Source: Asinibacterium sp. OR53
GTDB lineage: Bacteria; Bacteroidota; Bacteroidia; Chitinophagales; Chitinophagaceae
Direction of reading: 5' to 3'
Assembly: GCF_000515315.1 (NCBI RefSeq)
Contig: NZ_KI911562.1
Location: forward strand, 186,001-250,000
DNA length: 64,000 bases
The notes under the pieces were generated by a model, which made no database searches, was not told the DNA's origin, and worked only from the letters and a program-made list of their open reading frames with translations. A program made the position numbers and the translations under genes. Positions 1-64,000 of this stretch are shown one piece after another. The stretch's first letter is position 1. Each line of letters opens with the position of its first letter.

Positions 1-1205
1 CCAATTTCTCCTCCAAGCAAAATTCCAATCCATATAAATGGGATCTGAATCAAAGTCAAAATGCTTAGTAATAAATTTCTCTTGTTTAGTGCCCCTACAT
101 AATCTGTAAGTGGGTTAATCAATACGGAGACAGACGTTGTTAAAATAGTGCAGGTTAGGATAGCTATGAGTACAATATTAATATTATGATTTCCAAATAA
201 TAATTTGGCAAATATATCCGTACCGATTAAAGTAGTTGCCCATAGAATAATCGCTACTGAAATTAATCTAAACAAAGTATCCCATAATACCATTACAGAT
301 CCATTTCCCTTCTTAATTACTTCTCTTGCCCTTACAGAAAGAGCATTACCAACAACTGCAAACGGGAATGTAATTAGATCAACTATTCGTGAAATTGTAC
401 CTACTATGCCCACAATTTCAGAATTGAAAAAACGACCAAATAAAAAAGGGGGAATTGCTTGAAAACACCTAGTTGCAAATCGCAGCCATAAAAAGCTCAA
501 GCTTTCTATGAACATATTTTTTCGGCTCGACTTTTCTTTAACAACTGCATTCTCATAATTAGTTTCCTTTCCCAGTTTTCTTAGTTGTTTTATTAAAATT
601 AATACAGCAACCAAGGCTACTAAAGCTGCCGTTGAAAATAATGCAACCGCTAGGCCTACGACCGTTGGCATAATAAATGCAACCAACAAAAAAGAGGAAG
701 ATCTAGAAATCGATTCAATGCTGTCAACTAAAGCAAGAGATTTGAATGAAAGGGTAGCAGTCAAAATCGATCTTACAAAATTAGTCATAATTGTAATCCA
801 AGATGTAGCAATAGAAATCATCAAGATATCAAAGCCAACAGGAATACTTTGATTATTTTTAATAATCAAATAAGAGATAATAAACATCGGGATAATCCCA
901 AACGTTGCAACCCCAAACTGAAATCTCCACCATGAAGAAATTTCCTGTCTAAGTAATTTTTCAGAGCTTACTCTAATAGCAGCGATACATTTACCAGCAG
1001 CAGAAGAAACTCCAAAATCAGCCAGAGATTCTACAACAGCAATAATAGATGTTAAATAAACGATTACTCCATATTGGCTAGCTCCCACTTTTCTAAGCAT
1101 AAGTGGAAAGCTAATCAACGTAAATAAAAAAGAAACGATCCTAGGTATTCCACTTAATCCTAATACTTTTAATAAAAAGTTTTTTTCGTTGTTTGTGTTT
1201 TTCAT
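1..1205 (-). CDS. Wzx-like polysaccharide flippase (3' end outside window)
   Basis: An open frame runs from an ATG at 1205 to the window edge without a stop (401 codons seen), so the C-terminus is missing. Translation gives a very hydrophobic protein with regularly spaced membrane helices; the N-terminal region (RIVSFLFTLISFPLMLRKVG, then a YGVIVYL segment) is typical of MOP/Wzx oligosaccharide exporters. The family flips lipid-linked repeat units across the inner membrane before polymerisation. It is the last visible gene of the polysaccharide locus, 31 bases after the GT2 gene, and shares its AT-rich composition. A short plus-strand frame at 205-462 is its shadow. Which glycan it moves cannot be told. 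Confidence 0.85.
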   Translation of the reverse strand, partial: MKNTNNEKNFLLKVLGLSGIPRIVSFLFTLISFPLMLRKVGASQYGVIVYLTSIIAVVESLADFGVSSAAGKCIAAIRVSSEKLLRQEISSWWRFQFGVATFGIIPMFIISYLIIKNNQSIPVGFDILMISIATSWITIMTNFVRSILTATLSFKSLALVDSIESISRSSSFLLVAFIMPTVVGLAVALFSTAALVALVAVLILIKQLRKLGKETNYENAVVKEKSSRKNMFIESLSFLWLRFATRCFQAIPPFLFGRFFNSEIVGIVGTISRIVDLITFPFAVVGNALSVRAREVIKKGNGSVMVLWDTLFRLISVAIILWATTLIGTDIFAKLLFGNHNINIVLIAILTCTILTTSVSVLINPLTDYVGALNKRNLLLSILTLIQIPFIWIGILLGGEI

Positions 1206-1236
1206 AAACGGATTTACGGCAGACTATGACTTAAAT

Positions 1237-2067
1237 CTATTCCGTCATAGAATCAAAATATTGTTTTAAAGTTCTTCTTTTTGCTATTCGGTAAGAAAAT
1301 GTAATAAAATAGTATCCGTTAAAAATTCTCAGCCAAACCTGTAGCATTCTAGCAACAATTTTGTTAAAAAGAGCGCTACCTTTAAATCCATATTTTGTTT
1401 GGGTTAATTCTGTTTCTTTTAAAGAGATCTCGAGGAAATGTTTTGAATGCCCTTTTTGAGCTGAATACCTCCTAAACTTAGCATGATATCCATTTGTGCT
1501 ATAAAAAGAGATACCTGAAAATAAAAAATTGCAAAAGAGGTCATAATCCATTCCATATTTTAATTTAACATTGATCCCCCCAATTGAATTATAAACATTT
1601 TTCCCAAAAAAAGTACCAGGTTGGCATATTGTTGGCCCAATTGTTTTAGAAATAAAATAATTAAACTTACCATATTTATAACGTTCTTGGGGTTGTCCTT
1701 TGTCATTGATAATATAAACTCCGCCATAAAATACTCCGTCTACACTTTTAACTTGAATTGATTTGCGATAAATCAATTCAAGCGTATTAGGCATAAGCAA
1801 ATCATCAGAGTTGATCCAAGTAATAATTTCTCCGGTACATATTTTAAACCCTTTCACAATGGCATCTGATTGCCCATTATCTGGTTGGCTTACCCAATAA
1901 TGAAAATATTCTTTATATTTTTTGATTATTTCTAGACTATCATCTGTTGATCCTCCATCTATAAGAATAATTTCTTTATCTATATAATCCTGGTTAATCA
2001 CCGATAAAATAGTTTCTTCTAAAAATTTGCCTTGATTATACGAAACTATAACAACAGATATTTTCAT
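1237..2067 (-). CDS. Family 2 glycosyltransferase
   Basis: A 276-residue GT-A fold glycosyltransferase starting at ATG 2067. The N-terminus MKISVVIVSYNQGKFLEETI, the nucleotide-binding DGGSTDDS (37-44), the QPDNGQSDA stretch (61-69) and the NSDD metal-site motif (86-89) are standard GT2 features. It has no membrane segment in the catalytic part and should transfer a sugar from a nucleotide donor to the lipid-linked repeat unit at the cytoplasmic face. It sits between the flippase and the KPHP-motif gene in the same direction. Donor and acceptor cannot be predicted from sequence. Confidence 0.9.
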   Translation of the reverse strand: MKISVVIVSYNQGKFLEETILSVINQDYIDKEIILIDGGSTDDSLEIIKKYKEYFHYWVSQPDNGQSDAIVKGFKICTGEIITWINSDDLLMPNTLELIYRKSIQVKSVDGVFYGGVYIINDKGQPQERYKYGKFNYFISKTIGPTICQPGTFFGKNVYNSIGGINVKLKYGMDYDLFCNFLFSGISFYSTNGYHAKFRRYSAQKGHSKHFLEISLKETELTQTKYGFKGSALFNKIVARMLQVWLRIFNGYYFITFSYRIAKRRTLKQYFDSMTE

Positions 2068-2181
2068 ACTTTATAAATTCTTTCACCTTTATTAAAATGA
2101 GATGAGCAATAAGTCGCCACTTTAAAGATTCAGAAGCCTCTTGAAATTGAAAGAATTGTTAACCAACTTAAGGTCAAAAAA

Positions 2182-3438
2182 CTATCTTCTTCTTATCATT
2201 TCGCATACAGTTTCTGTAACTCTATCAGGCATTTCTTGTGCGGGAAGTGGTCCAGAGTTTTGTTCTATCCAATATCGGACTTTATCGATATTCAAATTTT
2301 TCTTTTCGTTCTCCAGTAATGTCATTATTTCAGTGAGATTGTAAATAGGAATAGCTCTGGGATATGTTGCTAAAATTTCTCCGAATGGGCTTCCAGTTAC
2401 TTTGCCATATTGTGCAAGCATAACCGGCATTCCAGTTAAATTTGGCAACAGGGCTATAGTAGAAGGTTCAACAATACATGTTAGACACTTTTGAAGTCTA
2501 TCAATGAAATCATTATCGGTACAAAGATCACATCCTGCTTGGATTAACCTTGAAGCTATTCCAGACTCTAAATGAAGCGGATGTGGTTTCAAAACGAAAT
2601 GTTTCCCGTTCTGTTCAATTATTTCTTTTGTTGAAATTATATGTTGAATAAATTCGTCTGGAGAAGAAAAGGCCCACCCTGTATATATGAGCCCAGTATC
2701 AATATACATTATATCATTATGTGAAACACCTCCATTCCTTATATATGAACCGATTGCAGTTTCAGGCATCTTAAATCTTATCAAATCCGGGTTACCCACG
2801 ACAATGATTTCCTCCTTAGTATAGCCATATTTATTAATGGCATGTTCTACATCTGCTTTAATAAATACGCAACATTTATCTGTTTTAGCGTCAGGAGCTG
2901 ATCTAAAAGAAGGAAAACCTAATGCTCCGCTAAAATTGTCCCGAATAAACCTGATCCAATCATTTAATGGAGCTTTGGTAACAATTAAAGATTTAACATA
3001 TGTTGGATACACTTTTTTTAGGGCTCTCCCAAAACTTGATAAAACATAAGCAATATGTGTCGTCAGTTTTAACTTATAGCGAGAGCCTTTTCCAATAGCT
3101 TGAACACGTCCTAATCCATTAGACAAATGAAGTGTTGGAATGTGCCTTTTTTTGCAATATCTATTGAATGCCCTATGCGCGAATGCATCTGTAGAAAGAA
3201 AAATTACTGCCGCCGGTTTTTCGAGGTCAAGTATTTCCAAAAATGTTTTTCCTTTGTAAAACCTGATGTCTTTTACAGATAATTTGTCAATAACCTCTTC
3301 AGTAGGTCTTCCTGGCTCAGTACCCCAAGATCCTAAATGAATAAGATCAAAATCTATTCCTTTTTCTTTAAAAGAATCTACTAACCTATTATAATTTCGC
3401 CAACCTTGTGTCCAACTATCAAATCCTATGACCTTCAA
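2182..3438 (-). CDS. GT-B-like transferase with KPHP motif, specificity unknown
   Basis: 418 residues. The start appears to be TTG at 3438: an in-frame stop lies just upstream and the first internal ATG is beyond residue 240. No confident family match, but three features resemble the CDP-glycerol transferase / polysialyltransferase / capsule (KpsC-like) GT-B group: VGNPDLIRF (214-222), FVLKPHPLH (281-289), and EPSTIALLPNLTGMPVML (324-341), the usual donor-binding end of the fold. In this locus it most likely adds a glycosyl or glycerol-phosphate-like group. AT-rich like its neighbours. Function remains inference. Confidence 0.6.
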   Translation of the reverse strand: MKVIGFDSWTQGWRNYNRLVDSFKEKGIDFDLIHLGSWGTEPGRPTEEVIDKLSVKDIRFYKGKTFLEILDLEKPAAVIFLSTDAFAHRAFNRYCKKRHIPTLHLSNGLGRVQAIGKGSRYKLKLTTHIAYVLSSFGRALKKVYPTYVKSLIVTKAPLNDWIRFIRDNFSGALGFPSFRSAPDAKTDKCCVFIKADVEHAINKYGYTKEEIIVVGNPDLIRFKMPETAIGSYIRNGGVSHNDIMYIDTGLIYTGWAFSSPDEFIQHIISTKEIIEQNGKHFVLKPHPLHLESGIASRLIQAGCDLCTDNDFIDRLQKCLTCIVEPSTIALLPNLTGMPVMLAQYGKVTGSPFGEILATYPRAIPIYNLTEIMTLLENEKKNLNIDKVRYWIEQNSGPLPAQEMPDRVTETVCEMIRRR

Positions 3439-3508
3439 AACGAGAAATTAAAATGTTAAACAGTATTTACAAAAATGGGGTGTTATATAAACAATTCCCG
3501 ACTTTGAG

Positions 3509-4246
3509 TTATTCATCAAAACCTGAGTGCAAGTGTTTATTCCCTATAATAATTTCCCCACTGTCATACAGATCTATTAGTTCTGATTGGGAAAATGTAA
3601 AGAGTTTCTCTTTTTTAGAAAAAAAATGACAGATATCTTCAATAAGTTTGATATCCTCATTATAATCTACAGAAACATAGATATCGGGCCTTATTAAGGA
3701 GTCTTCGTTTGGAGAAATTTTATATTGACTGAATTTATTGTTTCCCTTAATATAAGGAACGGTGTGCTCCTTTTGCACATCATCCAAAGAATCTTTAATC
3801 GCTTCTTCTAAAACTTTTATAGAAATAAGTTCAGCAGCAGTTCCATATATCCAACCGGTTCTATGACTTGCATAAATAAAATCTGCAGGTTTTGTAGCAT
3901 GAGCAGATATTAAAGCAGATATACAACCGGGATCAATCAAAGGATCATCCCCTCCAACACGTACCATATTTTGAATATTGTAAGATTGGCACGTGTCATA
4001 AAATCGCCTGATTAGATTAGTTTCACTACCACGAAAACACTTAATTTCACTTTTTTCTGCCAGCGCTTGCGTAATATCATCTTCTTTTTTATCGCTAGTC
4101 GCAACGAAAATATTGTTTATCCCATTACTTTTTAATCTCTCTAATTGAAGCCGTAGCATTTCAAACCCTTCAATTAAATGTGAAATTTTCCCAGGCCTCC
4201 TACTAGACCCCATTCGTGCTTGTATTACTACACCGTATTTAATCAT
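3509..4246 (-). CDS. SpsF-like cytidylyltransferase
   Basis: 245 residues from ATG 4246; the start overlaps the end of the upstream oxidoreductase gene by 4 bases (ATGA), so the two are translationally coupled. VVIQARMGSSRRPGKI (6-21) is the nucleotide-binding loop of the SpsF/NeuA/KdsB cytidylyltransferase family, and RVGGDDPLIDP (96-106) is its second conserved block. The family activates acidic keto-sugars as CMP derivatives. Together with the NeuB-like synthase at 9701-10537 it suggests a CMP-linked keto-sugar in the polymer. The exact substrate is not predictable. Confidence 0.8.
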   Translation of the reverse strand: MIKYGVVIQARMGSSRRPGKISHLIEGFEMLRLQLERLKSNGINNIFVATSDKKEDDITQALAEKSEIKCFRGSETNLIRRFYDTCQSYNIQNMVRVGGDDPLIDPGCISALISAHATKPADFIYASHRTGWIYGTAAELISIKVLEEAIKDSLDDVQKEHTVPYIKGNNKFSQYKISPNEDSLIRPDIYVSVDYNEDIKLIEDICHFFSKKEKLFTFSQSELIDLYDSGEIIIGNKHLHSGFDE

Positions 4247-5274
4247 AATTTTATTTCTTGTCTTTCCTCAAAACTCTTTTCTGCCGCATACAAAATATTA
4301 AGAACCTCATGATCATCTTCAATCGAGTATGTAGGCTTAACGACTTCAAAGCTTATTTCGATAAAATTTGTAATTTCCAAAACATACATTTCTTCCGTAC
4401 TTGTTGTTTTAGATAATCGTGCTTTTGTAAAATATTCCCAAGAATTGGAGTCAGAAGAATAAACAGATAGTTGGCCTTTATTAAAGTCTATCTCCATGTT
4501 ACCATTTTGAAAAATCACCTTAGTTTCCCTATATGGTACTTTAGAAACTACATCAATAACAACGTTCAAGCAGGTTCCAGTGTCTGTTTCGCAAATCAGC
4601 GAATAAATATCATCAATTTCAACACCTAAGGTTTGAGTGTTTTTCAGAAATGCTTTTACATTTTTAACTTTCCCAAACATCCATGTCAAATACACTAAAT
4701 CAAAAGGTACAATTTCTCTTGCTCCTCCTGTCTCTTTTTTTGAAACGTAAAAATCGTTTATCCTTTCATATGGATGCCAATTAGGCAAATACTGTCCAAA
4801 ATGATGATTTGCCAATAAAACTCTCCCTAACTTACCGGAATCAATTATTTGTTTCGCCTTATTGATTATCGGGTCAAATCTCATGGTGCATGATGGAACG
4901 AGCGCAACCTGGTTTTTAATTTTTACTTCATTCAGCAGATCTTGTAACTCTAATAATCCGTCGCTTAAAACACTTGCCTCAATAAAAACATGAAGTCCTC
5001 TTTTCACTCCTTCCATTGCATAAAAAACATGTTCATCAGGTGGAGTAGAAACAATAAGATGTGAAAAGTCTTCCTTATTAACATCAGCAAATTCTTTTAA
5101 AATGTTGATCCCGTATTTTGACACCGCTTCGTTCTTCCTGTCCTCTCTTATATCATATCCAGTGATTTTCGTTACTCCTATGTGTTGTAAATTCCTAATT
5201 CTCCTTTTACCCATTGAACCAAGTCCAATAATTAAAACACTTATATTTTCGAGATTGTTATTTGTATGTCCCAT
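4243..5274 (-). CDS. Gfo/Idh/MocA family oxidoreductase
   Basis: 343 residues, ATG at 5274. The N-terminal Rossmann motif VLIIGLGSMGKRR (13-25) followed by a mixed alpha/beta C-terminal half is typical of the NAD(P)-dependent Gfo/Idh/MocA family, which oxidises or reduces sugar hydroxyls, often on nucleotide sugars. It is coupled to the SpsF-like gene by a 4-base overlap and follows the methyltransferase gene by 18 bases. Members of this family accompany keto-sugar synthases in flagellin and capsule modification clusters. One of two such paralogues in the cluster; the other is at 7668-8561. Confidence 0.82.
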   Translation of the reverse strand: MGHTNNNLENISVLIIGLGSMGKRRIRNLQHIGVTKITGYDIREDRKNEAVSKYGINILKEFADVNKEDFSHLIVSTPPDEHVFYAMEGVKRGLHVFIEASVLSDGLLELQDLLNEVKIKNQVALVPSCTMRFDPIINKAKQIIDSGKLGRVLLANHHFGQYLPNWHPYERINDFYVSKKETGGAREIVPFDLVYLTWMFGKVKNVKAFLKNTQTLGVEIDDIYSLICETDTGTCLNVVIDVVSKVPYRETKVIFQNGNMEIDFNKGQLSVYSSDSNSWEYFTKARLSKTTSTEEMYVLEITNFIEISFEVVKPTYSIEDDHEVLNILYAAEKSFEERQEIKL

Positions 5275-5292
5275 ATGATTTATATAAACTGA

Positions 5293-6129
5293 TTAAAATT
5301 GAAATACTGCCGTCATCATATTATCAAAAAAAGGAGGGCATTTCACCTTAGTCGCAGGATTAATCAGTTTTTGTAATACTAAATTTAAATCACTTTCGAA
5401 ATTTGCATAAGGTGTTTCGAGGTACAGGTTTTTTTCCGCGAAAAACTTTAATCCAAATTTACGAAAGTAGTTAACAAAATCTTTTACAGAGAAATGATAT
5501 AAGTGTTCTTTAGGTAAGTGCATATTCCAATCACTTTTAAATAGCTCACATAAAACTGAATCTCTATTTTGTGTTGCACTAATAAAAATAATACCCCCTT
5601 CGTTCAAAAGTGACATTGCCTTTTTCAGGTAGGCTCTCGGATTATCGACATGTTCAATGCAACCTCTAAAAACAATTATATCAAACTTGTGGGGAATTGT
5701 AATTTCCGGGAATTCGCCTATGTATACTTTAAAATTTTTCATTGCTTCTTCAGCAGCCTCTTTTCCGAATTCAACCCCTTCGCATTCAAATCCTCTAGCA
5801 TGGAAATGGTTTAGAAATTGTCCACCACTACATCCTACATCCAATACTTTCCCAGACATTTTATATTGAGAAAGATAAGTGAGTTCTAGCTCATACATTA
5901 TTTCTCTTTGCATGTTTAAAACTTGGTTTTCTTGATGCATCGAAGAATAATAGTTCTTGTAGAATAATTGCAACGACTCTTTGTCGTAAGGGTTCCGTAC
6001 AAAAATCAAACTGCAATCATTACATTTAACAGTTTCAAAGCCATCTGAATCAATTTCGCACCATTTCTCAAAATTTTTTGAATCACACATTGGGCATGCA
6101 AGCAAATTTTTATGTGTCATATTTATCAT
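5293..6129 (-). CDS. SAM-dependent methyltransferase with N-terminal zinc ribbon
   Basis: 278 residues. Four cysteines at 12, 15, 36 and 39 form a CxxC...CxxC zinc ribbon ahead of a class I methyltransferase fold whose SAM loop is VLDVGCSGGQFL (95-106). This layout is common in methyltransferases of O-antigen and deoxysugar loci (C-, N- or O-methylation of nucleotide sugars or glycan ends). ATG 6129 is chosen; a second ATG at 6120 (MTHKN) is equally possible. It lies between the class III aminotransferase and the oxidoreductase in the same operon-like series. Confidence 0.82.
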   Translation of the reverse strand: MINMTHKNLLACPMCDSKNFEKWCEIDSDGFETVKCNDCSLIFVRNPYDKESLQLFYKNYYSSMHQENQVLNMQREIMYELELTYLSQYKMSGKVLDVGCSGGQFLNHFHARGFECEGVEFGKEAAEEAMKNFKVYIGEFPEITIPHKFDIIVFRGCIEHVDNPRAYLKKAMSLLNEGGIIFISATQNRDSVLCELFKSDWNMHLPKEHLYHFSVKDFVNYFRKFGLKFFAEKNLYLETPYANFESDLNLVLQKLINPATKVKCPPFFDNMMTAVFQF

Positions 6130-6214
6130 TTTAATAAAATCTTTTAAGGACTACAATACAGAAATTAATTTTTTACGGCAACCACTAGGTAACCTTTTTA
6201 TTCTCTCACTCTAA

Positions 6215-7654
6215 TTATTTACAACAAGAAAGTTTTTCGACATCAGTATAAATTCGCCCACACCGACCTTGTTTGCATTTGTTAAATGGCCGGAAGACTG
6301 GCTTCACAGCTTCTCCTACAAAGGAATCTTCTATGTTTTCCATTTCAACCGATTTTTTAATTTTTCTTAATCCTTCTCGCAATGCTTGCAATGTAATATC
6401 CAATTCTAAGTTGGTATGAGCATAGGTAATGGATATCCAAGGAATTAAAATACCTTGATCAATTACTTCTTCATGAAATGAAGTATGAAGTTCCGGCCAA
6501 TAAGTTCCATTCTCTTTTGTGCAAAGTATATGTGGGTTACAATCAAAGCCAATTAATTTTATATACTTTCCAACACCTTCTTCTTTTATTAATTGTTCGA
6601 ATCCTTTCCGTAGTTGACCTCCTAAATTCCAGATATGTTCATTTACATTGACGCGTTCACATTCTTTCAATGTTGCTAAAGCTGCCGCCAAGCCAACTGT
6701 TTCGGATCCGTGCGTTTGTGAAAGAAGAAACACCCTCTCCCTGTCATGCATGATCCCTCCTAAATTTAATATATCTCTTTTGCCAGCTAACATAGAAAAT
6801 GAAAAACCATTGCTTATACATTTTCCATAAGTTGCCAAATCCGGATAAACTCCCCATAAATGATGAGCACCTCTAATATCAAATCTGATTCCGCTAATCA
6901 TTTCATCAAAAATCAGGATAGTTCCATTTTTTGTACATATATCTCGCAATTCAGTTAGAAAGTTCTTCTTTCCTTTTGCACAAATTCCTTTTTCGCATTG
7001 TTCTTTACAGGTTTCATCCTTATCGTAATTACAAGGATGATCATTCTTAACCGGTTCTAAAATTAAACAAGCTATTTTATTGTGGTATTGATCAAACATT
7101 TTTTTTACACCCTCAATATCATTATAATCAAAACCAATTGTATACTGTCTTTCAGATTCTATAACGCCAGCATTCATATTTGTTGATCCAATAAACCAGT
7201 CATGAATACTAAAAAAAGGATGTTGCTTGCAAACAGCAACATGTGTTCTATTAGTATATGCTCTTGACAATTTAACTGCAGCAGTGGTCACGTCTGAACC
7301 ATTTTTTCCAAATTTCACCATTTCAGCTACTGGAAAAAAATCAACCGCAAACTGCGCCACTTCATATTCCAATATACCTGGTCGAGTATAATTTGTACTA
7401 TTATCAATTGCTTTTTTTACAGCATCATTGACAACTTTATTATTATGCCCTAAAATAAAGACTCGATTCCCCATAGCCCAATCTATGTATTGATTGCCAT
7501 CAACATCCCAGCAATATGCCCCATCAGCATGCGTAATAATTTGTGGAGACATTTGAGGAAACTGGTCATTTCCTTTTGAGTATGTGTGGCTTCCTCCTGG
7601 AACCAGTTCGTGAAAATGTTTAGAGATTTGCATCCCTTTTGTGTATTTTCTCAT
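6215..7654 (-). CDS. Class III aminotransferase (glutamate-1-semialdehyde aminomutase-like) with Cys-rich insert
   Basis: 479 residues, longer than HemL-type enzymes (about 430). PLP-site features are visible: FGKNGSDVTTAA (115-126), IFDEMISGIR (248-257, with the PLP-nitrogen aspartate at 250) and Lys278 in TYGKCISNG as the Schiff-base lysine. An insert near 205-230 holds Cys208, 216, 220 and 225, and the C-terminal tail adds Cys460, 465, 477 and 478; such clusters usually bind zinc or iron-sulfur. It is not the haem-pathway enzyme by context: it sits in a sugar cluster 13 bases downstream of a Gfo/Idh gene and probably aminates or isomerises a sugar or small acid. Confidence 0.78.
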   Translation of the reverse strand: MRKYTKGMQISKHFHELVPGGSHTYSKGNDQFPQMSPQIITHADGAYCWDVDGNQYIDWAMGNRVFILGHNNKVVNDAVKKAIDNSTNYTRPGILEYEVAQFAVDFFPVAEMVKFGKNGSDVTTAAVKLSRAYTNRTHVAVCKQHPFFSIHDWFIGSTNMNAGVIESERQYTIGFDYNDIEGVKKMFDQYHNKIACLILEPVKNDHPCNYDKDETCKEQCEKGICAKGKKNFLTELRDICTKNGTILIFDEMISGIRFDIRGAHHLWGVYPDLATYGKCISNGFSFSMLAGKRDILNLGGIMHDRERVFLLSQTHGSETVGLAAALATLKECERVNVNEHIWNLGGQLRKGFEQLIKEEGVGKYIKLIGFDCNPHILCTKENGTYWPELHTSFHEEVIDQGILIPWISITYAHTNLELDITLQALREGLRKIKKSVEMENIEDSFVGEAVKPVFRPFNKCKQGRCGRIYTDVEKLSCCK

Positions 7655-7667
7655 AAAAAATATTTAA

Positions 7668-8561
7668 CTAAACAAGTATATTTCCTTTTTGAATTATATC
7701 TACTACTTTCAACGTCTCTTTTATCGGTATATTTTCTTCGGCTTTTTTTATAACATTTATAAATTTTTTTAGCGACGTTTTAAATGCTTCAAAACTATTC
7801 TCAAAAACCATTTCATGGAAACCATTATTCCCACTTAACAAGATAGAGATAGGGCTCTTGGACTCAGTAATTGCTTTGATAACACAAGTAATATTTTTAG
7901 AAAAAACAATCGTTACAATCTTCCCTTCATTTGTGTCAATAACATTGTATTTAAGTACATCAACATCAAATCCAATAATTTGCAAAATAGGTTCTATCAC
8001 ATGAATGGCATATTTATTCCAACTTTTAGGTACTTCTGCATCAATAAACTTTATTACCCCTACTTTTTTTGATATTTGCTCATCAATCATAAACTCTTTT
8101 GCATACCTTAAGGAAGTACAGGAAAAAATTTGATGATCATATCGCTTCAAGTGCAAAATGCGCTCTGCTGTAGGCACATCATATGCGATTGGCTTATCAA
8201 TATATATTGGCAGGCCAGCTTCAATGAAAGGTTTACTCATTTCATAATGATTTTCCGCATCATCACGCGCCAGAAGCACTCCATCAACATGACCAATCAT
8301 ATCCTCATATTTATCACTAATGTGAGTAATTTCAGATGCATTTGCAATATGCTCTGAGAGCAATCTATCGGCGGTCCAAATATGAGTTACAGTAGCTTCA
8401 TTAATAGTATCATCAGGGAAATGCTGTTTTTTTAAATAATTATAGATCGCTGGAAAAGGGCAATCTTTCATATATTGATCTTTATATCCATTAAAAATGG
8501 CAGACCATGAATATGGATGCCCATTTCCTTCACTCATTCCCAAGATACCTAGCTTAATCAT
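7668..8561 (-). CDS. Gfo/Idh/MocA family oxidoreductase, short form
   Basis: 297 residues, ATG at 8561. The N-terminal half (IKLGILGMSEGNGHPYSW) is an atypical Rossmann start, but the later EAGLPIYIDKPIAYDVPTAE stretch (about 140-160) carries the EKP/DKP-type lysine motif of Gfo/Idh/MocA dehydrogenases. It is shorter than the usual 330-380 residues. It sits 13 bases before the class III aminotransferase and 51 bases after the acetyltransferase gene, so it probably acts in the same sugar route. Substrate unknown. Confidence 0.72.
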   Translation of the reverse strand: MIKLGILGMSEGNGHPYSWSAIFNGYKDQYMKDCPFPAIYNYLKKQHFPDDTINEATVTHIWTADRLLSEHIANASEITHISDKYEDMIGHVDGVLLARDDAENHYEMSKPFIEAGLPIYIDKPIAYDVPTAERILHLKRYDHQIFSCTSLRYAKEFMIDEQISKKVGVIKFIDAEVPKSWNKYAIHVIEPILQIIGFDVDVLKYNVIDTNEGKIVTIVFSKNITCVIKAITESKSPISILLSGNNGFHEMVFENSFEAFKTSLKKFINVIKKAEENIPIKETLKVVDIIQKGNILV

Positions 8562-8612
8562 TCAACAATTACAATTATAAACTACTCCTAAATATATAAA
8601 TTCCGCTGATAC

Positions 8613-9689
8613 TTATATCCATTTATGATACCATAGTTGTGTAGATAGCGTTTTAAAACCTACACTTTGATACAGCCTTTGGGCAACATAATTCCTACCT
8701 TGTGTAACAACATTAACGTTTTTAATTCCTTTTTTTATCAATTCATTAAAAACATTTAATATCAATAATTTCCCCAGCCCTTTTCCAGCATATCGTTGAT
8801 CCATTCCAAAAAGGCCAATATTTGCAGAGGCTGCTTTTGAATATTTGACCGTACAAAAACCTATAGGAAGGCCGTTTTCGTACAAACAAAAACAACAATC
8901 ATCAAAAGTTCCTAAAATTGCTTTCTCTATCCAACTTGCATAAAACTCATTTATTTTATTAAGCTCGAAATTTCCATCATAGAAATATCTGCTATCTTTA
9001 TACAAAAAATTAGTCAACTCTTTTAAATATTCAATATTCTCTGGAGAGGCGACGCCTAGTTGATAAGGTAAATCATCAATTTGATATGGTTCTTTCAAAC
9101 TTATGTTGAAAGTCAATCTAATATCAGTAAAATGAAAATTGTTTCTTTCAGCTACTTTCACACTTCTGTCGTCATGGCAATTACATAAGTACTGCAATAA
9201 CCTAATATTATTCTCTTTTATGAAATACTCAATATGATGTTGAATATTGTCAGTAAGATACCGAGAACCGATTAAAGCTATTGGAAAGCCAAAAAAATCA
9301 GAATCCCACTTTAGAATACATACAAGATTTGAAACCTCTTCAAAATCAAAATCAGGGTTAGATAAGGAATAAGAATGTCCAGAAAAATATTTAACAGAGT
9401 CTGTCCCTTTAAAATCAATTACAATATCGGCTTTATGATGATATTCTTGAGCATCCCCAAAAACGAGGCTAACTATCCTCATCCCTCGCAGTATATATAT
9501 CCATTGTTCTGAAAGGTTTCCGGTTATTACCAGAGAAATATGATGTTTTTTTAAATACTCAATGGTCAATTCATGGGAAAATATTTGATGAAGTAAATTT
9601 TTCTTTTTCCCTTGTAATTTTTGATATGCTATGTTAAGTTCATTTTGATATTCATCGTTTACATTGCTAAATACAAAAAGAATATTCAT
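8613..9689 (-). CDS. Two-domain acetyltransferase, WecD-like C-terminal part
   Basis: 358 residues. The C-terminal two thirds resembles TDP-fucosamine acetyltransferase WecD: LKWDSDFFGFPIALIG (126-141), then a GNAT domain with the acetyl-CoA loop QRYAGKGLGKLL (298-309) and a terminal NVVTQGRNYVAQRLYQSVGF block. The first 100 or so residues are a separate Rossmann-like segment (LVITGNLSEQWIYILRG, ADIVIDF) faintly reminiscent of the PseG UDP-sugar hydrolase. With the WecE-type aminotransferase nearby, N-acetylation of a 4-amino-4,6-dideoxyhexose is the likeliest role. The N-terminal assignment is weak. Confidence 0.72.
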   Translation of the reverse strand: MNILFVFSNVNDEYQNELNIAYQKLQGKKKNLLHQIFSHELTIEYLKKHHISLVITGNLSEQWIYILRGMRIVSLVFGDAQEYHHKADIVIDFKGTDSVKYFSGHSYSLSNPDFDFEEVSNLVCILKWDSDFFGFPIALIGSRYLTDNIQHHIEYFIKENNIRLLQYLCNCHDDRSVKVAERNNFHFTDIRLTFNISLKEPYQIDDLPYQLGVASPENIEYLKELTNFLYKDSRYFYDGNFELNKINEFYASWIEKAILGTFDDCCFCLYENGLPIGFCTVKYSKAASANIGLFGMDQRYAGKGLGKLLILNVFNELIKKGIKNVNVVTQGRNYVAQRLYQSVGFKTLSTQLWYHKWI

Positions 9690-9700
9690 TTTTTGTTTGC

Positions 9701-10537
9701 TTATGATTTAAACCTTCTATACTGTTCTGTACCTTTTTGCGCATTTGTTAATCCTGGAATCCCATTCCCTAAAATTTTTTCTAACGTTCTTGTTTCCAAA
9801 ACGAGGTTATGCATTTGATTTTCAGAAATTGACACTGGTGCATCGACACATTCCATATCGTCGGTTATTTTATAATGCTTTTCCAATATCTTAGCTCCAG
9901 CTGCTACTGCAAATAAAGGCACTTTAATATCATTAGTGTGGTCAGATTGTCCAATCACGCAAGATTCAAAATGATCTTTCAGAGAAAATATAGCGGCTAA
10001 ATTGGCATCTTTCTCATTAGTTGGATACGCAGATATACAATGCAGTAATGCAACTTTGCTTGTATGCTCATTAAGTATTTTTAATGCACTTCTGATTTCA
10101 TCTATGTTTGACATCCCAACAGATAAAATAACAGGTTTCCCTGTTTTCGCTATTTTTTTAAGCAAAAAATTATTCACAACATCAAAAGATGCTATTTTAT
10201 ATAATTCAACACCGATAGATTCTAAGTAATCGACGCTTTCAGCATCAAATGGGGTCGAAAAAAATATAAGGCCCTTGTTCTCTGAATATGTTTTTAACTC
10301 TTGAAAGGCATCAAAAGGAAGTTCACATTTTTTTAAAATGTCGAATATTGGGGAACTTTTCTCAACTCTATTTTCAGTTATATAGGTCTGAAATTTTACT
10401 GCATCAACTCCCGCCTTATATGCAGAATCAATCATTTCTTTTGCTAAGTCAAGACTACCGTTATGATTAATTCCAATTTCTGCTATTATAAAAGTCTTAT
10501 TTTGACAGTTAATACCAAAATCTTTAATTGTTTTCAT
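9701..10537 (-). CDS. NeuB-family sialic/nonulosonic acid synthase lacking the SAF domain
   Basis: 278 residues. The whole NeuB TIM barrel is present: FIIAEIGINHNGSLDLAKEM (16-35), AVKFQTY, FFSTPFD, KPVILSVGMS, HCISAYPT, IGQSDHT and LEKHY. NeuB, LegI and PseI enzymes (about 340 residues) continue after GNG...GLT with a SAF (antifreeze-like) domain that covers the sugar end of the neighbouring active site; this protein stops at that junction and the next gene begins 11 bases later. It should condense phosphoenolpyruvate with an aldose or aldehyde, but the missing cap implies a different partner. The sequence gives no sign of a frameshift. Confidence 0.85.
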   Translation of the reverse strand: MKTIKDFGINCQNKTFIIAEIGINHNGSLDLAKEMIDSAYKAGVDAVKFQTYITENRVEKSSPIFDILKKCELPFDAFQELKTYSENKGLIFFSTPFDAESVDYLESIGVELYKIASFDVVNNFLLKKIAKTGKPVILSVGMSNIDEIRSALKILNEHTSKVALLHCISAYPTNEKDANLAAIFSLKDHFESCVIGQSDHTNDIKVPLFAVAAGAKILEKHYKITDDMECVDAPVSISENQMHNLVLETRTLEKILGNGIPGLTNAQKGTEQYRRFKS

Positions 10538-10571
10538 GTTATTTTATTTAAAATTTATTAAAGAAATTTGC

Positions 10572-11345
10572 TTACCACGAACTCATTCCGCCGTCAATAA
10601 TTAAATTTTGACCAGTTGTATAAGATGATGCATCGCTAGACAAATATAAAATCCCCCCAATCATCTCTTCAACATTAGCCATCCGTTTCATTGGGCAACG
10701 AAATGCGTAATTGTTTAAAAAACCTGTTCCCTGAGGTGCCGCGGGATTGAAAATCCCTCCAGGAGAAAGCGTATTAACACGAATATTTCGATCAGCTAAG
10801 TGTACTGCAAAATATTTTGACATTTGGATAACCCCTGCTTTTGTAGCTCCATATATTTCGGAGTTTTTTCGATCACAATCAGTATAAATTCGAAAATCAG
10901 GGCTGATAACTCCATAAAAAGACCCAATATTCACAATTACAGCCGCCTTTTGAAAAATCTTATCAAACTTATTTACGAATGATTGGATACACCAAAAGGT
11001 TCCTTTTAAATTAACGTTCATTACCCAATCGATTTTTGCCTCTGTTCGTTCCTCAAAGGGCTCAAAAGTGCTTACTCCAGCGTTGTTAATAAGTATATCA
11101 ATCTTTCCATACTTTTCATAAATATCTGAAAATATTTGATCAACCTGTTCCTGGTTGCTTATATCTGCTTCATAGTACTTGACAGTGGGTAAATTATTTT
11201 GAGTGGTTTTAACATCTACTCCAAATACCATACACCCTACATTGACAAAAGCTAAACATATTTCTTTCCCAAGTTGCCCGCAAGCTCCTGTTACTAAAAC
11301 AGATTTACCAGAAAAATTAAAAAGTTTATTCAAATAGTTATCCAT
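10572..11345 (-). CDS. Short-chain dehydrogenase/reductase (sugar pathway)
   Basis: 257 residues of classical SDR design: cofactor loop VTGACGQLGKEI (18-29), NNAG (87-90), catalytic Ser142 and Tyr165-x3-Lys169 (YGATK), and a C-terminal GQNLIIDGG. Family members in nonulosonate and flagellin clusters (PtmA type) oxidise or reduce a sugar hydroxyl. Its stop lies 34 bases before the NeuB-like start, and its own start is 1 base from the end of the TIM-barrel isomerase gene, so it belongs to the same transcription unit. Substrate not predictable. Confidence 0.85.
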   Translation of the reverse strand: MDNYLNKLFNFSGKSVLVTGACGQLGKEICLAFVNVGCMVFGVDVKTTQNNLPTVKYYEADISNQEQVDQIFSDIYEKYGKIDILINNAGVSTFEPFEERTEAKIDWVMNVNLKGTFWCIQSFVNKFDKIFQKAAVIVNIGSFYGVISPDFRIYTDCDRKNSEIYGATKAGVIQMSKYFAVHLADRNIRVNTLSPGGIFNPAAPQGTGFLNNYAFRCPMKRMANVEEMIGGILYLSSDASSYTTGQNLIIDGGMSSW

Positions 11346-11346
11346 A

Positions 11347-12117
11347 TTATAAAATTGCTTTTTTTAACTCACTAATTGCACTTACAAGTTCTTCAGTATT
11401 CTTATAATATTCAATAGTTAAGAATTCAATTCGAGGATATTTCTTTACTAGAAAATCAGTTTCATTCCATTCTTCATGATCGGGTAAATTATGTGCATCA
11501 AATGCCATTTTCTCATTTTTCCCCCATTTACAAATATGTAATTGAATGCATTCATTTAGCGGCAATTCATCTCGATATTTCTCATACGGTATTTTCATAT
11601 TATGCGCAGATACATGAGCATGAGCAATATCAAATAAAAAATTAATGTTATTTTCTTTAACAATAGAAGTAATAAAATATGGCTCAGCAATATAATCATA
11701 TGCAATAGAGGGGTAATAATTATTATTCTCTATAGCTATTGAAACATGCTCTCCCATTATTTCTCTTATTTTCTGAAAATTTGTTTTGGCATTCTCTTTT
11801 AGCTCATCGATAGAATACTTGTAACTTCCTGATACAAATATTCCGTTCTCAATGATAGGATCATGAAAACAAGAAGCCAGATGAAATGAAATAAGCTTAA
11901 GATTTGGCTTGTTTTTTTTAAGCTCTCCCACATATTCTAGCTCACTTTCTGTCCATCGATGTATTGGCTGCAAATCACAATGAAATAAGGCTTGTAGCGT
12001 AACATCCGTTTTTGGGGAATGATCTCTACATTCTAAAAAATCAGAATTTTCTGTTATTATAGAAGCAAATAATTCATTTTTAAATAAATGGGATATTGGA
12101 GTCGCAATACTAGGCAT
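11347..12117 (-). CDS. Xylose-isomerase-like TIM-barrel protein
   Basis: 256 residues. The pattern of strands, with metal-ligand-type segments ISFHLASCF, IAIENNNYY (Glu), FLFDIAHAHVSAH (Asp-x-x-His) and FLTIEYYK (Glu), fits the sugar phosphate isomerase/epimerase (AP endonuclease 2-like) superfamily, which binds a divalent metal and isomerises or epimerises sugars. It overlaps the upstream aminotransferase gene by 8 bases. In this cluster it may make the keto or epimeric precursor used by the NeuB-like enzyme. Exact reaction unknown. Confidence 0.72.
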   Translation of the reverse strand: MPSIATPISHLFKNELFASIITENSDFLECRDHSPKTDVTLQALFHCDLQPIHRWTESELEYVGELKKNKPNLKLISFHLASCFHDPIIENGIFVSGSYKYSIDELKENAKTNFQKIREIMGEHVSIAIENNNYYPSIAYDYIAEPYFITSIVKENNINFLFDIAHAHVSAHNMKIPYEKYRDELPLNECIQLHICKWGKNEKMAFDAHNLPDHEEWNETDFLVKKYPRIEFLTIEYYKNTEELVSAISELKKAIL

Positions 12118-13240
12118 TATAGAAATTAAGTATATTTTCGCTTATATAATCTACTTCATCATAAGTAAGATCCGTAAACATTGGAAGACGAACTAAGCAG
12201 TCAGCCCATTTGTCAGCCTGTGATAATTCCCTTCCATCATGTTTATCCTTGTAATAGTTAGATTTATGTAATGACAAATAATGAAAAGTAGATTTAATTC
12301 CTTTACTTGATAAAGTCTTCATCAACTTTGTTCGTTCCTCAATATCTTCACATGTCAAGTAAAACATATGAGCATTATTAGTAGCATACTCAGGAATAAT
12401 AGGTAATAAGTTTTCATTGCTTGCCCCGAGGTTGCTTAAATTGTTATAATATCTATTCCAGAGTGACCGCCTTTTCTGTTGAATATCTTCTTTTTTGTTT
12501 AACTGTGCCATTAGAAATGCCGCAATCAATTCCGACGCAAGAAAAGAGGACCCAATATCTACCCACCCATATTTATCAATTTCGCCTCTAAAAAACTGAG
12601 ATCTGTTGGTTCCTTTCTCACGTATAATCTCAGCCCTCATTATATACTCGGGTCTATTAATTGCAAGCAATCCCCCTTCTCCTGAGGTTAAATTCTTTGT
12701 TTCATGAAATGAGAAAGTGGACAAGGCTCCTATAGTACCAAGGGGCTGATTCTTGTAATAAGAATCTATGGCCTGCGCTGCGTCTTCGATAACGATAAGA
12801 TTATATTTTTCTGAAAGAGAATTGATTTTATCCATGTCGCACGACGCTCCTGCATAATGCATTGCCACAATTACTCTTGTTTTTTCAGTAATTAGTTCTT
12901 CAATTTTATTTACATCTATATTCGGTGTTATCCTTTCGCTATCTGCAAAAACTATTTTTGCCCCCCGAAGTGCAAATGCATTTGCTGTTGAAACAAATGT
13001 GTATGAAGGCATAATAATTTCGGATTGAGAATCAATATTCGCTAATAAAGCACACATTTCCAGGGCATCTGTACAAGATGTAGTTAACAAAGTTTTTTTA
13101 AATCCGTATTTATCCTCCATATATTTTTGGACACTTGCAGTATATTCGCCATCGCCGGCTAACTTCTTTAGTTCGATTACTCTTGCGATATTCTCAATTT
13201 CCTGTCCCGTAATATAGGGTTTATTAAAAGGGATTTCCAT
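12110..13240 (-). CDS. wecE: WecE/RffA-type sugar aminotransferase
   Basis: 376 residues, the length of enterobacterial WecE (dTDP-4-amino-4,6-dideoxygalactose transaminase), and recognisably similar along its whole length: MEIPFNKPYITGQE start, MPSYTFVSTANAFALRGAKI (77-96), IEDAAQA (151-157), FSFHETKN with PLP Lys182, and the IREKGTNRSQFFRGEIDKY block. WecE converts TDP-4-keto-6-deoxyglucose to TDP-Fuc4N using glutamate. The RmlA/RmlB enzymes that make its substrate are not in this window. The WecD-like acetyltransferase at 8613-9689 would perform the next step. Membership is clear; the exact product is inferred. Confidence 0.88.
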   Translation of the reverse strand: MEIPFNKPYITGQEIENIARVIELKKLAGDGEYTASVQKYMEDKYGFKKTLLTTSCTDALEMCALLANIDSQSEIIMPSYTFVSTANAFALRGAKIVFADSERITPNIDVNKIEELITEKTRVIVAMHYAGASCDMDKINSLSEKYNLIVIEDAAQAIDSYYKNQPLGTIGALSTFSFHETKNLTSGEGGLLAINRPEYIMRAEIIREKGTNRSQFFRGEIDKYGWVDIGSSFLASELIAAFLMAQLNKKEDIQQKRRSLWNRYYNNLSNLGASNENLLPIIPEYATNNAHMFYLTCEDIEERTKLMKTLSSKGIKSTFHYLSLHKSNYYKDKHDGRELSQADKWADCLVRLPMFTDLTYDEVDYISENILNFYNA

Positions 13241-13298
13241 TAATGATATTTTCTTTGAACAGTATTAGTTAGAAATAACCAGATTCTATTTAACAATT

Positions 13299-14285
13299 CT
13301 ATTTTGATAGTTGAGTGTGAGTATTATCCTTTATATACCACTCAAAAACTTTTTCTAGCCCCTCATAAAAATTTGTTTCAGGTTTATACCCAAGTAATTC
13401 GATTATTTTATTAATATCAGCTTTTGAATGTCGTACATCTCCATCCCTTTCTGCCTGATAAGTCAGTTGCACGTTCAGTTTTGATATATTTTTTAAACAT
13501 TTAATAACCTGATTTAAAGAAATTTGCTCTCCGCACGCAACATTATATACCTGATTCATTGCTAATGGATTTTTTGAAAACAGTGCCAAGTCATTTGCTA
13601 GTATAACATTACTCACATATGTAAAATCTCTAGTAGTCTCCCCATCACCATTTATTACAACTGGCTTGCTTTCAAGAAATGCCTTACAAAATGTCGGAAT
13701 AACAGCTGCATATGCCCCATTGGGGTCTTGACGGGGACCAAATACATTGAAGTATCTTAGTCCTATATAATTGAGTCCATAATTTCTATTAAAGGTATCG
13801 GCAAAAACTTCAGTAACATATTTAGTCACTGCATAGGGACTTAATGGCTTTCCTATTTGGCTTTCCACTTTAGGCAATTCCTTACTATCTCCATATGTAG
13901 ATGAAGAACACGCTAATATAATTCTATCAACTTTATTTATATGACACGCATGCATTAGATTAACAGTTCCTAAAATATTAACCTCCGTCGTTTTCATAGG
14001 ATTTTTTATCGAACGAGGAACGGAACCAAGAGCTGCCTGATGTGTTACTTTATCGATATCTTTTGTAATAGAAAGACACGTTTCATAATTACAAATATCC
14101 CCTTCTATAAATTCAAATTTTGGGTTTGAAAAAAAACTCTTTATGTTGTTAAAGTATCCAGTTGAAAAATTATCAATCACTCGAATCAATTCGATTCGTT
14201 CATCATTTATATATTTTTCAACTAAATTGGAGCCGATAAATCCAGCCCCGCCGGTAATTAATAATTTAACTTTATCTGTTATCAT
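13299..14285 (-). CDS. wbpP: UDP-N-acetylglucosamine C4-epimerase (WbpP/TviC type)
   Basis: 328-residue extended [16 protein letters not shown] (9-21) binds NAD; SSSTYG (127-132) and Tyr151-x3-Lys155 in PLSPYAVTK form the active site. The blocks [31 protein letters not shown] and [11 protein letters not shown] match the WbpP/TviC subgroup, which interconverts UDP-GlcNAc and UDP-GalNAc or their uronic acids. Its ATG overlaps the dehydrogenase stop by 4 bases; in Vi antigen and Pseudomonas O6 loci the same pair makes UDP-GalNAcA. AT-rich. Confidence 0.88.
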
Positions 14286-15613
14286 AACCCTCCATCTACT
14301 ATATCAAGTGATAAAATACCTTTAACATCATAAACAACCGATTCCGTCTTTAAAAGATCTCGTATGTTTATTGATATAAAAGAGCTATGGCTAACTGCTA
14401 AAATTATTGCATCAAACTTTTTGTTATTAGGAATATCAATTTTAGTCATTATATCATATTCTCTCTTAACATCTTCTGGTTTTGCCCAAGGGTCAACTAT
14501 TGTCAAGCTGACATTGTATGTTTTAAGCTCATTGATGATATCGATGACCCTTGTATTTCTAACGTCTGGACAATCTTCTTTAAAAGTAAACCCAAGTATC
14601 AGAATCTCTGCATCCTTTACTTTTATATTTTTTTTTATCATTAATTTAATAGTCTCATTAGCTACATATTTCCCCATCTCATCGTTTAGCCTCCTTCCAG
14701 CTAAAATTATTTCAGGATGATAACCTAATTCTTGTGCTTTTTGCGCTAAATAATAAGGATCCACTCCGATGCAATGTCCGCCAACCAACCCTGGTTTGAA
14801 TTTTAGAAAGTTCCATTTTGTACCTGCTGCTTCTAAAACAGACTTAGTATCAATCTTTAATAAATTAAATATTTTAGAAAGTTCATTAACAAAAGCAATA
14901 TTAATATCTCTTTGCGCATTCTCAATTACCTTAGCGGCCTCTGCGACTTTGATACTTTTGGCTTTATATGTTCCTGCAGTAATTATTGACTTGTATAACT
15001 GATCAACTATTTCTGCAGTTTCTGGTGTAGAACCAGAAGTCACTTTTAAAATTTTGGTTACTGTATGTTGTTTGTCGCCTGGATTAATTCGTTCGGGACT
15101 ATAGCCAACAAAAATATCTTTATTTAATTTTAACCCACTGTTTTCTTCGAGCACAGGAACGCATTCTTCTTCAGTTACTCCAGGATAAACAGTAGATTCG
15201 TAAATTACAATATCTCCACTTTTCAAACATTTGCCTACTGTTTCGCTCGCCCTATATAGAGGAGTCAAATCAGGGTTGTTCCTTTTATCTATCGGGGTTG
15301 GCACAGTAATAATATAAATGTTACAAGATTTAATACTTTCAATCTCTGAAGAAAGTTCTAATCCTTTATTATTGACATTTTTCTGTTTTTCTTGTTGCTC
15401 AAATCCCAATAAAACATTTTGAAGGACATCATTTTCAACTTCTAAAGTATCATCAATACCAAGTTTCAAAGTATTGATTCTTTTTCTATTAATATCAAAC
15501 CCAACGACTAAATATTTTTTTGCAAATTCAACTGCTAAAGGAAGTCCCACATATCCAAGGCCGATTACTGCTATTTTCTTTTCTGTCAAATTTATCTGCT
15601 CATTATTTCGCAT
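14282..15613 (-). CDS. wbpO: UDP-N-acetylhexosamine 6-dehydrogenase (WbpO/TviB type)
   Basis: 443 residues. [17 protein letters not shown] (14-30) is the NAD-binding start; the catalytic cysteine is Cys281 in [23 protein letters not shown] (170-180) and [15 protein letters not shown] near the C-terminus are subgroup signatures of TviB/WbpO. The enzyme oxidises C6 of a UDP-HexNAc twice to the uronic acid. It is coupled to the epimerase by a 4-base overlap. A second, more GC-rich dehydrogenase of the same subgroup lies at 26198-27463, so this copy probably came with the polysaccharide block. Confidence 0.88.
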
Positions 15614-15684
15614 AAATTACTTCATTATTATGATGTCTAAACAATTTTAATATCATAGAGAGCTATCCACTAACAATCAATTAT

Positions 15685-16752
15685 TTAATTCCACCAACGT
15701 TTTAATATCAGTATCAGCATTGCTATTGAACTAAATATTAAAGTTCCGCTTATTGCAAATAAGATTTTGCTGGTCTTTTCTTTAAATAAAGGTAAGATAG
15801 GTGTGTCGATAACTTGTATTAATGGCGTGTCTTTACGTAATGTTACTTTTGCTAATTCTAAATTTTTTACTAACTCTGTCAATATGGCCACATTTGTCTG
15901 AACATCAATTTGTCTTTTTGTTGACGGTGTTTTGCGAACATTAAGCGCAGGATTAAGATTATATGTATTATCATTAGCTGCAGCTACACCAGTTATGGCA
16001 TCATTTAATTCCCTACGTACTGAATCTGCTTGCCTTTCTAAGATTAAGACATTCATTTTAGATTTTCTACTTTTCGTATCAACATAAAAATCTGAAACCT
16101 CTTTTGCGAGAGCTTCAGCAAAAAGTTTAGAAAACAATTCATTTTCTGTTCGCACATCAATACTAATAATCGAGACCTTTTTATCTTTTTGTGCTACGCT
16201 AAGATTTTTTTTAATCAAGTTCGAATATATTATCCCTAATATACTGTCTTGTTGTAATGAAAATCTGTTCCTGTCTGAATTAGAAACGAACTTAATTTTT
16301 TCAGAAAACTCCGGTTTGCTTGATTCCCATCGCTTTCTCCATCCTTTCATCCGTATATACATTTCGGCTAAAGTGATCTCTTCGTCATTTATTCTTTCCT
16401 TAGTCAATAATGTTCTCTCAACTAATAATCTACTTTTCATTAGCTCACTCAAGTTTGAGCCACTGAAAGCTCCGCTTGTACCTGTTCCTAAATCAATGCC
16501 AAAAGTGCTTGCTAAGCTCAATGCCCCACTTAGACCTCCTCCGCTCTTTTCATCTTCTAATGCAAAACTCAAAGTAGCTGTATAATATGTTTTTTGAAGA
16601 TATGCATACGTAAATCCTATAATAGCGCCAATAAAACTGCATAGTAAAATGATTTTCCACTTACTAATCAAAAAACGGAAATAGTCTTTAATGTTAGCAA
16701 TTAATTCTTTAAACCCTACTTCATTTGAGAAACTATTTTGTGGCATATCCAT
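15685..16752 (-). CDS. Wzz-family chain-length determinant protein
   Basis: 355 residues from ATG 16752 (a TTG six bases upstream is less likely). Two membrane helices frame a periplasmic domain: one near residues 35-58 (ILLCSFIGAIIGFTYAYL) and one at the C-terminus (ILFAISGTLIFSSIAMLILI), the Wzz layout. The N-terminal YYTATLSFALED segment is the usual beta region after the first helix. Such proteins set polymer length and contact the outer-membrane exporter, here encoded 10 bases upstream. No tyrosine-kinase domain is attached. Confidence 0.85.
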   Translation of the reverse strand: MDMPQNSFSNEVGFKELIANIKDYFRFLISKWKIILLCSFIGAIIGFTYAYLQKTYYTATLSFALEDEKSGGGLSGALSLASTFGIDLGTGTSGAFSGSNLSELMKSRLLVERTLLTKERINDEEITLAEMYIRMKGWRKRWESSKPEFSEKIKFVSNSDRNRFSLQQDSILGIIYSNLIKKNLSVAQKDKKVSIISIDVRTENELFSKLFAEALAKEVSDFYVDTKSRKSKMNVLILERQADSVRRELNDAITGVAAANDNTYNLNPALNVRKTPSTKRQIDVQTNVAILTELVKNLELAKVTLRKDTPLIQVIDTPILPLFKEKTSKILFAISGTLIFSSIAMLILILKRWWN

Positions 16753-16762
16753 TATCAATTTT

Positions 16763-19222
16763 TTATAACCTTAAAACTGCTATGACTACTCCTGCTAAAC
16801 TTGCTAGAGCACTGGAAATACCAATAATCTCTCCAGTAGTTAGCGACTTCTTTTCAGCTTTTTTGGGAACTATTAATTCGCTACCAGGCAATACCTTGGG
16901 GTAAAATTTGACAAATAAAAAATGATTAGTTGTTGCTGCTTTACCGTTAGCATATACAATATATGTTCTCTTCCGCCAGGCATCCGCCGCATACCCTCCC
17001 GCATCACTAATATAATCCCTGACTGTGCTTTTTTTCTTAAAAGGCACTTGTGTTGCCATTAATACAGCACCAGTGATCTTCACTTGGCCATCGAATTTGG
17101 GTATATATAGCTCATCTTTAGATCGTAAAACTAAATCCTCCACTGAACCGGGGTTTTTCATAATTGATGCCATATCTAAAGGTATCTGATCATAATCACG
17201 TCTAATGTCCTGTAGCACTTGCTGTGCTTTAAGGCTATCTTTATCCTTTATATTTTTTTGCAACTTACGAGCAGTTTCTTCAGATTGTTGTCTTTCTATA
17301 TCTGTTTTATATCGTTTAACATAAGCACCAGCGGGATTGGCATCCGGCGTATAACCGCCTGCTCTGCGCAAGACATCACTCACCCGTTCTATCCTGCTTA
17401 TCAATGCATAAGGACCGGGGTATTGTATCTGACCACTTACTATTACTGATTCAGGTAAGGTATAACCCGCTTTGCGACGAATAGTAACTACATCAAAGGG
17501 TTGAATTGGAATATTGGCAGAAACACTACTCAAATCACCATTTATCTCGGTATTGATCACTACACTGGCACGATTATCCGTCGGGGCAACACTGTCCCTG
17601 CGTATCAATCGGGCAATTTCTATGTTCTTATACGCAGCATCAGTAAAACCACCAGCCTGCAGGATTAGATCTTTCAGAGTCAGTTGGTTGACATAATCAT
17701 ATTGCCCTGGAATGCGTATTTCGCCTTGTATAGTTACTTTAAAAGAGTCCCGCAGATCCTGCAAAGAACTAATCAGTACTTCATCTTCTCGCTTCAATAT
17801 GGGATTATTCTCTCCATTTAATACTTTTCTTACGTCAAAAGAAACAATCGATCTAGTAAGATCATCTTCCAAACGTAGGATCTGCCCTCTGCCTGTATAA
17901 GCATCCTCTTTTAATCCGTCGGCTTTCTTGATTAAATCGGCCACATTCAAACCTGGTGTTAATTCATAAGCGTCTGGCCTGAAAACAGCACCAGATATTT
18001 TCACCCTGTTCTGAAAACGGTTGAGTATTTTAGACGCCACAAATACATCGCCCGTATGGGGTATATAATCATTGTACGCAATTGATTGTAAATCATGCAC
18101 CTGCCTTTCAGTTTCGTTGCGTTGAAAAACTTTCACGGAAGCTTCGTAAGCCGAATCGGTAAAGCCGGACGCAAAAGCAACAATATCTGAAAACTTTTCA
18201 GATGGTAATACCTCAAAAATGCCAGGTCGTTTAAACTGCCCCTGCAACTGGATCCTGGTTTTATAAGGAGGTATACGGATGACATCATTGTCTTTTAATC
18301 CCACATTATCTGACTGATCTCCATGCAGCAAAAAACGATAAAGGTCTATCTTACGCTCTACTCGGTTATTTCGAACTAATTCTATTTCTCGGAAGCTACC
18401 AAAAGCGTTAGGACCACCACTGACAAACAGAGCATTGAATACAGTAGACAAGGAAGAAAGAGTAAAAATACCCGGTCTGTTGGCACCAATAATGATGACT
18501 TTGATACTGCGTATTTTACTGAGTGTAACTGATAATCTTGACCCACCTGATTTAAGATAAGGGTACACTGAATTACCCATAATAGTTTTGAGCTTTTGTG
18601 TAGCTACTTCAATAGTAAGTCCCGCTACCTTTACCTGTCCAACGTTGGGTATGGAAACAAATCCTTCAGTAGACACCAACAAATCTCCACTATACTCCTG
18701 TACTCCATACACAGATACCAATATTTGATCATCAGGACCTAACACATAATTCAATGGGGTAGCCAGCCTCAAATTGGGTTCAAAGCTGGGGGCAATGGAA
18801 GTATACAACTCAGAACCAAAGATCAAAGAATCGATCAGCGGTTTGGCGTGTTCATGGTATTTTTCGGTACTGAGCGAATCGGAACTGTTGTTAACTTTTT
18901 CGGCCGACACCAAATTTTGTGCTTTCAATCTGCCTGTTACTGGTGAAGCATTGCTTGTTCCTGAAATACGCGCTTTAAGCTTAGCAAATTCTGCAGGTGA
19001 CATTCCCTTCGAAAGCGCCATTTGCTCTGCCTGGTCAATAGTCATACCCGAACTGCTTAACTGAGTTTTGAGCCTGACTATATCGGCATCACTCATTTGG
19101 TCTACCCGAATCTGACTGAGGTCCTTTCCTTTTAATAAGTCCTGGGCCTGAACTACTCCAACCGATAGTAACACAACAAGGGTCATTAAGAACCTGAAAA
19201 AACACTTGATATTTCTCTTCAT
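16763..19222 (-). CDS. Wza-like polysaccharide export protein with SLBB domains
   Basis: 819 residues. A Sec signal peptide occupies about 1-26 (ending VVQAQ), followed by a polar linker, then the polysaccharide-export domain at YVLGPDDQILVSVYG (159-173) and a series of SLBB repeats (for example around KVIIIGANRPGIFTL, IQLQGQFKRPGIFEV, VTIQGEIRIPGQYDY, VIVSGQIQYPGPYAL and VKITGAVLMATQVPF). A C-terminal hydrophobic segment (about 803-819) probably anchors it. It is far longer than E. coli Wza (about 380) because of extra SLBB domains, as is usual in Bacteroidota. It forms the outer-membrane exit for the polymer. Confidence 0.87.
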   Translation of the reverse strand: MKRNIKCFFRFLMTLVVLLSVGVVQAQDLLKGKDLSQIRVDQMSDADIVRLKTQLSSSGMTIDQAEQMALSKGMSPAEFAKLKARISGTSNASPVTGRLKAQNLVSAEKVNNSSDSLSTEKYHEHAKPLIDSLIFGSELYTSIAPSFEPNLRLATPLNYVLGPDDQILVSVYGVQEYSGDLLVSTEGFVSIPNVGQVKVAGLTIEVATQKLKTIMGNSVYPYLKSGGSRLSVTLSKIRSIKVIIIGANRPGIFTLSSLSTVFNALFVSGGPNAFGSFREIELVRNNRVERKIDLYRFLLHGDQSDNVGLKDNDVIRIPPYKTRIQLQGQFKRPGIFEVLPSEKFSDIVAFASGFTDSAYEASVKVFQRNETERQVHDLQSIAYNDYIPHTGDVFVASKILNRFQNRVKISGAVFRPDAYELTPGLNVADLIKKADGLKEDAYTGRGQILRLEDDLTRSIVSFDVRKVLNGENNPILKREDEVLISSLQDLRDSFKVTIQGEIRIPGQYDYVNQLTLKDLILQAGGFTDAAYKNIEIARLIRRDSVAPTDNRASVVINTEINGDLSSVSANIPIQPFDVVTIRRKAGYTLPESVIVSGQIQYPGPYALISRIERVSDVLRRAGGYTPDANPAGAYVKRYKTDIERQQSEETARKLQKNIKDKDSLKAQQVLQDIRRDYDQIPLDMASIMKNPGSVEDLVLRSKDELYIPKFDGQVKITGAVLMATQVPFKKKSTVRDYISDAGGYAADAWRKRTYIVYANGKAATTNHFLFVKFYPKVLPGSELIVPKKAEKKSLTTGEIIGISSALASLAGVVIAVLRL

Positions 19223-19265
19223 TTACTTAACTGTAATTAACAATAACTGAAATTCCTATTCTCAC

Positions 19266-20201
19266 TTATGATTTCCAATCGAAATCTTTTACCTGTTCAT
19301 ATACTTTCGTAATACCATTTGCTAATGTGATTTTTGCTTCCCAACCCAATTGTTTTAACTTACTCACATCCATCAATTTCCGCGGTGTACCGTCGGGTTT
19401 AGCAGTATCCCAAACAATGCTTCCCTGGTATCCTGTGTTTTTTTTAACCAGTTCTGCCAGGTCCTTAATGGTTAGATCGTCTCCAATACCAATATTCACC
19501 AACCCTGCTTCGTTGTACTGTTCCATTAAAAAAAGACAGGCATCGGCCAGGTCATCTACATATAAAAACTCGCGCCTGGGGCTGCCGGTGCCCCATAAAA
19601 CCACCTGGGGATCATTATTTTTTTTTGCGGTGATGAATTTACGCAATAAGGCAGGTAACACATGAGATTTTTCCAGATCGTAATTGTCGTTCGGGCCGTA
19701 TAGGTTGGTGGGCATGGCTGAAATGAAATTACACCCGTATTGAGCTCTGTACGCATCGCATAATTCAATACCCGCTATTTTGGCAATGGCATAGGGTTGG
19801 TTGGTAGGCTCTAAATACCCCGACAATATGGAATCTTCTTTTAAAGGTTGAGGGGCAAGCTTTGGATAGATACAAGAAGAACCCAGGAAGAGTAGCTTCG
19901 TAACTTTGTTCACATATGCAGCATGGATCACATTGCTTTCGATCATCAGGTTTTCATAAATGAATTCGGCGCGGTAGGTATTATTAGCTACAATGCCTCC
20001 TACTTTGGCTGCTGCCAGGAAAACATAATCAGGTTTTTCTTTGGCGAAAAAATCGTTTACTGCCTGCTGGTTGCGTAGGTCAAGTTCCTGGGAGGTACGT
20101 AATAAAAGATTATTGTAGCCCTCGGCTTCTAGTTTTCGTACGATGGCGCTGCCTACCATTCCGCGGTGGCCGGCTACGTATATTTTGGCGTTTTTTTGCA
20201 C
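19266..20201 (-). CDS. fcl: GDP-L-fucose synthase
   Basis: 311 residues, the normal length. It begins at GTG 20201 (no in-frame ATG before the upstream stop); the start gives [18 protein letters not shown], matching family N-termini. GSSCIYP and the YAIAK Tyr-x3-Lys site, plus [13 protein letters not shown] and [11 protein letters not shown], identify the GDP-4-keto-6-deoxymannose 3,5-epimerase/4-reductase. It works after Gmd (20296-21405). The short spacer between the two genes is filled with a palindromic repeat that runs to within about 20 bases of the GTG. Confidence 0.93.
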
Positions 20202-20221
20202 TTGGTTGAAGGCTTTGTGAG

Positions 20222-20287
20222 GCCCCTCGGCTACGCTCGGGGTGACGGGTTAAATTAACTTGCTCGCTACGCTCGCTCGAGATGACG
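20222..20287. repeat. Dispersed palindromic repeat, gmd-fcl spacer
   Basis: Two degenerate half-copies of the repeat family seen also near 30.8, 31.6, 38.7, 42.4 and 56.3 kb: a CCTCGGCTACGCTCGGGG unit and a GCTCGCTACGCTCGCTCGAG unit, each followed by GATGACGG or GGTGACGG. They fill nearly the whole spacer between gmd and fcl. Transcribed, they can fold into short hairpins and may affect relative expression of the two genes. Confidence 0.7.
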
Positions 20288-20295
20288 GTCAAATA

Positions 20296-21405
20296 TTATT
20301 CAAATTCGTTTTTGATGTCAAAGCCGCTATTTTTTAGTAGCTGGTCTTTTTCGAAAAGTTTGATATCGCTGGCTACCATTTCTTTAACCATTTCTTCCAG
20401 TGTGTATTGAGGTTGCCAGCCTAGCTTTTCTTTTGCTTTGGAAGCATCTCCTATTAAAAGATCTACTTCTGTAGGGCGATAATAACGGGGGTCTACTTTT
20501 ACTACGATTTGTCCCATCGGTATTTTGTATTTGCCTTTACAGGCCACCACTTTGGCTATCTCATGTTTTGCTTTTCCTTCGAATGACAGCTCCACACCTG
20601 CTTCAGCAAATGCCATGCTTACGAAATCGCGGATTCGGGTGGTAATCCCTGTTGCCAACACAAAATCTTCTGGTTGATCATGTTGCAATATGCGCCACAT
20701 ACCCTCTACATAGTCTTTGGCATGCCCCCAATCACGCTGGGCATCGAGGTTACCCAGATATAAGGTATCCTGCAAACCCAGTATTATTTTGGCAACGGCG
20801 CGAGTAATTTTACGGGTTACAAAAGTTTCGCCGCGTAACGGAGACTCGTGATTGAATAAAATTCCATTGCAAGCAAACATGCCATAAGCTTCCCGGTAAT
20901 TCACCGTGATCCAATACGCGTATAATTTGGCCACCGCATACGGAGAACGCGGATAAAAAGGAGTTGTTTCACTTTGCGGAACAGCTTGCACCAAGCCATA
21001 TAGTTCAGAAGTTGACGCCTGGTACACCTTTGTTTTCTTAATCAATCCTAATAACCGAACAGCTTCCAATATGCGCAAAGTGCCTATACCATCGGCATTG
21101 GCGGTGTATTCAGGTGTTTCAAAACTCACATGCACATGGCTCATGGCTGCCAGGTTATAAATCTCATCTGGTTGAACTTCCTGAATAATACGGATCAGGT
21201 TCGTTGAATCTGTAAGATCGCCATAATGCAGGATCAAGTGTTTATGCGGTACATGCGGATCCTCATAGAACGGGTCAATTCTTGCTGTATTGAAAAGTGA
21301 ACTTCTCCGCTTGATACCATGCACTTCATATCCTTTTTTCAATAAAAGCTCAGTCAAATAAGCTCCATCTTGCCCTGTAATACCTGTAATTAAAGCTTTT
21401 TTCAT
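20296..21405 (-). CDS. gmd: GDP-mannose 4,6-dehydratase
   Basis: 369 residues from ATG 21405 (a TTG at 21423 adds six unlikely residues and would overlap the upstream gene). [16 protein letters not shown] binds NADP; the QASTSELYG and [12 protein letters not shown] (Tyr-x3-Lys) blocks and [16 protein letters not shown] are diagnostic of Gmd. The enzyme makes GDP-4-keto-6-deoxymannose, the substrate of Fcl just downstream, so the pair yields GDP-L-fucose for the surface glycan. Composition matches the chromosome, not the AT-rich block. Confidence 0.95.
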
Positions 21406-21412
21406 CAAACTG

Positions 21413-21988
21413 CTATGTTTCAATTAAATTGATTACTACACCCAGGTCTTTTAACTGCTCTTCGCCAAACTCATTCTCTGCAAAAACGGCCACCCGAATT
21501 TTTTTACCGATCATGGGTTCTACCCGGTCTATCAATTGGTGTAAATAGGTTTTATCTACATCGCCCACCAGCACCAGGTCTATTACATTGGAATTCTTAC
21601 CCTCAGCCAGGCCACCAGTAAGATACACTTTCCGGAGATTACCAAGCTTCTTCACTACTTTCTCGAGTATCTGGTCGAGCCCCACGTGCTGCAAAATGAT
21701 GGAACGCAGCGAAGTATACAATGGGTGATCAGTATTTACCGAATAATGCTTCACCTTGGTTTGTGCATCATTATTATCTGCTTCAATCAGGTGCATCTCC
21801 GATAACTTGGCCAGCTCCAGCCGAACGGTATTGCTGCTCACATCGAGCTCGCGCTCCAGTCCACGCAAATACACTTTGGCCGCCGGGTTGAGCAGCAGCT
21901 TGGTGAGTAAACGGATACGGATTTTACCGGTGAAAAGCTGGTCTAACAAGGTGAAACGTAGGTGATAAAACGGCTTCGCCACCCTCAC
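21413..21988 (-). CDS. Winged-helix protein with degenerate nucleotidyltransferase-like C-terminus
   Basis: About 191 residues; GTG 21988 is taken as start, with TTG 21994 and GTG 21982 as alternatives. The first half is an ArsR-like winged helix ([20 protein letters not shown] followed by [18 protein letters not shown]). The second half, [20 protein letters not shown], resembles an MNT-type nucleotidyltransferase core in which the usual Gly-Ser is Gly-Gly and the aspartates are mostly lost, suggesting a ligand-binding rather than catalytic role. It lies 7 bases upstream of gmd as the first gene of the polysaccharide series, so it may regulate it. Function is inference. Confidence 0.65.
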
Positions 21989-22189
21989 CCCCAAAGATTA
22001 GGGAGCCAGGTGATACAAAATTGAGTAGCTAAAGTAAAGCATTTCCGGAAAACTAATATTAAGGAATCCTGAATATTTTATTATTTGTTCTATATAGTTT
22101 AATCATTCTTCTATCCATTCAACATTATTTGAGAACGAAAAACATTTTTATTGATCTCAACGGATTAATTGATGACTGAAAAAACATAC

Positions 22190-22252
22190 CGGACCCCGCC
22201 AGATAACTATCCGGTGGAAAAAAATAGTGCACGGACGCCGCCAAATAACTAT
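22190..22252. repeat. Short direct repeat overlapping a gene end
   Basis: A 21-base unit (CGGACCCCGCCAGATAACTA plus T) at 22190-22210 recurs with two mismatches at 22232-22252, where it includes the stop codon of the minus-strand membrane-protein gene. Read on the minus strand, the distal copy has a small CCGGA/TCCGG stem followed by a T-run (22179-22184), so it may have become the gene's terminator. The rest of 21990-22190 shows nothing recognisable beyond AT-rich DNA. Confidence 0.5.
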
Positions 22253-22713
22253 TTCTTCCGGAAAATATAATCCCAATACCGGAGATTACAGAAAGGCAGC
22301 ACAATCCCCATCATAATCCCCATGCCCGTGGTGATCATGAGCAGATGCGCGATCGCATCCCACCGGAAAACGCCGTATTCCCCCCAAAGCGTGCCGGAAA
22401 GATGGCCCATCGCGAGCAACCAAATGGCGGTAGCATACACCGCCAGCCAGTGCACCCTATTGCGCAAGGGCAGGGGCAGGCCGGTAAAAGCGCTCGTGAT
22501 GATGAAACGCCTCATCCTGTTAAGCAAAACCAGTATAAACCATTCAATCAATAACAGGTACACCTGCATAACACCCCGCTCATCGAGGTAAGCCGGCAGG
22601 GCCTCGGGCACCAGCTTGTGCATACCATAGCGCATTACCCGGTACATGATCCTGGCCGCTATGGTCATAATAGCCAGGATACCGGTGAATAGCAACCAAT
22701 ACCTGAAAAGCAT
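22249..22713 (-). CDS. Integral membrane protein, unrecognised
   Basis: 154 residues, ATG at 22713. Four hydrophobic segments are visible: about 3-22, 48-67, 88-106 and 122-142. Several arginines cluster on loops (YRVMRYGMHK, NRMRRF). No family recognised. It is divergent from the 368-residue gene at 22783, sharing a 69-base AT-rich intergenic region that must hold both promoters. Coding quality is good (chromosome-like codon use), so it is probably a real gene; function unknown. Confidence 0.6.
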   Translation of the reverse strand: MLFRYWLLFTGILAIMTIAARIMYRVMRYGMHKLVPEALPAYLDERGVMQVYLLLIEWFILVLLNRMRRFIITSAFTGLPLPLRNRVHWLAVYATAIWLLAMGHLSGTLWGEYGVFRWDAIAHLLMITTGMGIMMGIVLPFCNLRYWDYIFRKK

Positions 22714-22782
22714 AAAAAAGCGTTTGATTTTTGTAAATATAAATTAATATCATTATATTCATGTCACCTAAATTACTGCCTT

Positions 22783-23889
22783 ATGGAAAAAAACCACACC
22801 CTCTCTACTGTTAATCGTATGCTCATCAGGTTCGTGACAGACGAAAACGCCCACCAACACTTAAGCAACGAAGCGCAGGAAGAAATGCTGAAAGAAACGG
22901 AAAAGCTGTCTGCACACTGGCTGCTGCATGCCTACAGGAAAACAAAGAAAGCTTCACTGGATACACTAGTGCAGCTAACGCAGAAAGTGGCCGTATACCT
23001 GATGGACCAACTGTTTGACAAAGACAGCCAGCTGCTTTCGGGCTTCAGCGTGATCATGCAGCGCAACCTGCTTCGCTTCCTTGACTTCTTACAGACGCAG
23101 TTTAAAAACCATTTTGATTTCGATGCCCCCCTGCCTAAACTGACCTGGGAACAAATGCGGGAAAAGATAGTATCGGGGCTGGAGCCCTGCAAAAAGTACG
23201 GCCTGCGGGATACAGATGCGGCCCTGGTAGAGATATTGTACAAACACTGTTCAGCCCTGTCAGGCGGCAAGAGCCAGCCCAGCTTTAAGCAGGGATTTTA
23301 CTGGATGAAACTAACGGAAATCATTGGCTTCCAGGTAGTCCCTACTAACCAGGCTACCTTGCGCACCATCTATACATTGATCTCCTGTAATTTCAACAGC
23401 GCCGACTTTGTACAATATGTGATACAAACCTACGGCCAAGCCCTGCCTGCCGAAACAGACGCCACAGATTACTGGGCAGAACACATACGGCTCATCAACG
23501 GGATAGCAGAAGAGCCGGGTATGATCATGGATCCGCTGATGCCCGGCTGCAAAACCATGCTGTTCACCGCTATGGACAAACTGATACAGTCTTACCGGTA
23601 CTCGCAGCATACAGAGCGCCTGAACCTGGCCGTGCTGAACCTGCCTACCGCCCTGAATGGGGCGGAACTGGCTTTGTGGCAGCGCCTGGAGATAGAAGCC
23701 AAAATGAAGCCTGTTGACATTATACGCGACCATTTGCGCAAAATAGCCCAGGTATACGGCACAGACAGTAAGCCCCTCAACGATGGATACCTGTATGAGA
23801 AATACTATAAGATCGATGCCTCTACGAAAAGACACCTGATGGACTACCTGTCGGAGATGCGCGCCATCCTGGCCCGCTTAACAAACTGA
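22783..23889 (+). CDS. Unrecognised soluble helical protein
   Basis: 368 residues from ATG 22783. No signal peptide or membrane helix. The sequence is rich in helix-forming residues with aromatic positions and a few cysteines (for example SGLEPCKKYGL, YKHCSALSGG, MPGCKTMLF). I do not recognise a domain. It is followed, after about 200 bases with a strong hairpin, by another unrecognised gene on the same strand. Codon use is that of the chromosome. Probably real; function unknown. Confidence 0.6.
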   Translation: MEKNHTLSTVNRMLIRFVTDENAHQHLSNEAQEEMLKETEKLSAHWLLHAYRKTKKASLDTLVQLTQKVAVYLMDQLFDKDSQLLSGFSVIMQRNLLRFLDFLQTQFKNHFDFDAPLPKLTWEQMREKIVSGLEPCKKYGLRDTDAALVEILYKHCSALSGGKSQPSFKQGFYWMKLTEIIGFQVVPTNQATLRTIYTLISCNFNSADFVQYVIQTYGQALPAETDATDYWAEHIRLINGIAEEPGMIMDPLMPGCKTMLFTAMDKLIQSYRYSQHTERLNLAVLNLPTALNGAELALWQRLEIEAKMKPVDIIRDHLRKIAQVYGTDSKPLNDGYLYEKYYKIDASTKRHLMDYLSEMRAILARLTN

Positions 23890-23928
23890 TCTTCCCGGCC
23901 CGGCATAAAGATAATTATTTGTTCTATG

Positions 23929-23954
23929 AGCTGCTAACCAGTTGGTTAGCAGCT
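23929..23954 (+). other. 11-bp perfect stem hairpin between two unknown genes
   Basis: AGCTGCTAACC and GGTTAGCAGCT pair perfectly around the loop AGTT. No T-run follows, so it is not a standard intrinsic terminator; it may be a processing site, an mRNA 3' stabiliser or a protein-binding palindrome. It lies 40 bases after the stop of the 368-residue gene. Confidence 0.5.
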
Positions 23955-23996
23955 GCCATATGGTAGGTATGGTATAAAACCGGCGGCCAGCCGCTA

Positions 23997-24004
23997 TAGC
24001 TTTG
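23997..24004 (+). promoter_or_regulatory. Bacteroidota-type -7 box (TAGCTTTG)
   Basis: Exact match to TAnnTTTG, 84 bases upstream of ATG 24089. No clear -33 TTTG at the expected spacing, so support is partial. It would drive the 206-residue gene with a 5' leader of roughly 80 bases containing a GC-rich stretch (CCACCGGTGGGCCC region). Confidence 0.35.
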
Positions 24005-24088
24005 TTTTTGTTGATGAACCACCGGTGGGCCCGACTGCAGCGGGCAGGTCAACACAAACCAATTTAATCATTTCTAAAAACAAAGAAC

Positions 24089-24709
24089 ATGAAAGTATTT
24101 GCACCATACCTGCCTGTACCGGACGGAAACCTGGCCATCTGGGCAAGCACGTATAAAGAAAAACTGGGACAGCTGGGCGGCAGCCTCGGACTTACCGAAC
24201 CCGAAATAGCCGAACAGCAAACATCGGCCCAGGCAGTGATCGACAGCATCAACAGAGCCGACCTGAGAAAGGTGGAGCTGAAAGAAGCGATCGCAGCCAA
24301 GGAAGAGGTCAGGATGCGCCAGCTGGTCAGCATCCGGAATATGGTCGTCCGCATCAAGCGCTCACCGCTTTACACCGTGAGCATGGGTAAAGAGCTGAAC
24401 ATCATCAGCTCCGGGCAACTGGTAGATGCCAGCAACCTCAAGCCTGTGATCAACGCAATAGCCTTCCCAGGCTATGTAAGCATCTCGGTTAGAAAACAGC
24501 GCAGTTTCGGCATCAGTATCTATACCCGGTTAAAAGGCCAGCAAGAATGGCAACACCTGGGTTTGGCCAAATCCGGACCCGTACTGGACGACAACCCGCT
24601 GATGGAAACGGATGTACCCGAGATGCGGGAATACATGGCCCGTTGCTACGACGGACTCGAAGAAGTAGGGCATGCCAGTAATATTGCCGTTGCTGTCTTT
24701 GGAGGGTAA
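24089..24709 (+). CDS. Unrecognised protein with Ig-like C-terminal half
   Basis: 206 residues, ATG 24089. The N-terminal part is a helical, charged region (EPEIAEQQTSAQAVIDSIN, LKEAIAAKEEVRMRQL); the C-terminal part, from about residue 110, alternates hydrophobic strands (INAIAFPGYVSISVRKQRSF, GISIYTRLKGQQEWQHLG) like an immunoglobulin or fibronectin type III domain. No signal peptide, so it should be cytoplasmic. It is monocistronic: a hairpin precedes it and a strong terminator follows. I do not know its function. Confidence 0.6.
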   Translation: MKVFAPYLPVPDGNLAIWASTYKEKLGQLGGSLGLTEPEIAEQQTSAQAVIDSINRADLRKVELKEAIAAKEEVRMRQLVSIRNMVVRIKRSPLYTVSMGKELNIISSGQLVDASNLKPVINAIAFPGYVSISVRKQRSFGISIYTRLKGQQEWQHLGLAKSGPVLDDNPLMETDVPEMREYMARCYDGLEEVGHASNIAVAVFGG

Positions 24710-24727
24710 TGTAACGGATGGTAATGA

Positions 24728-24758
24728 AAAGGGCTGCCCACCAGGGCGGCCTTTTTTT
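24728..24758 (+). terminator. Intrinsic terminator after 24089-24709
   Basis: AAAGGGCTGCCC and GGGCGGCCTTT form an 11-bp stem (one bulged G, one G-T pair) around ACCA, followed directly by seven T. It lies 18 bases after the stop codon. Confidence 0.85.
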
Positions 24759-24767
24759 GTGGCGTCA

Positions 24768-25094
24768 TCACACCTCACCCGGTTTTACATCATGGTTTTT
24801 GTCTTTGTATGCTACCGGCGGCTCATTCAGGATCATTCCCAAATTACTATACAGCACTTCATGCTGGGCTTCAATGTTATGGTGAAAACTTTCGGGCAGG
24901 CGTGCCCAGTCAAACAGCTCTACCACAATGGGTATATGGCAAAAATTGCCAACAAACTTTCTTTGTCTTTATTCCTTAGAATCATTGTTTTGCTGATTAA
25001 TGGCTTCCGTCAACAGTTTGGCTTTTAACAATAACCCATATGCCTTTTCCAGTGTGCCGATGCAACGTTCATAATAGGTAGTATCTATTTTCAT
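24768..25094 (-). pseudogene. Decayed HEPN/MNT toxin-antitoxin remnant
   Basis: From ATG 25094 the frame gives 41 residues (MKIDTTYYERCIGTLEKAYG...) like the N-terminus of an HI0074-family HEPN protein, ending at TAA 24969. In the same frame, straight after the stop, coding-like sequence resumes (HIPIVVELFDWARLPESFHH, then IEAQHEVLYSNLGMILNEPP) and ends at TGA 24768; this resembles the C-terminal end of an MNT nucleotidyltransferase, whose N-terminal GSx10DxD part is absent. A deletion joining the two partner genes explains it. It lies about 190 bases from an intact pair of the same general type. Confidence 0.55.
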
Positions 25095-25275
25095 ACTGAT
25101 TTTAATCGCAATGTCCGATTCTAATTTCGATCATTCAAATTTAAAACTTGAAACGACTATTTACCTCTTGTATTAAACTTTTTTCACCTTTTCCAATATG
25201 AATGGCTCAATGCCCATTTAAGGCTTACCACCATAGCTTCAGCGAAGGTGGCGAGCTTTTTACTTTTGAAAACAG

Positions 25276-25283
25276 TATATTTG
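25276..25283 (+). promoter_or_regulatory. -7 box (TATATTTG) before the MNT gene
   Basis: Exact TAnnTTTG match ending 3 bases before ATG 25287. Transcription would then start at or next to the start codon, giving a leaderless mRNA. A -33 element is not evident. Confidence 0.35.
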
Positions 25284-25286
25284 TAT

Positions 25287-25604
25287 ATGTCAACGCGGCA
25301 AACCTACGATATCATCAAATCGACCGTCCATTCCTTTTTGCCGGATGCGCGAATTTTATTGTTTGGCTCCAGAGCAAGGAATACGTTCAATGATCAAAGC
25401 GATTACGATCTCCTGATTGTCACCAACGACACCCTTGCCCCACGCGTAAAAATGAATTGGGAGAGTAAGATCCGAAAAGCATTGATTCAAACCCTCAATG
25501 CCCCTTTTGATGTAATTCTGCAAAGCAATCGTGAGGTTCAGGAAAAAAAGAACCTCATTGGACATATTGTCTATTATGCCTATAAAGATGCCCGGGAAAT
25601 ATGA
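25287..25604 (+). CDS. MNT-type nucleotidyltransferase (antitoxin-like)
   Basis: 105 residues from ATG 25287 (an upstream GTG at 25248 would add a hydrophobic leader and is unlikely). It contains the complete polymerase-beta-type motif GSRARNTFNDQSDYDLLI: Gly27-Ser28, ten residues, Asp39-x-Asp41. Minimal nucleotidyltransferases of this kind pair with HEPN proteins and, in studied systems, neutralise them by adenylylation. The stop overlaps the start of the HEPN gene by 4 bases. The remnant at 24768-25094 shows that a related pair was once beside it. Confidence 0.85.
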   Translation: MSTRQTYDIIKSTVHSFLPDARILLFGSRARNTFNDQSDYDLLIVTNDTLAPRVKMNWESKIRKALIQTLNAPFDVILQSNREVQEKKNLIGHIVYYAYKDAREI

Positions 25605-26011
25605 GCTCCGCATCTGAAAAATACCTTTCCCAATGGCTTGAAAAAGCCGGGCATGATTTACTGGCAGCCAGGTTGATACTGGATCATAATCCTATCATAT
25701 TGGACATTGCTTGCTTTCATTGCCAACAGGCAGTGGAAAAATATCTAAAAGCATTTCTTGTATTTAAAAATGAAGCGTTTCCCCAAACGCATAACCTTGA
25801 TCTTCTTTTACAATTATGCCGTAAACACGATAACAATTTTGATGATATCGATCTGAAAAACCTGGAAGATTTCGCTGTAAGGGGAAGATATCCCCACGAT
25901 TTCATTTCCCCGGAACCCGAGGAAAGCGAGTTATTCTATCAAGATGCTGTTATTGTTAAAACAATTGTCTCAAAGAAAATCCAGGAAAAATATCCGGCCA
26001 TCCAGGGTTGA
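25601..26011 (+). CDS. HEPN-domain protein (toxin-like partner)
   Basis: 136 residues; ATG 25601 overlaps the MNT stop (ATGA). Helical HEPN signature: WLEKAGHDLLAARLIL (12-27), ACFHCQQAVEKYLKAFLVF (37-55), THNLDLLLQLC (63-73) and VRGRYPHDF (93-101). Arg94-x4-His99 fits the general Rx4-6H RNase motif, but the tyrosine that follows in HepT (RX4HXY) is Phe101 here. In the PF05168-type branch this region is generally variable, so RNase activity is not assured. Translational coupling to MNT is the standard order. Confidence 0.82.
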   Translation: MSSASEKYLSQWLEKAGHDLLAARLILDHNPIILDIACFHCQQAVEKYLKAFLVFKNEAFPQTHNLDLLLQLCRKHDNNFDDIDLKNLEDFAVRGRYPHDFISPEPEESELFYQDAVIVKTIVSKKIQEKYPAIQG

Positions 26012-26044
26012 CATTCCAGTTGTCAAAGGGTCGAGAACCGGCAG

Positions 26045-26203
26045 ATGAAAACTACATTAAATACAACAACCACATCTCAAAACAACAAAGGAAAGATGTT
26101 AGCTACAAAATCAATCAGTGGTATGCTAAAGGGTAAAGTCTCTGCAAAATTGGATTGGAGAAAAATGAAGTTAAGCTGCCTGATCAAAAAGCATAGCTTA
26201 TAA
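26045..26203 (+). CDS. Possible small basic protein
   Basis: A 52-codon frame (MKTTLNTTTTSQNNKGKM start), Lys/Thr/Ser-rich, 33 bases after the HEPN gene. Its last 6 bases overlap the end of the convergent dehydrogenase gene. The bias to AAA/ACA codons and lack of any family resemblance leave it uncertain; it could be a genuine third gene of the MNT/HEPN unit or chance. Confidence 0.25.
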   Translation: MKTTLNTTTTSQNNKGKMLATKSISGMLKGKVSAKLDWRKMKLSCLIKKHSL

Positions 26204-27463
26204 TCTCTCGTCTACCAGGTCTCTTTCAATAAATCCCTGCGCATCGAAGATCAGCGCGCCCTGCTGTTTGAAGCGCGAAAAATCTATCTCCCTGAACTGT
26301 TGATGAGCCACCGCGAGTATTACTGCATCGTAATTGTAAGTTAGCTCACCCACCATGTGTATTCCTTCCATCTGACCAACCCAGGGATCGTACACTGCAA
26401 CTATAAGCCCGGCCGTTACAAGCGTTTGATAAATATCCACCACTTTGGTATTACGCGTATCGGAACAATTTTCCTTGAAAGTGATACCCAATATCAATAC
26501 CCGGCAGCCTTGCAAACGGCCTTGTTTTTTGGCTGCGAGTAAAGCAATCAGTTTTTCTGCCACAAACACACCCATCTGGTCATTCACCTCCCGGCCCGAT
26601 AAGATCACTTTGGGCTGATAACCCAGCACCTGCGCTTTATGCGCCAGGTAATGCGGGTCTACGCCAATGCAATGACCGCCTACCAGGCCCGGACGGAAAG
26701 GCAAAAAATTCCACTTGGTCTTTGCCGCTGCCAGCACATCATAAGTATCAATGTCCATGCGGTCGAAAATAAAAGCCAGCTCATTCATGAAAGAAATGTT
26801 CACATCGCGCTGGGCATTCTCAATGGCTTTGGAAGCCTCCGCCACTTTGATGCTGGGCGCCAGGTGGGTGCCCGCCGTAATAATGCTGGCATACAAAACA
26901 TCTATCTCGGCGGCAACAGCCGGCGTGGAGCCCGACGTAACTTTTTTAATCGTAGTAACGGTGTGTACCCGGTCGCCAGGATTGATGCGCTCGGGCGAAT
27001 AACCGCAAAAGAAGTCTGTATTGTATCGAAGTCCGCTGGCCCGCTCCAGCACCGGCACACAGTCTTCCTCGGTGCAGCCAGCATATACAGTAGATTCATA
27101 AATTACGATATCGCCTTTCTTCAGCACACTGCCCACCATTTTGGAAGCTTTCAGCAGGTAGCTGAGATTGGGGCGTTTATGCGCATCGAGCGGCGTAGGC
27201 ACAGTAATGATGAACACATTGCAATCTGCAATTGCCTGCAGTTGGCTGGAAAAACCAATATGCACGGCTGCCTGTATATCTTCGGGTGTAAGCTCCTTCG
27301 TTTTATCTATACCCTTACTCAATTCCTTTACCCGCTCCTCATTGGTATCGAACCCCAGTACCCGGTAATGCCTGCCAAAAGCTACCGCCAGCGGCAATCC
27401 TACATAACCCAATCCTACAACAGCAATCTGGTAACGGGAAATCATCGATTCGGGAACGGACAT
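26198..27463 (-). CDS. UDP-N-acetylhexosamine 6-dehydrogenase, second copy
   Basis: 421 residues, ATG 27463 (ATG 27445 also possible). Same subgroup as 14282-15613: [17 protein letters not shown] (13-29), [11 protein letters not shown] (154-164), Cys265 in [12 protein letters not shown] and FKENCSDTRNTKV. Over long blocks the two proteins are clearly homologous, but this one lacks the 10-20 residue extra stretch after residue 70 and is written in GC-richer codons. It stands alone between two toxin-antitoxin modules. Likely role: UDP-HexNAc uronic acid for a surface glycan; it may be the resident copy. Confidence 0.85.
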   Translation of the reverse strand: MSVPESMISRYQIAVVGLGYVGLPLAVAFGRHYRVLGFDTNEERVKELSKGIDKTKELTPEDIQAAVHIGFSSQLQAIADCNVFIITVPTPLDAHKRPNLSYLLKASKMVGSVLKKGDIVIYESTVYAGCTEEDCVPVLERASGLRYNTDFFCGYSPERINPGDRVHTVTTIKKVTSGSTPAVAAEIDVLYASIITAGTHLAPSIKVAEASKAIENAQRDVNISFMNELAFIFDRMDIDTYDVLAAAKTKWNFLPFRPGLVGGHCIGVDPHYLAHKAQVLGYQPKVILSGREVNDQMGVFVAEKLIALLAAKKQGRLQGCRVLILGITFKENCSDTRNTKVVDIYQTLVTAGLIVAVYDPWVGQMEGIHMVGELTYNYDAVILAVAHQQFREIDFSRFKQQGALIFDAQGFIERDLVDERL

Positions 27464-27614
27464 ATCAACAATTATTACTTAGGCGTCGAAATTACGGAAA
27501 TAGCCGAAGATCACTCAACCTAGTCACCCTGCAATACCTGTTCAACAAAATGCGAATAAACACCTAATCGCATCACACGCTGCACGATTTACCTTTCAAA
27601 AATCAGGATAACAA

Positions 27615-27635
27615 ATATTCACTTTTTGTGAAGAT
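27615..27635. promoter_or_regulatory. Palindrome upstream of higBA, likely autoregulatory operator
   Basis: TTCAC-TTTTT-GTGAA at 27618-27632, extendable to 8-base arms with one mismatch. It ends 5 bases before TAACTTTA (27640-27647), a near-match to the -7 box. HigA-type antitoxins normally repress their own promoter through such a palindrome. Confidence 0.5.
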
Positions 27636-27658
27636 TTCATAACTTTACATTGCAGGTC

Positions 27659-27991
27659 ATGAGGGTAAGGCTGATTAAGTGTAAGTCCATAGAAGATTTT
27701 GCAGCAAACAATGCAAGGAGTAGAAGCTCTTTCAAAATATGGTTAGCTCTTCTGCAGCGTGCAGACTGGTTAACACCTAACGATATCTGCACCACTTACG
27801 GATCTGCTGATTTGTTAGGTGATGGTACAAAAAGAGTTGTATTTGACATAGCTGGCAATAACTATAGAATGATCTGCACTTATCATTTTGGAATCTCAAG
27901 AGTGCATTTGTATGTAAAATGGATAGGCACGCACGCGCAGTACACAGCATTATTCAGAAACAACGAGCATTATACAGTGAACGATTATTAA
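27659..27991 (+). CDS. higB: HigB-family mRNA interferase toxin
   Basis: 110 residues from ATG 27659 (a TTG nine bases earlier is less likely). The sequence is that of the HigB_toxin family: an N-terminal FAANNARSRSSFKIWLALL helix pair, then TYGSADLLGDGTKRVVFDIA, NNYRMICTYHF and VYVKWIG-like YVKWIGTHAQY strands ending at the conserved YT region. The family cleaves translated mRNA at the ribosome. The antitoxin gene begins 10 bases after its stop, the toxin-first order typical of higBA. Confidence 0.9.
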   Translation: MRVRLIKCKSIEDFAANNARSRSSFKIWLALLQRADWLTPNDICTTYGSADLLGDGTKRVVFDIAGNNYRMICTYHFGISRVHLYVKWIGTHAQYTALFRNNEHYTVNDY

Positions 27992-28001
27992 AACTTCAAT
28001 A

Positions 28002-28397
28002 ATGGAAACTTTATCACATACAGTTATTAAAACAACTGCCCAGTACTACAGGTATTGCAACCGGTTAGAGGAACTGGTGGACCTGAACAAAAAAACCAGG
28101 CCTATCAAAGACGAAATAGAATTGTTGACCCTACTCATTGAAAAGTACGATGAAGAACACAATACTTTTAGTGATGTCGATCCGGTTGAATTACTGAAAT
28201 CACTGATGAAAGATCATAAAATGAAGGCTGTTGAACTTGCCAGACTCTTGCATGTTAGCGAAGGCCTGGTTTCTGACATGCTGAACTATAAAAAAGGCAT
28301 GTCAAAAGAAACGATTCGCATTCTTGCTGAAAAATTCAAATTAAACCAGGAGGCATTCAACCGGCCTTATGAATTACGTATACCTGTGTACGTTTGA
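28002..28397 (+). CDS. higA: HigA-like antitoxin, XRE helix-turn-helix
   Basis: 131 residues, ATG 28002. The N-terminal half is helical and probably binds the toxin (RLEELVDLNKKTRPIKDE). The C-terminal part holds a helix-turn-helix, KMKAVELARLLHVSEGLVSD (about 73-92), followed by MSKETIRILAEKF. It should neutralise HigB and repress the operon through the palindrome at 27615-27635. Its stop is 8 bases from the end of convergent ispF with no clear terminator between. Confidence 0.88.
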   Translation: METLSHTVIKTTAQYYRYCNRLEELVDLNKKTRPIKDEIELLTLLIEKYDEEHNTFSDVDPVELLKSLMKDHKMKAVELARLLHVSEGLVSDMLNYKKGMSKETIRILAEKFKLNQEAFNRPYELRIPVYV

Positions 28398-28405
28398 CGG
28401 CCTAT

Positions 28406-28888
28406 TTATTGCGCCTTATACAGCAAGCACACCGCATGCGCCACCAACCCCTCTTTCCGGCCCACAAACCCCATCTTCTCTGTAGTAGTAGCTTTAACCG
28501 AAACATCCTTAATAGTGATCTCTAAAATAGAAGCAATCACTTCCTGCATTTGCGGCACATAAGGTTTGATCTTTGGCGCCTCCAGGCAAAGCGAAGCATC
28601 GATATTCACTACTTTATAACCCTCAGCACGAATAAGCGCATAAGTTTTAGCCAGTAATATTTTACTGTCGATATTCTTGAACTCAGCAGCAGTATCAGGA
28701 AAGTGCACACCAATATCACCCAAACACAAAGCCCCCAGCATCGCATCGCAGATCGCATGCAATAATACATCGGCATCGCTATGCCCCAACGCCCCCTTAT
28801 CGTGCGGGATCTTTACTCCGCCGATGAATAAATCACGCCCTTCTACTAATTGATGAAAATCGATACCGTAACCTATTCTAATATTCAT
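28406..28888 (-). CDS. ispF: 2-C-methyl-D-erythritol 2,4-cyclodiphosphate synthase
   Basis: 160 residues, the normal length. [20 protein letters not shown] carries the metal ligands Asp10 and His12, with His44 in [19 protein letters not shown] completing the zinc site; [10 protein letters not shown] and [20 protein letters not shown] are family signatures. It converts CDP-ME 2-phosphate to the cyclodiphosphate in the non-mevalonate isoprenoid pathway. A single housekeeping gene between two accessory modules. Confidence 0.97.
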
Positions 28889-28921
28889 AGCAGCCTGATT
28901 GCTTAGACGACAAAATTGAGT

Positions 28922-29089
28922 TTAATTTCTACTTGGTTTTACAAATTTGTCAGGCAGGCCCACTTCCCTCAAAATAGCATTGGCTTTCTCAAGTTTATCC
29001 TTGAAATACTTATTTCCCAAGTAATTATCAAGCGTTTCATCTACTTTTTTAATTCGGGGCTTCAATATTGTTTTTTTAACTGGTTTCAT
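28922..29089 (-). CDS. Small basic protein paired with the DUF6934-like gene
   Basis: 55 residues (MKPVKKTILKPRIKKVDETL start, ending KPSRN), lying 4 bases after the stop of the 150-residue gene and in the same direction. Lys-rich N-terminus, then an amphipathic segment (YLGNKYFKDKLEKANAILRE). Tight spacing and coding-like composition support it as a real gene despite its length. I do not recognise a family. With its neighbour it looks like a two-gene module, possibly toxin-antitoxin-like; that is inference. Confidence 0.55.
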   Translation of the reverse strand: MKPVKKTILKPRIKKVDETLDNYLGNKYFKDKLEKANAILREVGLPDKFVKPSRN

Positions 29090-29093
29090 GGTG

Positions 29094-29546
29094 TTATAAA
29101 GGTACTTTTTTTCTTTTTACAATAAATGCTTCATAATCTGTATTCTTCTCAAAAAGAGTCCATCTCCCATGATATGAACCATACACTTCAAAATCTGCTG
29201 ATATCAATCGAAAATGATTACTGATAGCTATTCTATAAAGCCTTGTCCTGCTTTTACTACTACCAGCCAGGAAAACCAACACATCTTTAAATCTTTCTGT
29301 AAAGAAATACAACGTAGAAGCCACCGTCAATAACACCTTATGTGCATCTCCGTTGTTTGTGATAACAGTATCGCTGATCTTATTCGTACGAGGGTCTTTA
29401 TCACCAAATCCTAGATTATAAACTTTTTCGAATGCTGTTTCACTATAAATAACCAGCTTATCTATACTACCTTTTGTTCCAATACTCACAAATTTGTAAG
29501 CCATTGCTGTTTTACTAATCGTGAGGGGATAAATGTCTTCCTGCAT
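29094..29546 (-). CDS. DUF6934-like protein
   Basis: 150 residues, ATG 29546. The sequence has the look of the Bacteroidota family DUF6934: a YPL...YKFVSIG start, a beta-rich first half (IDKLVIYSETAFEKVYNLGF), the GDKDPRTNKISDTVITNNGD stretch, a hydrophobic helix (LLTVASTLYFFTERF), then VFLAGSSKSRTRLYRIAISN. The SSKSRTRLYR motif is the most striking conserved-looking block. Function of the family is not known to me. It precedes the 55-residue gene by 4 bases. Confidence 0.6.
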   Translation of the reverse strand: MQEDIYPLTISKTAMAYKFVSIGTKGSIDKLVIYSETAFEKVYNLGFGDKDPRTNKISDTVITNNGDAHKVLLTVASTLYFFTERFKDVLVFLAGSSKSRTRLYRIAISNHFRLISADFEVYGSYHGRWTLFEKNTDYEAFIVKRKKVPL

Positions 29547-29638
29547 TATTGCTCTACTGATTGACTTATAAAACTAATAGTCAACAGTCGCTATTAAATG
29601 CGTATTCATACCTGTTTTGCCAGCAATGAAAAAGCGTA

Positions 29639-30781
29639 CTATTCTTTACCAATATTAAACACCAACCCCAACCTCAATGTGTTGGAAAGCGGGTTGCGGG
29701 TAATGCCACTACCCTGGGGCGCAAGATAAGAGAAATTAATCTGCACAAAATCGTAGTGGAAACCGGCGCCCATGGTAAGGTACTTGCGGTTGCCGCGCGA
29801 TTTGTCTTCATAGAAATAACCTGCCCGCAGGAAGAACTGGTTGTTATAACTGTATTCAGCGCCCAAAGAAAATTGCAGCGAACTGAGCTGGTTGGTGCCA
29901 TCATGGAATGATTTCAGCCAGCTCGACACCACTCCCGAACTACGAAAATCCGCCAGGCTCGCCGAATCTGCAGAAGCATTACCCGTAGCCTGTGGCGCCG
30001 CAGGTACCAGCAACTTATTCATATCAAGCGCAATATTGAGCTTGTTGCTTTCATCAAAAACCTTGGTATACGATCCGCCAATTCCCAAATTGGCCGGGAT
30101 ATAATCCTTATTGCGCGCATCATTGGTATAAGAGATCTTGCTGCCCAGGTTGGAGAGCGTAACACCCCAGTTCCATCCTTCACCCGAACCGTTCAGTCCG
30201 TTATAAAACAAAGAAACATCACCCGCCAGGGCATTACCGGCCTTGTACGAAACGCCGTTGTAATCGCCTACCACCAGTCGCGAATTGATGTAACGCAAAG
30301 CCACACCGATGTTCAGCTTGCTGGTGAGCTTGCGCGAATAACCCGCATCGATGGAAAACTCCGTTGGCTTGGTATTGAACAAAGGGTTACCGGAATAATC
30401 GGTGAGCTGTATATTACCCAGGCTGAAGAAACGCATGGAAGTTGAAATGGCCTGCTCATCGTCCAGTTTATGGTAAGCAGCCATGCTGGCGAGGTACACA
30501 TCATTCAACCCCAGGTCTTTGAGCCAGGGCGTGTAGTTAAACGCAACAGCCGACCGTTTGGGCGCCGCCAGCACTTTGGCCAGGTTCCAGAAAGGCGCAT
30601 TGGCATCGGGTGTTGTTGCAATACCCGCATCGCCCATACCTCCGGCGCGTGCATCGGGGGAAATACGAAGAAAGGGAACGGCGGTGGAAACAATGTTCAC
30701 GGACTCTGTTGTTTGAGCCATGCCTGAAAAAGCGAACGATGCCAACAATGCAGTTAGTGCAAGTTTTGTGAAATACTTCAT
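29639..30781 (-). CDS. porV: PorV, type IX secretion outer-membrane shuttle protein
   Basis: 380 residues with a signal peptide (about 1-22, ending GMAQ). TAVPFLRISPDARAGGMGDA followed by GIATTPDANAPFWN is the PorV/LptO signature and the rest is an FadL-like beta-barrel ending KNTLRLGLVFNIG-like NTLRLGLVFNIGKE. PorV ferries CTD-bearing cargo from the Sov translocon to the PorU sortase complex. It is downstream of porU on the same strand, an arrangement with gldJ nearby that is also seen in other Bacteroidota. Confidence 0.92.
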   Translation of the reverse strand: MKYFTKLALTALLASFAFSGMAQTTESVNIVSTAVPFLRISPDARAGGMGDAGIATTPDANAPFWNLAKVLAAPKRSAVAFNYTPWLKDLGLNDVYLASMAAYHKLDDEQAISTSMRFFSLGNIQLTDYSGNPLFNTKPTEFSIDAGYSRKLTSKLNIGVALRYINSRLVVGDYNGVSYKAGNALAGDVSLFYNGLNGSGEGWNWGVTLSNLGSKISYTNDARNKDYIPANLGIGGSYTKVFDESNKLNIALDMNKLLVPAAPQATGNASADSASLADFRSSGVVSSWLKSFHDGTNQLSSLQFSLGAEYSYNNQFFLRAGYFYEDKSRGNRKYLTMGAGFHYDFVQINFSYLAPQGSGITRNPLSNTLRLGLVFNIGKE

Positions 30782-30796
30782 GCGGTTTTTTTATTA

Positions 30797-30876
30797 CGTC
30801 ATCCTGAGTGAGCGAAGCGAATCGAAGGACCTGCTGGAGTTTCGGGCAGATCCCTCGGCTGCGCTCGGGATGACGG
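30797..30876. repeat. REPIN-like palindromic repeat, porU-porV spacer
   Basis: About 80 bases with inverted ends CGTCATCCTGAG and CTCGGGATGACG. The interior (GAAGGACCTGCTG, TTCGGGCAGATCCCTCGGCT) matches the copies at 38743-38858 and 56251-56366. It fills the spacer between porU and porV and would form a hairpin in their shared mRNA. Confidence 0.8.
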
Positions 30877-30913
30877 ATAGTTTAAGTAGATTTCACTTCA
30901 TCAAGCAAATTGT

Positions 30914-33900
30914 TTAAAGTAAGATCATCTGCCCCGCACCTGCATAACGTTCGTCCCCTAAGGCAATGATAACCCGGTAAATATAAATACCTTTTTCTAA
31001 TTTCCTGCCATGGGCATCGGTGCCATCCCACCCCACCTGGCAGTTGCGCGATCCGGCCGACTCGACCACCGATTCCAGGCGCCGCACCAACTGTCCGTTC
31101 GAAGCGTAGATACCGATCTGCACCTTGAATGCTGCCCCGGGTTGGTTGTGTTCGAAAGAAAAATTGGTATGATTCGAAAACGGGTTCGGATAATTCATCA
31201 AACGGGTAATGCTGAGCCGCTCGCGCTTGACCACCGTAAAGTCCAGGCTGGCAGTAGCCGATTGGTTGGCCACATTCCAGGCCCGCAGGCGGATCGTATG
31301 ACGGCCCGGTGTAAGTCCGGATAGCTGGTAGCGCAAGGCTCCGCGCTGATAACTGTCTTTATCGGCCGTATAAAAATTGTTCAGCACCAGGGTATTGTTT
31401 TCGTTGCCATCGATCACCGCAATGATATCATGCCCGATACCATTACCCGATGTGTTGATGCCCGATGTATCGAACAGCCGCGCAATAAGCAAAGGATTTT
31501 CATTGGTCAATCCGCCGTTGAGAAACAACGTATCGTTGAGATATAACCGGATCGCTGGCCCTGCAACATTCCCCAAAACACCGTCATCCCGAACGAAGTG
31601 AGGGATCTCACAAACCCCCGCACCATCTCTCACCCCATCCTCTGCATACAAACTGATGCGACCATTGCCTTGCTGATTAACGCTGATATCTTTCGGCATC
31701 ACAAAAGAAAACTGGAATTGTCCGTTCGTAACCGTAGCGCTGCCCTTATACAATACCTGTGTCTGTTGCTGAAAAGGGGTAACCGGACTGGCCGGATCGT
31801 TACCCAGTGTTTTCACGGTCTGCGGTTTATCGTACACAGTAGGGTAGACCGTTCCGTTGAAATCATTCACCGGCGCTCCATTGGCATCGGTAACCACGCC
31901 ACCGAACTGGTAGGTATGCAGTGTTTTCAGGGTATCGTTACCCGTGAGCGGCTTGCCATTGAGTGTTGTGAGTTTCAGTTGCAATGTGGGAATGGCCAGG
32001 TACATGGCCGGATCGCCCAGCAAAGCGAACTTGCGGGTATTCACCACATCGCCAAAGCCTTGCACGGTAAGGTTCTTCGCCCGGCGCACCGATTCGCCCA
32101 GGCTGAGCCGGTTGCCATTCATTGCAGGCTGCAATGCCGTTTTCAAATAATTATCGTTGATGAGCCGGTTGCTGTAGGCAAAGACCAGCCGCGTGGTGGT
32201 TAACAAAGCAATGGCGCCGTTAGCGCTACCCGTTAACACCGCAGCGCCCAATGAATTTTTCTGCGGATCATCGTGCGGCGCAAAATCGCAGCTCGCTGTA
32301 ATGAACAGCGGCAGCTTATTGGCATTGTTGAAACGGTTCACTTCATCCATGCCCAGCACCGCCGCTTCTGACAGTCGCTCGAAACTGCCATGGCCACTGT
32401 AATTGAACAGCAAAGTACCATTGCCCATACGGTTCACGATGGCATCGTTCACAGCGGGATAACGCGCGCCACCGCTGCTGCTCACTAACGGATAAGCATC
32501 GAGATAGATCTTCTGCTGGTTGAACAAAGTATTGGCCGCAGCCGCATCGGCTGTTAAGGTTTCGGCGTCGTTGAGGTGCAGGTCATTGTCTTTATCGTCG
32601 GCAACGTAGGTTGTTTGTGTGCGCCAGTTACCCAGACTTTCTTTGGCATGATAACGGATGATCTTATCCACCATGGTAGTGGCTTCGTCAACCGTGCGCG
32701 CAGGGATCCTGCCTACGGCTACATTCAATGAAATACTATCTGTCAATAATCCAAAAAAATCATCCGAAGTATAGGTAAGCAAAGGGTCGAGTGAGTTGGC
32801 GCTTTCGTAACAAGGCACCAGGTTGATGTTATGGGGGATGCGGTTGCGGTAATCGAAAGAACCCGCGCCCATCAGCAAAAGATAGCGAGGGTTTACATAC
32901 ATTTTTACAAAATCGCGGATGGCGGTAGGGTCGGCCATGCCGCCGCTGAACTCGTGGAATAACTGATCTGTTTGCACTACTACCGTACGCAGTCCTTCGT
33001 GTTGCTGATGAAACTGCGCCAGCCGCTGCGCCTGTTGTAAAAAAGCGGGATGGGTGATGATGATATAATCGGCTGTGGATGATTGATGCAGGTCCTGGTT
33101 GGCCAGCTTACCCAGGGGAATAGGCGTGAGCCAGCCCGCGCTGCCAAATGCCACGTATTCACGCAGTCGCGATGCATCGTTATTGAAAGCCACCTGTGAA
33201 CCAACGGCGCTGGTATTCATTTGAACAGGGTTACGCGCATTGGTGATATCCCAAACTGTTAATGCGCCGGAGCCATTATTGGTAATAGTAAAAGCTGCTA
33301 CCGACTGGCTGCTTACCGACGACCAATCGCGGAAGAACAAGGGTGTATTGCCGGAAATGGTCAGCGATTTTCTTCCGTGCAATTCAAACCAGTCGAGCCA
33401 GCCTTGCGCATTGCTGTTGAAGGGCTGAAAGCTACACCCAATAGTAAGGTTCCCCGAATTAGCCGTAAAACTATTTTGCTGCGAAACAGCCGTAGCATAA
33501 TGATCGAGGAAATAACCCGATACCGGGGCGATGGTAGCGCTTTGCGCGGGCTGACCGTTTACACTCAATTGAAAACTGCTGCTGCCGTTGACCGTTCTGC
33601 CTGCAAAACGGCTGATCAGCGTAACAGGTGTTCCCGTAAGCACACCGGAAAAATCTACCGGGAAACTGCGCGAGAGCGGCACACCCGGGTTGCTGCCGAA
33701 CTCCTCGCCATACCATTCTTTGCCGCTGCTGAGCAGGTTCACCAGGTCGTTCTCATAAAAATAATGTTCGTTGTAGCTGTTCACCTGTACGGTAGGTGCA
33801 GCAACGGCAGCAGCCGTTTGTATCCGCTTACCTGTTCCGCCCACGGTCAGGTAATAATACGCAGTATCGCCATACAGGTTTTTATGGTGATGGAATAATT

Positions 33901-34276
33901 GCTGCAGGCTGTCTTTCTCCCATCGCACCGTTCCCGGTGCGTAAAAAAGAAAATAGTCGTTGTTATCGAAGACCCCATCGCCGCCATCGAACATGGCAAT
34001 GGCGTTCTCTTTTAAATCGTCGTCGTTCTGCGCGTTCACCGATTCATCCAGCATCACTCCCCCATTACCATAGAGCCGTATGGAAGCCGATGCCAGGCTG
34101 GCCGTATTTACCCCCAGGGCGTTCAGCATCGCCACATCTACTTTGTACACACCTTCCTGCTTCACCCCGATCCTTACCCAGCTGCCTGTTGCCAGTACTG
34201 AATGCGGTACATAGCTGCGTTGAGCCCAGGAAGGAAGGGATAAGAAAAAAATAAATAATACAAGAAGTTTGCGCAT
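30914..34276 (-). CDS. porU: PorU, type IX secretion sortase (C25 peptidase)
   Basis: 1120 residues with a signal peptide (about 1-19). The gingipain-like domain is about 400-760: catalytic His629 in FNYSGHG and Cys663 in FITASCDFAPHDD. A FlgD-like and then CTD-type C-terminus (NYPNPFSNHTNFSFEHN, GIYIYRVII) follows. PorU removes C-terminal signals of secreted cargo and attaches A-LPS. Residues about 888-900 (VCEIPHFVRDDGV) are encoded by a fragment of the genome's dispersed repeat. Divergent from gldJ. Confidence 0.93.
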   Translation of the reverse strand: MRKLLVLFIFFLSLPSWAQRSYVPHSVLATGSWVRIGVKQEGVYKVDVAMLNALGVNTASLASASIRLYGNGGVMLDESVNAQNDDDLKENAIAMFDGGDGVFDNNDYFLFYAPGTVRWEKDSLQQLFHHHKNLYGDTAYYYLTVGGTGKRIQTAAAVAAPTVQVNSYNEHYFYENDLVNLLSSGKEWYGEEFGSNPGVPLSRSFPVDFSGVLTGTPVTLISRFAGRTVNGSSSFQLSVNGQPAQSATIAPVSGYFLDHYATAVSQQNSFTANSGNLTIGCSFQPFNSNAQGWLDWFELHGRKSLTISGNTPLFFRDWSSVSSQSVAAFTITNNGSGALTVWDITNARNPVQMNTSAVGSQVAFNNDASRLREYVAFGSAGWLTPIPLGKLANQDLHQSSTADYIIITHPAFLQQAQRLAQFHQQHEGLRTVVVQTDQLFHEFSGGMADPTAIRDFVKMYVNPRYLLLMGAGSFDYRNRIPHNINLVPCYESANSLDPLLTYTSDDFFGLLTDSISLNVAVGRIPARTVDEATTMVDKIIRYHAKESLGNWRTQTTYVADDKDNDLHLNDAETLTADAAAANTLFNQQKIYLDAYPLVSSSGGARYPAVNDAIVNRMGNGTLLFNYSGHGSFERLSEAAVLGMDEVNRFNNANKLPLFITASCDFAPHDDPQKNSLGAAVLTGSANGAIALLTTTRLVFAYSNRLINDNYLKTALQPAMNGNRLSLGESVRRAKNLTVQGFGDVVNTRKFALLGDPAMYLAIPTLQLKLTTLNGKPLTGNDTLKTLHTYQFGGVVTDANGAPVNDFNGTVYPTVYDKPQTVKTLGNDPASPVTPFQQQTQVLYKGSATVTNGQFQFSFVMPKDISVNQQGNGRISLYAEDGVRDGAGVCEIPHFVRDDGVLGNVAGPAIRLYLNDTLFLNGGLTNENPLLIARLFDTSGINTSGNGIGHDIIAVIDGNENNTLVLNNFYTADKDSYQRGALRYQLSGLTPGRHTIRLRAWNVANQSATASLDFTVVKRERLSITRLMNYPNPFSNHTNFSFEHNQPGAAFKVQIGIYASNGQLVRRLESVVESAGSRNCQVGWDGTDAHGRKLEKGIYIYRVIIALGDERYAGAGQMILL
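31579..31612. repeat. Repeat fragment inside the porU reading frame
   Basis: The plus strand reads CCGTCATCCCGAACGAAGTG then AGGGATCTCAC, matching the half-unit GTCATCCCGAGC...GAGGGATCT of the dispersed family. On the coding strand it is translated in frame as CEIPHFVRDDG, between the beta-strand block GRISLYAED and GPAIRLYLND of PorU. There is no frameshift or stop. Confidence 0.75.
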
Positions 34277-34303
34277 ACATCAAAAATAACCCTCAATCTT
34301 AAA

Positions 34304-34333
34304 CTTTGCCCTGGGCTTAAGCCCAGGGCAAAG
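34304..34333. repeat. Perfect 30-bp palindrome between porU and gldJ
   Basis: Arms CTTTGCCCTGGGCTT and AAGCCCAGGGCAAAG match perfectly. Same core as 38874-38915 and 60327-60357. No T-run on either side and it lies in a divergent promoter region, so it is not placed as a terminator here; a mobile repeat or a protein-binding site is likelier. Confidence 0.75.
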
Positions 34334-34500
34334 AGTAGTGATATCCCTACATTTAAATGTGCATTCCCTCAATCCTTCTTAAAAAAAATCTCCCTTATTT
34401 TGCTGCACTTTAACAATTTGCCGAATCTAAAATTAGGCTTTTGATAACATTAACAACTTATATTCGCATACACATTCATTCTATATTCAATCCTTCGCAA

Positions 34501-36066
34501 ATGCAGTTACTGAAAACAACCAGGAATTTAGTTTGGCTGTTGGCTATTACAGGCGCTATGGCTTCCTGTAATGTCTTTAAGAAAAAACACGATCAGTCCA
34601 CCGCTACCGGATGGAACTACAACGATAAAGAGCAGGGCAATTTTCATGTGGCCAAGCCGAAAGACATCAAGACCGCACCCGGACTGGTATTCATCCAGGG
34701 CGGTACTTTTTCCATGGGCGCTACCCAGGAAGATGTGATGGGCGACTGGAACAATATCCCCCGCCGTATTACCGTGAACTCATTTTTTATTGACAAGACC
34801 GAAGTGGCCAACGTGCACTACCGCGAATACCTGTACTGGCTGCAGAATGTGTTTGGAACCGCCGGTCAGGACTCCATCGTAGACCAGGCCAAACCCGATA
34901 CCCTTGTATGGCGCAGTGAGCTGGCTTACAATGAGCCTTATGTGGAATATTATTTCCGACACCCTTCTTATAACTACTACCCTGTAGTAGGCGTGAGCTG
35001 GAAACAGGCCACCGAGTATTGCATGTGGCGTACAGACCGAGTGAATGAGTTAGCATTGATCAACAAAGGGTTCCTCGACAAGAAAAGTCAGATCAAAAAA
35101 GAACTGAACGGCGCTGGTCAGGATAACTTCAATACCAAGGCCTACCTGATGGATGAATACCAGGCCGTGCCCGGTAAGCAGGCCGCTTCTAAAAGCAATC
35201 CTTTGAGAGACGCCCAGGGCCGCCCCAGGACCAAAGTGGTTTTCGAAGATGGAATTCTCTATGGCGATTATCGCCTGCCCACAGAAGCAGAGTGGGAATA
35301 CGCTGCTTACGGATACATTGCGGAGAACCCGCAGAAAAAACTGCGGAAGTCGAAGCGAGGCGAAGAGCTGATTGCCAACAAACAGATCTTCTCCTGGAAA
35401 AACAATGGATACGATAACGCGCGTTATGTACAGAAGAGCGCTTACCAGGGCGCTTTCCTGGCCAACTTCAAACGCGGCTATGGTGATAACATGGGTGTGG
35501 CCGGCGGATTGAACGATAATGCGGCCATCCCTGCCGAAGTAACTTCATTCATTCCCAACGGATACGGACTCTATAATATGAGTGGCAACGTGAGCGAATG
35601 GGTAGCCGATGTATACAGGCCGCTGACAGAAATGGACGGTAGCGATTTCAACATGTACCGCGGTAACGTGTTCAAGAAAGTAGATATGAGTGGTGGCGCC
35701 GGTAACCTGCGTGATGACAAAGGACGCATCAAGATGGTTCCAGAGTCGGATTCAGCTTTGAGGAACCGCCGCAACTACCAGCATTCTTACGCATTGAACT
35801 TCCTCGATGGCGATTCAACCAGTAACGTTTCTTATGGATACGGCGTAACTACGCTGATCTCCGATAAATCAAGGGTATACAAAGGTGGTAGCTGGAACGA
35901 CAGGGCTTATTGGTTGAGTCCGGGTGCACGCCGCTTCCTCGAAGAAGACCTGAGCAGCAACTCCATCGGATTCCGTTGCGCCATGAGCCATTACGGCGCT
36001 TCAGAAGGAACCTCCACTAAATCCCAGACCGGCCAGTTCTTCCCCACCCGCCGGAACAAACGATAG
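34501..36066 (+). CDS. gldJ: GldJ, gliding motility / T9SS lipoprotein
   Basis: 521 residues from ATG 34501; an upstream in-frame ATA/ATT start region (from 34441) would spoil the signal peptide. The lipobox is TGAMASC (Cys about 25). The rest is a formylglycine-generating-enzyme-like (SUMF1/FGE) fold: FIQGGTFSMGATQEDVMGDW, FFIDKTEVANVHYREYLYWL, YPVVGVSWKQATEYCMWRTD, YRLPTEAEWEYAAYG, NMSGNVSEWVADVY, and a VYKGGSWND...FRCAMS end. GldJ anchors the periplasmic ring of the type IX system, likely without enzymatic activity. Neighbouring porU/porV support the call. Confidence 0.92.
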   Translation: MQLLKTTRNLVWLLAITGAMASCNVFKKKHDQSTATGWNYNDKEQGNFHVAKPKDIKTAPGLVFIQGGTFSMGATQEDVMGDWNNIPRRITVNSFFIDKTEVANVHYREYLYWLQNVFGTAGQDSIVDQAKPDTLVWRSELAYNEPYVEYYFRHPSYNYYPVVGVSWKQATEYCMWRTDRVNELALINKGFLDKKSQIKKELNGAGQDNFNTKAYLMDEYQAVPGKQAASKSNPLRDAQGRPRTKVVFEDGILYGDYRLPTEAEWEYAAYGYIAENPQKKLRKSKRGEELIANKQIFSWKNNGYDNARYVQKSAYQGAFLANFKRGYGDNMGVAGGLNDNAAIPAEVTSFIPNGYGLYNMSGNVSEWVADVYRPLTEMDGSDFNMYRGNVFKKVDMSGGAGNLRDDKGRIKMVPESDSALRNRRNYQHSYALNFLDGDSTSNVSYGYGVTTLISDKSRVYKGGSWNDRAYWLSPGARRFLEEDLSSNSIGFRCAMSHYGASEGTSTKSQTGQFFPTRRNKR

Positions 36067-36093
36067 TAAAAAGGAAAAGGGTTAATACACAGT

Positions 36094-36125
36094 AAAGCCA
36101 TACTTCACAAGAGTGTGGCTTTTTT
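36094..36125 (+). terminator. Intrinsic terminator after gldJ
   Basis: AAAGCCATAC and GTGTGGCTTT form a 10-bp stem with one wobble around TTCACAAGA, followed by TTT; it lies 28 bases after the gldJ stop. Confidence 0.8.
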
Positions 36126-36211
36126 GTTGTGAAAATATTTGCTTATATCCATAAAAAAAGCCACCTTGCTATCAAATTAAATCCGTTACGCCAGTAGGCT
36201 GGTAAATATTT

Positions 36212-36259
36212 CCCGATGTGGGTCTGTGTAGAACGGGCAGCACATCGGGGTTTTTATTT
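36212..36259 (+). terminator. Second hairpin with T-rich tail, just upstream of the NYN gene
   Basis: CCCGATGTG (36212-36220) pairs with CACATCGGG (36241-36249) around a 20-base loop, followed by GTTTTTATTTT. It starts about 90 bases after the gldJ terminator and ends 23 bases before ATG 36282. It could end a small RNA transcribed from the 36126-36211 spacer or attenuate the NYN-murF unit. The spacer also holds a GCCAGTAGGC mini-hairpin. Confidence 0.55.
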
Positions 36260-36281
36260 TCTCAAAACTAATTAAGAAATT

Positions 36282-36872
36282 ATGGGAAATCGTGTGGCGA
36301 TTCTGATAGATGGAGCTTTTTTCTTAAAACGTTTTAATACAAATAACCAGCGAATGCCTCGCATTGCTGATATGCAACCATTTATCAATGATATAATGCA
36401 AATGGTGAATAACAACCCCACCAAAGCTAATGATACATTATTAAGAACATATTATTATGATTGTCGTCCATTTGGAGAAACCAAAACAGACCCTAAAGGG
36501 AACGTGGTTAACTTTTCCCAAAAACCAGCATTCGCTGCAGCTAATTTATTTCACAACGATCTAAAGGCATTTCCCCAATTGGCTTTAAGATTGGGTGAAT
36601 TATCATTTGACGGATGGAAAGTTGATCCAGAGAATAGTGCGAGTTTTAAACCTGATTTCAAACAAAAAGCAGTGGACATGAAAATAGGCCTTGATATAGC
36701 ATGGATGGCAGGTAAGAGAACTATTGATAAGCTAGTATTGGTAGCTGGTGATAGTGATTTTGTTTCACCAATGGAATTTGCCAGAAAGGAAGGTATCCTG
36801 GTTTATCTATACCCGATGAAACAACTTCAAATAAAATCTGTTCTAAAAGAACATGCGGATTTTGTATTATAA
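36282..36872 (+). CDS. NYN-domain (PIN-like) putative ribonuclease
   Basis: 196 residues, ATG 36282. RVAILIDGAFFLKRFN (4-19) gives the first acidic residue; VDMKIGLDIAWMAGK (about 128-142) and LVLVAGDSDFVSPMEFARKEG (about 148-168) supply the others of the NYN/DUF88 metal site, as in LabA-like proteins. Such domains are metal-dependent RNases. The gene follows a leader hairpin and precedes murF by 57 bases. RNA target unknown. Confidence 0.82.
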   Translation: MGNRVAILIDGAFFLKRFNTNNQRMPRIADMQPFINDIMQMVNNNPTKANDTLLRTYYYDCRPFGETKTDPKGNVVNFSQKPAFAAANLFHNDLKAFPQLALRLGELSFDGWKVDPENSASFKPDFKQKAVDMKIGLDIAWMAGKRTIDKLVLVAGDSDFVSPMEFARKEGILVYLYPMKQLQIKSVLKEHADFVL

Positions 36873-36929
36873 AATGATTTCTGAAAACAATTTGGCAATT
36901 CATTAATCAACTCGGAACATATTAATATC

Positions 36930-38216
36930 ATGACTATTCAAGAGCTTTATCGAATATACCTGCAACATCCATCTGTACAAACCGATACGCGCAAGATCAA
37001 AAAGGGCGATATTTTCTTTGCGCTCAAAGGCCCCAACTTCAATGGCAATGCATTTGCAGCCAAAGCTTTCGAACTTGGAGCTTCATACGCTGTAATAGAT
37101 GAGCCCGTACAAGATATACCTTCAAACAACGCTCAGTTCATTCGTGTTGATGACGTTCTTGAGACCCTTCAATCCCTCGCCCAATATCACCGCGAACAAT
37201 TCAAGATCCCTTTCATAGCCATTACCGGCAGCAACGGCAAAACCACTACAAAAGAACTGGTCTACGCCGTATTATCATCGCATTTCATTACTTATACCAC
37301 CCAGGGCAACCTGAACAACCACATCGGTGTGCCACTTACTTTATTGAGCATCCGCAACGATGCACAAATGGCCGTGATTGAAATGGGCGCCAACCACCAA
37401 AAAGAAATTGAAGGATACTGTAAATATGCAGAACCCACACACGGCATCATTACCAACGCCGGCAAAGCACACCTGGAAGGTTTCGGCGGAATAGAAGGTG
37501 TTAAAAAAGGCAAAGGAGAACTGTTCGATTACCTGCGCGCGCATAAAGGCACGGCATTCATCTATGCCGATTACGATTACCTGCACGATATGAGCAAAGG
37601 CATTGAACTCCTTGAAGCATACGGCACGCAAGCCGGCGCCATACAAGGCCATGTACAATCGAGCGAACCCTTCCTGGAAGTGGCTATTACTGCCGGTTTA
37701 AACATACGATTGGTTCGCACGCAACTGGTGGGCGAATACAATTTACCCAATGTACTCTGCGCCCTCGCAGTAGGCCGCTACTTTGGTGTACCCGAAGCAA
37801 AAATGGTAGCCGCCATAGAAAATTACTGCCCTTCGAACAGCCGCTCACAGATGGTGGAGAAAGATTCCAACCACATCATACTCGACGCCTACAACGCCAA
37901 CCCCAGCAGCATGAAAGCAGCCATAGAAAATTTTGCACGGCTGCATGCCCCAAAAAAAGTATTGATGCTGGGTGGTATGATGGAATTGGGACAAGAAAGC
38001 CTGGAAGAACATAAAAATATGGTCGCCCTCATTCAATCACATTCCTGGGAGCAAGTGGTGCTGGTGGGTGGCGACTTTGGTAAGATTGACCAGCCCTTCA
38101 CCTACCTGCCAGATTCAATCGCTGCAAAAGAATGGTATCAAAGCCAGGGATTTAAAGACACCCATATACTTATTAAGGGATCAAGGAGCATGCAAATGGA
38201 AAAAATCCTGGAATAA
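36930..38216 (+). CDS. murF: UDP-N-acetylmuramoyl-tripeptide--D-alanyl-D-alanine ligase
   Basis: 428 residues, ATG 36930. Mur ligase layout: N-terminal UDP-binding domain (TDTRKIKKGDIFFALKGPNF, 18-37), central ATPase with GSNGKTTTKE (100-109) and the MGANHQKEIEGYCK block, C-terminal domain with DAYNANPSSMKAAI and LGGMMELG. It adds D-Ala-D-Ala in peptidoglycan precursor synthesis in the cytoplasm. Length is normal for Bacteroidota. Confidence 0.95.
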   Translation: MTIQELYRIYLQHPSVQTDTRKIKKGDIFFALKGPNFNGNAFAAKAFELGASYAVIDEPVQDIPSNNAQFIRVDDVLETLQSLAQYHREQFKIPFIAITGSNGKTTTKELVYAVLSSHFITYTTQGNLNNHIGVPLTLLSIRNDAQMAVIEMGANHQKEIEGYCKYAEPTHGIITNAGKAHLEGFGGIEGVKKGKGELFDYLRAHKGTAFIYADYDYLHDMSKGIELLEAYGTQAGAIQGHVQSSEPFLEVAITAGLNIRLVRTQLVGEYNLPNVLCALAVGRYFGVPEAKMVAAIENYCPSNSRSQMVEKDSNHIILDAYNANPSSMKAAIENFARLHAPKKVLMLGGMMELGQESLEEHKNMVALIQSHSWEQVVLVGGDFGKIDQPFTYLPDSIAAKEWYQSQGFKDTHILIKGSRSMQMEKILE

Positions 38217-38219
38217 ACG

Positions 38220-38227
38220 TAATTTTG
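38220..38227 (+). promoter_or_regulatory. -7 box (TAATTTTG) before the DUF983 gene
   Basis: Exact TAnnTTTG match immediately after the murF stop and 19 bases before ATG 38247, suggesting a separate promoter for the DUF983 gene. No clear -33 element, but an upstream site could lie in the murF 3' end. Confidence 0.4.
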
Positions 38228-38246
38228 CAGCCAGAAAACAAGCTCT

Positions 38247-38708
38247 ATGACAGATGAATCCCTGAGCAAACGCTGGTACCTCACCAGTGTGCTCACCAAC
38301 CGCTGCCCGCGTTGCAGGGAAGGCAAAATCTTTAAGACCGATAATGCGTACAAGCTGAAGGAAAACACCAAAATGCATGAGCGCTGCCCTGTATGCGGAC
38401 AACCCACCGAAATTGAAGTAGGCTTCTACTATGGTACAGGTTATGTAAGCTATGCCCTTTCCATTGCATTTCTTGTGGCAACATTTGTTGCCTGGAAAGT
38501 ATTGATCGGCGTGACGTTTCACATTGACGACAACCGGATTTTCTATTGGATGTTCACATCCATCATACTGCTTTTCCTGGCCCAACCCCTCATCATGCGC
38601 CTCTCCCGAACCCTGTGGCTAAGCTGGTTCGTCAAATACGACCCCCACTGGCGCAACCACCCGCTTAAAACACCGGAGAGAGTTGTTTCTGAACATATGA
38701 ATTGGTAA
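38247..38708 (+). CDS. DUF983 membrane protein with zinc ribbon
   Basis: 153 residues. A zinc ribbon (Cys20, Cys23, Cys47, Cys50 in NRCPRCREG and ERCPVCGQP) precedes GFYYGTGYVSYA and two long hydrophobic segments (about 68-90 and 104-124). This is the DUF983 layout; role unknown, though members often neighbour cytochrome oxidase or cell-wall genes. It follows murF by 30 bases, with its own -7 box between. Confidence 0.8.
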   Translation: MTDESLSKRWYLTSVLTNRCPRCREGKIFKTDNAYKLKENTKMHERCPVCGQPTEIEVGFYYGTGYVSYALSIAFLVATFVAWKVLIGVTFHIDDNRIFYWMFTSIILLFLAQPLIMRLSRTLWLSWFVKYDPHWRNHPLKTPERVVSEHMNW

Positions 38709-38720
38709 CCCCCCTTTAAC

Positions 38721-38858
38721 CGTCATCCTGAGCGCACTTCGATCGTCATCCCGAGCAACGTCACCCTGAGCGAGCGAAGCGAGTCGAAGGGGCTGCCGAG
38801 GGATCTGCCCGAACTTTCGGCAGGTCCTTCGACTCGCTTCGCTCGCTCAGGATGACGA
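38721..38858. repeat. REPIN-like composite repeat
   Basis: A partial unit (38721-38742) followed by a full element (38743-38858). The outer arms CCTGAGCGAGCGAAGCGAGT and ACTCGCTTCGCTCGCTCAGG pair perfectly and an inner CTGCCGA/TCGGCAG pair closes the loop. The full element is nearly identical to the one at 56251-56366 in the opposite orientation. It occupies the convergent spacer between the DUF983 gene and the TonB receptor. Confidence 0.85.
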
Positions 38859-38873
38859 TAATAGATGAAATAA

Positions 38874-38915
38874 AAAAAACTTTGCCCTGGGCTTAAGCCC
38901 AGGGCAAAGTTTTTT
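38874..38915. terminator. Bidirectional terminator, perfect palindrome
   Basis: A 21-bp perfect inverted repeat: six A, CTTTGCCCTGGGCTT, its complement, and six T. It lies between the convergent DUF983 gene and TonB receptor gene (16 bases before the latter's end on the plus axis), so it can end transcription from both sides. Core shared with 34304-34333 and 60327-60357. Confidence 0.9.
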
Positions 38916-38931
38916 ATTCCTAAAGTATCAA

Positions 38932-41900
38932 TTAGAAGTTATACTTGATTCCAAACTGTCCCTGCCAACGAGAGTTGATAGGATCTACAGTGTAGTAGTG
39001 ACCATCCAAACCAGCAGGCTTGTTGAAATAGAAAGCCGGGTTATAACCACTTGAAGGCTTACCAACAGGTACAACACCTGTAGGGTTCTTCGCAGTGATG
39101 AAAGCAGGATTGGTATTAGACGGATCTGTTGTAAAAGTCAACAGGTTCACCGTATAGTTGTTTACGTTGGTAACGAAAGTGACATGTCCCCAGTCGTTGT
39201 TGATCAGGTTCAGCACGTTGAAGATATCCAGGCTGAGCTGCAGTGTCTGCTTGGGATTTTTCTTGCTCAGTCTGAATTCGTGCATCAGTTTCAGATCCAA
39301 CTCGTGGTTCCAGGGTGTGCGCAACGCATTCCTTTCTGCATACTGACCTCTCCTGGTGCTCAGGTATTTATCGCCTGAGATCAGCGCATTCAGATCAGCC
39401 CACTGCTGTGCGGCAGTATAAGAACCATTATCGATCAACTTAATATCGTTCTGGTCTTTGGGGATATAAGGCAGGTTGGCATTGGCCGCATTGCCGAATG
39501 GGTTACCACCCGAAGCATATACTACTGTGTAAGGGCTGCCTGACTGACCGGCATAGAAGAAGTTCAGTGAAGTAGCATTCATCTGGTTCCATACCAGGGT
39601 ACCACCCAGTGTAGCTACGATACGATCGCGCAGATCGAAGTTAGAGTAAGCCAGTTGAGGACTATTGGGTACAATGGCAGGGTTCACTTCAAAGTTAGAC
39701 TGGAATGAGTTACGGATACCGTTGCTCAGGTCTTTACTTACACCATAAGTATAAGCAGCGCTCCAGTTCAGGTTCAGGAAGTGGGTACCTACCCTGATGT
39801 TGTTGGTAGTCTTGCTTAACTGTGCAGTGAGGTTATAACGGTAACCTTCAGTGGTATTGCTTAAGAAATAAGCGTTGGAATAGCCACCATACAGTTTACC
39901 ACCGGTATAAACGGGGGACTTTGTAGGTCCGGTGCTATAATATTCTGCCTGGTCTTTGATGTTGATCTGCTGGAACTTCACATCATAGAGGGTCTTGGTG
40001 TACATACCTTCCAGTGTTAATTTATAGCCATTGCCGAATTTGAAATCAGCAGCCAGGCTTGAACGCCAGATAGTAGGCAGTTTGAAGTTATTGTCGATGA
40101 TGTCCACCTCGCGGGTAGCGCTGGCGCTGGGTCCACCGTATTTATTTACAGTGTCTTTCAGGTACAGCGGGTTCACAGCCAGGGGAACAGTAGTACCGGA
40201 AGCTGGCTTGTAATCGATGTTGCCGTATACAGTACCATTCAAGGTATAAGCATATCCGAGCCATGCAAAAGGCATACGGCCTACGAAGATACCAGTACCG
40301 CCACGCAATACTACAGACTGGTTACCATTGATATCCCAGTTGAAACCAATGCGGGGAGAGATGGTAGCCTGGCCCAGCCATTTGTTGTTCAGCTGAGAGA
40401 AAGCTGTATTGGTATAAGTAGGGTTCGCTGAATTATTAGCAGGAACCGTATTCAAAGCCGGATCGGTTGTAGGTTGATTACCCACGGCTGAATAATCTAC
40501 GCGGATACCCGGAGTGATCTTGAATTTGGTACTGGCAGTGATCTCATCCTGTACATACGCGCTCAGCAATGCCACTTTGAAAGGATTGGGCGGGTTGTTG
40601 TACAGGGAGTTCCTGTCGTTCGGGTACTTAGGATCGGTTGTGAAGGCGCCGCGGATACGGGTAGGCTGATCGTTCTGGAAACCTTTCACATCTTTATATT
40701 CCCAACGGCCATTCCATGAGTTAATGAAACCATAAGTGAGGTTATAGAACTCATTGTGTGTACCGAAAGTGAACTTATTGATACCGGTAGTATAAGTAAC
40801 GTTATCGCTCAGTTCAACAGTTTGTTGCTTCATATTATAGATAGAAGCTTCCCTCCAGGTACCAGCCCAGATACGGCCGCTACCAATATCCATGAAGGGC
40901 GATAATACGCCGGGGAAATCGCGGTACTCGTGTACGTTGATATAGCTGGCATTGAACTGGTTGCTCAGGTTGTTGCTGAGTTTGCTCTTCAGTTCGGCTA
41001 CCAGGTTTATATTTTTAGTATGCTGTGTAAAGTCGGTAGAAGAGAACTGGAAGTTGGTAGTGCTGCGCTCCAGGTTATTACCCCATCCATTGGTATAGAT
41101 GGCACGCAGGGTAAGGCTGTTCCTGTTGTTCAGGTTGAAGTCCAAACGCGCGAACAGCTTATCACTGTTGGTGAAGATTTTATACTTATCATAAGAACCC
41201 ACATCATAACCTTTGCCCTGCAGCTGTGCCTGGATGGCCTGTGCATCGGCAATGGTGATGGCAGCTCCGGGATCGCCTGCATTGTAGAAAGTAGGCTCCT
41301 GGCGGCGGGTCTGTTCGAAGTTGACGATGAAGAACGCTTTGTTTTTAGCGATCGGTCCGCTTACGGTAGCGCCGTACTGGTAATCGTAGAAATCAGAACC
41401 GATCTTGGTTTTGAGACCGTCTACACTTTTACCGGTAAGGGTTTGGTTACGGCCATAACCGTATACAGATCCATGGAAATCGTTGGTACCGCTCTTGGTA
41501 ACAGCGTTTACGCTACCACCGGTAAAGTTACCCAGCTTCACATCGTAAGGAGCCAGTTGAACCTGTACTTCCTGGATCACATCGAGACTGTAAGGGTTGG
41601 TACGGGTACCGGCGCCGGCAGAACCAGCCTGGCCGCCACCGCTTACGCCACCGAAAGAGTTACTGAAGCCGATGGCATCATTGTTGATGGCGCCATCTAC
41701 AGTAAGGTTGTTGTAGCGGAAGTTGGTTCCTGCAAAAGAGTTATTGTTAGATGCGGGGGTCAGACGGGTAAAGTCAGACAAGCTCCTGCCCAATGTAGGC
41801 AGGGTATTCAGTTGCCTGCTTCCAACGGTTACACCGCCCTGTACTTGTTTCCTTCCGGCTGCAGTAACGGTTACTTCTGTAAGCGCGTTGGTAGAGCTGA

Positions 41901-42231
41901 TGAGGTTAACGTTCAGGTCGGGGTTGCTGCCGAGGGTCAGGTTTACATCGTTCATCACTTCTTCTTTGAAGCCGATGAAAGAGATTTTGATGGTGTACGG
42001 ACCGCCCGCTTTAAGGTTGGGAACGGTGAAAATGCCTTTACTGTTAGTTTGGGTGGTGGTTACGAAACCGGTGGGCTCGTGTTTAACGGTTACCACAGCT
42101 CCGGCAACGAATGCGCCTTTGGCTTCTTTAACATGGCCACTGATGGTAGCCGATGTTTCCTGGGCCTGCAGCGTGACTGAAAAAAGCAGGACTGCCAATA
42201 CAGACAATACTACTTGCAGCTTTTTAAACAT
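38932..42231 (-). CDS. TonB-dependent receptor, Oar-like, with carboxypeptidase-regulatory domain
   Basis: 1099 residues. Signal peptide about 1-23 (LLFSVTLQAQ); an Ig-like carboxypeptidase-regulatory domain at about 27-110 (ATISGHVKEAKGAFVAGAVV); plug region with GRKQVQGGVTVGSRQLNTLP and EVQVQLAPYDVKLGNFTGGS; beta-barrel ending in WQGQFGIKYNF with the terminal phenylalanine. No SusD gene follows, and the Oar/OmpA-related type fits a protein or peptide importer or T9SS-linked channel rather than a glycan SusCD pair. Monocistronic; upstream DNA is rich in GTTAAC/GTTACC-like words. Confidence 0.9.
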   Translation of the reverse strand: MFKKLQVVLSVLAVLLFSVTLQAQETSATISGHVKEAKGAFVAGAVVTVKHEPTGFVTTTQTNSKGIFTVPNLKAGGPYTIKISFIGFKEEVMNDVNLTLGSNPDLNVNLISSTNALTEVTVTAAGRKQVQGGVTVGSRQLNTLPTLGRSLSDFTRLTPASNNNSFAGTNFRYNNLTVDGAINNDAIGFSNSFGGVSGGGQAGSAGAGTRTNPYSLDVIQEVQVQLAPYDVKLGNFTGGSVNAVTKSGTNDFHGSVYGYGRNQTLTGKSVDGLKTKIGSDFYDYQYGATVSGPIAKNKAFFIVNFEQTRRQEPTFYNAGDPGAAITIADAQAIQAQLQGKGYDVGSYDKYKIFTNSDKLFARLDFNLNNRNSLTLRAIYTNGWGNNLERSTTNFQFSSTDFTQHTKNINLVAELKSKLSNNLSNQFNASYINVHEYRDFPGVLSPFMDIGSGRIWAGTWREASIYNMKQQTVELSDNVTYTTGINKFTFGTHNEFYNLTYGFINSWNGRWEYKDVKGFQNDQPTRIRGAFTTDPKYPNDRNSLYNNPPNPFKVALLSAYVQDEITASTKFKITPGIRVDYSAVGNQPTTDPALNTVPANNSANPTYTNTAFSQLNNKWLGQATISPRIGFNWDINGNQSVVLRGGTGIFVGRMPFAWLGYAYTLNGTVYGNIDYKPASGTTVPLAVNPLYLKDTVNKYGGPSASATREVDIIDNNFKLPTIWRSSLAADFKFGNGYKLTLEGMYTKTLYDVKFQQINIKDQAEYYSTGPTKSPVYTGGKLYGGYSNAYFLSNTTEGYRYNLTAQLSKTTNNIRVGTHFLNLNWSAAYTYGVSKDLSNGIRNSFQSNFEVNPAIVPNSPQLAYSNFDLRDRIVATLGGTLVWNQMNATSLNFFYAGQSGSPYTVVYASGGNPFGNAANANLPYIPKDQNDIKLIDNGSYTAAQQWADLNALISGDKYLSTRRGQYAERNALRTPWNHELDLKLMHEFRLSKKNPKQTLQLSLDIFNVLNLINNDWGHVTFVTNVNNYTVNLLTFTTDPSNTNPAFITAKNPTGVVPVGKPSSGYNPAFYFNKPAGLDGHYYTVDPINSRWQGQFGIKYNF

Positions 42232-42346
42232 ACTAAGTTGTTTTTAATTTTCGCTGCAAAATTGTTAACACAATGTTACCCCAATGTTAACTAAACACCC
42301 TGGTAACCTATTGGTAACATTAACTTAACACAGAAGAGCCGAGGTC

Positions 42347-42399
42347 CGTCATCCTGAGGTCGTCATCCTGAGCGAGCGAAGCGAGTCGAAGGACCTGCT
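42347..42399. repeat. Palindromic repeat abutting the AAA ATPase gene end
   Basis: CGTCATCCTGAGG followed by CGTCATCCTGAGCGAGCGAA, GCGAGTCGAAGGACCTGCTC: a partial plus a half unit of the dispersed family. Its last base is the first base of the ATPase stop codon (minus strand), so the repeat boundary coincides with the 3' end of that gene. Confidence 0.8.
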
Positions 42400-43571
42400 C
42401 AAACCTGAAGCAACTCCCGCATCAATTCAGCCAGGGAGATAGCCGTAACATTGTCTGTTAAAGTAAACCGGTCTGTACCTGCATATACTACATAGCGCTT
42501 TTGGGGATTTACATCCTGGCAGGCAATATGGAATCCCTTGCTGAGTGAAGGCGATGAGCTGCGTTTGATTTCGATAGCCCATTTTTCATCTGCTGAAAAC
42601 TCAAGGATCAGGTCGATCTCTGCTCCCCCGGGTGTACCATAATAAAAAGCCTGCATACCGGCCGGAGCGACTGATAAAATGTTTTCAATCACAAAGCCTT
42701 CCCAACTGCCTCCTACCACCGGATGTCCCAGCAATTGATTGTAGCTGCCGATATTCAGTAAAGCATGGACTATCCCGCTATCACGCACATATATCTTGGG
42801 AGAACGCACCAGGCGTTTACCAATATTAAAGGTCCAGGGTTTCAGGCGCCTGATCAATAATAGATCCACCATCAGGTCGAGATACCGTCCAATGGTTACA
42901 CCTGAAATTTCCAGGTTACGCCCCAGGTGCGATGCATTCAATACAGCCCCCTGGTTGTGGGCTAACATCGTCCAGAATCTTTCCAGGGTTTCAGCGGGTA
43001 TGCGCGGACCAAATTGTGGGATATCGCGTTCGAGATAGGTTTTAATAAAATCACGCCGCCACTGAAGACTGTTGCTTTCAGTATCGGCCAGCAGGCTTTC
43101 AGGAAAACCGCCACGCAACCAAAGCTCGTTGAGCCTGTCGTACTTATCACCGCCATATTCCAATGCATCTACCGGATATAATTCGATATAGGTAATTCTG
43201 CCGGCCAGGGATTCGCCGGATTGTTGCAACAAATCAAGTGAAGCTGAGCCAAGGAAGAGGAACTGCCCGGTTTTGTGGCCTTTTCGCCTTTCCTGGTCAA
43301 TGATGCCACGTAGCTCCTGGAACAATTCAGGCAGCCGCTGCACTTCATCCATCACAATCAGCTTATCACTGTTCTGTGAATGAAACAAATGGATGTCCCG
43401 TACTTTCTCAAGATCCAGGCGGCTTTCGAGATCGAGATAAACAGAAGGAGCACCTTCGGCTATGTTCAAGGCAATCGTTGTTTTACCCACCTGGCGAGGG
43501 CCAATCAACGCTACTGAGGGACTGCGCTGCAATGCTGCTCTTATGGAAGTTTCCAGTCTTCGGGGTATCAT
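42399..43571 (-). CDS. AAA ATPase with DUF4143 domain
   Basis: 390 residues, ATG 43571. Walker A GPRQVGKTT (24-32), Walker B LIVMDEVQRLPEL (71-83), sensor FLFLGSASLDLL, then a C-terminal DUF4143 domain with a nuclease-like YYGTPGGAEIDLILEFS and WAIEIKRS segment. Proteins of this family are widespread, often mobile, and of unproven role. The start codon lies within a 19-bp hairpin (43569-43611), and the stop abuts a repeat. It is the last gene of the minus-strand train starting at 51712. Confidence 0.85.
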   Translation of the reverse strand: MIPRRLETSIRAALQRSPSVALIGPRQVGKTTIALNIAEGAPSVYLDLESRLDLEKVRDIHLFHSQNSDKLIVMDEVQRLPELFQELRGIIDQERRKGHKTGQFLFLGSASLDLLQQSGESLAGRITYIELYPVDALEYGGDKYDRLNELWLRGGFPESLLADTESNSLQWRRDFIKTYLERDIPQFGPRIPAETLERFWTMLAHNQGAVLNASHLGRNLEISGVTIGRYLDLMVDLLLIRRLKPWTFNIGKRLVRSPKIYVRDSGIVHALLNIGSYNQLLGHPVVGGSWEGFVIENILSVAPAGMQAFYYGTPGGAEIDLILEFSADEKWAIEIKRSSSPSLSKGFHIACQDVNPQKRYVVYAGTDRFTLTDNVTAISLAELMRELLQV

Positions 43572-43611
43572 CTCTGCAAATTTAACACAAAATGTTAGAT
43601 TTGCAGAGATG
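43569..43611 (-). promoter_or_regulatory. 19-bp hairpin covering the ATPase start codon
   Basis: CATCTCTGCAAATTTAACA (43569-43587) and TGTTAGATTTGCAGAGATG (43593-43611) pair throughout except one G-T, with loop CAAAA. The whole spacer between the ClC stop and the ATPase start is this hairpin, and the ATPase ATG is its last three bases in transcription order. In mRNA it would hide the start codon and could also weaken read-through from the ClC gene. A palindromic operator is the alternative. Confidence 0.65.
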
Positions 43612-43612
43612 A

Positions 43613-44908
43613 TTATTGTTGCTGCATATCGGCTTTAGCCGCCGTCACACGCTGGGCGCGGTAAATACCGGAGTGGCCACTGAAATAATAAGCGGTGAAA
43701 CAGGCTATTGCATAATAGATGGTGTACTCGCCGCCGAACAGTTCAATACCCATCAAGGTACAGGCGATGGGTGTATTGGTGGCCCCGGCGAAAACGGCGA
43801 TAAAGCCCAGTCCGGCCATAAGATCGGCCGGTGAACCGGTAAGTGCGGCAATGGCATTGCCCAGGGCGGCGCCGATGAAAAACAGGGGCGTCACCTCTCC
43901 TCCTTTAAAACCCATGCCAATGGTAATGGCGGTGAAGAGGAGTTTCCAAAACCAACTGGTATAGCCGGCGCCACCGGGTTGGAAAGAAGACACAATACTC
44001 ACACCATTCGTATGTGCATTGGTAACGCCCAATCCCAGGTAATCGGAAGTACCCAGTATCAATGTCAGCACTATAATGATGCATCCGCCGGCAAAAGGAA
44101 CCAGCCAGGGCGTTTTGATGTATTGCGTGCTGTACTTTTTGATGTTGCGCGACAGTTCGGCAAAAAAGAACCCGGCCAGCCCGAAACATATACCGGCGAG
44201 GATCACTTTCATGAGCAGTATCCCGTTGAAATGCAGGTATGGCAACAGATGTGCCGCTGCTGCCTGCAAAGGGGCGATGGCATAATGCGTGTGCCGGATG
44301 CCCCATGCGCTGCAGGTGATATCGGCCAGGAAAGCGGCTATGAAGCAGGGCAACAGGGCCGTATGGTTGATGCGGCCAACTGCCAGTACTTCCAACGCAA
44401 AGATGGCGCCTGTTAGAGGGGTACCGAAAACAGCCCCAAAGCCGGCAGCCATTCCTGCCATCAGTAATATGCGCAGGTCGTTCCCGTTGAGCCGCATCCA
44501 TTTACCGAGGAGTCCTGCCATACTGCCGCCCATTTGAACAGCCGTTCCTTCCCTGCCCGCCGAGCCTCCGAATAAATGAGTGATGAGTGTAGTGATCAAT
44601 ACCAGTGGCGTCATGCGCGCAGGCACGCCTCCGCCCGGCTCATGAATTTCCTCCATGATGAGGTTATTGCCCGCTTCGGCATTCTTGCCGGCGTATTTAT
44701 ACAGGAAGAAAATCAGCACACCTGCTACCGGCAATAAGAAAAGCAGCCATTCATGCTGTTCCCTCAGAACGGTTACCTCATTGAGAAGCCACAAAAACAA
44801 AGCCACCAGGGAACCTACTACCGCAGCTAGCGGTAACACATACACCGACCATTTCAGCAAATGCAAAAAGATCGATAACTGTTCAAAAGAAGATTTGATT
44901 TTTTTCAT
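43613..44908 (-). CDS. ClC-family chloride channel/transporter
   Basis: 431 residues from ATG 44908 (an upstream ATG at 44944 lies inside the preceding gene). About ten membrane segments. ClC motifs: [15 protein letters not shown] (filter region, GREGT in place of GREGP), [20 protein letters not shown] and [20 protein letters not shown]. ClC proteins conduct or exchange Cl- or F-, and the ones with external gating glutamate in the GREG motif are usually antiporters. It starts 2 bases from the glucosidase gene end. Confidence 0.9.
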
Positions 44909-44910
44909 AC

Positions 44911-47511
44911 TTAAAAAAGCATATCCGCGATCAGCGCCGTCCATCCGGTTTGGTGACTGGCGCCTACTCCATGGGAATCATCGCCATGAAAATACTCATA
45001 AAACAATACCAGCTCTTCGTTGCCTGGCCGCTCGTAAAACCAGCTGTGCCTGCCATGCACCGGTCTTTTGCCATTGGCGTCTTTGGTAAAGATACGGATC
45101 AACCTTTGGCGCAACTGTGCCGCCACTGCTTCGAGGTTCATAAAATTGCCCGAATGCTGCGGGAATTCAACACGCAGGTCGTTGCCATAGAAGGCGCCGT
45201 ATTTTTCTATGGATTTGACCAGTAAATAATTGACGGGCATCCATACCGGACCCCGCCAGTTGGAATTGCCGCCGAACAATCCGGAAGTGGAATCGCCCGG
45301 ATCGTAGCTCACTTCATAATCGTTGCCTTCGATGCTTATCCGGTAAGGATGGTCTCTATAATATTGGGAAAGCGCACGCACCCCGCCGGGTGAGAGGAAT
45401 TCCGATTCATCCAGCAGTTTAGTTAACAACGCCGTTAACTTATCTGTATCGACCAGGGAGAAGAGCAGCGTATCCGGATCTTTTCTTTCTGCATAGGCTT
45501 TATAATGATGGATGGTTTCTTCATAATGATTGAACCAGTTCCTTCTTTTTTCAAAACCCGGCAAACGGCTGCACTGCTCTTTGGTCAGTATCGACACTGC
45601 AAACAGAGGCACCAACCCTACCGCCGACCTGATCTTCAGCGGCACGGGCGCTTTTCCGTATAAGCTCAGCACATCGTAAAAAAAACGATCTCCTTCGTCC
45701 CACAGGCCCAGGTGATTGGCGGCATCGGCAATCAATATAAAATGCTCATAAAACTTGGTGACCATGTCTTCAAAAGCCGGATCTTCTGTGGCAATCTCAA
45801 CGGCCATATCAAACAAATGCAGTGCATACATGGCCATCCATGCAGTGGCATCCGTTTGTTCCAGCTCCACTTCATCGGGCAACTGGCTGCTGCGGTTGAA
45901 GACGCCGATATTATCTAACCCTAAAAAACCTCCGCTGAAAATATTATTCCCGCTCAGGTCTTTACGGTTCACCCACCAGGTAAAATTCACTACCAGCTTC
46001 TGGAAGATCTTTTTAAGGAATAGGGTATCGCCCTTTCCTGTTCTTCGCTTTTCTATCTCATATACCTGCAACGCCGCAAAAGCCTGTACCGGCGGATTCA
46101 CATCGCTGAAATTCCATTCATAAGCCGGCATTTGTCCGTTCGGGTTCATATACCATTCCCTCGTAAGCAATATCAATTGATGCTTGGCAAACTGCGGATC
46201 AATGATGGCCATGGGTATGCAATGAAAAGCCAGGTCCCAGGCCGCATACCAGGGATATTCCCATTTATCTGGCATGAGGATCACATCGGCGTTCTTGATG
46301 TTCTTCCAGCCGGCATTCCGGCCTTGCTGTCTGGCTGCGGCAGCCGGACTGACGCCGTCCGACGACGCCAGCCAGTCTTCTACATCGTAATGATAATATT
46401 GTTTGCTCCAAAGCAGACTGGCGAAGGCTTTGCGCTGCAGGGCGGCAAGAGAAGGATCTGTTTGCGCGGGGAAGACTGACCGGTAGAAATCATCCGCCTC
46501 CTGTTGGCGCGCTGCAAACAATTGCGGCAGCCGCTCATCAAAAGGCGTTTCGGTTTGATGGCTTGTAATGCGCGCATAGATCAACTGGCTGGCGCCGGGT
46601 GCAATGGTTAGTTCATATACAGCCGCACATTTGGTACCCGTTGCTTGTTGCGCCAGCAGTTCCCTGTTCTTGCCATGTATCACCGCATCATGAAAAGCAT
46701 CTTTGACAAAAGGCGATGGGTTGGGCCGGCCGAACAAGCGTTCCGTATTGGTCTCATTTTCTGTAAAGAAGATGGCTTGTGGTTGTTGCACATAATAGTA
46801 ATAGGTACCAAGGTCTTCGTGAGTCGCCTTTACCGTTTGTTCGTTGATCCGTTGCAGTTGCGGTTTTTGTTGCATCTGGCCATACTGCCATTTGTTGAAG
46901 AACCATAGTGTGGGCAACACAGTTATAGTAGCGGCATCCTTGCCTTTGTTGGCAACCTCTATGCAGACGGAAATATCTTCGCTGTTTTGTTTGGCATACG
47001 TAACCGATACATCGAAATAAGCATCCTGGTCGAAAATGCCTGTATCGAGCAATTCATACTCTTCTTCGAATTTATTTCTGTGCTTATTGGTGCTAACAAG
47101 CTCTTCATAAGGAAATGCCTGTTGCGGATACTTGTACAGGTATTTCATATAATAATGCGAAGGCAGGTTATCGAGGTAATAATACAGTTCCTTAACGTCT
47201 TCGCCGTGATTGCCTTCGTTATTGGTGAGTCCGAACAGGCGCTCTTTCAGTATGGGGTCTTTGCCGTTCCACAACGCCACCGCAAAGCACAATTGCTGCC
47301 GGTAATCCGATATACCGGCGAGCCCGTCTTCTCCCCACCTGTACACGCGGCTGCGGGCATGGTCGTGCGGGAAATAATTCCACGCATCGCCGTTTTCGCT
47401 ATAGTCTTCCCGAACAGTGCCCCATTGTCTTTCGCTGAGGTAAGGGCCCCATTCTTCCAACGGCACTTCCTTACCGGCATTCTTTTCTAACCGTTCCTGT
47501 TCTGCTGTCAT
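44911..47511 (-). CDS. GH63-like glucosidase (mannosyl-oligosaccharide glucosidase family)
   Basis: 866 residues, no signal peptide visible, so cytoplasmic. The sequence follows the MGH1/GH63 pattern: [20 protein letters not shown] near the start, then [64 protein letters not shown] and a C-terminal [20 protein letters not shown]. The (alpha/alpha)6 barrel family hydrolyses alpha-glucosidic bonds; bacterial relatives act on small glucosides or glucosylglycerate. It is between an SDR (glucose dehydrogenase-like) and a ClC gene; an osmolyte role is possible. Confidence 0.82.
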
Positions 47512-47525
47512 ACAACTTATTTGAG

Positions 47526-48335
47526 TTATCCATTGGTGGAGAAGCCGGGATAGAGGGTCATGCCGCCATCACAGAAAACAGTGGTGCCGGTAATATAATC
47601 CGATTCGTCGCTTGCCAGCCAGGCCGCCAGTTTACCAATGTCTTCCGGTTGGCCGATGCGGTTATAGGGTATCAGTGTGAGTAGTTTGTTCAGCGCTTCG
47701 GGTGTTTCCCAGGCGGCGCGGTTGATGGGTGTTTGAATGGCGCCGGGGCCGATGCTGTTGACACGGATCTTTTTAGGCGCCAGCTCCTGCGCCATGCTTT
47801 TCATCAATAACATGATACCGCCCTTGGAGCTGGCATAGTTCACATGACCGCCCCAGGGGATGACTTCGTGTACGCTGCTCATGCAAATGATCTTGCCGGC
47901 GGCAACACTTCTCTCAGGTACAATGCCCCTGCGTAAAAACTCGCGCACCGCCTCTCTTGCACAAAGGAACTGCCCGGTAAGGTTGATATCGATGACCAGT
48001 TGCCAATCGGCGAGCGACATATTTTCAAAAGGGGAATCTTTTTGCAAGCCGGCATTGTTCACCAGTATATCGATGGTACCGAATTGCTTGTACATAGTTT
48101 GGAACATGGCCTGTACCTGGTCTTCCTTGCTCACATCTGCCTGCAAAGCAATAGCCGTACCACCATTGTTTTTGATTTCTGTTACAACGGCTTCTGCTGC
48201 TTCGGGATGGGTTACATAATTGACCACCACATTGGCGCCATCATTTGCCAGCGCAATAGCTACGGCTTTACCGATACCGCTGTTGGCGCCTGTAACCAGG
48301 GCGGACTGACCTTTTAGTTTGGGATTGGGATTCAT
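47526..48335 (-). CDS. SDR oxidoreductase, glucose 1-dehydrogenase-like
   Basis: 269 residues. ALVTGANSGIGKAVAIALAN (cofactor), NNAG, catalytic Ser (MSSVHEV), Tyr-x3-Lys in YASSKGG and the IGPGAIQTPIN and FCDGGMTLYPGF ends are those of bacterial glucose/polyol dehydrogenases. It starts 36 bases after the SemiSWEET gene and ends 14 bases before the glucosidase gene, so the three may act on one sugar. Confidence 0.87.
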   Translation of the reverse strand: MNPNPKLKGQSALVTGANSGIGKAVAIALANDGANVVVNYVTHPEAAEAVVTEIKNNGGTAIALQADVSKEDQVQAMFQTMYKQFGTIDILVNNAGLQKDSPFENMSLADWQLVIDINLTGQFLCAREAVREFLRRGIVPERSVAAGKIICMSSVHEVIPWGGHVNYASSKGGIMLLMKSMAQELAPKKIRVNSIGPGAIQTPINRAAWETPEALNKLLTLIPYNRIGQPEDIGKLAAWLASDESDYITGTTVFCDGGMTLYPGFSTNG

Positions 48336-48371
48336 GCGGAAGAATTAAGGTTCGATGATGCTGATGCTTGT

Positions 48372-48626
48372 TTAATGGTATTTGATCTTATATACAAGAA
48401 TGATCAACGCAAAAATCAATGTGACTCCATTGGCTGCAGTAACCGGAATATTGGAAGTAAAAAGACCGAAGAGCAACCACAACAAAGTGCCGAAAGTGAA
48501 CAAGCCATACATGGAAAGCGAGATACCCGAAGTATCGCGGGTTCTGATTGTTTTAATGGCCTGGGGAAGAAAAGAGACCGTGGTGCAAAAAGCCGCTGCA
48601 AGTCCCAATAGGGTTATCGGATTCAT
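48372..48626 (-). CDS. SemiSWEET sugar transporter
   Basis: 84 residues with three membrane helices (about 4-22, 38-58, 61-81). FLPQAIKTIRTRD contains the PQ motif (Pro21-Gln22) and SGISLSMYGLFTFGTLLW is the second-helix signature. SemiSWEETs dimerise and passively carry mono- or disaccharides across the inner membrane. Upstream of a sugar dehydrogenase and a glucosidase gene. Confidence 0.9.
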   Translation of the reverse strand: MNPITLLGLAAAFCTTVSFLPQAIKTIRTRDTSGISLSMYGLFTFGTLLWLLFGLFTSNIPVTAANGVTLIFALIILVYKIKYH

Positions 48627-48704
48627 CGCTGGTTTTCAGGGAAGATAAGGCATTGTTACGCATTGCACAACAAAGGATATGAAAAAATAACTTTGATCCG
48701 GCTG

Positions 48705-51227
48705 TTATAATCGCTGCATCAGGTACCTTTTGCTGGTTTCAGCTAAGAGAATATAGATGGCAACAATGACCAGGTCTGCAATAATGATATGCACCGGTAA
48801 CGGGTACAGGCTGAAAAACTTCCCTACCGGTAAATAGGGAATGAGAAAAGTGATGATGCAACAGCAGACAGCGGTAAGCAGCAGGTATTTGGAAGGTTTG
48901 CTTTTTATGAACGGACGTCTTGTTCTGATGATCAATACAATCAATGCTTGCGTAAGCAGGCTTTCCAGGAACCAGGCAGACCTGAACTGTGCAGGTGATG
49001 AATGGAACACGAACAATAAAACAAAAAAAGTCAGGAAGTCGAACATCGAGCTCAGCGTACCGAATACCATCATAAAACGTTTGATATACCTGATATCCCA
49101 GGTGCGCGGTTTCGCAACCAGTTCATCGTCTACATTATCGGAAGAGATACTGATAAACGGAAAATCAGATAAAAAATTATTCAGCAGTACCTGCACGGGC
49201 AATAAAGGCAGGAATGGCAGCAGGAGCGATGCAATGGCCATGCTGAGCATGCAACCAAAATTGGTACTGGTGGCCACGAATAAATATTTGAGGGTATTCA
49301 TGAATGTTTTGCGGCCCTCCAGTACGCCTTCGCGCAAAACATCGATGTCCTTATCCAACAAAACCAGGTCAGCCGCTTCTTTGGCTACTTCAACCGCAGT
49401 ATCGACAGATATGCCTACATCAGCGGCTTTCAGGGCGTTGGCGTCGTTGATGCCATCTCCCAGGTAGCCTACGGCATGTCCGGCTCTTTGCAGGGCTTTT
49501 ACAATCCGTTCTTTTTCTGCGGGGATGATCTCCGCAAAAATATCCGTATCCAGCGCTTTCTGTTGCAAGGCTTCATCGGTGAGATTGGCCAGGTCTGACG
49601 AGGTTACGATTTTATCCGGTGAAAGTTGCATAGCCGAGGCAATATGCTTCGCAGCCAGGCGGTTATCGCCTGTAATAACTTTCAATGCAATACCTGTATT
49701 GCGCAAAGCAGTGATGGATTCAACGATACCCTTCTTAGGCGGGTCGTACAATACAATGAACCCGAGGAATACCATGTCTTTTTCATCGTCTTTACCGATA
49801 CGGGTAGTACCTGTAATATTTTTATAGCAAACCCCAATCACCCGGAAGCCATTGCCGCTTAATGCAGCAAAGCGCTGTTTCAACTCATCCTTTACTTCTT
49901 CGATCGTACACCGGCTGACCCCTGCCCTTTCACAAAAGCTGCAAACCTGCAGGATATTGTCCACCGCTCCTTTGGTGATCAGGAGCTGCTCATCCCCGAA
50001 ACTTACCGCCACACTCAGGCGCTTCCGTATGAAATCGTACGGCAATTCATCACACTTGGTGTAACCGGTAATATCCACTTCTTTTACCTGTCTTATGGCA
50101 TCGTCCATAGGATTGGAAAAACCGGTTTCAAAATAAGCATTGAGGTAAGCATACAGCCACGCTTTATCGCTTCTGTTGCCGTTGAGATCGATGACCGATT
50201 CTATTTGTACCGCTCCTTCGGTGATGGTGCCCGTTTTATCGCTGCAAAGGATATCGATTTCTCCCAGGTTCTGAATGGCGCTTAATTTTTTTACGATCAC
50301 TTTTTTAGCGGCCATTCGTTTGGCTCCTGCAGACAGGGTGATGGTAGTAATAACGGGTAACAATTCCGGTGTTAACCCTATGGCCAACGCAAGTGCAAAA
50401 AGAATGGAATCGATAAAGGGTTTGTGGAGAATGATATTGAAGATCAAAATGGCGCCCGTTGCTATGATGGTTAGGCGCATCAACAGGTACCCGAATTTCA
50501 TGATGCCTATTTCAAAAGCATTGACAGACATCTCGCTTTCGAGTGAGGAAGCTATTTTTCCCAACTCGGTATATTTGCCTGCATTGGCGGTTAACACAAC
50601 AGCGCTGCCGCTGACCACACTGCTGCCTTTGAATACCGAATTGCCGACAGCACTTAGTGGAGCATCGGGTTTACAGGTGCCGCTGTTTTTTTCTACCGGA
50701 AAAGCTTCTCCCGTTAAGATGGATTCATTTACATGCAGGTTGTTCGACTCAAGTATCAATGCATCGGAAGGGATCATACAGCCGGCGCTCAATAACACAA
50801 TATCTCCTGTTACCACTTCGTCTGCCGGGATCTCTTCTTCTTTGCCCTCTCTCCGTACCCACACTTTGCTGTGTACCAGTGCGCGCAGTTTTTCAACGGC
50901 CCTGCCGGCATTCCGTTCCTGGAAAAAGCCGAATATACCGGTTGACAATAATACGATCAGTACAATGATCCCGTCTGAATATTCCTTCAGGATCAGCGAA
51001 AGAAAGACGGCAAAGATCAATAACAGGACCAGCGGGTTTTTGTATTGCGCCAGCAGCAGTTTGGCATCCCGGCGCCAGGGTTGCACAACTTTGTTCGCTT
51101 TTCTTTGCCGGCTCAGGCGGGCATTCGCTTCATTTTCACTTAAACCAGGTAAACCGGATCCGGTTCTTTTGAAAAGTGTTTCCTGGTCAATACTCCAGAA
51201 ATGTGCTATCAGGTCTTCGTTCAGCAT
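48705..51227 (-). CDS. mgtA: Magnesium-translocating P-type ATPase
   Basis: 840 residues, P3B-type. Actuator TGEAFPVEK (172-180), phosphorylation site Asp330 in CSDKTGT, hinge GDGINDANALKAADVG, and PELLPVI in transmembrane helix 4 are all present, as is the MgtA/MgtB-type C-terminus with several membrane helices. It imports Mg2+ down or with the potential at ATP cost. It starts after the PNPOx-like gene by 35 bases. No Mg2+ riboswitch-like leader was recognised upstream. Confidence 0.92.
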   Translation of the reverse strand: MLNEDLIAHFWSIDQETLFKRTGSGLPGLSENEANARLSRQRKANKVVQPWRRDAKLLLAQYKNPLVLLLIFAVFLSLILKEYSDGIIVLIVLLSTGIFGFFQERNAGRAVEKLRALVHSKVWVRREGKEEEIPADEVVTGDIVLLSAGCMIPSDALILESNNLHVNESILTGEAFPVEKNSGTCKPDAPLSAVGNSVFKGSSVVSGSAVVLTANAGKYTELGKIASSLESEMSVNAFEIGIMKFGYLLMRLTIIATGAILIFNIILHKPFIDSILFALALAIGLTPELLPVITTITLSAGAKRMAAKKVIVKKLSAIQNLGEIDILCSDKTGTITEGAVQIESVIDLNGNRSDKAWLYAYLNAYFETGFSNPMDDAIRQVKEVDITGYTKCDELPYDFIRKRLSVAVSFGDEQLLITKGAVDNILQVCSFCERAGVSRCTIEEVKDELKQRFAALSGNGFRVIGVCYKNITGTTRIGKDDEKDMVFLGFIVLYDPPKKGIVESITALRNTGIALKVITGDNRLAAKHIASAMQLSPDKIVTSSDLANLTDEALQQKALDTDIFAEIIPAEKERIVKALQRAGHAVGYLGDGINDANALKAADVGISVDTAVEVAKEAADLVLLDKDIDVLREGVLEGRKTFMNTLKYLFVATSTNFGCMLSMAIASLLLPFLPLLPVQVLLNNFLSDFPFISISSDNVDDELVAKPRTWDIRYIKRFMMVFGTLSSMFDFLTFFVLLFVFHSSPAQFRSAWFLESLLTQALIVLIIRTRRPFIKSKPSKYLLLTAVCCCIITFLIPYLPVGKFFSLYPLPVHIIIADLVIVAIYILLAETSKRYLMQRL

Positions 51228-51262
51228 AGGCTTCTGTTACGATAACGGAACAGAGGTCGCTT

Positions 51263-51712
51263 TTATTGTTTTTCAAATCTCCCTGTTGCTTCCTGGATCC
51301 TGATACGGTACAAGACAGTTTTGACCCTTGTACTGTCATCCACTTTCGTTTTTGTTTCGTGTTCGTGCGGGTGGATGGTGCTGCTGGTGGACAAAGGAAA
51401 TACGCGGTCAAAAAGAATTTCCCTTGCCTTTTTTGCTTCCGCCCCTTCCAGTTCTTCAAACTTTCCGTAAATGACCACGCTTTGCCAATTGCGCATATCG
51501 GTTATCATGTCGACCTCGAAACAAACTTTCGGATTCTTGCGAAGGATGTCCAGCTTTTTCCCTTCGTTTGTTTGTCCGTAAATAAAATCACCGTCGTACG
51601 CATAGGTTACAGGGGTGATATAGGGCTCTTTCCCGTTACTGCAGGCGAGCCTGCCGATTACCTGGCTATGCAGGATGTTTGTTATAGCCGCTTCTTTCAG
51701 TTCACCTAACAT
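51263..51712 (-). CDS. Pyridoxamine 5'-phosphate oxidase-like flavin protein
   Basis: 149 residues. IGRLACSNGKEPYITPVTYA then YDGDFIYGQTNEGKKLDILR and NPKVCFEVD, NWQSVVIYGKFEEL form the split beta-barrel FMN-binding pattern (general stress / NimA-like branch). It probably binds FMN, F420-like cofactor or haem and acts in detoxification. First gene of the minus-strand train; its promoter must lie in 51713-51886, a spacer shared with the divergent osmC-like remnant. Confidence 0.8.
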   Translation of the reverse strand: MLGELKEAAITNILHSQVIGRLACSNGKEPYITPVTYAYDGDFIYGQTNEGKKLDILRKNPKVCFEVDMITDMRNWQSVVIYGKFEELEGAEAKKAREILFDRVFPLSTSSTIHPHEHETKTKVDDSTRVKTVLYRIRIQEATGRFEKQ

Positions 51713-51886
51713 GGGTTGCTGTTTTAAGATTGTGGTTCAAATGTACCCGCAGTCCGGCGCCCTTTTCATGACAACAATCAAATCAACTGGTGATGATTGT
51801 CACTGACTGTTGGATTTCTGGCCAGGCTTCTGTAATTTGGCTTTAGCGGTAAGTCCATTACATATAGTTATGCTTATTTAAATATC

Positions 51887-52168
51887 ATGACAGATAAATC
51901 AATTGTGAAAGAACGACAGCAACCGTTAATGAGCACTTATCTTGAAAACCCCGGTGCTGCCTGGATTACAGATGTAGCTATTATAGAGGGAAAAGACCTT
52001 AACGATCCGCTTCATACTTCCGTCTCGATTAACGAGGAACTTACATTAGATTTTCCAATAGGAGTACATAGGGCTGTTGGCGGCTATCACGATTTCCCCA
52101 ATCCGGGCGACTTACTTTGCGCTGCAACTACTTCTTTGAAAAGGCTCAGTTTTTTTATTCGAAAATGA
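51887..52168 (+). pseudogene. Truncated OsmC-family protein
   Basis: 93 residues starting ATG 51887. The first 75 or so match an OsmC/Ohr-like N-terminal half (AWITDVAIIEGKDLNDPLHT, then LDFPIGVHRAVGGYHDFPNP and GDLLCAAT). Full OsmC-like proteins are 130-180 residues and continue with an ASC peroxidatic cysteine; here the frame reads TTSLKRLSFFIRK and stops, so the cysteine and the dimer half are gone. The break lies near 52133-52140, at the edge of the AbiE region. Catalytic function is most likely lost. Confidence 0.65.
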
Positions 52169-52175
52169 TAAGGCT

Positions 52176-52319
52176 TCATTCATACATTACTTCATATTGA
52201 GTTATTCGATTGCTTACATCTTCTGTAACAATTCTTTTAATATCTGCAAGCATTTGACTCATATACGGGAGTTTGTATTGTTTTACTAAGTCAATGTGTT
52301 CTGAATATGTCTTTGGTAA
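52176..52319 (-). other. In-frame coding-like extension after the abiEii stop
   Basis: After the abiEii TAA (52320-52322) the same frame stays open for 47 codons (LPKTYSEHIDLVKQYKLPYM..., ending EVMYE) before TGA 52176. Composition is coding-like. It may be the rest of an originally longer AbiEii, now cut by a nonsense change, or a separate short protein from ATG at residue 20. It ends 8 bases from the truncated osmC-like gene. Confidence 0.4.
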
Positions 52320-53174
52320 TTATTGTATCTCTTGGGAAATCCCCTTTGCTAAATTTGTAAGCCATTTCATTACCTGTATTACATTCATATTTGTTTCCTG
52401 GCTCATATTCCTGACAAAAGCACTATCTCCTTGTAGTTGTATTTGTTTTTCCAGGATCAGGTTTACCCTTTCAAGTAACGGGTTATTAAGTCTGATAATT
52501 TTTCTTATTTCTCGACCAATTACTATAGCTGCAATTTCCTGTAAGCTTTGTTCATTGAAAGTTGCCTCATCTGTCATAAACAGATCTAGGTTTTCATCGC
52601 TGTAAATCAAGTCTGAATGAAGATCAAAGAAATGGTTGATGATGTTGGCAATATCCCTTGAATCCTTAAGCCTTTGATCCGGTCTGTCGTCAAATGCAAT
52701 GAGTTTCAATAATACAATGGAAGGGAGCGTAGCCACCTGGAATGTATGTCCTGTTTCCATGATTACTTCCTGTGTACCGGTATCATATACTTCTTTAAAC
52801 CCGTTAACTTTTATACTTGTCAACCCTGCACCCTCCAGTTGTATGCTGTCATCTATTTCAATTTCACCAAAAGGAAGAATATCGACCTGCACACCACCCA
52901 GTGTAATCATAACAAAGGAATTCGCTTTTGTTTCTTGAAAATGTTTATGATCTTTGAGGTATTGTCTTACTGTTTCATACTCGGCCTTACTTCCCACCAT
53001 TGCCGCGAAATCAACATCTTTTGTTTTCCTGAACTCTTTGTTTCCCCGTGCATACCAGATATCCCGTGCAATCGCACCTATCAGATAATAATCAATGTTT
53101 AAATGTTTGAATACTTCTTCCAACGCATCAAAAACTTCTTTTAATTCCCCTTCCTTAACGTCGTTCAAATTCAT
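52320..53174 (-). CDS. abiEii: AbiEii-like nucleotidyltransferase toxin (type IV TA)
   Basis: 284 residues, ATG 53174, overlapping abiEi by 20 bases. The nucleotidyltransferase core is YYLIGAIARDIWYARGN with FRKTKDVDFAAMV (Lys-x-Asp-x-Asp-type aspartates) about residues 28-62, then VQVDILPFGEIE with the third acidic site, and LLKLIAFDDRPDQRLKDSRD later. AbiEii toxins transfer nucleotides and, when free, stop growth, giving phage abortive infection. An in-frame extension follows the stop. Confidence 0.85.
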   Translation of the reverse strand: MNLNDVKEGELKEVFDALEEVFKHLNIDYYLIGAIARDIWYARGNKEFRKTKDVDFAAMVGSKAEYETVRQYLKDHKHFQETKANSFVMITLGGVQVDILPFGEIEIDDSIQLEGAGLTSIKVNGFKEVYDTGTQEVIMETGHTFQVATLPSIVLLKLIAFDDRPDQRLKDSRDIANIINHFFDLHSDLIYSDENLDLFMTDEATFNEQSLQEIAAIVIGREIRKIIRLNNPLLERVNLILEKQIQLQGDSAFVRNMSQETNMNVIQVMKWLTNLAKGISQEIQ

Positions 53175-54171
53175 CTCTTAAATATTTATCGTAAATGATT
53201 TGTGCAGTTTCTATACATCTTGGATCATCTGTTATTACCAGGTCAGCATATACCAGTATCAGTGGGGCGGTATTCAAATTATCTTCAGCAATAAATTTTT
53301 CGTTCCAGAACTTTCTATATATCTCTATATTTCCTTTCGCATCAGGAATAAACTTGAATCTGCGTAACATATCAGTTTTGACGAGTGTAGTGTACAGCGT
53401 ATAAATTTCCGGGTGTAGGTATTTCGTTATTCTTTCTGCTGCTGGTTCTCCACCTACAGTTATTTCATCATTAATAAATGCAGGGCCGAAAAGGTTATGT
53501 GCAGTGTCATTATTAGTAAACCTGAAATTACCTATGAGCAGCGCCGGTTTAAGTATTTCCCGGTATCCCGCTATCCATCTTTCCAGCAATGCCTTTTTAT
53601 TTTGAAGTAGGCATTTTCTATCATCCATCCGCAATATGTAACCTGCTTCTTTTAATCCATCAATGATATATTTGATATTACCTAAAGCTATGCCTGTGAT
53701 TTCTGCGGTCTGGCGGTAAGGTTGATTGAGTGCATGTTCGTTTAGCATCAGGTAAAAAACCGCTTTCAAACCTGTTTTGGTAAATGCCCGGTTGGTCACC
53801 GCCTTTTTCTTGTCCTCTTTCTGTTTATTCCCTTCCTGCCATATCATAATATTATCGTGATCAAGGTATATATTGCCTGCTGTATCAAGGTAACCGATGC
53901 CTTTTTTTCGTAACTGTTCTTTCGTAGCCGGGTATATCCGGTCTGCTACAATCATGTAGGGTTCATATTTTTTAGCCCTGGCTTCTATATCGGGTAACTG
54001 GTAGGGTTTTATTTCTTTTTTGATCTCGGCAAAAACACGCATATGCTTATTGCGAAAATCAAAATCTATTTCCCCATCCTCCCGGTAAATTGTAGGTTTG
54101 AACTTCCCTTGAAACCCGGTTTGAGTAAACAGATTATCTAAAGCCTCTATTACAATGTCTTCTGTGTTCAT
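53155..54171 (-). CDS. abiEi: AbiEi-like winged-helix antitoxin (type IV TA)
   Basis: 338 residues. The N-terminal third carries a restriction-nuclease-like DUF (DGEIDFDFRNKHMRVFAEIK) before a winged helix (YRQTAEITGIALGNIKYIID, GLKEAGYILRMDD), and a C-terminal segment (LLERWIAGYREILKPALLIG onwards) characteristic of AbiEi antitoxins (they neutralise by counteracting the toxin and repress the operon). The upstream region has repeated TGAACA half-sites, fitting autorepression. The start codon overlaps one half-site. Confidence 0.82.
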   Translation of the reverse strand: MNTEDIVIEALDNLFTQTGFQGKFKPTIYREDGEIDFDFRNKHMRVFAEIKKEIKPYQLPDIEARAKKYEPYMIVADRIYPATKEQLRKKGIGYLDTAGNIYLDHDNIMIWQEGNKQKEDKKKAVTNRAFTKTGLKAVFYLMLNEHALNQPYRQTAEITGIALGNIKYIIDGLKEAGYILRMDDRKCLLQNKKALLERWIAGYREILKPALLIGNFRFTNNDTAHNLFGPAFINDEITVGGEPAAERITKYLHPEIYTLYTTLVKTDMLRRFKFIPDAKGNIEIYRKFWNEKFIAEDNLNTAPLILVYADLVITDDPRCIETAQIIYDKYLRDEFERR

Positions 54172-54181
54172 TTTTTATTAA

Positions 54182-54300
54182 TGTTCATTTTCAGTGAACA
54201 AGCAAATATAATGAACAAAATGTAAGATAACAATTAAATTATGCGACATGTTCATTTATTTACAATGTTCATTATCAGTGAACAAGTGGTATAAGTGAAC
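54182..54300. promoter_or_regulatory. AbiEi operator array (TGTTCA/TGAACA half-sites)
   Basis: Two almost identical 21-base palindromic units, TGTTCATTTTCAGTGAACA at 54182-54200 and TGTTCATTATCAGTGAACA at 54266-54284, each followed by AG, plus single half-sites near 54212, 54249 and 54295. AbiEi antitoxins bind two inverted repeats upstream of their operon to repress it; the layout fits. The abiEi start codon overlaps another TGTTCA (54165-54170). Confidence 0.65.
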
Positions 54301-54459
54301 AGTACGAATGGGCCTGATGGTGTCGCAAATTGCGATGCCCCGATTTCAGCCTCATTTACAATGAGTTGCATTTGAGGTAAAAAAGCAGGTTGAAATTCTT
54401 GCCTAACATAACACATGATTTCAGGTTAAAATTAGAACCGGAATTACCCTTAGAAAATG

Positions 54460-54480
54460 CATGTTCAAAAACAGAACATG
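54460..54480. promoter_or_regulatory. Further GAACATG inverted repeat
   Basis: CATGTTC (54460-54466) and GAACATG (54474-54480), perfect arms around AAAAACA. It lies in the 54301-54600 spacer, which otherwise holds no gene I can support. It may be an extra AbiEi site or remnant of another regulated module. Confidence 0.4.
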
Positions 54481-54600
54481 TTAATTTACAGTGCGTTGGA
54501 GTATGTTTAGTGAGTCACATTATAAAAAAATTACTACTCATGAATTACTCACTGGAAATATGGGCTTCTATGTACATTTTGAGCGATAGTCAAAAATGAA

Positions 54601-54632
54601 AAAGCCCGTAAACATTGAATTTGCGGGCTTTT
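54601..54632 (-). terminator. Terminator of tRNA-Ser
   Basis: On the minus strand AAAGCCCGCAAA and TTTACGGGCTTT pair (one wobble) around TTCAATG, followed by TTCATTTTTG. It lies 22 bases beyond the tRNA 3' end. The plus strand reading also ends in T-rich DNA, so it may work in both directions. Confidence 0.8.
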
Positions 54633-54653
54633 GCTTCATTTTAAATTGTAACC

Positions 54654-54743
54654 TGGCAGAGAGGAAGGGATTCGAACCCTCGATACGGTTTCCCGTATAC
54701 ACACTTTCCAGGCGTGCTCCTTCAACCACTCGGACACCTCTCT
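54654..54743 (-). tRNA. tRNA-Ser (anticodon GGA)
   Basis: The minus strand begins AGAGAGGTGTCCGAGTGG at 54743; acceptor arms AGAGAGG/CCTCTCT, a long class II variable arm (TACGGGAAACCGTA), GGTTCGAATCC T-arm and an encoded CCA (54654-54656). The anticodon loop CTGGAAA gives anticodon GGA at 54707-54709. The tRNA proper without CCA is 54657-54743. Confidence 0.97.
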
Positions 54744-54780
54744 GTGCTTTTTTAGGACGGCAAAAATAAAGCTTCGTGAC

Positions 54781-55548
54781 TCAGTTTCCGAATATTTTTT
54801 GAGCATTGGCCGTGGTAATGGTCGCTATTTCTTCTACGGTTACCCCTTTTACTTCTGCCAACTTCTCCACCACATATTGCAAATAACTGCTTTCATTGCG
54901 TTTGCCCCTGAAGGGAACAGGGGTAAGATAAGGTGCATCTGTTTCGAGCACCAGGTATTCCATACGAACCTTTTCCAGCGCTGCCGGCAGGCCCGCATTC
55001 TTATAAGTGAGTACCCCACCGATACCCAGCATAAAACCCATATCCGTGATCTGCTTCGCCGATTCGGTACTGCCGCTGAAACAATGAAAAATACCCCTGA
55101 GTCCCTTTACAGCAAAGGGTTTTACCATTTCAATGGTCTCCTGCATAGCATTGCGGGTGTGGATCACAATGGGCAGGTTACGCTTCAAAGCCCATTGCAT
55201 TTGCAGCGTAAATGCTTCCTGCTGTTCTTTGGTATAAGTCTTATCCCAATAATAATCAAGGCCAATCTCCCCAACAGCAACAAAGGGCCTTTTCTCCAGC
55301 CATTCTTCCACTACCGCCAGTTCGTTGCGGTATCCTGCATTCACCGAACAGGGATGCAGCCCCATCATCGCCACACAAACGCCCGGATACCTTGCTTCAA
55401 GGTCCAGCATGGCTTTGTGGGTGCTATCATCGATCGCAGGTAAATAAAACCGGGAAACACCGTATTGCACGGCGCGTTCTATCACAACATCTATATCTGC
55501 CGCAAACTCGGCTGAATACAAATGGCAATGGGTATCTATCAGGTTCAT
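54781..55548 (-). CDS. tatD: TatD-family metal-dependent DNase/hydrolase
   Basis: 255 residues from ATG 55548 (GTG 55569 less likely). LIDTHCHLYS (3-12) holds the first metal ligands, VGEIGLDYYWDKT the catalytic acidic site, PIVIHTRNA and GIFHCFSGS further histidines, and LETDAPYLTPVP the last aspartate. The family includes 3'-5' DNases and D-aminoacyl-tRNA-type hydrolases. It directly follows tRNA-Ser and the NodB gene in the same direction. Confidence 0.9.
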   Translation of the reverse strand: MNLIDTHCHLYSAEFAADIDVVIERAVQYGVSRFYLPAIDDSTHKAMLDLEARYPGVCVAMMGLHPCSVNAGYRNELAVVEEWLEKRPFVAVGEIGLDYYWDKTYTKEQQEAFTLQMQWALKRNLPIVIHTRNAMQETIEMVKPFAVKGLRGIFHCFSGSTESAKQITDMGFMLGIGGVLTYKNAGLPAALEKVRMEYLVLETDAPYLTPVPFRGKRNESSYLQYVVEKLAEVKGVTVEEIATITTANAQKIFGN

Positions 55549-55605
55549 GATGCAAAAATCAAAACTCACAACTGAAATGTCAAAAATGGTTTTGTATGCT
55601 GGCTT

Positions 55606-56223
55606 TTAGATGCTTTCAAACCGGTATCCTTCCTGTTTAAAATGAGCCAAAACGCGCGGTAATGCATATTGCAGGCGATCCCATGCTTTGGCGCTGTCAT
55701 GAAATACAATGATGGAGCCGGGTTTGGCATATTGTAATACATACGACAAACTCGTTTCGGGTGAAAGGCCGGTATCAAAATCACCGCTCAGCACAGACCA
55801 CATGATCACACGCATGTTTGGATGTGCCGCTTTCAATTGCCGGTACTGCGAACGGCGGATCCTTCCATACGGGGGTCTGAAAAGCGTTGAATGGATATGT
55901 TCAGCAGCGAGGTTGATATCCTTGATATACGCTTGGTCAGGGGTTTTCCATCCATTCAAGTGATGCTGGGTATGGTTGCCAACAGCATGTCCTTCGCGGA
56001 TGATCCGCTCGTAAATAGCGGGGTGAGCCATCACGTTCTTGCCAATGCAAAAAAAACTCGCTTTGGCGCCATATTGTTGCAGTTGGTCGAGTACAAAAGG
56101 CGTGGCCGTTTCATGCGGACCATCATCGAAACTCAAATACAGTACTTTCTCTTTTACAGGTATCTGCCAAACCAGCTTTGGATACAAAGCACGTAACCAC
56201 CATGGGGTATGAACGAGGTACAT
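55606..56223 (-). CDS. NodB-type polysaccharide deacetylase
   Basis: 205 residues, ATG 56223. YLSFDDGPHE (29-38) with the metal aspartates at 33-34, GNHTQHHLNGW with His84 and His88, and FRPPYGRIRRSQY are the motifs of carbohydrate esterase family 4. No signal peptide is obvious; the hydrophobic N-terminal stretch is short, so location is uncertain. Substrates in the family are peptidoglycan, chitin or polysaccharide N-acetyl groups. A full repeat separates it from gltX. Confidence 0.87.
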   Translation of the reverse strand: MYLVHTPWWLRALYPKLVWQIPVKEKVLYLSFDDGPHETATPFVLDQLQQYGAKASFFCIGKNVMAHPAIYERIIREGHAVGNHTQHHLNGWKTPDQAYIKDINLAAEHIHSTLFRPPYGRIRRSQYRQLKAAHPNMRVIMWSVLSGDFDTGLSPETSLSYVLQYAKPGSIIVFHDSAKAWDRLQYALPRVLAHFKQEGYRFESI

Positions 56224-56250
56224 AGTATAAAGATAACGCGTCTCTTCTAA

Positions 56251-56366
56251 TCGTCATCCTGAGCGAGCGAAGCGAGTCGAAGGACCTGCTGAACATTCGG
56301 GCAGATCCCTCGGCTGCCCCTTCGACTCGCTTCGCTCGCTCAGGGTGACGTTGCTCGGGATGACGA
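56251..56366. repeat. REPIN-like composite repeat upstream of gltX
   Basis: CGTCATCCTGAGCGAGCGAA...GTCGAAGG at the left and CCTTCGACTCGC...CAGGGTGACG at the right form long inverted arms, with CTGCTGAACATTCGGGCAG inside; a TTGCTCGGGATGACGA tail is included. Nearly identical to 38743-38858 but inverted. It lies between the divergent deacetylase and gltX genes and ends about 26 bases before the gltX -7 box. Confidence 0.85.
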
Positions 56367-56391
56367 TCAAAGGAAATCGCCATTAGTCTTT

Positions 56392-56399
56392 TATCTTTG
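56392..56399 (+). promoter_or_regulatory. gltX -7 box (TATCTTTG)
   Basis: Exact TAnnTTTG ending 4 bases before ATG 56404. The start of transcription would fall on or beside the start codon, giving a leaderless mRNA. No -33 TTTG at the usual spacing; upstream is the palindromic repeat. Confidence 0.5.
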
Positions 56400-56403
56400 C
56401 GGC

Positions 56404-57942
56404 ATGAACAGCAGAAAAGTGCGCGTACGTTTCGCCCCCTCGCCTACGGGCGGTCTCCACCTGGGTGGCGTGAGAACCGTTTTATTCAATTATCTCTTTG
56501 CCAAACAACACGGCGGTGATTTTATCCTTAGGATAGAAGACACCGACCAGACCCGCTTTGTTCCCGGTGCCGAAGCTTATATTTTCAATACCCTCAACTG
56601 GTGCGGACTCACACCTGATGAGAGCCCTGTTCATGGTGGCCCCTTTGCACCTTATCGCCAGAGCGAAAGAAAAGCCAGTTACCGTGCGTATGCCGAAGAA
56701 CTGGTAAAGAACGGATACGCATACTATGCTTTCGATACACCCGAAGAGCTGGAACAGATGCGTGCCCAGTTTAAAACAGCAGAGAACCCATCGCCGCAAT
56801 ACAACCAGCACATACGTACCAAAATGCGTAACTCACTCACACTCGATGCAGCTGCTGTTGCTCAATTGCTGAAAGAGGGTATTCCGCATGTGATACGCAT
56901 CAAAATGCCCGAACAGGAAACCGTTCACTTCACCGATATGATTCGTGGTGAAGTATCGTTCCATACTTCTCAGGTAGATGATAAAGTACTACTGAAAGCA
57001 GACGGCATGCCCACTTATCATCTCGCCGTAGTGGTGGATGATTACCTGATGCAGATCAGTCACGCTTTCCGCGGGGAAGAATGGCTTCCCTCTGCACCGG
57101 TGCATTTGTTGTTATGGAAATACCTGGGATGGGAAGCGCAGATGCCGCAATGGGCGCACCTGCCCCTGATCCTCAAACCCGAAGGCAATGGCAAACTGAG
57201 CAAACGCGATGGCGACCGTCTCGGGTTCCCGGTATTTGCGATGGACTGGACAGATCCCAAATCGAACGAGCTCACCATTGGCTTCAAAGAGCGGGGATTC
57301 CTGCCCGAAGCTTTTGTGAACCTGCTGGCCATGTTAGGCTGGAACGATGGTACCGACCAGGAAATTTTTTCGCTCGATGAATTGGTGGAGAAATTTTCTA
57401 TCGAACGCGTGCACAAAGCCGGTGCGAAATTCGATTATGAGAAAGCCAAATGGTTCAACCACGAGTGGATCAAACGCACCGAAGCGCGGCATCTCCTCCC
57501 TGCTGTAAAAGAAATATTGGCCGCCGACCGCATGATGGTTACCGATGACGCCCTGTTAGCAAAAATCATCGACCTCGTTAAAGAACGTTGCACCCTGTTA
57601 ACCGATTTTACACAACAAGCTTCTTTCTTTTTTGCACTGCCCGCAGAGATGGATATTGCTGCTGTAAAACCCAAATGGGACGACAAGAAAAATCTTTTCT
57701 TCACAGAACTGATACGCAGTTTCCAACTCAGCACACTATGGGAAGCGGGCGGTCTCGAAGCCACTTTCAAAGAACTGGCTGCCGCCAACCAACTCAAACC
57801 CGGAGAACTGATGCTACCCCTGCGTATTATGCTGGTAGGGGGCAAATACGGTCCGGGCGTATTCGACATTGCGGCTATACTGGGCAAAGAAGAGACCATC
57901 AGGCGCATCACACACACGCTCTCTTTATTGGAACATGCCTGA
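56404..57942 (+). CDS. gltX: Glutamate--tRNA ligase
   Basis: 512 residues, ATG 56404. FAPSPTGGLHLGG (10-22) is the class I HIGH motif and GKLSKRDGDR (about 262-271) the KMSKS motif; RIEDTDQTRFVPGAE and EEWLPSAPVHLLLW support it. The C-terminal anticodon-binding domain is present. Charges tRNA-Glu in the cytoplasm. The chitinase gene starts 31 bases after its stop. Confidence 0.97.
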   Translation: MNSRKVRVRFAPSPTGGLHLGGVRTVLFNYLFAKQHGGDFILRIEDTDQTRFVPGAEAYIFNTLNWCGLTPDESPVHGGPFAPYRQSERKASYRAYAEELVKNGYAYYAFDTPEELEQMRAQFKTAENPSPQYNQHIRTKMRNSLTLDAAAVAQLLKEGIPHVIRIKMPEQETVHFTDMIRGEVSFHTSQVDDKVLLKADGMPTYHLAVVVDDYLMQISHAFRGEEWLPSAPVHLLLWKYLGWEAQMPQWAHLPLILKPEGNGKLSKRDGDRLGFPVFAMDWTDPKSNELTIGFKERGFLPEAFVNLLAMLGWNDGTDQEIFSLDELVEKFSIERVHKAGAKFDYEKAKWFNHEWIKRTEARHLLPAVKEILAADRMMVTDDALLAKIIDLVKERCTLLTDFTQQASFFFALPAEMDIAAVKPKWDDKKNLFFTELIRSFQLSTLWEAGGLEATFKELAAANQLKPGELMLPLRIMLVGGKYGPGVFDIAAILGKEETIRRITHTLSLLEHA

Positions 57943-57973
57943 GCAACGGTACATTTTCGTACTTTGGGCGCTT

Positions 57974-59065
57974 ATGAAATCTAAAACACTTGCATGGCTG
58001 CTGGCGCTTTGTTGCGCAACCGTATCACTCTCTGCCCAACACAACAAACTCACGGTGTTCGGTTATTTTGCAGGAAGAGCTACCATGATCGATAGCTTCC
58101 CGGTAGAAAAACTCACCCATCTCTGCTTCAGCTTCACCCATCTCAAAGGGAATCATATGGCGCTGATGAACGCGCGCGACAGCGCTTCACTGATCCGCTG
58201 TGTTGCACAGAAAAAAAGAAACCCGAACCTGAAAGTGATTGTATCGTTAGGTGGATGGACGGGTTGCTTCACCTGTTCTGAAGTGTTTTCAACCGACAGC
58301 ACGCGGAAACAATTTGCTTCATCGGCCAAACAACTGTTGCAGGATTTCGGTGCAGATGGCATTGACCTCGACTGGGAATATCCTACTATCAAAGGCGCAC
58401 CCGGCCATCCTTATTCACCCGATGATAAAGAACATTTTACACAACTCATCAAAACCTTGCGCGACAGCCTGGGCAAACAAAAAGAGATCAGTTTTGCCGC
58501 CGGAGGTTTTAGCAAATACATCAATGAATCGGTTGACTGGAAGGCCGTGGCGCCGCTGGTTAACAGGATCAACCTCATGACCTACGACCTCATCACCGGT
58601 TATGATACGGTTACCGGTCATCATACTGCACTGTATTCCACTCCACAACAGCTCGAGTCATGCGATAACGCCGTGAAAATGCTGCTTGCTAAAAAAGTAC
58701 CTGCCCGCAAACTATTGATCGGCGCGGCATTCTATGCGCGCATCTGGGAAAATGTAGCGCCCGATAACGACGGACTGCGTGGCCACGGTAAATTTTTTCG
58801 TGGTATTTCTTACAGTGGTTTCAACCGTTTCTTATCAACCGACAGCGGCTTCGTGCGCCATTGGGATACCGCAACAGCTGCGCCGTATATGTACAATGCC
58901 GGCAAAAAATGGTTTGTTACTTTCGACGACAGCACTTCTATTACCATGAAGACGAACTACGTCATCCAGCACAAACTCAATGGCATCATGTTCTGGCAAC
59001 TGGCCGATGACCGGTTCACCAATGGCCTGCTCGATGTGATAGATGAAGTAAAGCGGAAGCGATGA
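57974..59065 (+). CDS. Secreted GH18 chitinase-like protein
   Basis: 363 residues from ATG 57974 (the frame is open upstream but would lack a proper signal peptide and overlap gltX). Signal peptide about 1-21 ([15 protein letters not shown]). The GH18 core follows: [24 protein letters not shown] with the DxxDxDxE catalytic motif (about 126-138), [10 protein letters not shown], and FWQLADDR. No CTD or carbohydrate-binding module is visible. Probably acts on chitin or peptidoglycan fragments in the periplasm or outside. Confidence 0.92.
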
Positions 59066-59078
59066 ACCCGATATTGCT

Positions 59079-59086
59079 TATTTTTG
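59079..59086 (+). promoter_or_regulatory. -7 box (TATTTTTG) before the B12-binding gene
   Basis: Exact TAnnTTTG ending 7 bases before ATG 59094, so the mRNA would have almost no leader. No clear -33 motif. Confidence 0.45.
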
Positions 59087-59093
59087 TTGCACC

Positions 59094-59510
59094 ATGCAAA
59101 AGAACGATCGCCCCATACGAGTACTTGTTGCCAAGGTAGGTCTCGATGGCCACGACCGCGGCGCCAAAGTAATTGCCACCGCCCTGCGCGATGCCGGTAT
59201 GGAAGTTATTTATACCGGTTTGAGGCAAACACCTGAAATGGTGGTGAACGCAGCCTTACAGGAAGACGTAGACGCCATCGGCATCAGCATCCTCAGCGGC
59301 GCGCACATGACGGTTTTCTCCAAGATCATTCAACTGCTCAAAGAAAAAAATATGCATGATGTACTGCTCACCGGCGGCGGCATCATACCGGAAGACGACA
59401 TCAAACAATTGAATGAAATGGGTGTGGGTATGCTTTTTGCCCCGGGCACTCCTACAACAGCTATTGCCGATTATATCCGGCAATGGGTAGCTGCACACAG
59501 ACCATTTTAA
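59094..59510 (+). CDS. Stand-alone cobalamin-binding domain (methylmalonyl-CoA mutase C-terminal type)
   Basis: 138 residues. [11 protein letters not shown] (15-25) contains the Asp18-x-His20-x-x-Gly23 signature; GISILSGAH and LLTGGGIIP complete the B12-binding Rossmann fold. This is the size of the small-subunit/C-terminal domain of acyl-CoA mutases, or a free B12 carrier. The catalytic large subunit is not next to it in this window. An enoyl-CoA hydratase follows by 32 bases. Confidence 0.9.
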
Positions 59511-59542
59511 CGATCAAACCATCTTTGTTTAAAACCAGCAAC

Positions 59543-60319
59543 ATGTACCATACATTGCTCACTTCCCTCGACAATGGCATCCTTACCATTACCATCAACC
59601 GTCCCGATAAACTCAACGCATTGAACAGCCAGGTGATGCAGGAACTGGACGAGGCACTGACTGAATTGCTCAATCAAAGCGAGGTGAGATCTGTGATTAT
59701 TACCGGATCGGGCAGCAAATCTTTTGTTGCCGGGGCGGATATCGCGGAATTCGTTGGACTGGATACTGCACAAGGCATGCAGCTGGCGCAAAAAGGACAA
59801 GCCATTTTTGCACGGATCGAACAATCTCCTAAACCCATTGTTGCCTGCGTGAATGGGTTTGCATTAGGCGGTGGTTGCGAGCTGGCCATGAGTTGTCATT
59901 TCAGGATTGCATCGGACAACGCCAAATTCGGCCAGCCTGAAGTGAACCTCGGACTCATTCCAGGTTATGGCGGTACACAACGCCTGGTGCAATTGATTGG
60001 AAAAGGAAGAGCACTGGAACTGCTCATGAGCGGTGAAATGATCGATGCACAAAAGGCATGGCAATACGGACTGGTGAATGCGGTAGTGCCGCAGGAAGAA
60101 CTGCTGGCCAAAGCCACGGCTATTCTTCAAACCATCAACAGCAAAGCGCCATTGGCAGTAGCCAAATGCATTGAAGCGGCCAATGCCGTGTTCGATGAAA
60201 CGAAGAATGGTTACGCGGTAGAGGTAGCTGCTTTTGGAGAATGTTTCGATACAGCCGATATGAAAGAAGGCACCAGCGCTTTTCTTGAAAAAAGAAAACC
60301 CCGCTTTACCGGAAATTAA
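59543..60319 (+). CDS. Enoyl-CoA hydratase/isomerase family protein
   Basis: 258 residues from ATG 59543 (an upstream in-frame ATG at 59483 overlaps the B12 gene and is unlikely). Crotonase oxyanion motifs: ITGSGSKSFVAGADIAEF (71-88) and NGFALGGGCELAMSCHFRIA, then FGQPEVNLGLIPGYGGTQRL with the catalytic glutamate region. Typical beta-oxidation enoyl-CoA hydratase length. It is convergent with the M16 gene. Confidence 0.9.
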   Translation: MYHTLLTSLDNGILTITINRPDKLNALNSQVMQELDEALTELLNQSEVRSVIITGSGSKSFVAGADIAEFVGLDTAQGMQLAQKGQAIFARIEQSPKPIVACVNGFALGGGCELAMSCHFRIASDNAKFGQPEVNLGLIPGYGGTQRLVQLIGKGRALELLMSGEMIDAQKAWQYGLVNAVVPQEELLAKATAILQTINSKAPLAVAKCIEAANAVFDETKNGYAVEVAAFGECFDTADMKEGTSAFLEKRKPRFTGN

Positions 60320-60357
60320 AAAAAATCTTAGCCCTGGGCTTAAAGCCCAGGGCTAAG
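60318..60357 (-). terminator. Palindromic terminator of the M16 gene
   Basis: CTTAGCCCTGGGCTT and AAGCCCAGGGCTAAG (60327-60357) pair perfectly around one base; on the minus strand a long T-run follows (complement of the A-run at 60318-60325). It therefore ends M16 transcription 7 bases after the stop and may block read-through from the hydratase gene. Same core as 34304-34333 and 38874-38915. Confidence 0.85.
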
Positions 60358-60363
60358 AAATAA

Positions 60364-63303
60364 TCAATATCCAAACAATTCGGCGAGTGATAGTTTTTTC
60401 ACATCGCCTATCTTTTTCATATCCTCCTCTTTCAATTTCTTCTCAGACGCCACAATGCAATAAGTATAAGGTTGCCGCGAGAGATCGGTATCATGCAGGC
60501 CCTTGATATCACTGAACTGGATCGAAGCGGCCTGTTCATACACATCTTTTCTCAGATCGTGATCCACACCTTTTTTCAGGTTGGCAAGATAGCTGGATAC
60601 AATGTTCTCTTTGGTAATGCGTTCTGTTTCATAATCTTTCAACAGGCTCTTCTTTGCATTATCGAAATTCTGCGCTGCTTCGGGAAGATTATTCAACAGG
60701 TCGTTCATGCCGGCAACAGCTTCATTGAACTTATCTGCCTGGCAACCTACATAAGACATGAATGCGAACCGGTCTTCTTTTTTAGCAGGTGTTTGGAGTA
60801 CTGCAAAAGTTGAATAAGCCAGCGCTTTCGATTCCCGTATGGTTTGGAATACAATGGCACCCATTCCAAATCCGAAATAGTTATTGAAAATACCGGTTAC
60901 CGCTTCTTTCTTAGGATCATACGCATCCAGGTTCCTTACCCAGAAAATCTCCGACTGCACCATATCATAATCGGCAAACAGGACTTCATTTTTGGCCTGC
61001 GTTCTGCGGATAAATTTAGCCGGCGCTGAGGCAGCCATCCATGCAGCCGGAAGCTGGTGTATTTTAGCAATATCGGTTGCAAACGCAGCCAATGGTTTAG
61101 GGCCGTAATAAATAACCCTGTGCTGGTAATTGAACAGGTTATGCAGGATGTTTACCAGGTCTGCCGCTTTGATATCTTTGATCTCTGCGTCTGTTAAAGT
61201 ATAATTGAAAGGATTTTTTTCTCCATACACACCGTAGTTGCGGAGCGCCGTCATGATCATACTTTTGTTGAGCTTATTATTGGCCCTTGCGCGCATGAGA
61301 CGGTTCTTCATTCCTTCCAGCGCTGCTTCATCGGCTTTGCAATTGCGCACCAGGTCTTCAAGCAAAGTAGATGCTTTATCAAAATTCTCCTGCAAGCCAT
61401 TCAGGGAAACCGTTGTTTCTTCATTGCCCGCATTCGCATTGAAACTGCAAGCCAGGTTGTAAAACGCTTTGCTGATATCTTCGGAAGATTTTTTCTCCGT
61501 ACCAATGAATTGCAGGTACTGCAATGCCAAAGGCAACAGCTTATCATTCCATCCACCCATATCAAACCTGTACTGCAGGTTGAAAAGGCCATTGTCTTTG
61601 TTGGGCACATACAATACTTCCGCCTTTCCTGCTTTAGCACGCTGCATATCTGTTGCAAAATTCAGCCATACAGGTTTTACAGGCGCCATAGACATACCGT
61701 TGATGGCTTTTACAAAAGGCGATTGTTTATCTGCATTGGTCTCTACCGGTGTAATCGGTGGCTTCTCTACTTTTACCACATCTTTGGCCTCACCTTTTCG
61801 TTTGTACAACAAAACATAGTTATTGGGATGAAAGAATTGATTGGCAAATGCCACCAGTTCTTCCTTGGTTACTTTACCCATCTTATCCAGCACAGCCACA
61901 TCATCATTCCACAACAGCCCTTTGTTTTTGATGAATCCATCGGTGATCTCTTCCACACGGTTGGCATTGTTTTCCAGTCCCTGTAACTGTTGCAGTTTAT
62001 AATTGGCTACAATGGCCTTGATCAGTGAAGCATCGAAATTTCCTTTCTTCAGGATATCCAATTGCCCCATCACCAGGTCTTTGGCTTCTTCGAGTGTCTG
62101 TCCCTGTTTGGGCGAAGCGTTGATGATGAACACGCCATAATCTTTGTACTGTCTCACACCCGCATTGGAACGAAGTACTTTCTGTTGTTTGTTGAGGTTG
62201 AGGTCTAACAGGCCGGCTTTGCCGTTCGACAATACAGAAGAGGTGAGATCGGCCAGCAATGCCTCTTTTGAATTGGCAGGTCCCACCCTGAAATCGAGTT
62301 GCAGGCTTTCAGCGCTGGGTCCGAAAATATCTTTTACCGTTGACTCGGTGATGGGTTTTTCCGGTGAAGGCTTATATTCCTGGATCGGCTTGGCGTTCAT
62401 GTAAGAGAATTTAGCATCGATGAGCCGAATGGTTTTATCGGGATCCAGGTCGCCCGACATTACGATGGCCATATTGTTGGGCACATAGTATTTATGGTAA
62501 TAATCACGGATAGCATTGATGGAAGGATTTTTCAAATGCTCGATGGTACCGATGGTAGTTTGCTGTCCGTAATTGTGTGTGGGGAACAGGTAGAAATGAG
62601 AAGCTTCCTGTATTTTCCAGGCATCTTCATCGAGCGAGCGGTTCTTCTCTTCATATACTGCTTCCAGCTCTGTATGAAAGATGCGCAGTATCGGGTTACG
62701 GAATCGCTCGGCCTGCAGGCCTACGAATTTTTCCAGCGCATTGGAAGGAATATCTTCTTCGTATACGGTCTCTTCCACCCAGGTATGTGCATTGGAACCC
62801 TGGCCGCCCATGGCTGCCATCATTTTATCATACTCATTGGCAATGGCATATTTCGCTGCTTCGCCGGATGTTTTGTCGATCTCTTTGTATATCTCTTTCC
62901 TGGCAGCTTCATCTTTGGTGGAATTGTACTGTTCGTATAACGCATCTATCTTATCGAGATAAGGCTTTTCTTTGGCCCAGTCGAGCGTACCGTATTTATC
63001 AGTTCCTTTGAACAGCAGGTGCTCAAGGTAGTGAGCCAGTCCGGTATGATCTCTGGGGTCGGTATTACTGCCCGCTCTTACCGGGATGCGCACGGCAATA
63101 CGGGGTTCTTTTTTGTTGACCGATAATACAACAGTGAGCCCGTTCCTGAGGGTATAGAACCGGGCATGCATGGGGTCGTTGGTCACATATTTGTACGTGT
63201 AGCCCCCGGATGTGGCCTGTTTCCATTCATATTGGGGTTGCGCAAAATTCACCTGGACAATCATGACCAGTGCAACAAACCCAATCGATTTGATCCATTT
63301 CAT
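60364..63303 (-). CDS. Two-lobed M16 zinc metallopeptidase
   Basis: 979 residues with a signal peptide (about 1-21). His91-Tyr-Leu-Glu94-His95 is the inverted HxxEH zinc motif, with the third ligand glutamate near 215-220 (ELEAVYEEKNRSLDE). N-terminal active and C-terminal inactive halves are both present (pitrilysin-like full length), the second around 560-970. Periplasmic peptide clearance is the likely role. Divergent from fumC. Confidence 0.92.
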   Translation of the reverse strand: MKWIKSIGFVALVMIVQVNFAQPQYEWKQATSGGYTYKYVTNDPMHARFYTLRNGLTVVLSVNKKEPRIAVRIPVRAGSNTDPRDHTGLAHYLEHLLFKGTDKYGTLDWAKEKPYLDKIDALYEQYNSTKDEAARKEIYKEIDKTSGEAAKYAIANEYDKMMAAMGGQGSNAHTWVEETVYEEDIPSNALEKFVGLQAERFRNPILRIFHTELEAVYEEKNRSLDEDAWKIQEASHFYLFPTHNYGQQTTIGTIEHLKNPSINAIRDYYHKYYVPNNMAIVMSGDLDPDKTIRLIDAKFSYMNAKPIQEYKPSPEKPITESTVKDIFGPSAESLQLDFRVGPANSKEALLADLTSSVLSNGKAGLLDLNLNKQQKVLRSNAGVRQYKDYGVFIINASPKQGQTLEEAKDLVMGQLDILKKGNFDASLIKAIVANYKLQQLQGLENNANRVEEITDGFIKNKGLLWNDDVAVLDKMGKVTKEELVAFANQFFHPNNYVLLYKRKGEAKDVVKVEKPPITPVETNADKQSPFVKAINGMSMAPVKPVWLNFATDMQRAKAGKAEVLYVPNKDNGLFNLQYRFDMGGWNDKLLPLALQYLQFIGTEKKSSEDISKAFYNLACSFNANAGNEETTVSLNGLQENFDKASTLLEDLVRNCKADEAALEGMKNRLMRARANNKLNKSMIMTALRNYGVYGEKNPFNYTLTDAEIKDIKAADLVNILHNLFNYQHRVIYYGPKPLAAFATDIAKIHQLPAAWMAASAPAKFIRRTQAKNEVLFADYDMVQSEIFWVRNLDAYDPKKEAVTGIFNNYFGFGMGAIVFQTIRESKALAYSTFAVLQTPAKKEDRFAFMSYVGCQADKFNEAVAGMNDLLNNLPEAAQNFDNAKKSLLKDYETERITKENIVSSYLANLKKGVDHDLRKDVYEQAASIQFSDIKGLHDTDLSRQPYTYCIVASEKKLKEEDMKKIGDVKKLSLAELFGY

Positions 63304-63398
63304 AAGTACAGTTTTAGTCGGGTAAGGTAAAAAATTATGATATGTTTTTCAGGATAATTTGTTGAGTGGTTTTTCCAAAGCGTCTGCCCTTCTTGCGT

Positions 63399-63406
63399 TA
63401 ACTTTG
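63399..63406 (+). promoter_or_regulatory. fumC -7 box (TAACTTTG)
   Basis: Exact TAnnTTTG match 22 bases before ATG 63429, within the divergent M16-fumC spacer. The predicted leader is about 15-20 bases. A TTTG at 63358-63361 is somewhat far for a -33 element. Confidence 0.45.
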
Positions 63407-63428
63407 CAGCGTCAAAAATGATAAAATC

Positions 63429-64000
63429 ATGAGTTACCGTATCGAAAAAGACACCATGGGTGAGGTGCAGGTGCCATCCCATGTTTATTGGGGAGCCCAA
63501 ACGCAGCGCAGCATTGAGAATTTCAAGATTGCACAGGATATCAATAAAATGCCCAAAGAGATCATCAAAGCTTTTGCTTATCTCAAAAAAGCAGCAGCGC
63601 TTACCAATCTCGATGCAGGGGTATTACCGGAAGAGAAAGCCCGGTTGATTGGCCAGGTGGCCGATGAGATACTGGAAGGTAACCTCGATGATCAGTTTCC
63701 CCTGGTGATATGGCAAACAGGCTCCGGCACCCAGAGCAATATGAACGTGAATGAAGTGATCGCCTACCGTGCGCACGTGATCAAGGGAGGCGCACTGACC
63801 GATAAGGACAAATTCCTTCACCCGAACGACGATGTAAATAAATCGCAATCATCCAACGATACTTTCCCTACTGCTATGCACATAGCAGCGTATAAAATAT
63901 TATTGGAAGTAACCATCCCCGGCATCAAAAAATTGCGCGATACGCTGGCTGCCAAGAGCAAGGCTTTTATGCATGTAGTAAAGATCGGCCGTACGCATTT
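63429..64000 (+). CDS. fumC: Fumarate hydratase class II (3' end outside window)
   Basis: ATG 63429; 190 complete codons are seen. [20 protein letters not shown] then [25 protein letters not shown] (substrate-binding) and [14 protein letters not shown] are class II fumarase signatures. It hydrates fumarate to malate in the TCA cycle. The remaining, larger part including the SS loop lies beyond the window. Confidence 0.95.

Follow-up and report, generated by a model that had tools for sequence, protein, structure and literature searches.

The window, which is the whole analysed stretch of 64,000 nucleotides, contains between positions 3509 and 13240 a block of 10 open reading frames of 245-479 aa, all on the minus strand in the ORF listing, separated by no more than 85 bases and overlapping briefly at two junctions. 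The GC content of the block is 33.1%, compared to 46.3% for positions 17001-64000. Both the tightly packed, co-directional layout and the AT-richness agree with the preliminary description of this DNA, as do the roles assigned by Pfam and NCBIfam (DegT/WecE, SDR, NeuB, GNAT, two Gfo/Idh, class III aminotransferase, methyltransferase and CTP_transf_3). The features of the block and its surroundings are as follows.

13299..15613, minus strand: UDP-HexNAc 4-epimerase (TviC/WbpP-like) and 6-dehydrogenase (TviB-like), both below those equivalog cut-offs
12110..13240, minus strand: WecE-type DegT aminotransferase, core gene 1 (NF008687, TIGR02379)
11347..12117, minus strand: DUF692/MNIO-like metal TIM barrel, core gene 2 (PF05114, AlphaFold model, structural matches, metal positions)
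10572..11345, minus strand: SDR oxidoreductase, core gene 3 (Pfam)
9701..10537, minus strand: NeuB-family synthase without SAF domain, core gene 4 (PF03102)
8613..9689, minus strand: N-acyltransferase, WecD-like GNAT plus an N-terminal part (Pfam/NCBIfam, L334 homologue)
7668..8561, minus strand: Gfo/Idh/MocA oxidoreductase, gfo1 (PF01408)
6215..7654, minus strand: class III aminotransferase of the PRK06209 family, Cys-rich (NF004856)
5293..6129, minus strand: SAM methyltransferase (PF13489, 82 bits)
4243..5274, minus strand: second Gfo/Idh/MocA oxidoreductase (Pfam and NCBIfam)
3509..4246, minus strand: SpsF-type cytidylyltransferase (PF02348, 71.8 bits)
2182..3438, minus strand: 418-aa protein between the cassette and a GT2 glycosyltransferase (no Pfam match)

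The genes at 13299..15613 are probably adjoining sugar genes that serve another nucleotide sugar, and the 418-aa protein, for which no homology was found, could, as a guess, be the cognate transferase.

The NeuB-family protein, at 278 aa, stops where the extra C-terminal part of its homologues of 330-350 aa begins, and PF03102 is the only domain that it matches (246.6 bits, cut-off 22.1); the C-terminal SAF domain, which in NeuB contributes a substrate-binding arginine, is absent, as had been noticed previously. The protein scores below the cut-offs of the NeuB model (TIGR03569, 282.4 vs 399.65) and the PseI model (TIGR03586, 241.4 vs 340.25), and it keeps 11 of 12 aligned PEP and metal positions, the exception being S169 in place of Asn; the 11 positions, taken here as equivalent to the residues of N. 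meningitidis NeuB that contact PEP and metal, are E20, K48, T95, K114, S117, S139, S198, H200, E219, H221 and D232 of the window protein. A SAF-less NeuB is not unique to this locus: short NeuBs (<305 aa) are common in the set of phage contigs that was fetched. The best match in the PDB, 6ncs (titled N-acetylneuraminic acid synthetase, and presumably a Leptospira protein), is likewise short and is 44% identical over the aligned part; it joins the cassette NeuB clade in the tree (97/93), on a branch so long (1.68) that its position there is unsure.

The conserved unit to which this NeuB belongs consists of wecE, the DUF692/MNIO-like TIM barrel, the SDR and the short NeuB in fixed order. Besides the window, the unit was found, whole or in part, in five IMG/VR contigs, two of which are 98.5% identical, and in three other genomes; the phage loci are L158, L159, L160, L161 (on the same contig as L157) and L162, and the bacterial loci are L334, L249 and L250. 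A full-length WecE-type gene lies directly before MNIO-SDR-NeuB in the window, L334, L249, L159, L160, L161 and L162. In L158 the MNIO is preceded by a 205-aa DegT piece and the rest of the set is complete; L250 has a 257-aa wecE-like frame, the MNIO and the SDR on a contig that ends before NeuB.

The same five viral contigs lead the scans seeded with NeuB, with the MNIO and with the SDR. The viral NeuB scan gave 79 loci for the best 80 of 488 relatives, five of them with at least 51% identity and the others with at most 40%, and an MNIO match was absent, in frames of at least 100 aa, from the other 74 of these loci among the best 80. The MNIO-seeded viral scans returned one, three and five loci, and the top five of the best 80 of 103 relatives in the SDR-seeded scan stand at 46-52%, with the others at most 38%; the cassette SDRs score at least 375 bits, against 213 for the next SDR. 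The cassette NeuBs form one clade in the tree (support 99/98), and the pairwise identity matrices of the four proteins correlate with one another (r 0.83-0.98). On the opposing side, the cassette was not found among the best 80 loci of the genome-collection scan, nor was a NeuB match above 43% identity found in 99 other relatives. Two of the cassettes, on the L159 and the L157/L161 contigs, are flanked by late-sigma-factor matches (26-27 bits), and L157 adds an exonuclease match. The best reading of this distribution is that the four-gene unit is a mobile pathway common to phages and bacteria.

A cytidylyltransferase follows the cassette in all eight loci with enough sequence, which upholds its earlier designation as the partner of NeuB, but the enzyme is not always SpsF. 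PF02348 is matched in the window, L158, L249 and L334; the L334 enzyme passes the cut-off for PseF (pseudaminic acid cytidylyltransferase, 297 vs 205.7 bits), the window enzyme lies below every NCBIfam cut-off among its matches, and the cassettes of L159-L162 close with homologues 31-33% identical to the window SpsF. The C-terminal two thirds of the acyltransferase are WecD-like, below the WecD cut-off (109 vs 219), and its N-terminal part (about 1-118) has no family match; L334 carries a full-length homologue (50%) in the equivalent position, and L162 and L249 have a hexapeptide-repeat protein in this slot. A 50% homologue of gfo1 lies within the L249 cassette, and BLAST gave no match to gfo1 in the five phage loci. 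The class III aminotransferase is above the PRK06209 cut-off (NF004856, 518.3 vs 486), with Lys278 invariant among the sequences compared; the aminotransferases of the three phage cassette loci scanned reach only 220-230 bits on this model, the L249 cassette has a DegT enzyme in its place, BLAST found no aminotransferase resembling that of the window after NeuB in L334, and the remaining bacterial locus is truncated by its contig end. Because the window-like aminotransferase was not seen in L334 and gfo1 was not seen in the phage loci, neither is counted as core. The cassette of the window was alone in showing the Cys-rich class III aminotransferase, the methyltransferase and the second Gfo/Idh; relatives of the second Gfo/Idh adjoin class III aminotransferases in the long-NeuB clusters L060, L097 and L109. 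The earlier expectation of a set that co-occurs elsewhere is borne out for the short NeuB with a fixed gene set, but the diagnostic set is wecE-MNIO-SDR-NeuB, and the combination of NeuB, SpsF and the Cys-rich aminotransferase is not supported.

On balance, this cassette of phages and bacteria is probably a route to a CMP-activated keto-acid sugar of nonulosonate-like type, destined for a surface polysaccharide, with the following proposed steps. WecE would aminate C4 of a nucleotide-bound 4-keto-6-deoxyhexose, the substrate of WecE proper being dTDP-linked. The metal TIM barrel and the SDR would convert the product to a free aldose, and the TIM barrel, which stands in the position of NeuC/LegG/PseG, would most likely carry out nucleotide release and/or isomerisation or epimerisation. 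The short NeuB would add phosphoenolpyruvate to the aldose, the exchangeable acyltransferase would acylate the amine, the optional second aminotransferase (accompanied by gfo1 in both the window and L249) would add another amine, and the cytidylyltransferase would make the CMP sugar. On the best reading of the sequence the sugar would be built on a WecE-type 4-amino-4,6-dideoxyhexose, and the four-gene unit probably departs from an unexpected starting material to produce a sugar resembling sialic acid. It is suggested more tentatively that this is a nonulosonic acid route which departs from dTDP-4-keto-6-deoxyglucose and not from UDP-/GDP-GlcNAc, installs the nitrogen on C7 first, employs an MNIO-fold metalloenzyme on a sugar and travels as a portable module carried by phages.

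The TIM barrel of core gene 2 had been called an isomerase; the barrel stands, but the family is MNIO/DUF692 (PF05114, 52.8 bits vs cut-off 25), an iron-enzyme family known from peptide maturation. The AlphaFold model (pLDDT 85.9) has TglHI, MbnB and 3bww among the Foldseek top rows, and since sugar epimerases score close behind the peptide oxidases (Z 18.9 vs 20.7 for the best), the fold alone leaves the reaction unsettled. Profile comparison gives 96.6% for DUF692 and only 0.8% for TIM-barrel-like domains fused to other NeuBs; the NeuBs of L122, L127 and L216 are likewise coupled to such a domain, but as a further C-terminal domain that the cassette MNIO does not match. In PMC3438082 the extra domain of a Leptospira NeuB is read as endonuclease-like, with a phosphatase inferred, and the case perhaps has the same architecture as these three. 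Nine metal positions, assigned by the predicted PbsC pattern and alignment, are present in the window (H46, H79, E130, D163, H166, H194, D207, H209 and E236); H46 falls one column away in the alignment, the five DUF692s aligned carry Asn at position 166, and His194 is replaced by Gln in L159, L161 and L162. The four cassette members scanned all stay below every NCBIfam MNIO equivalog cut-off. The DUF692 profile match, the best structural matches, the nine-ligand pattern and the COX1-type oxidases of the host are consistent with an O2- and iron-dependent oxidase that oxidises or rearranges a sugar carbon, as MNIOs do on peptides, instead of a hydrolase or isomerase. This is somewhat unlikely, given that no partner-protein candidate was found among the ten ORFs of the block (ORFs of at least 80 aa), that no gap within it exceeds 85 bases, that three phage members lack the ligand residue at one of the nine positions, and that a similar ligand set also serves endonuclease IV, which is hydrolytic. 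If the proposed pathway is true, the protein would be the first MNIO outside peptide chemistry, whether it replaces the NDP-sugar hydrolase step or oxidises the sugar.

The WecE-type protein passes both curated models (NF008687, 540.6 vs 375; TIGR02379, 479.0 vs 434.85), which are also passed in L161 and L162 and hence in all three loci scanned, and full-length homologues of 46-56% identity occur in L334, L249 and L159-L162. Because a WecE 49% identical to that of the window stands outside the cassette at L089, the enzyme may serve a separate sugar. The block would then make two, with WecE and the WecD-like GNAT leading to dTDP-Fuc4NAc, and the MNIO, SDR, NeuB, aminotransferase and cytidylyltransferase drawing on a host precursor to give a CMP keto-sugar unrelated to the first; capsule loci do mix pathways, and the mere DegT piece in the otherwise complete set of L158 fits such a division. 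The division is nevertheless improbable, because full-length wecE lies immediately 5' of the MNIO in seven of nine loci (L159 and L160 counted apart) and its distances track those of the MNIO, SDR and NeuB (r 0.90-0.98 over six sequences).

The known partner set had been reported missing, and no PseB/LegB 4,6-dehydratase was found in 3509-13240 by Pfam or NCBIfam, but a WecB-type 2-epimerase and a membrane dehydratase (179.7 vs PseB cut-off 407.75) lie about 19 and 25 kb downstream of the block in the same locus. An ordinary legionaminic or pseudaminic acid, with the missing steps supplied by these two genes or from elsewhere in the genome, would also accord with PseF in L334 and with the acetamidino set WbuX, HisH and HisF2 nearby, of a kind known for these sugars. 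It is nonetheless highly unlikely: the epimerase, the only PF02350 match in the genome, is of the non-hydrolysing WecB type (322.4 vs 210.15; NeuC model 79.2 vs 235.9), a search of the genome for PseG gave no match at E 0.001, the window NeuB falls below the NeuB and PseI cut-offs, and LegB/PseB is the best match for none of the six extended SDRs scanned from phage cassette loci, two of which are strongly RmlB-like. In support of a dTDP-linked precursor, RmlB-like dTDP-glucose dehydratases stand 1.8 kb before wecE in L162 (345.7 bits vs RmlB cut-off 365.1) and, cut by the contig end, in L158 (281.1 bits); both are below the RmlB cut-off and score far lower on the LegB and PseB models, and the host RmlB elsewhere in the genome reaches 473.5 bits. 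No RmlB-like dehydratase was identified in L157/L161, where the extended SDR is a heptose epimerase, or in L159. The short NeuB with its fixed gene set and the lack of a PseG match favour the earlier proposal that a CMP-activated keto-acid sugar arises here by a different precursor chemistry. What the sequences show directly is the content and order of the genes, their co-occurrence, the families they belong to, the loss of SAF and the metal-ligand pattern; each reaction, the dTDP origin and the product are inferred from these. That NeuB has ceased to condense PEP in a block undergoing decay, as the loss of the SAF arginine might suggest, is scarcely credible, given reading frames open throughout, PEP and metal positions kept, phage and bacterial members that remain 51-66% identical to the window, and the solved structure of a short relative (6ncs).

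Nonulosonic acids shape bacterial encounters with hosts and with phages, and gene sets are used to predict which type is made. A different route would mean a sugar class that escapes the present rules, and sugar chemistry by an MNIO-family member would broaden a family known for its work on peptides. The presence of one cassette both in phage contigs and in bacterial genomes suggests that ready-assembled pathways for surface sugars are moved by phages. Among known systems, the MNIO/DUF692 enzymes (MbnB, TglH, ChrH and the bufferin maturases) share PF05114, the fold and the metal-ligand pattern with the window TIM barrel, but MbnB, TglH and ChrH, as described in PMC12141560, act on RiPP peptides with a partner protein, neither of which was seen at the block. 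The Pse and Leg pathways (PseB-C-H-G-I-F and LegB-C-H-G-I-F) likewise combine a 4-aminotransferase, an N-acyltransferase, a NeuB-family synthase and a CMP-transferase in one operon, and PseF itself is present in the L334 cassette; they differ in using PseC/LegC where the window has a WecE-type enzyme, and in having PseB/LegB and PseG/LegG, none of which was found in the block, whereas the window has the DUF692 TIM barrel and the SDR between aminotransferase and synthase, and a NeuB without SAF. The WecE-WecD branch of enterobacterial common antigen (dTDP-Fuc4NAc) shares with the window a WecE above the cut-off and a WecD-like GNAT C-terminus, but the window GNAT is below the WecD cut-off, carries an extra N-terminal part and is linked to NeuB and a CMP-transferase.

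The ten sugar genes that the preliminary description had assigned to one same-strand block do form such a block, which is transcribed from 13240 to 3509 with a largest gap of 85 bases in the order wecE, MNIO-like, SDR, neuB, GNAT, gfo1, class III aminotransferase, methyltransferase, gfo2 and spsF, and which has a GC content of 33.1%, compared with 46.3% in 17001-64000. The gene set is confirmed, and the interpretation placed on it is improved: its first four genes constitute a cassette that is rare, mobile and conserved, that probably serves a nonulosonate-like sugar, and whose TIM barrel adds a new member to the DUF692/MNIO fold. The features referred to below are as follows.

3509-13240, minus strand: block of ten sugar genes
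4243-5274, minus strand: gfo2, a Gfo/Idh/MocA oxidoreductase
6215-7654, minus strand: class III aminotransferase
7668-8561, minus strand: gfo1, a Gfo/Idh/MocA oxidoreductase
8613-9689, minus strand: GNAT
11347-12117, minus strand: MNIO-like metal TIM barrel

The last of these, described earlier as a TIM-barrel isomerase, instead matches PF05114, the MNIO/DUF692 family. Profile comparison fits the protein to DUF692 (96.6%) and not to the TIM-barrel-like domains that some other NeuBs carry as fusions (0.8%), and a Foldseek search with its AlphaFold model (six-row alignment; pLDDT 85.9, pTM 0.87) places TglHI, MbnB and 3bww on top, with D-tagatose 3-epimerase relatives next. Alignment of the model by VIA-align gives Z 20.7 and rmsd 3.1 with 231 aligned against chain A of the MbnABC complex 7dz9, and Z 18.9 and rmsd 3.1 with 228 aligned against a D-tagatose 3-epimerase-like protein. 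For the MNIO PbsC, PMC12257519 predicts nine metal positions, and all of them have counterparts in the window protein, which shares with PbsC a His at the D+3 position, in contrast to the Asn of the five ordinary DUF692s aligned. Alignment and reading show the nine putative positions to be complete in the window, in the bacterial loci L334, L249 and L250 and in the viral locus L158, while His194 is replaced by Gln in the viral loci L159, L161 and L162. The window's genome has a second, ordinary DUF692 gene (L009, G000:C1:1646247-1646588). In the main text of PMC12452194, on the MNIO landscape, no word starts with "sugar" or "glyco".

In overlapping samples of class-, order- and phylum-level genomes, the MNIO profile matched 3 of 395 (the window's, G499 and G635), 2 of 396 (the window's and G883) and 1 of 395 (the window's), and a single-sequence MNIO search of 296 phylum genomes gave matches in seven, above 33 bits in the window's own only. 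The locus of G499 (L249) carries wecE-MNIO-SDR-NeuB, a hexapeptide-repeat protein, a counterpart of gfo1 (50%), a DegT aminotransferase under the LegC and PseC cut-offs, and a cytidylyltransferase; that of G635 (L250) has a 257-aa wecE-like frame, MNIO and SDR before the contig ends; and that of G883 (L334) has wecE-MNIO-SDR-NeuB, a two-part GNAT as in the window (50%), a 268-aa protein, an aldo/keto reductase and a PseF-type enzyme, with no aminotransferase resembling the window's second one at the cassette. A NeuB scan of genome contigs, seeded with two peptide patterns derived from an alignment of two sequences, found the cassette MNIO in none of the best 80 of 194 relatives, which were mostly long NeuBs; it missed genomes found later and is therefore not a census. 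One 3,646-base contig (L142 and L076) is titled Verrucomicrobia in one collection and assigned to the window genome's order in the other.

The MNIO scan of viral contigs returned one locus, L157, where the gene order follows that of the window: wecE, MNIO, SDR, NeuB, a 129-aa protein, a class III aminotransferase, SpsF. From the viral NeuB scan 79 loci were retained of 488 relatives, five standing apart at 51-63% identity from the others, none of which exceeds 40%; in all five MNIO, SDR and NeuB are adjacent, with a class III aminotransferase and a cytidylyltransferase after them, wecE is full-length in four (L158 has a 205-aa DegT piece), and an MNIO match occurs in 0 of the other 74. Rescans with MNIO and SDR alignments ranked the same five contigs at the top, and because L159 and L160 are 98.5% identical the five amount to four different phage copies. 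The cassettes of L159 and of L157/L161 (one contig) are flanked by weak matches to T4-type late sigma factors, and the L157 cassette also by an exonuclease match; for L158 and L162 the neighbouring genes scanned gave matches to glycosyltransferase families only, so that the viral origin of both depends on IMG/VR. At L157:1607-4277 there is an ADP-heptose-like set, in which an extended SDR, a heptose epimerase at 315.5 bits (cut-off 274.6), precedes HldE-like halves and a HAD-type protein recognized by reading. Scanning viral contigs with gfo1 as a single protein found nothing. Phage records held no MNIO match and no cassette (three NeuBs at 32-36%), and plasmid records no cassette, their eight MNIO-protein hits each spanning at most half its length (seven annotated DUF692). 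Nor, in a search mostly outside subscription papers, was the cassette found among the papers listed on DUF692/MNIO with sugars, sialic acid or polysaccharide, on WecE with NeuB and SpsF, on nonulosonic acid with glutamate-1-semialdehyde and cytidylyltransferase, or on nonulosonic acids, NeuB and phages.

Judged from the sequences, the four genes are an old, coherent unit. Cassette proteins are separated from the best other protein fetched by then in HMM score, at 276 bits or more versus 42.6 for MNIO, 410 versus 263 for NeuB and 375 versus 213 for SDR. In a tree built without L334, which was found later, the cassette NeuBs form a single clade (99/98), with the window and MAG sequences interspersed among viral ones, and the identity matrices of the four proteins (six to eight sequences) correlate at 0.83-0.98, with a contribution from the close pair L159/L161.

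The second aminotransferase and the protein after NeuB differ in family from locus to locus, perhaps a sign that a common scaffold is decorated with different side chains. In L161 the 129-aa protein after NeuB is GNAT-like by reading, yet has no NCBIfam match at 1e-6. Residues 1-118 of the window GNAT are conserved with L334, match no family and are faintly PseG-like in their letters; a PseG remnant, an idea from reading those letters, is not claimed, there being no NCBIfam match, a single chance match in the PDB (E 1.3) and a useless single-sequence AlphaFold model (pLDDT 38.7). The window class III aminotransferase has a Cys-rich insertion at about residues 209-226 and a Cys-rich tail, and shorter Cys-rich insertions occur in those of L062 and L063. 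The block itself is part of a surface-polysaccharide locus that continues downstream (L239 and L240) with a WecB-type epimerase, a WbuX/HisH/HisF2 acetamidino set (L239:6652-9192, by NCBIfam), an asparagine-synthase-like protein, and flippase- and polymerase-like proteins assigned by reading ORFs. A set of the same type, with WbuX-, HisH- and HisF-like (HisF2) genes assigned by reading, shares the cassette's locus at L249:17569-20000; none was noticed in L334. A cognate glycosyltransferase common to the flanks was looked for beside the cassettes and none was demonstrated.

The NeuB was correctly described as SAF-less, being a PF03102 protein of 278 aa with no SAF domain; it scores under the NeuB and PseI equivalog cut-offs, and a NeuB search of 100 relatives matched 31, none above 43% identity except the window's own. 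The trio of class III aminotransferase, SpsF and short NeuB has been dropped as a diagnostic, since such sets also accompany other NeuB clades: L066-L070, from another short-NeuB clade, have SpsF, class III aminotransferase, SDR and NeuB in five of five, and the long NeuBs of L060, L062-L064, L097 and L109 are accompanied by a class III aminotransferase and Gfo/Idh or SpsF. L066-L070 form a second uncharacterised SAF-less set: L067-L070 also carry a split transketolase, L066, L067 and L069 encode a fatty-acid hydroxylase relative, and the set includes relatives of a small HAD-type protein. At L145:8630-11077 and L199:8651-11029, reading suggests a fusion in which NeuB follows an FAD-dependent, mutase-like N-terminal domain.

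The explanation preferred on balance is that the mobile cassette makes a CMP-activated nonulosonate-like sugar; a more detailed version, rated somewhat less likely than not, starts from dTDP-4-keto-6-deoxyglucose, introduces the C7 nitrogen first, has the MNIO-fold metalloenzyme act on a sugar and treats the module as phage-borne. WecE-type enzymes aminate dTDP-4-keto-6-deoxyglucose at C4, and the cassette WecE, by family knowledge of its substrate, would do the same; RmlB is found in the host genome. NeuB requires a free aldose, so the nucleotide has to leave; the window's genome has no PseG match, its sole PF02350 match is WecB-type, and wecE and neuB are separated solely by the genes for the metal TIM barrel and the SDR. 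The TIM barrel may be an oxidase, since its closest relatives are oxidases and the genome, with its COX1 oxidases, is that of an oxygen user. Sugar isomerases and endonuclease IV, the latter with trinuclear phosphodiesterase chemistry, share its fold superfamily and both appear in its Foldseek list; these relatives, the required loss of the nucleotide, the missing PseG and the gene content between wecE and neuB are the grounds on which nucleotide release and/or isomerisation is provisionally preferred to oxidation. PEP and the 4-amino-4,6-dideoxyhexose would then yield a 7-amino-3,7,9-trideoxynonulosonate. WecE could instead serve another sugar, as a WecE 49% identical to the window's occurs outside the cassette in L089 and L158 lacks a full wecE. 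The preferred explanation and its dTDP start are strengthened by RmlB-like proteins near the cassettes of L162 (345.7 bits) and L158 (281.1 bits, cut by the contig end; cut-off 365.1 for both), which weaken the improbable alternative of an ordinary Leg/Pse acid (Leg pathway as in PMC4481668).

Among known systems, the best solved relative of the window NeuB, 6ncs, is likewise short, and the NeuBs with a SAF-like part and, by reading, an extra C-terminal TIM-barrel-like domain (L122:3030-4925, L127:9644-11893, L216:13293-15191) perhaps resemble the Leptospira fusion of PMC3438082. The PseF-type enzyme of L334 is the best single clue to the nonulosonate type of the putative activated product. 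The gene set of L066-L070 is reminiscent of amino-DAHP logic. In L249 the hexapeptide protein, gfo1 and DegT aminotransferase are similar in logic to WbpD-WbpB-WbpE and may add a second acylated amine.
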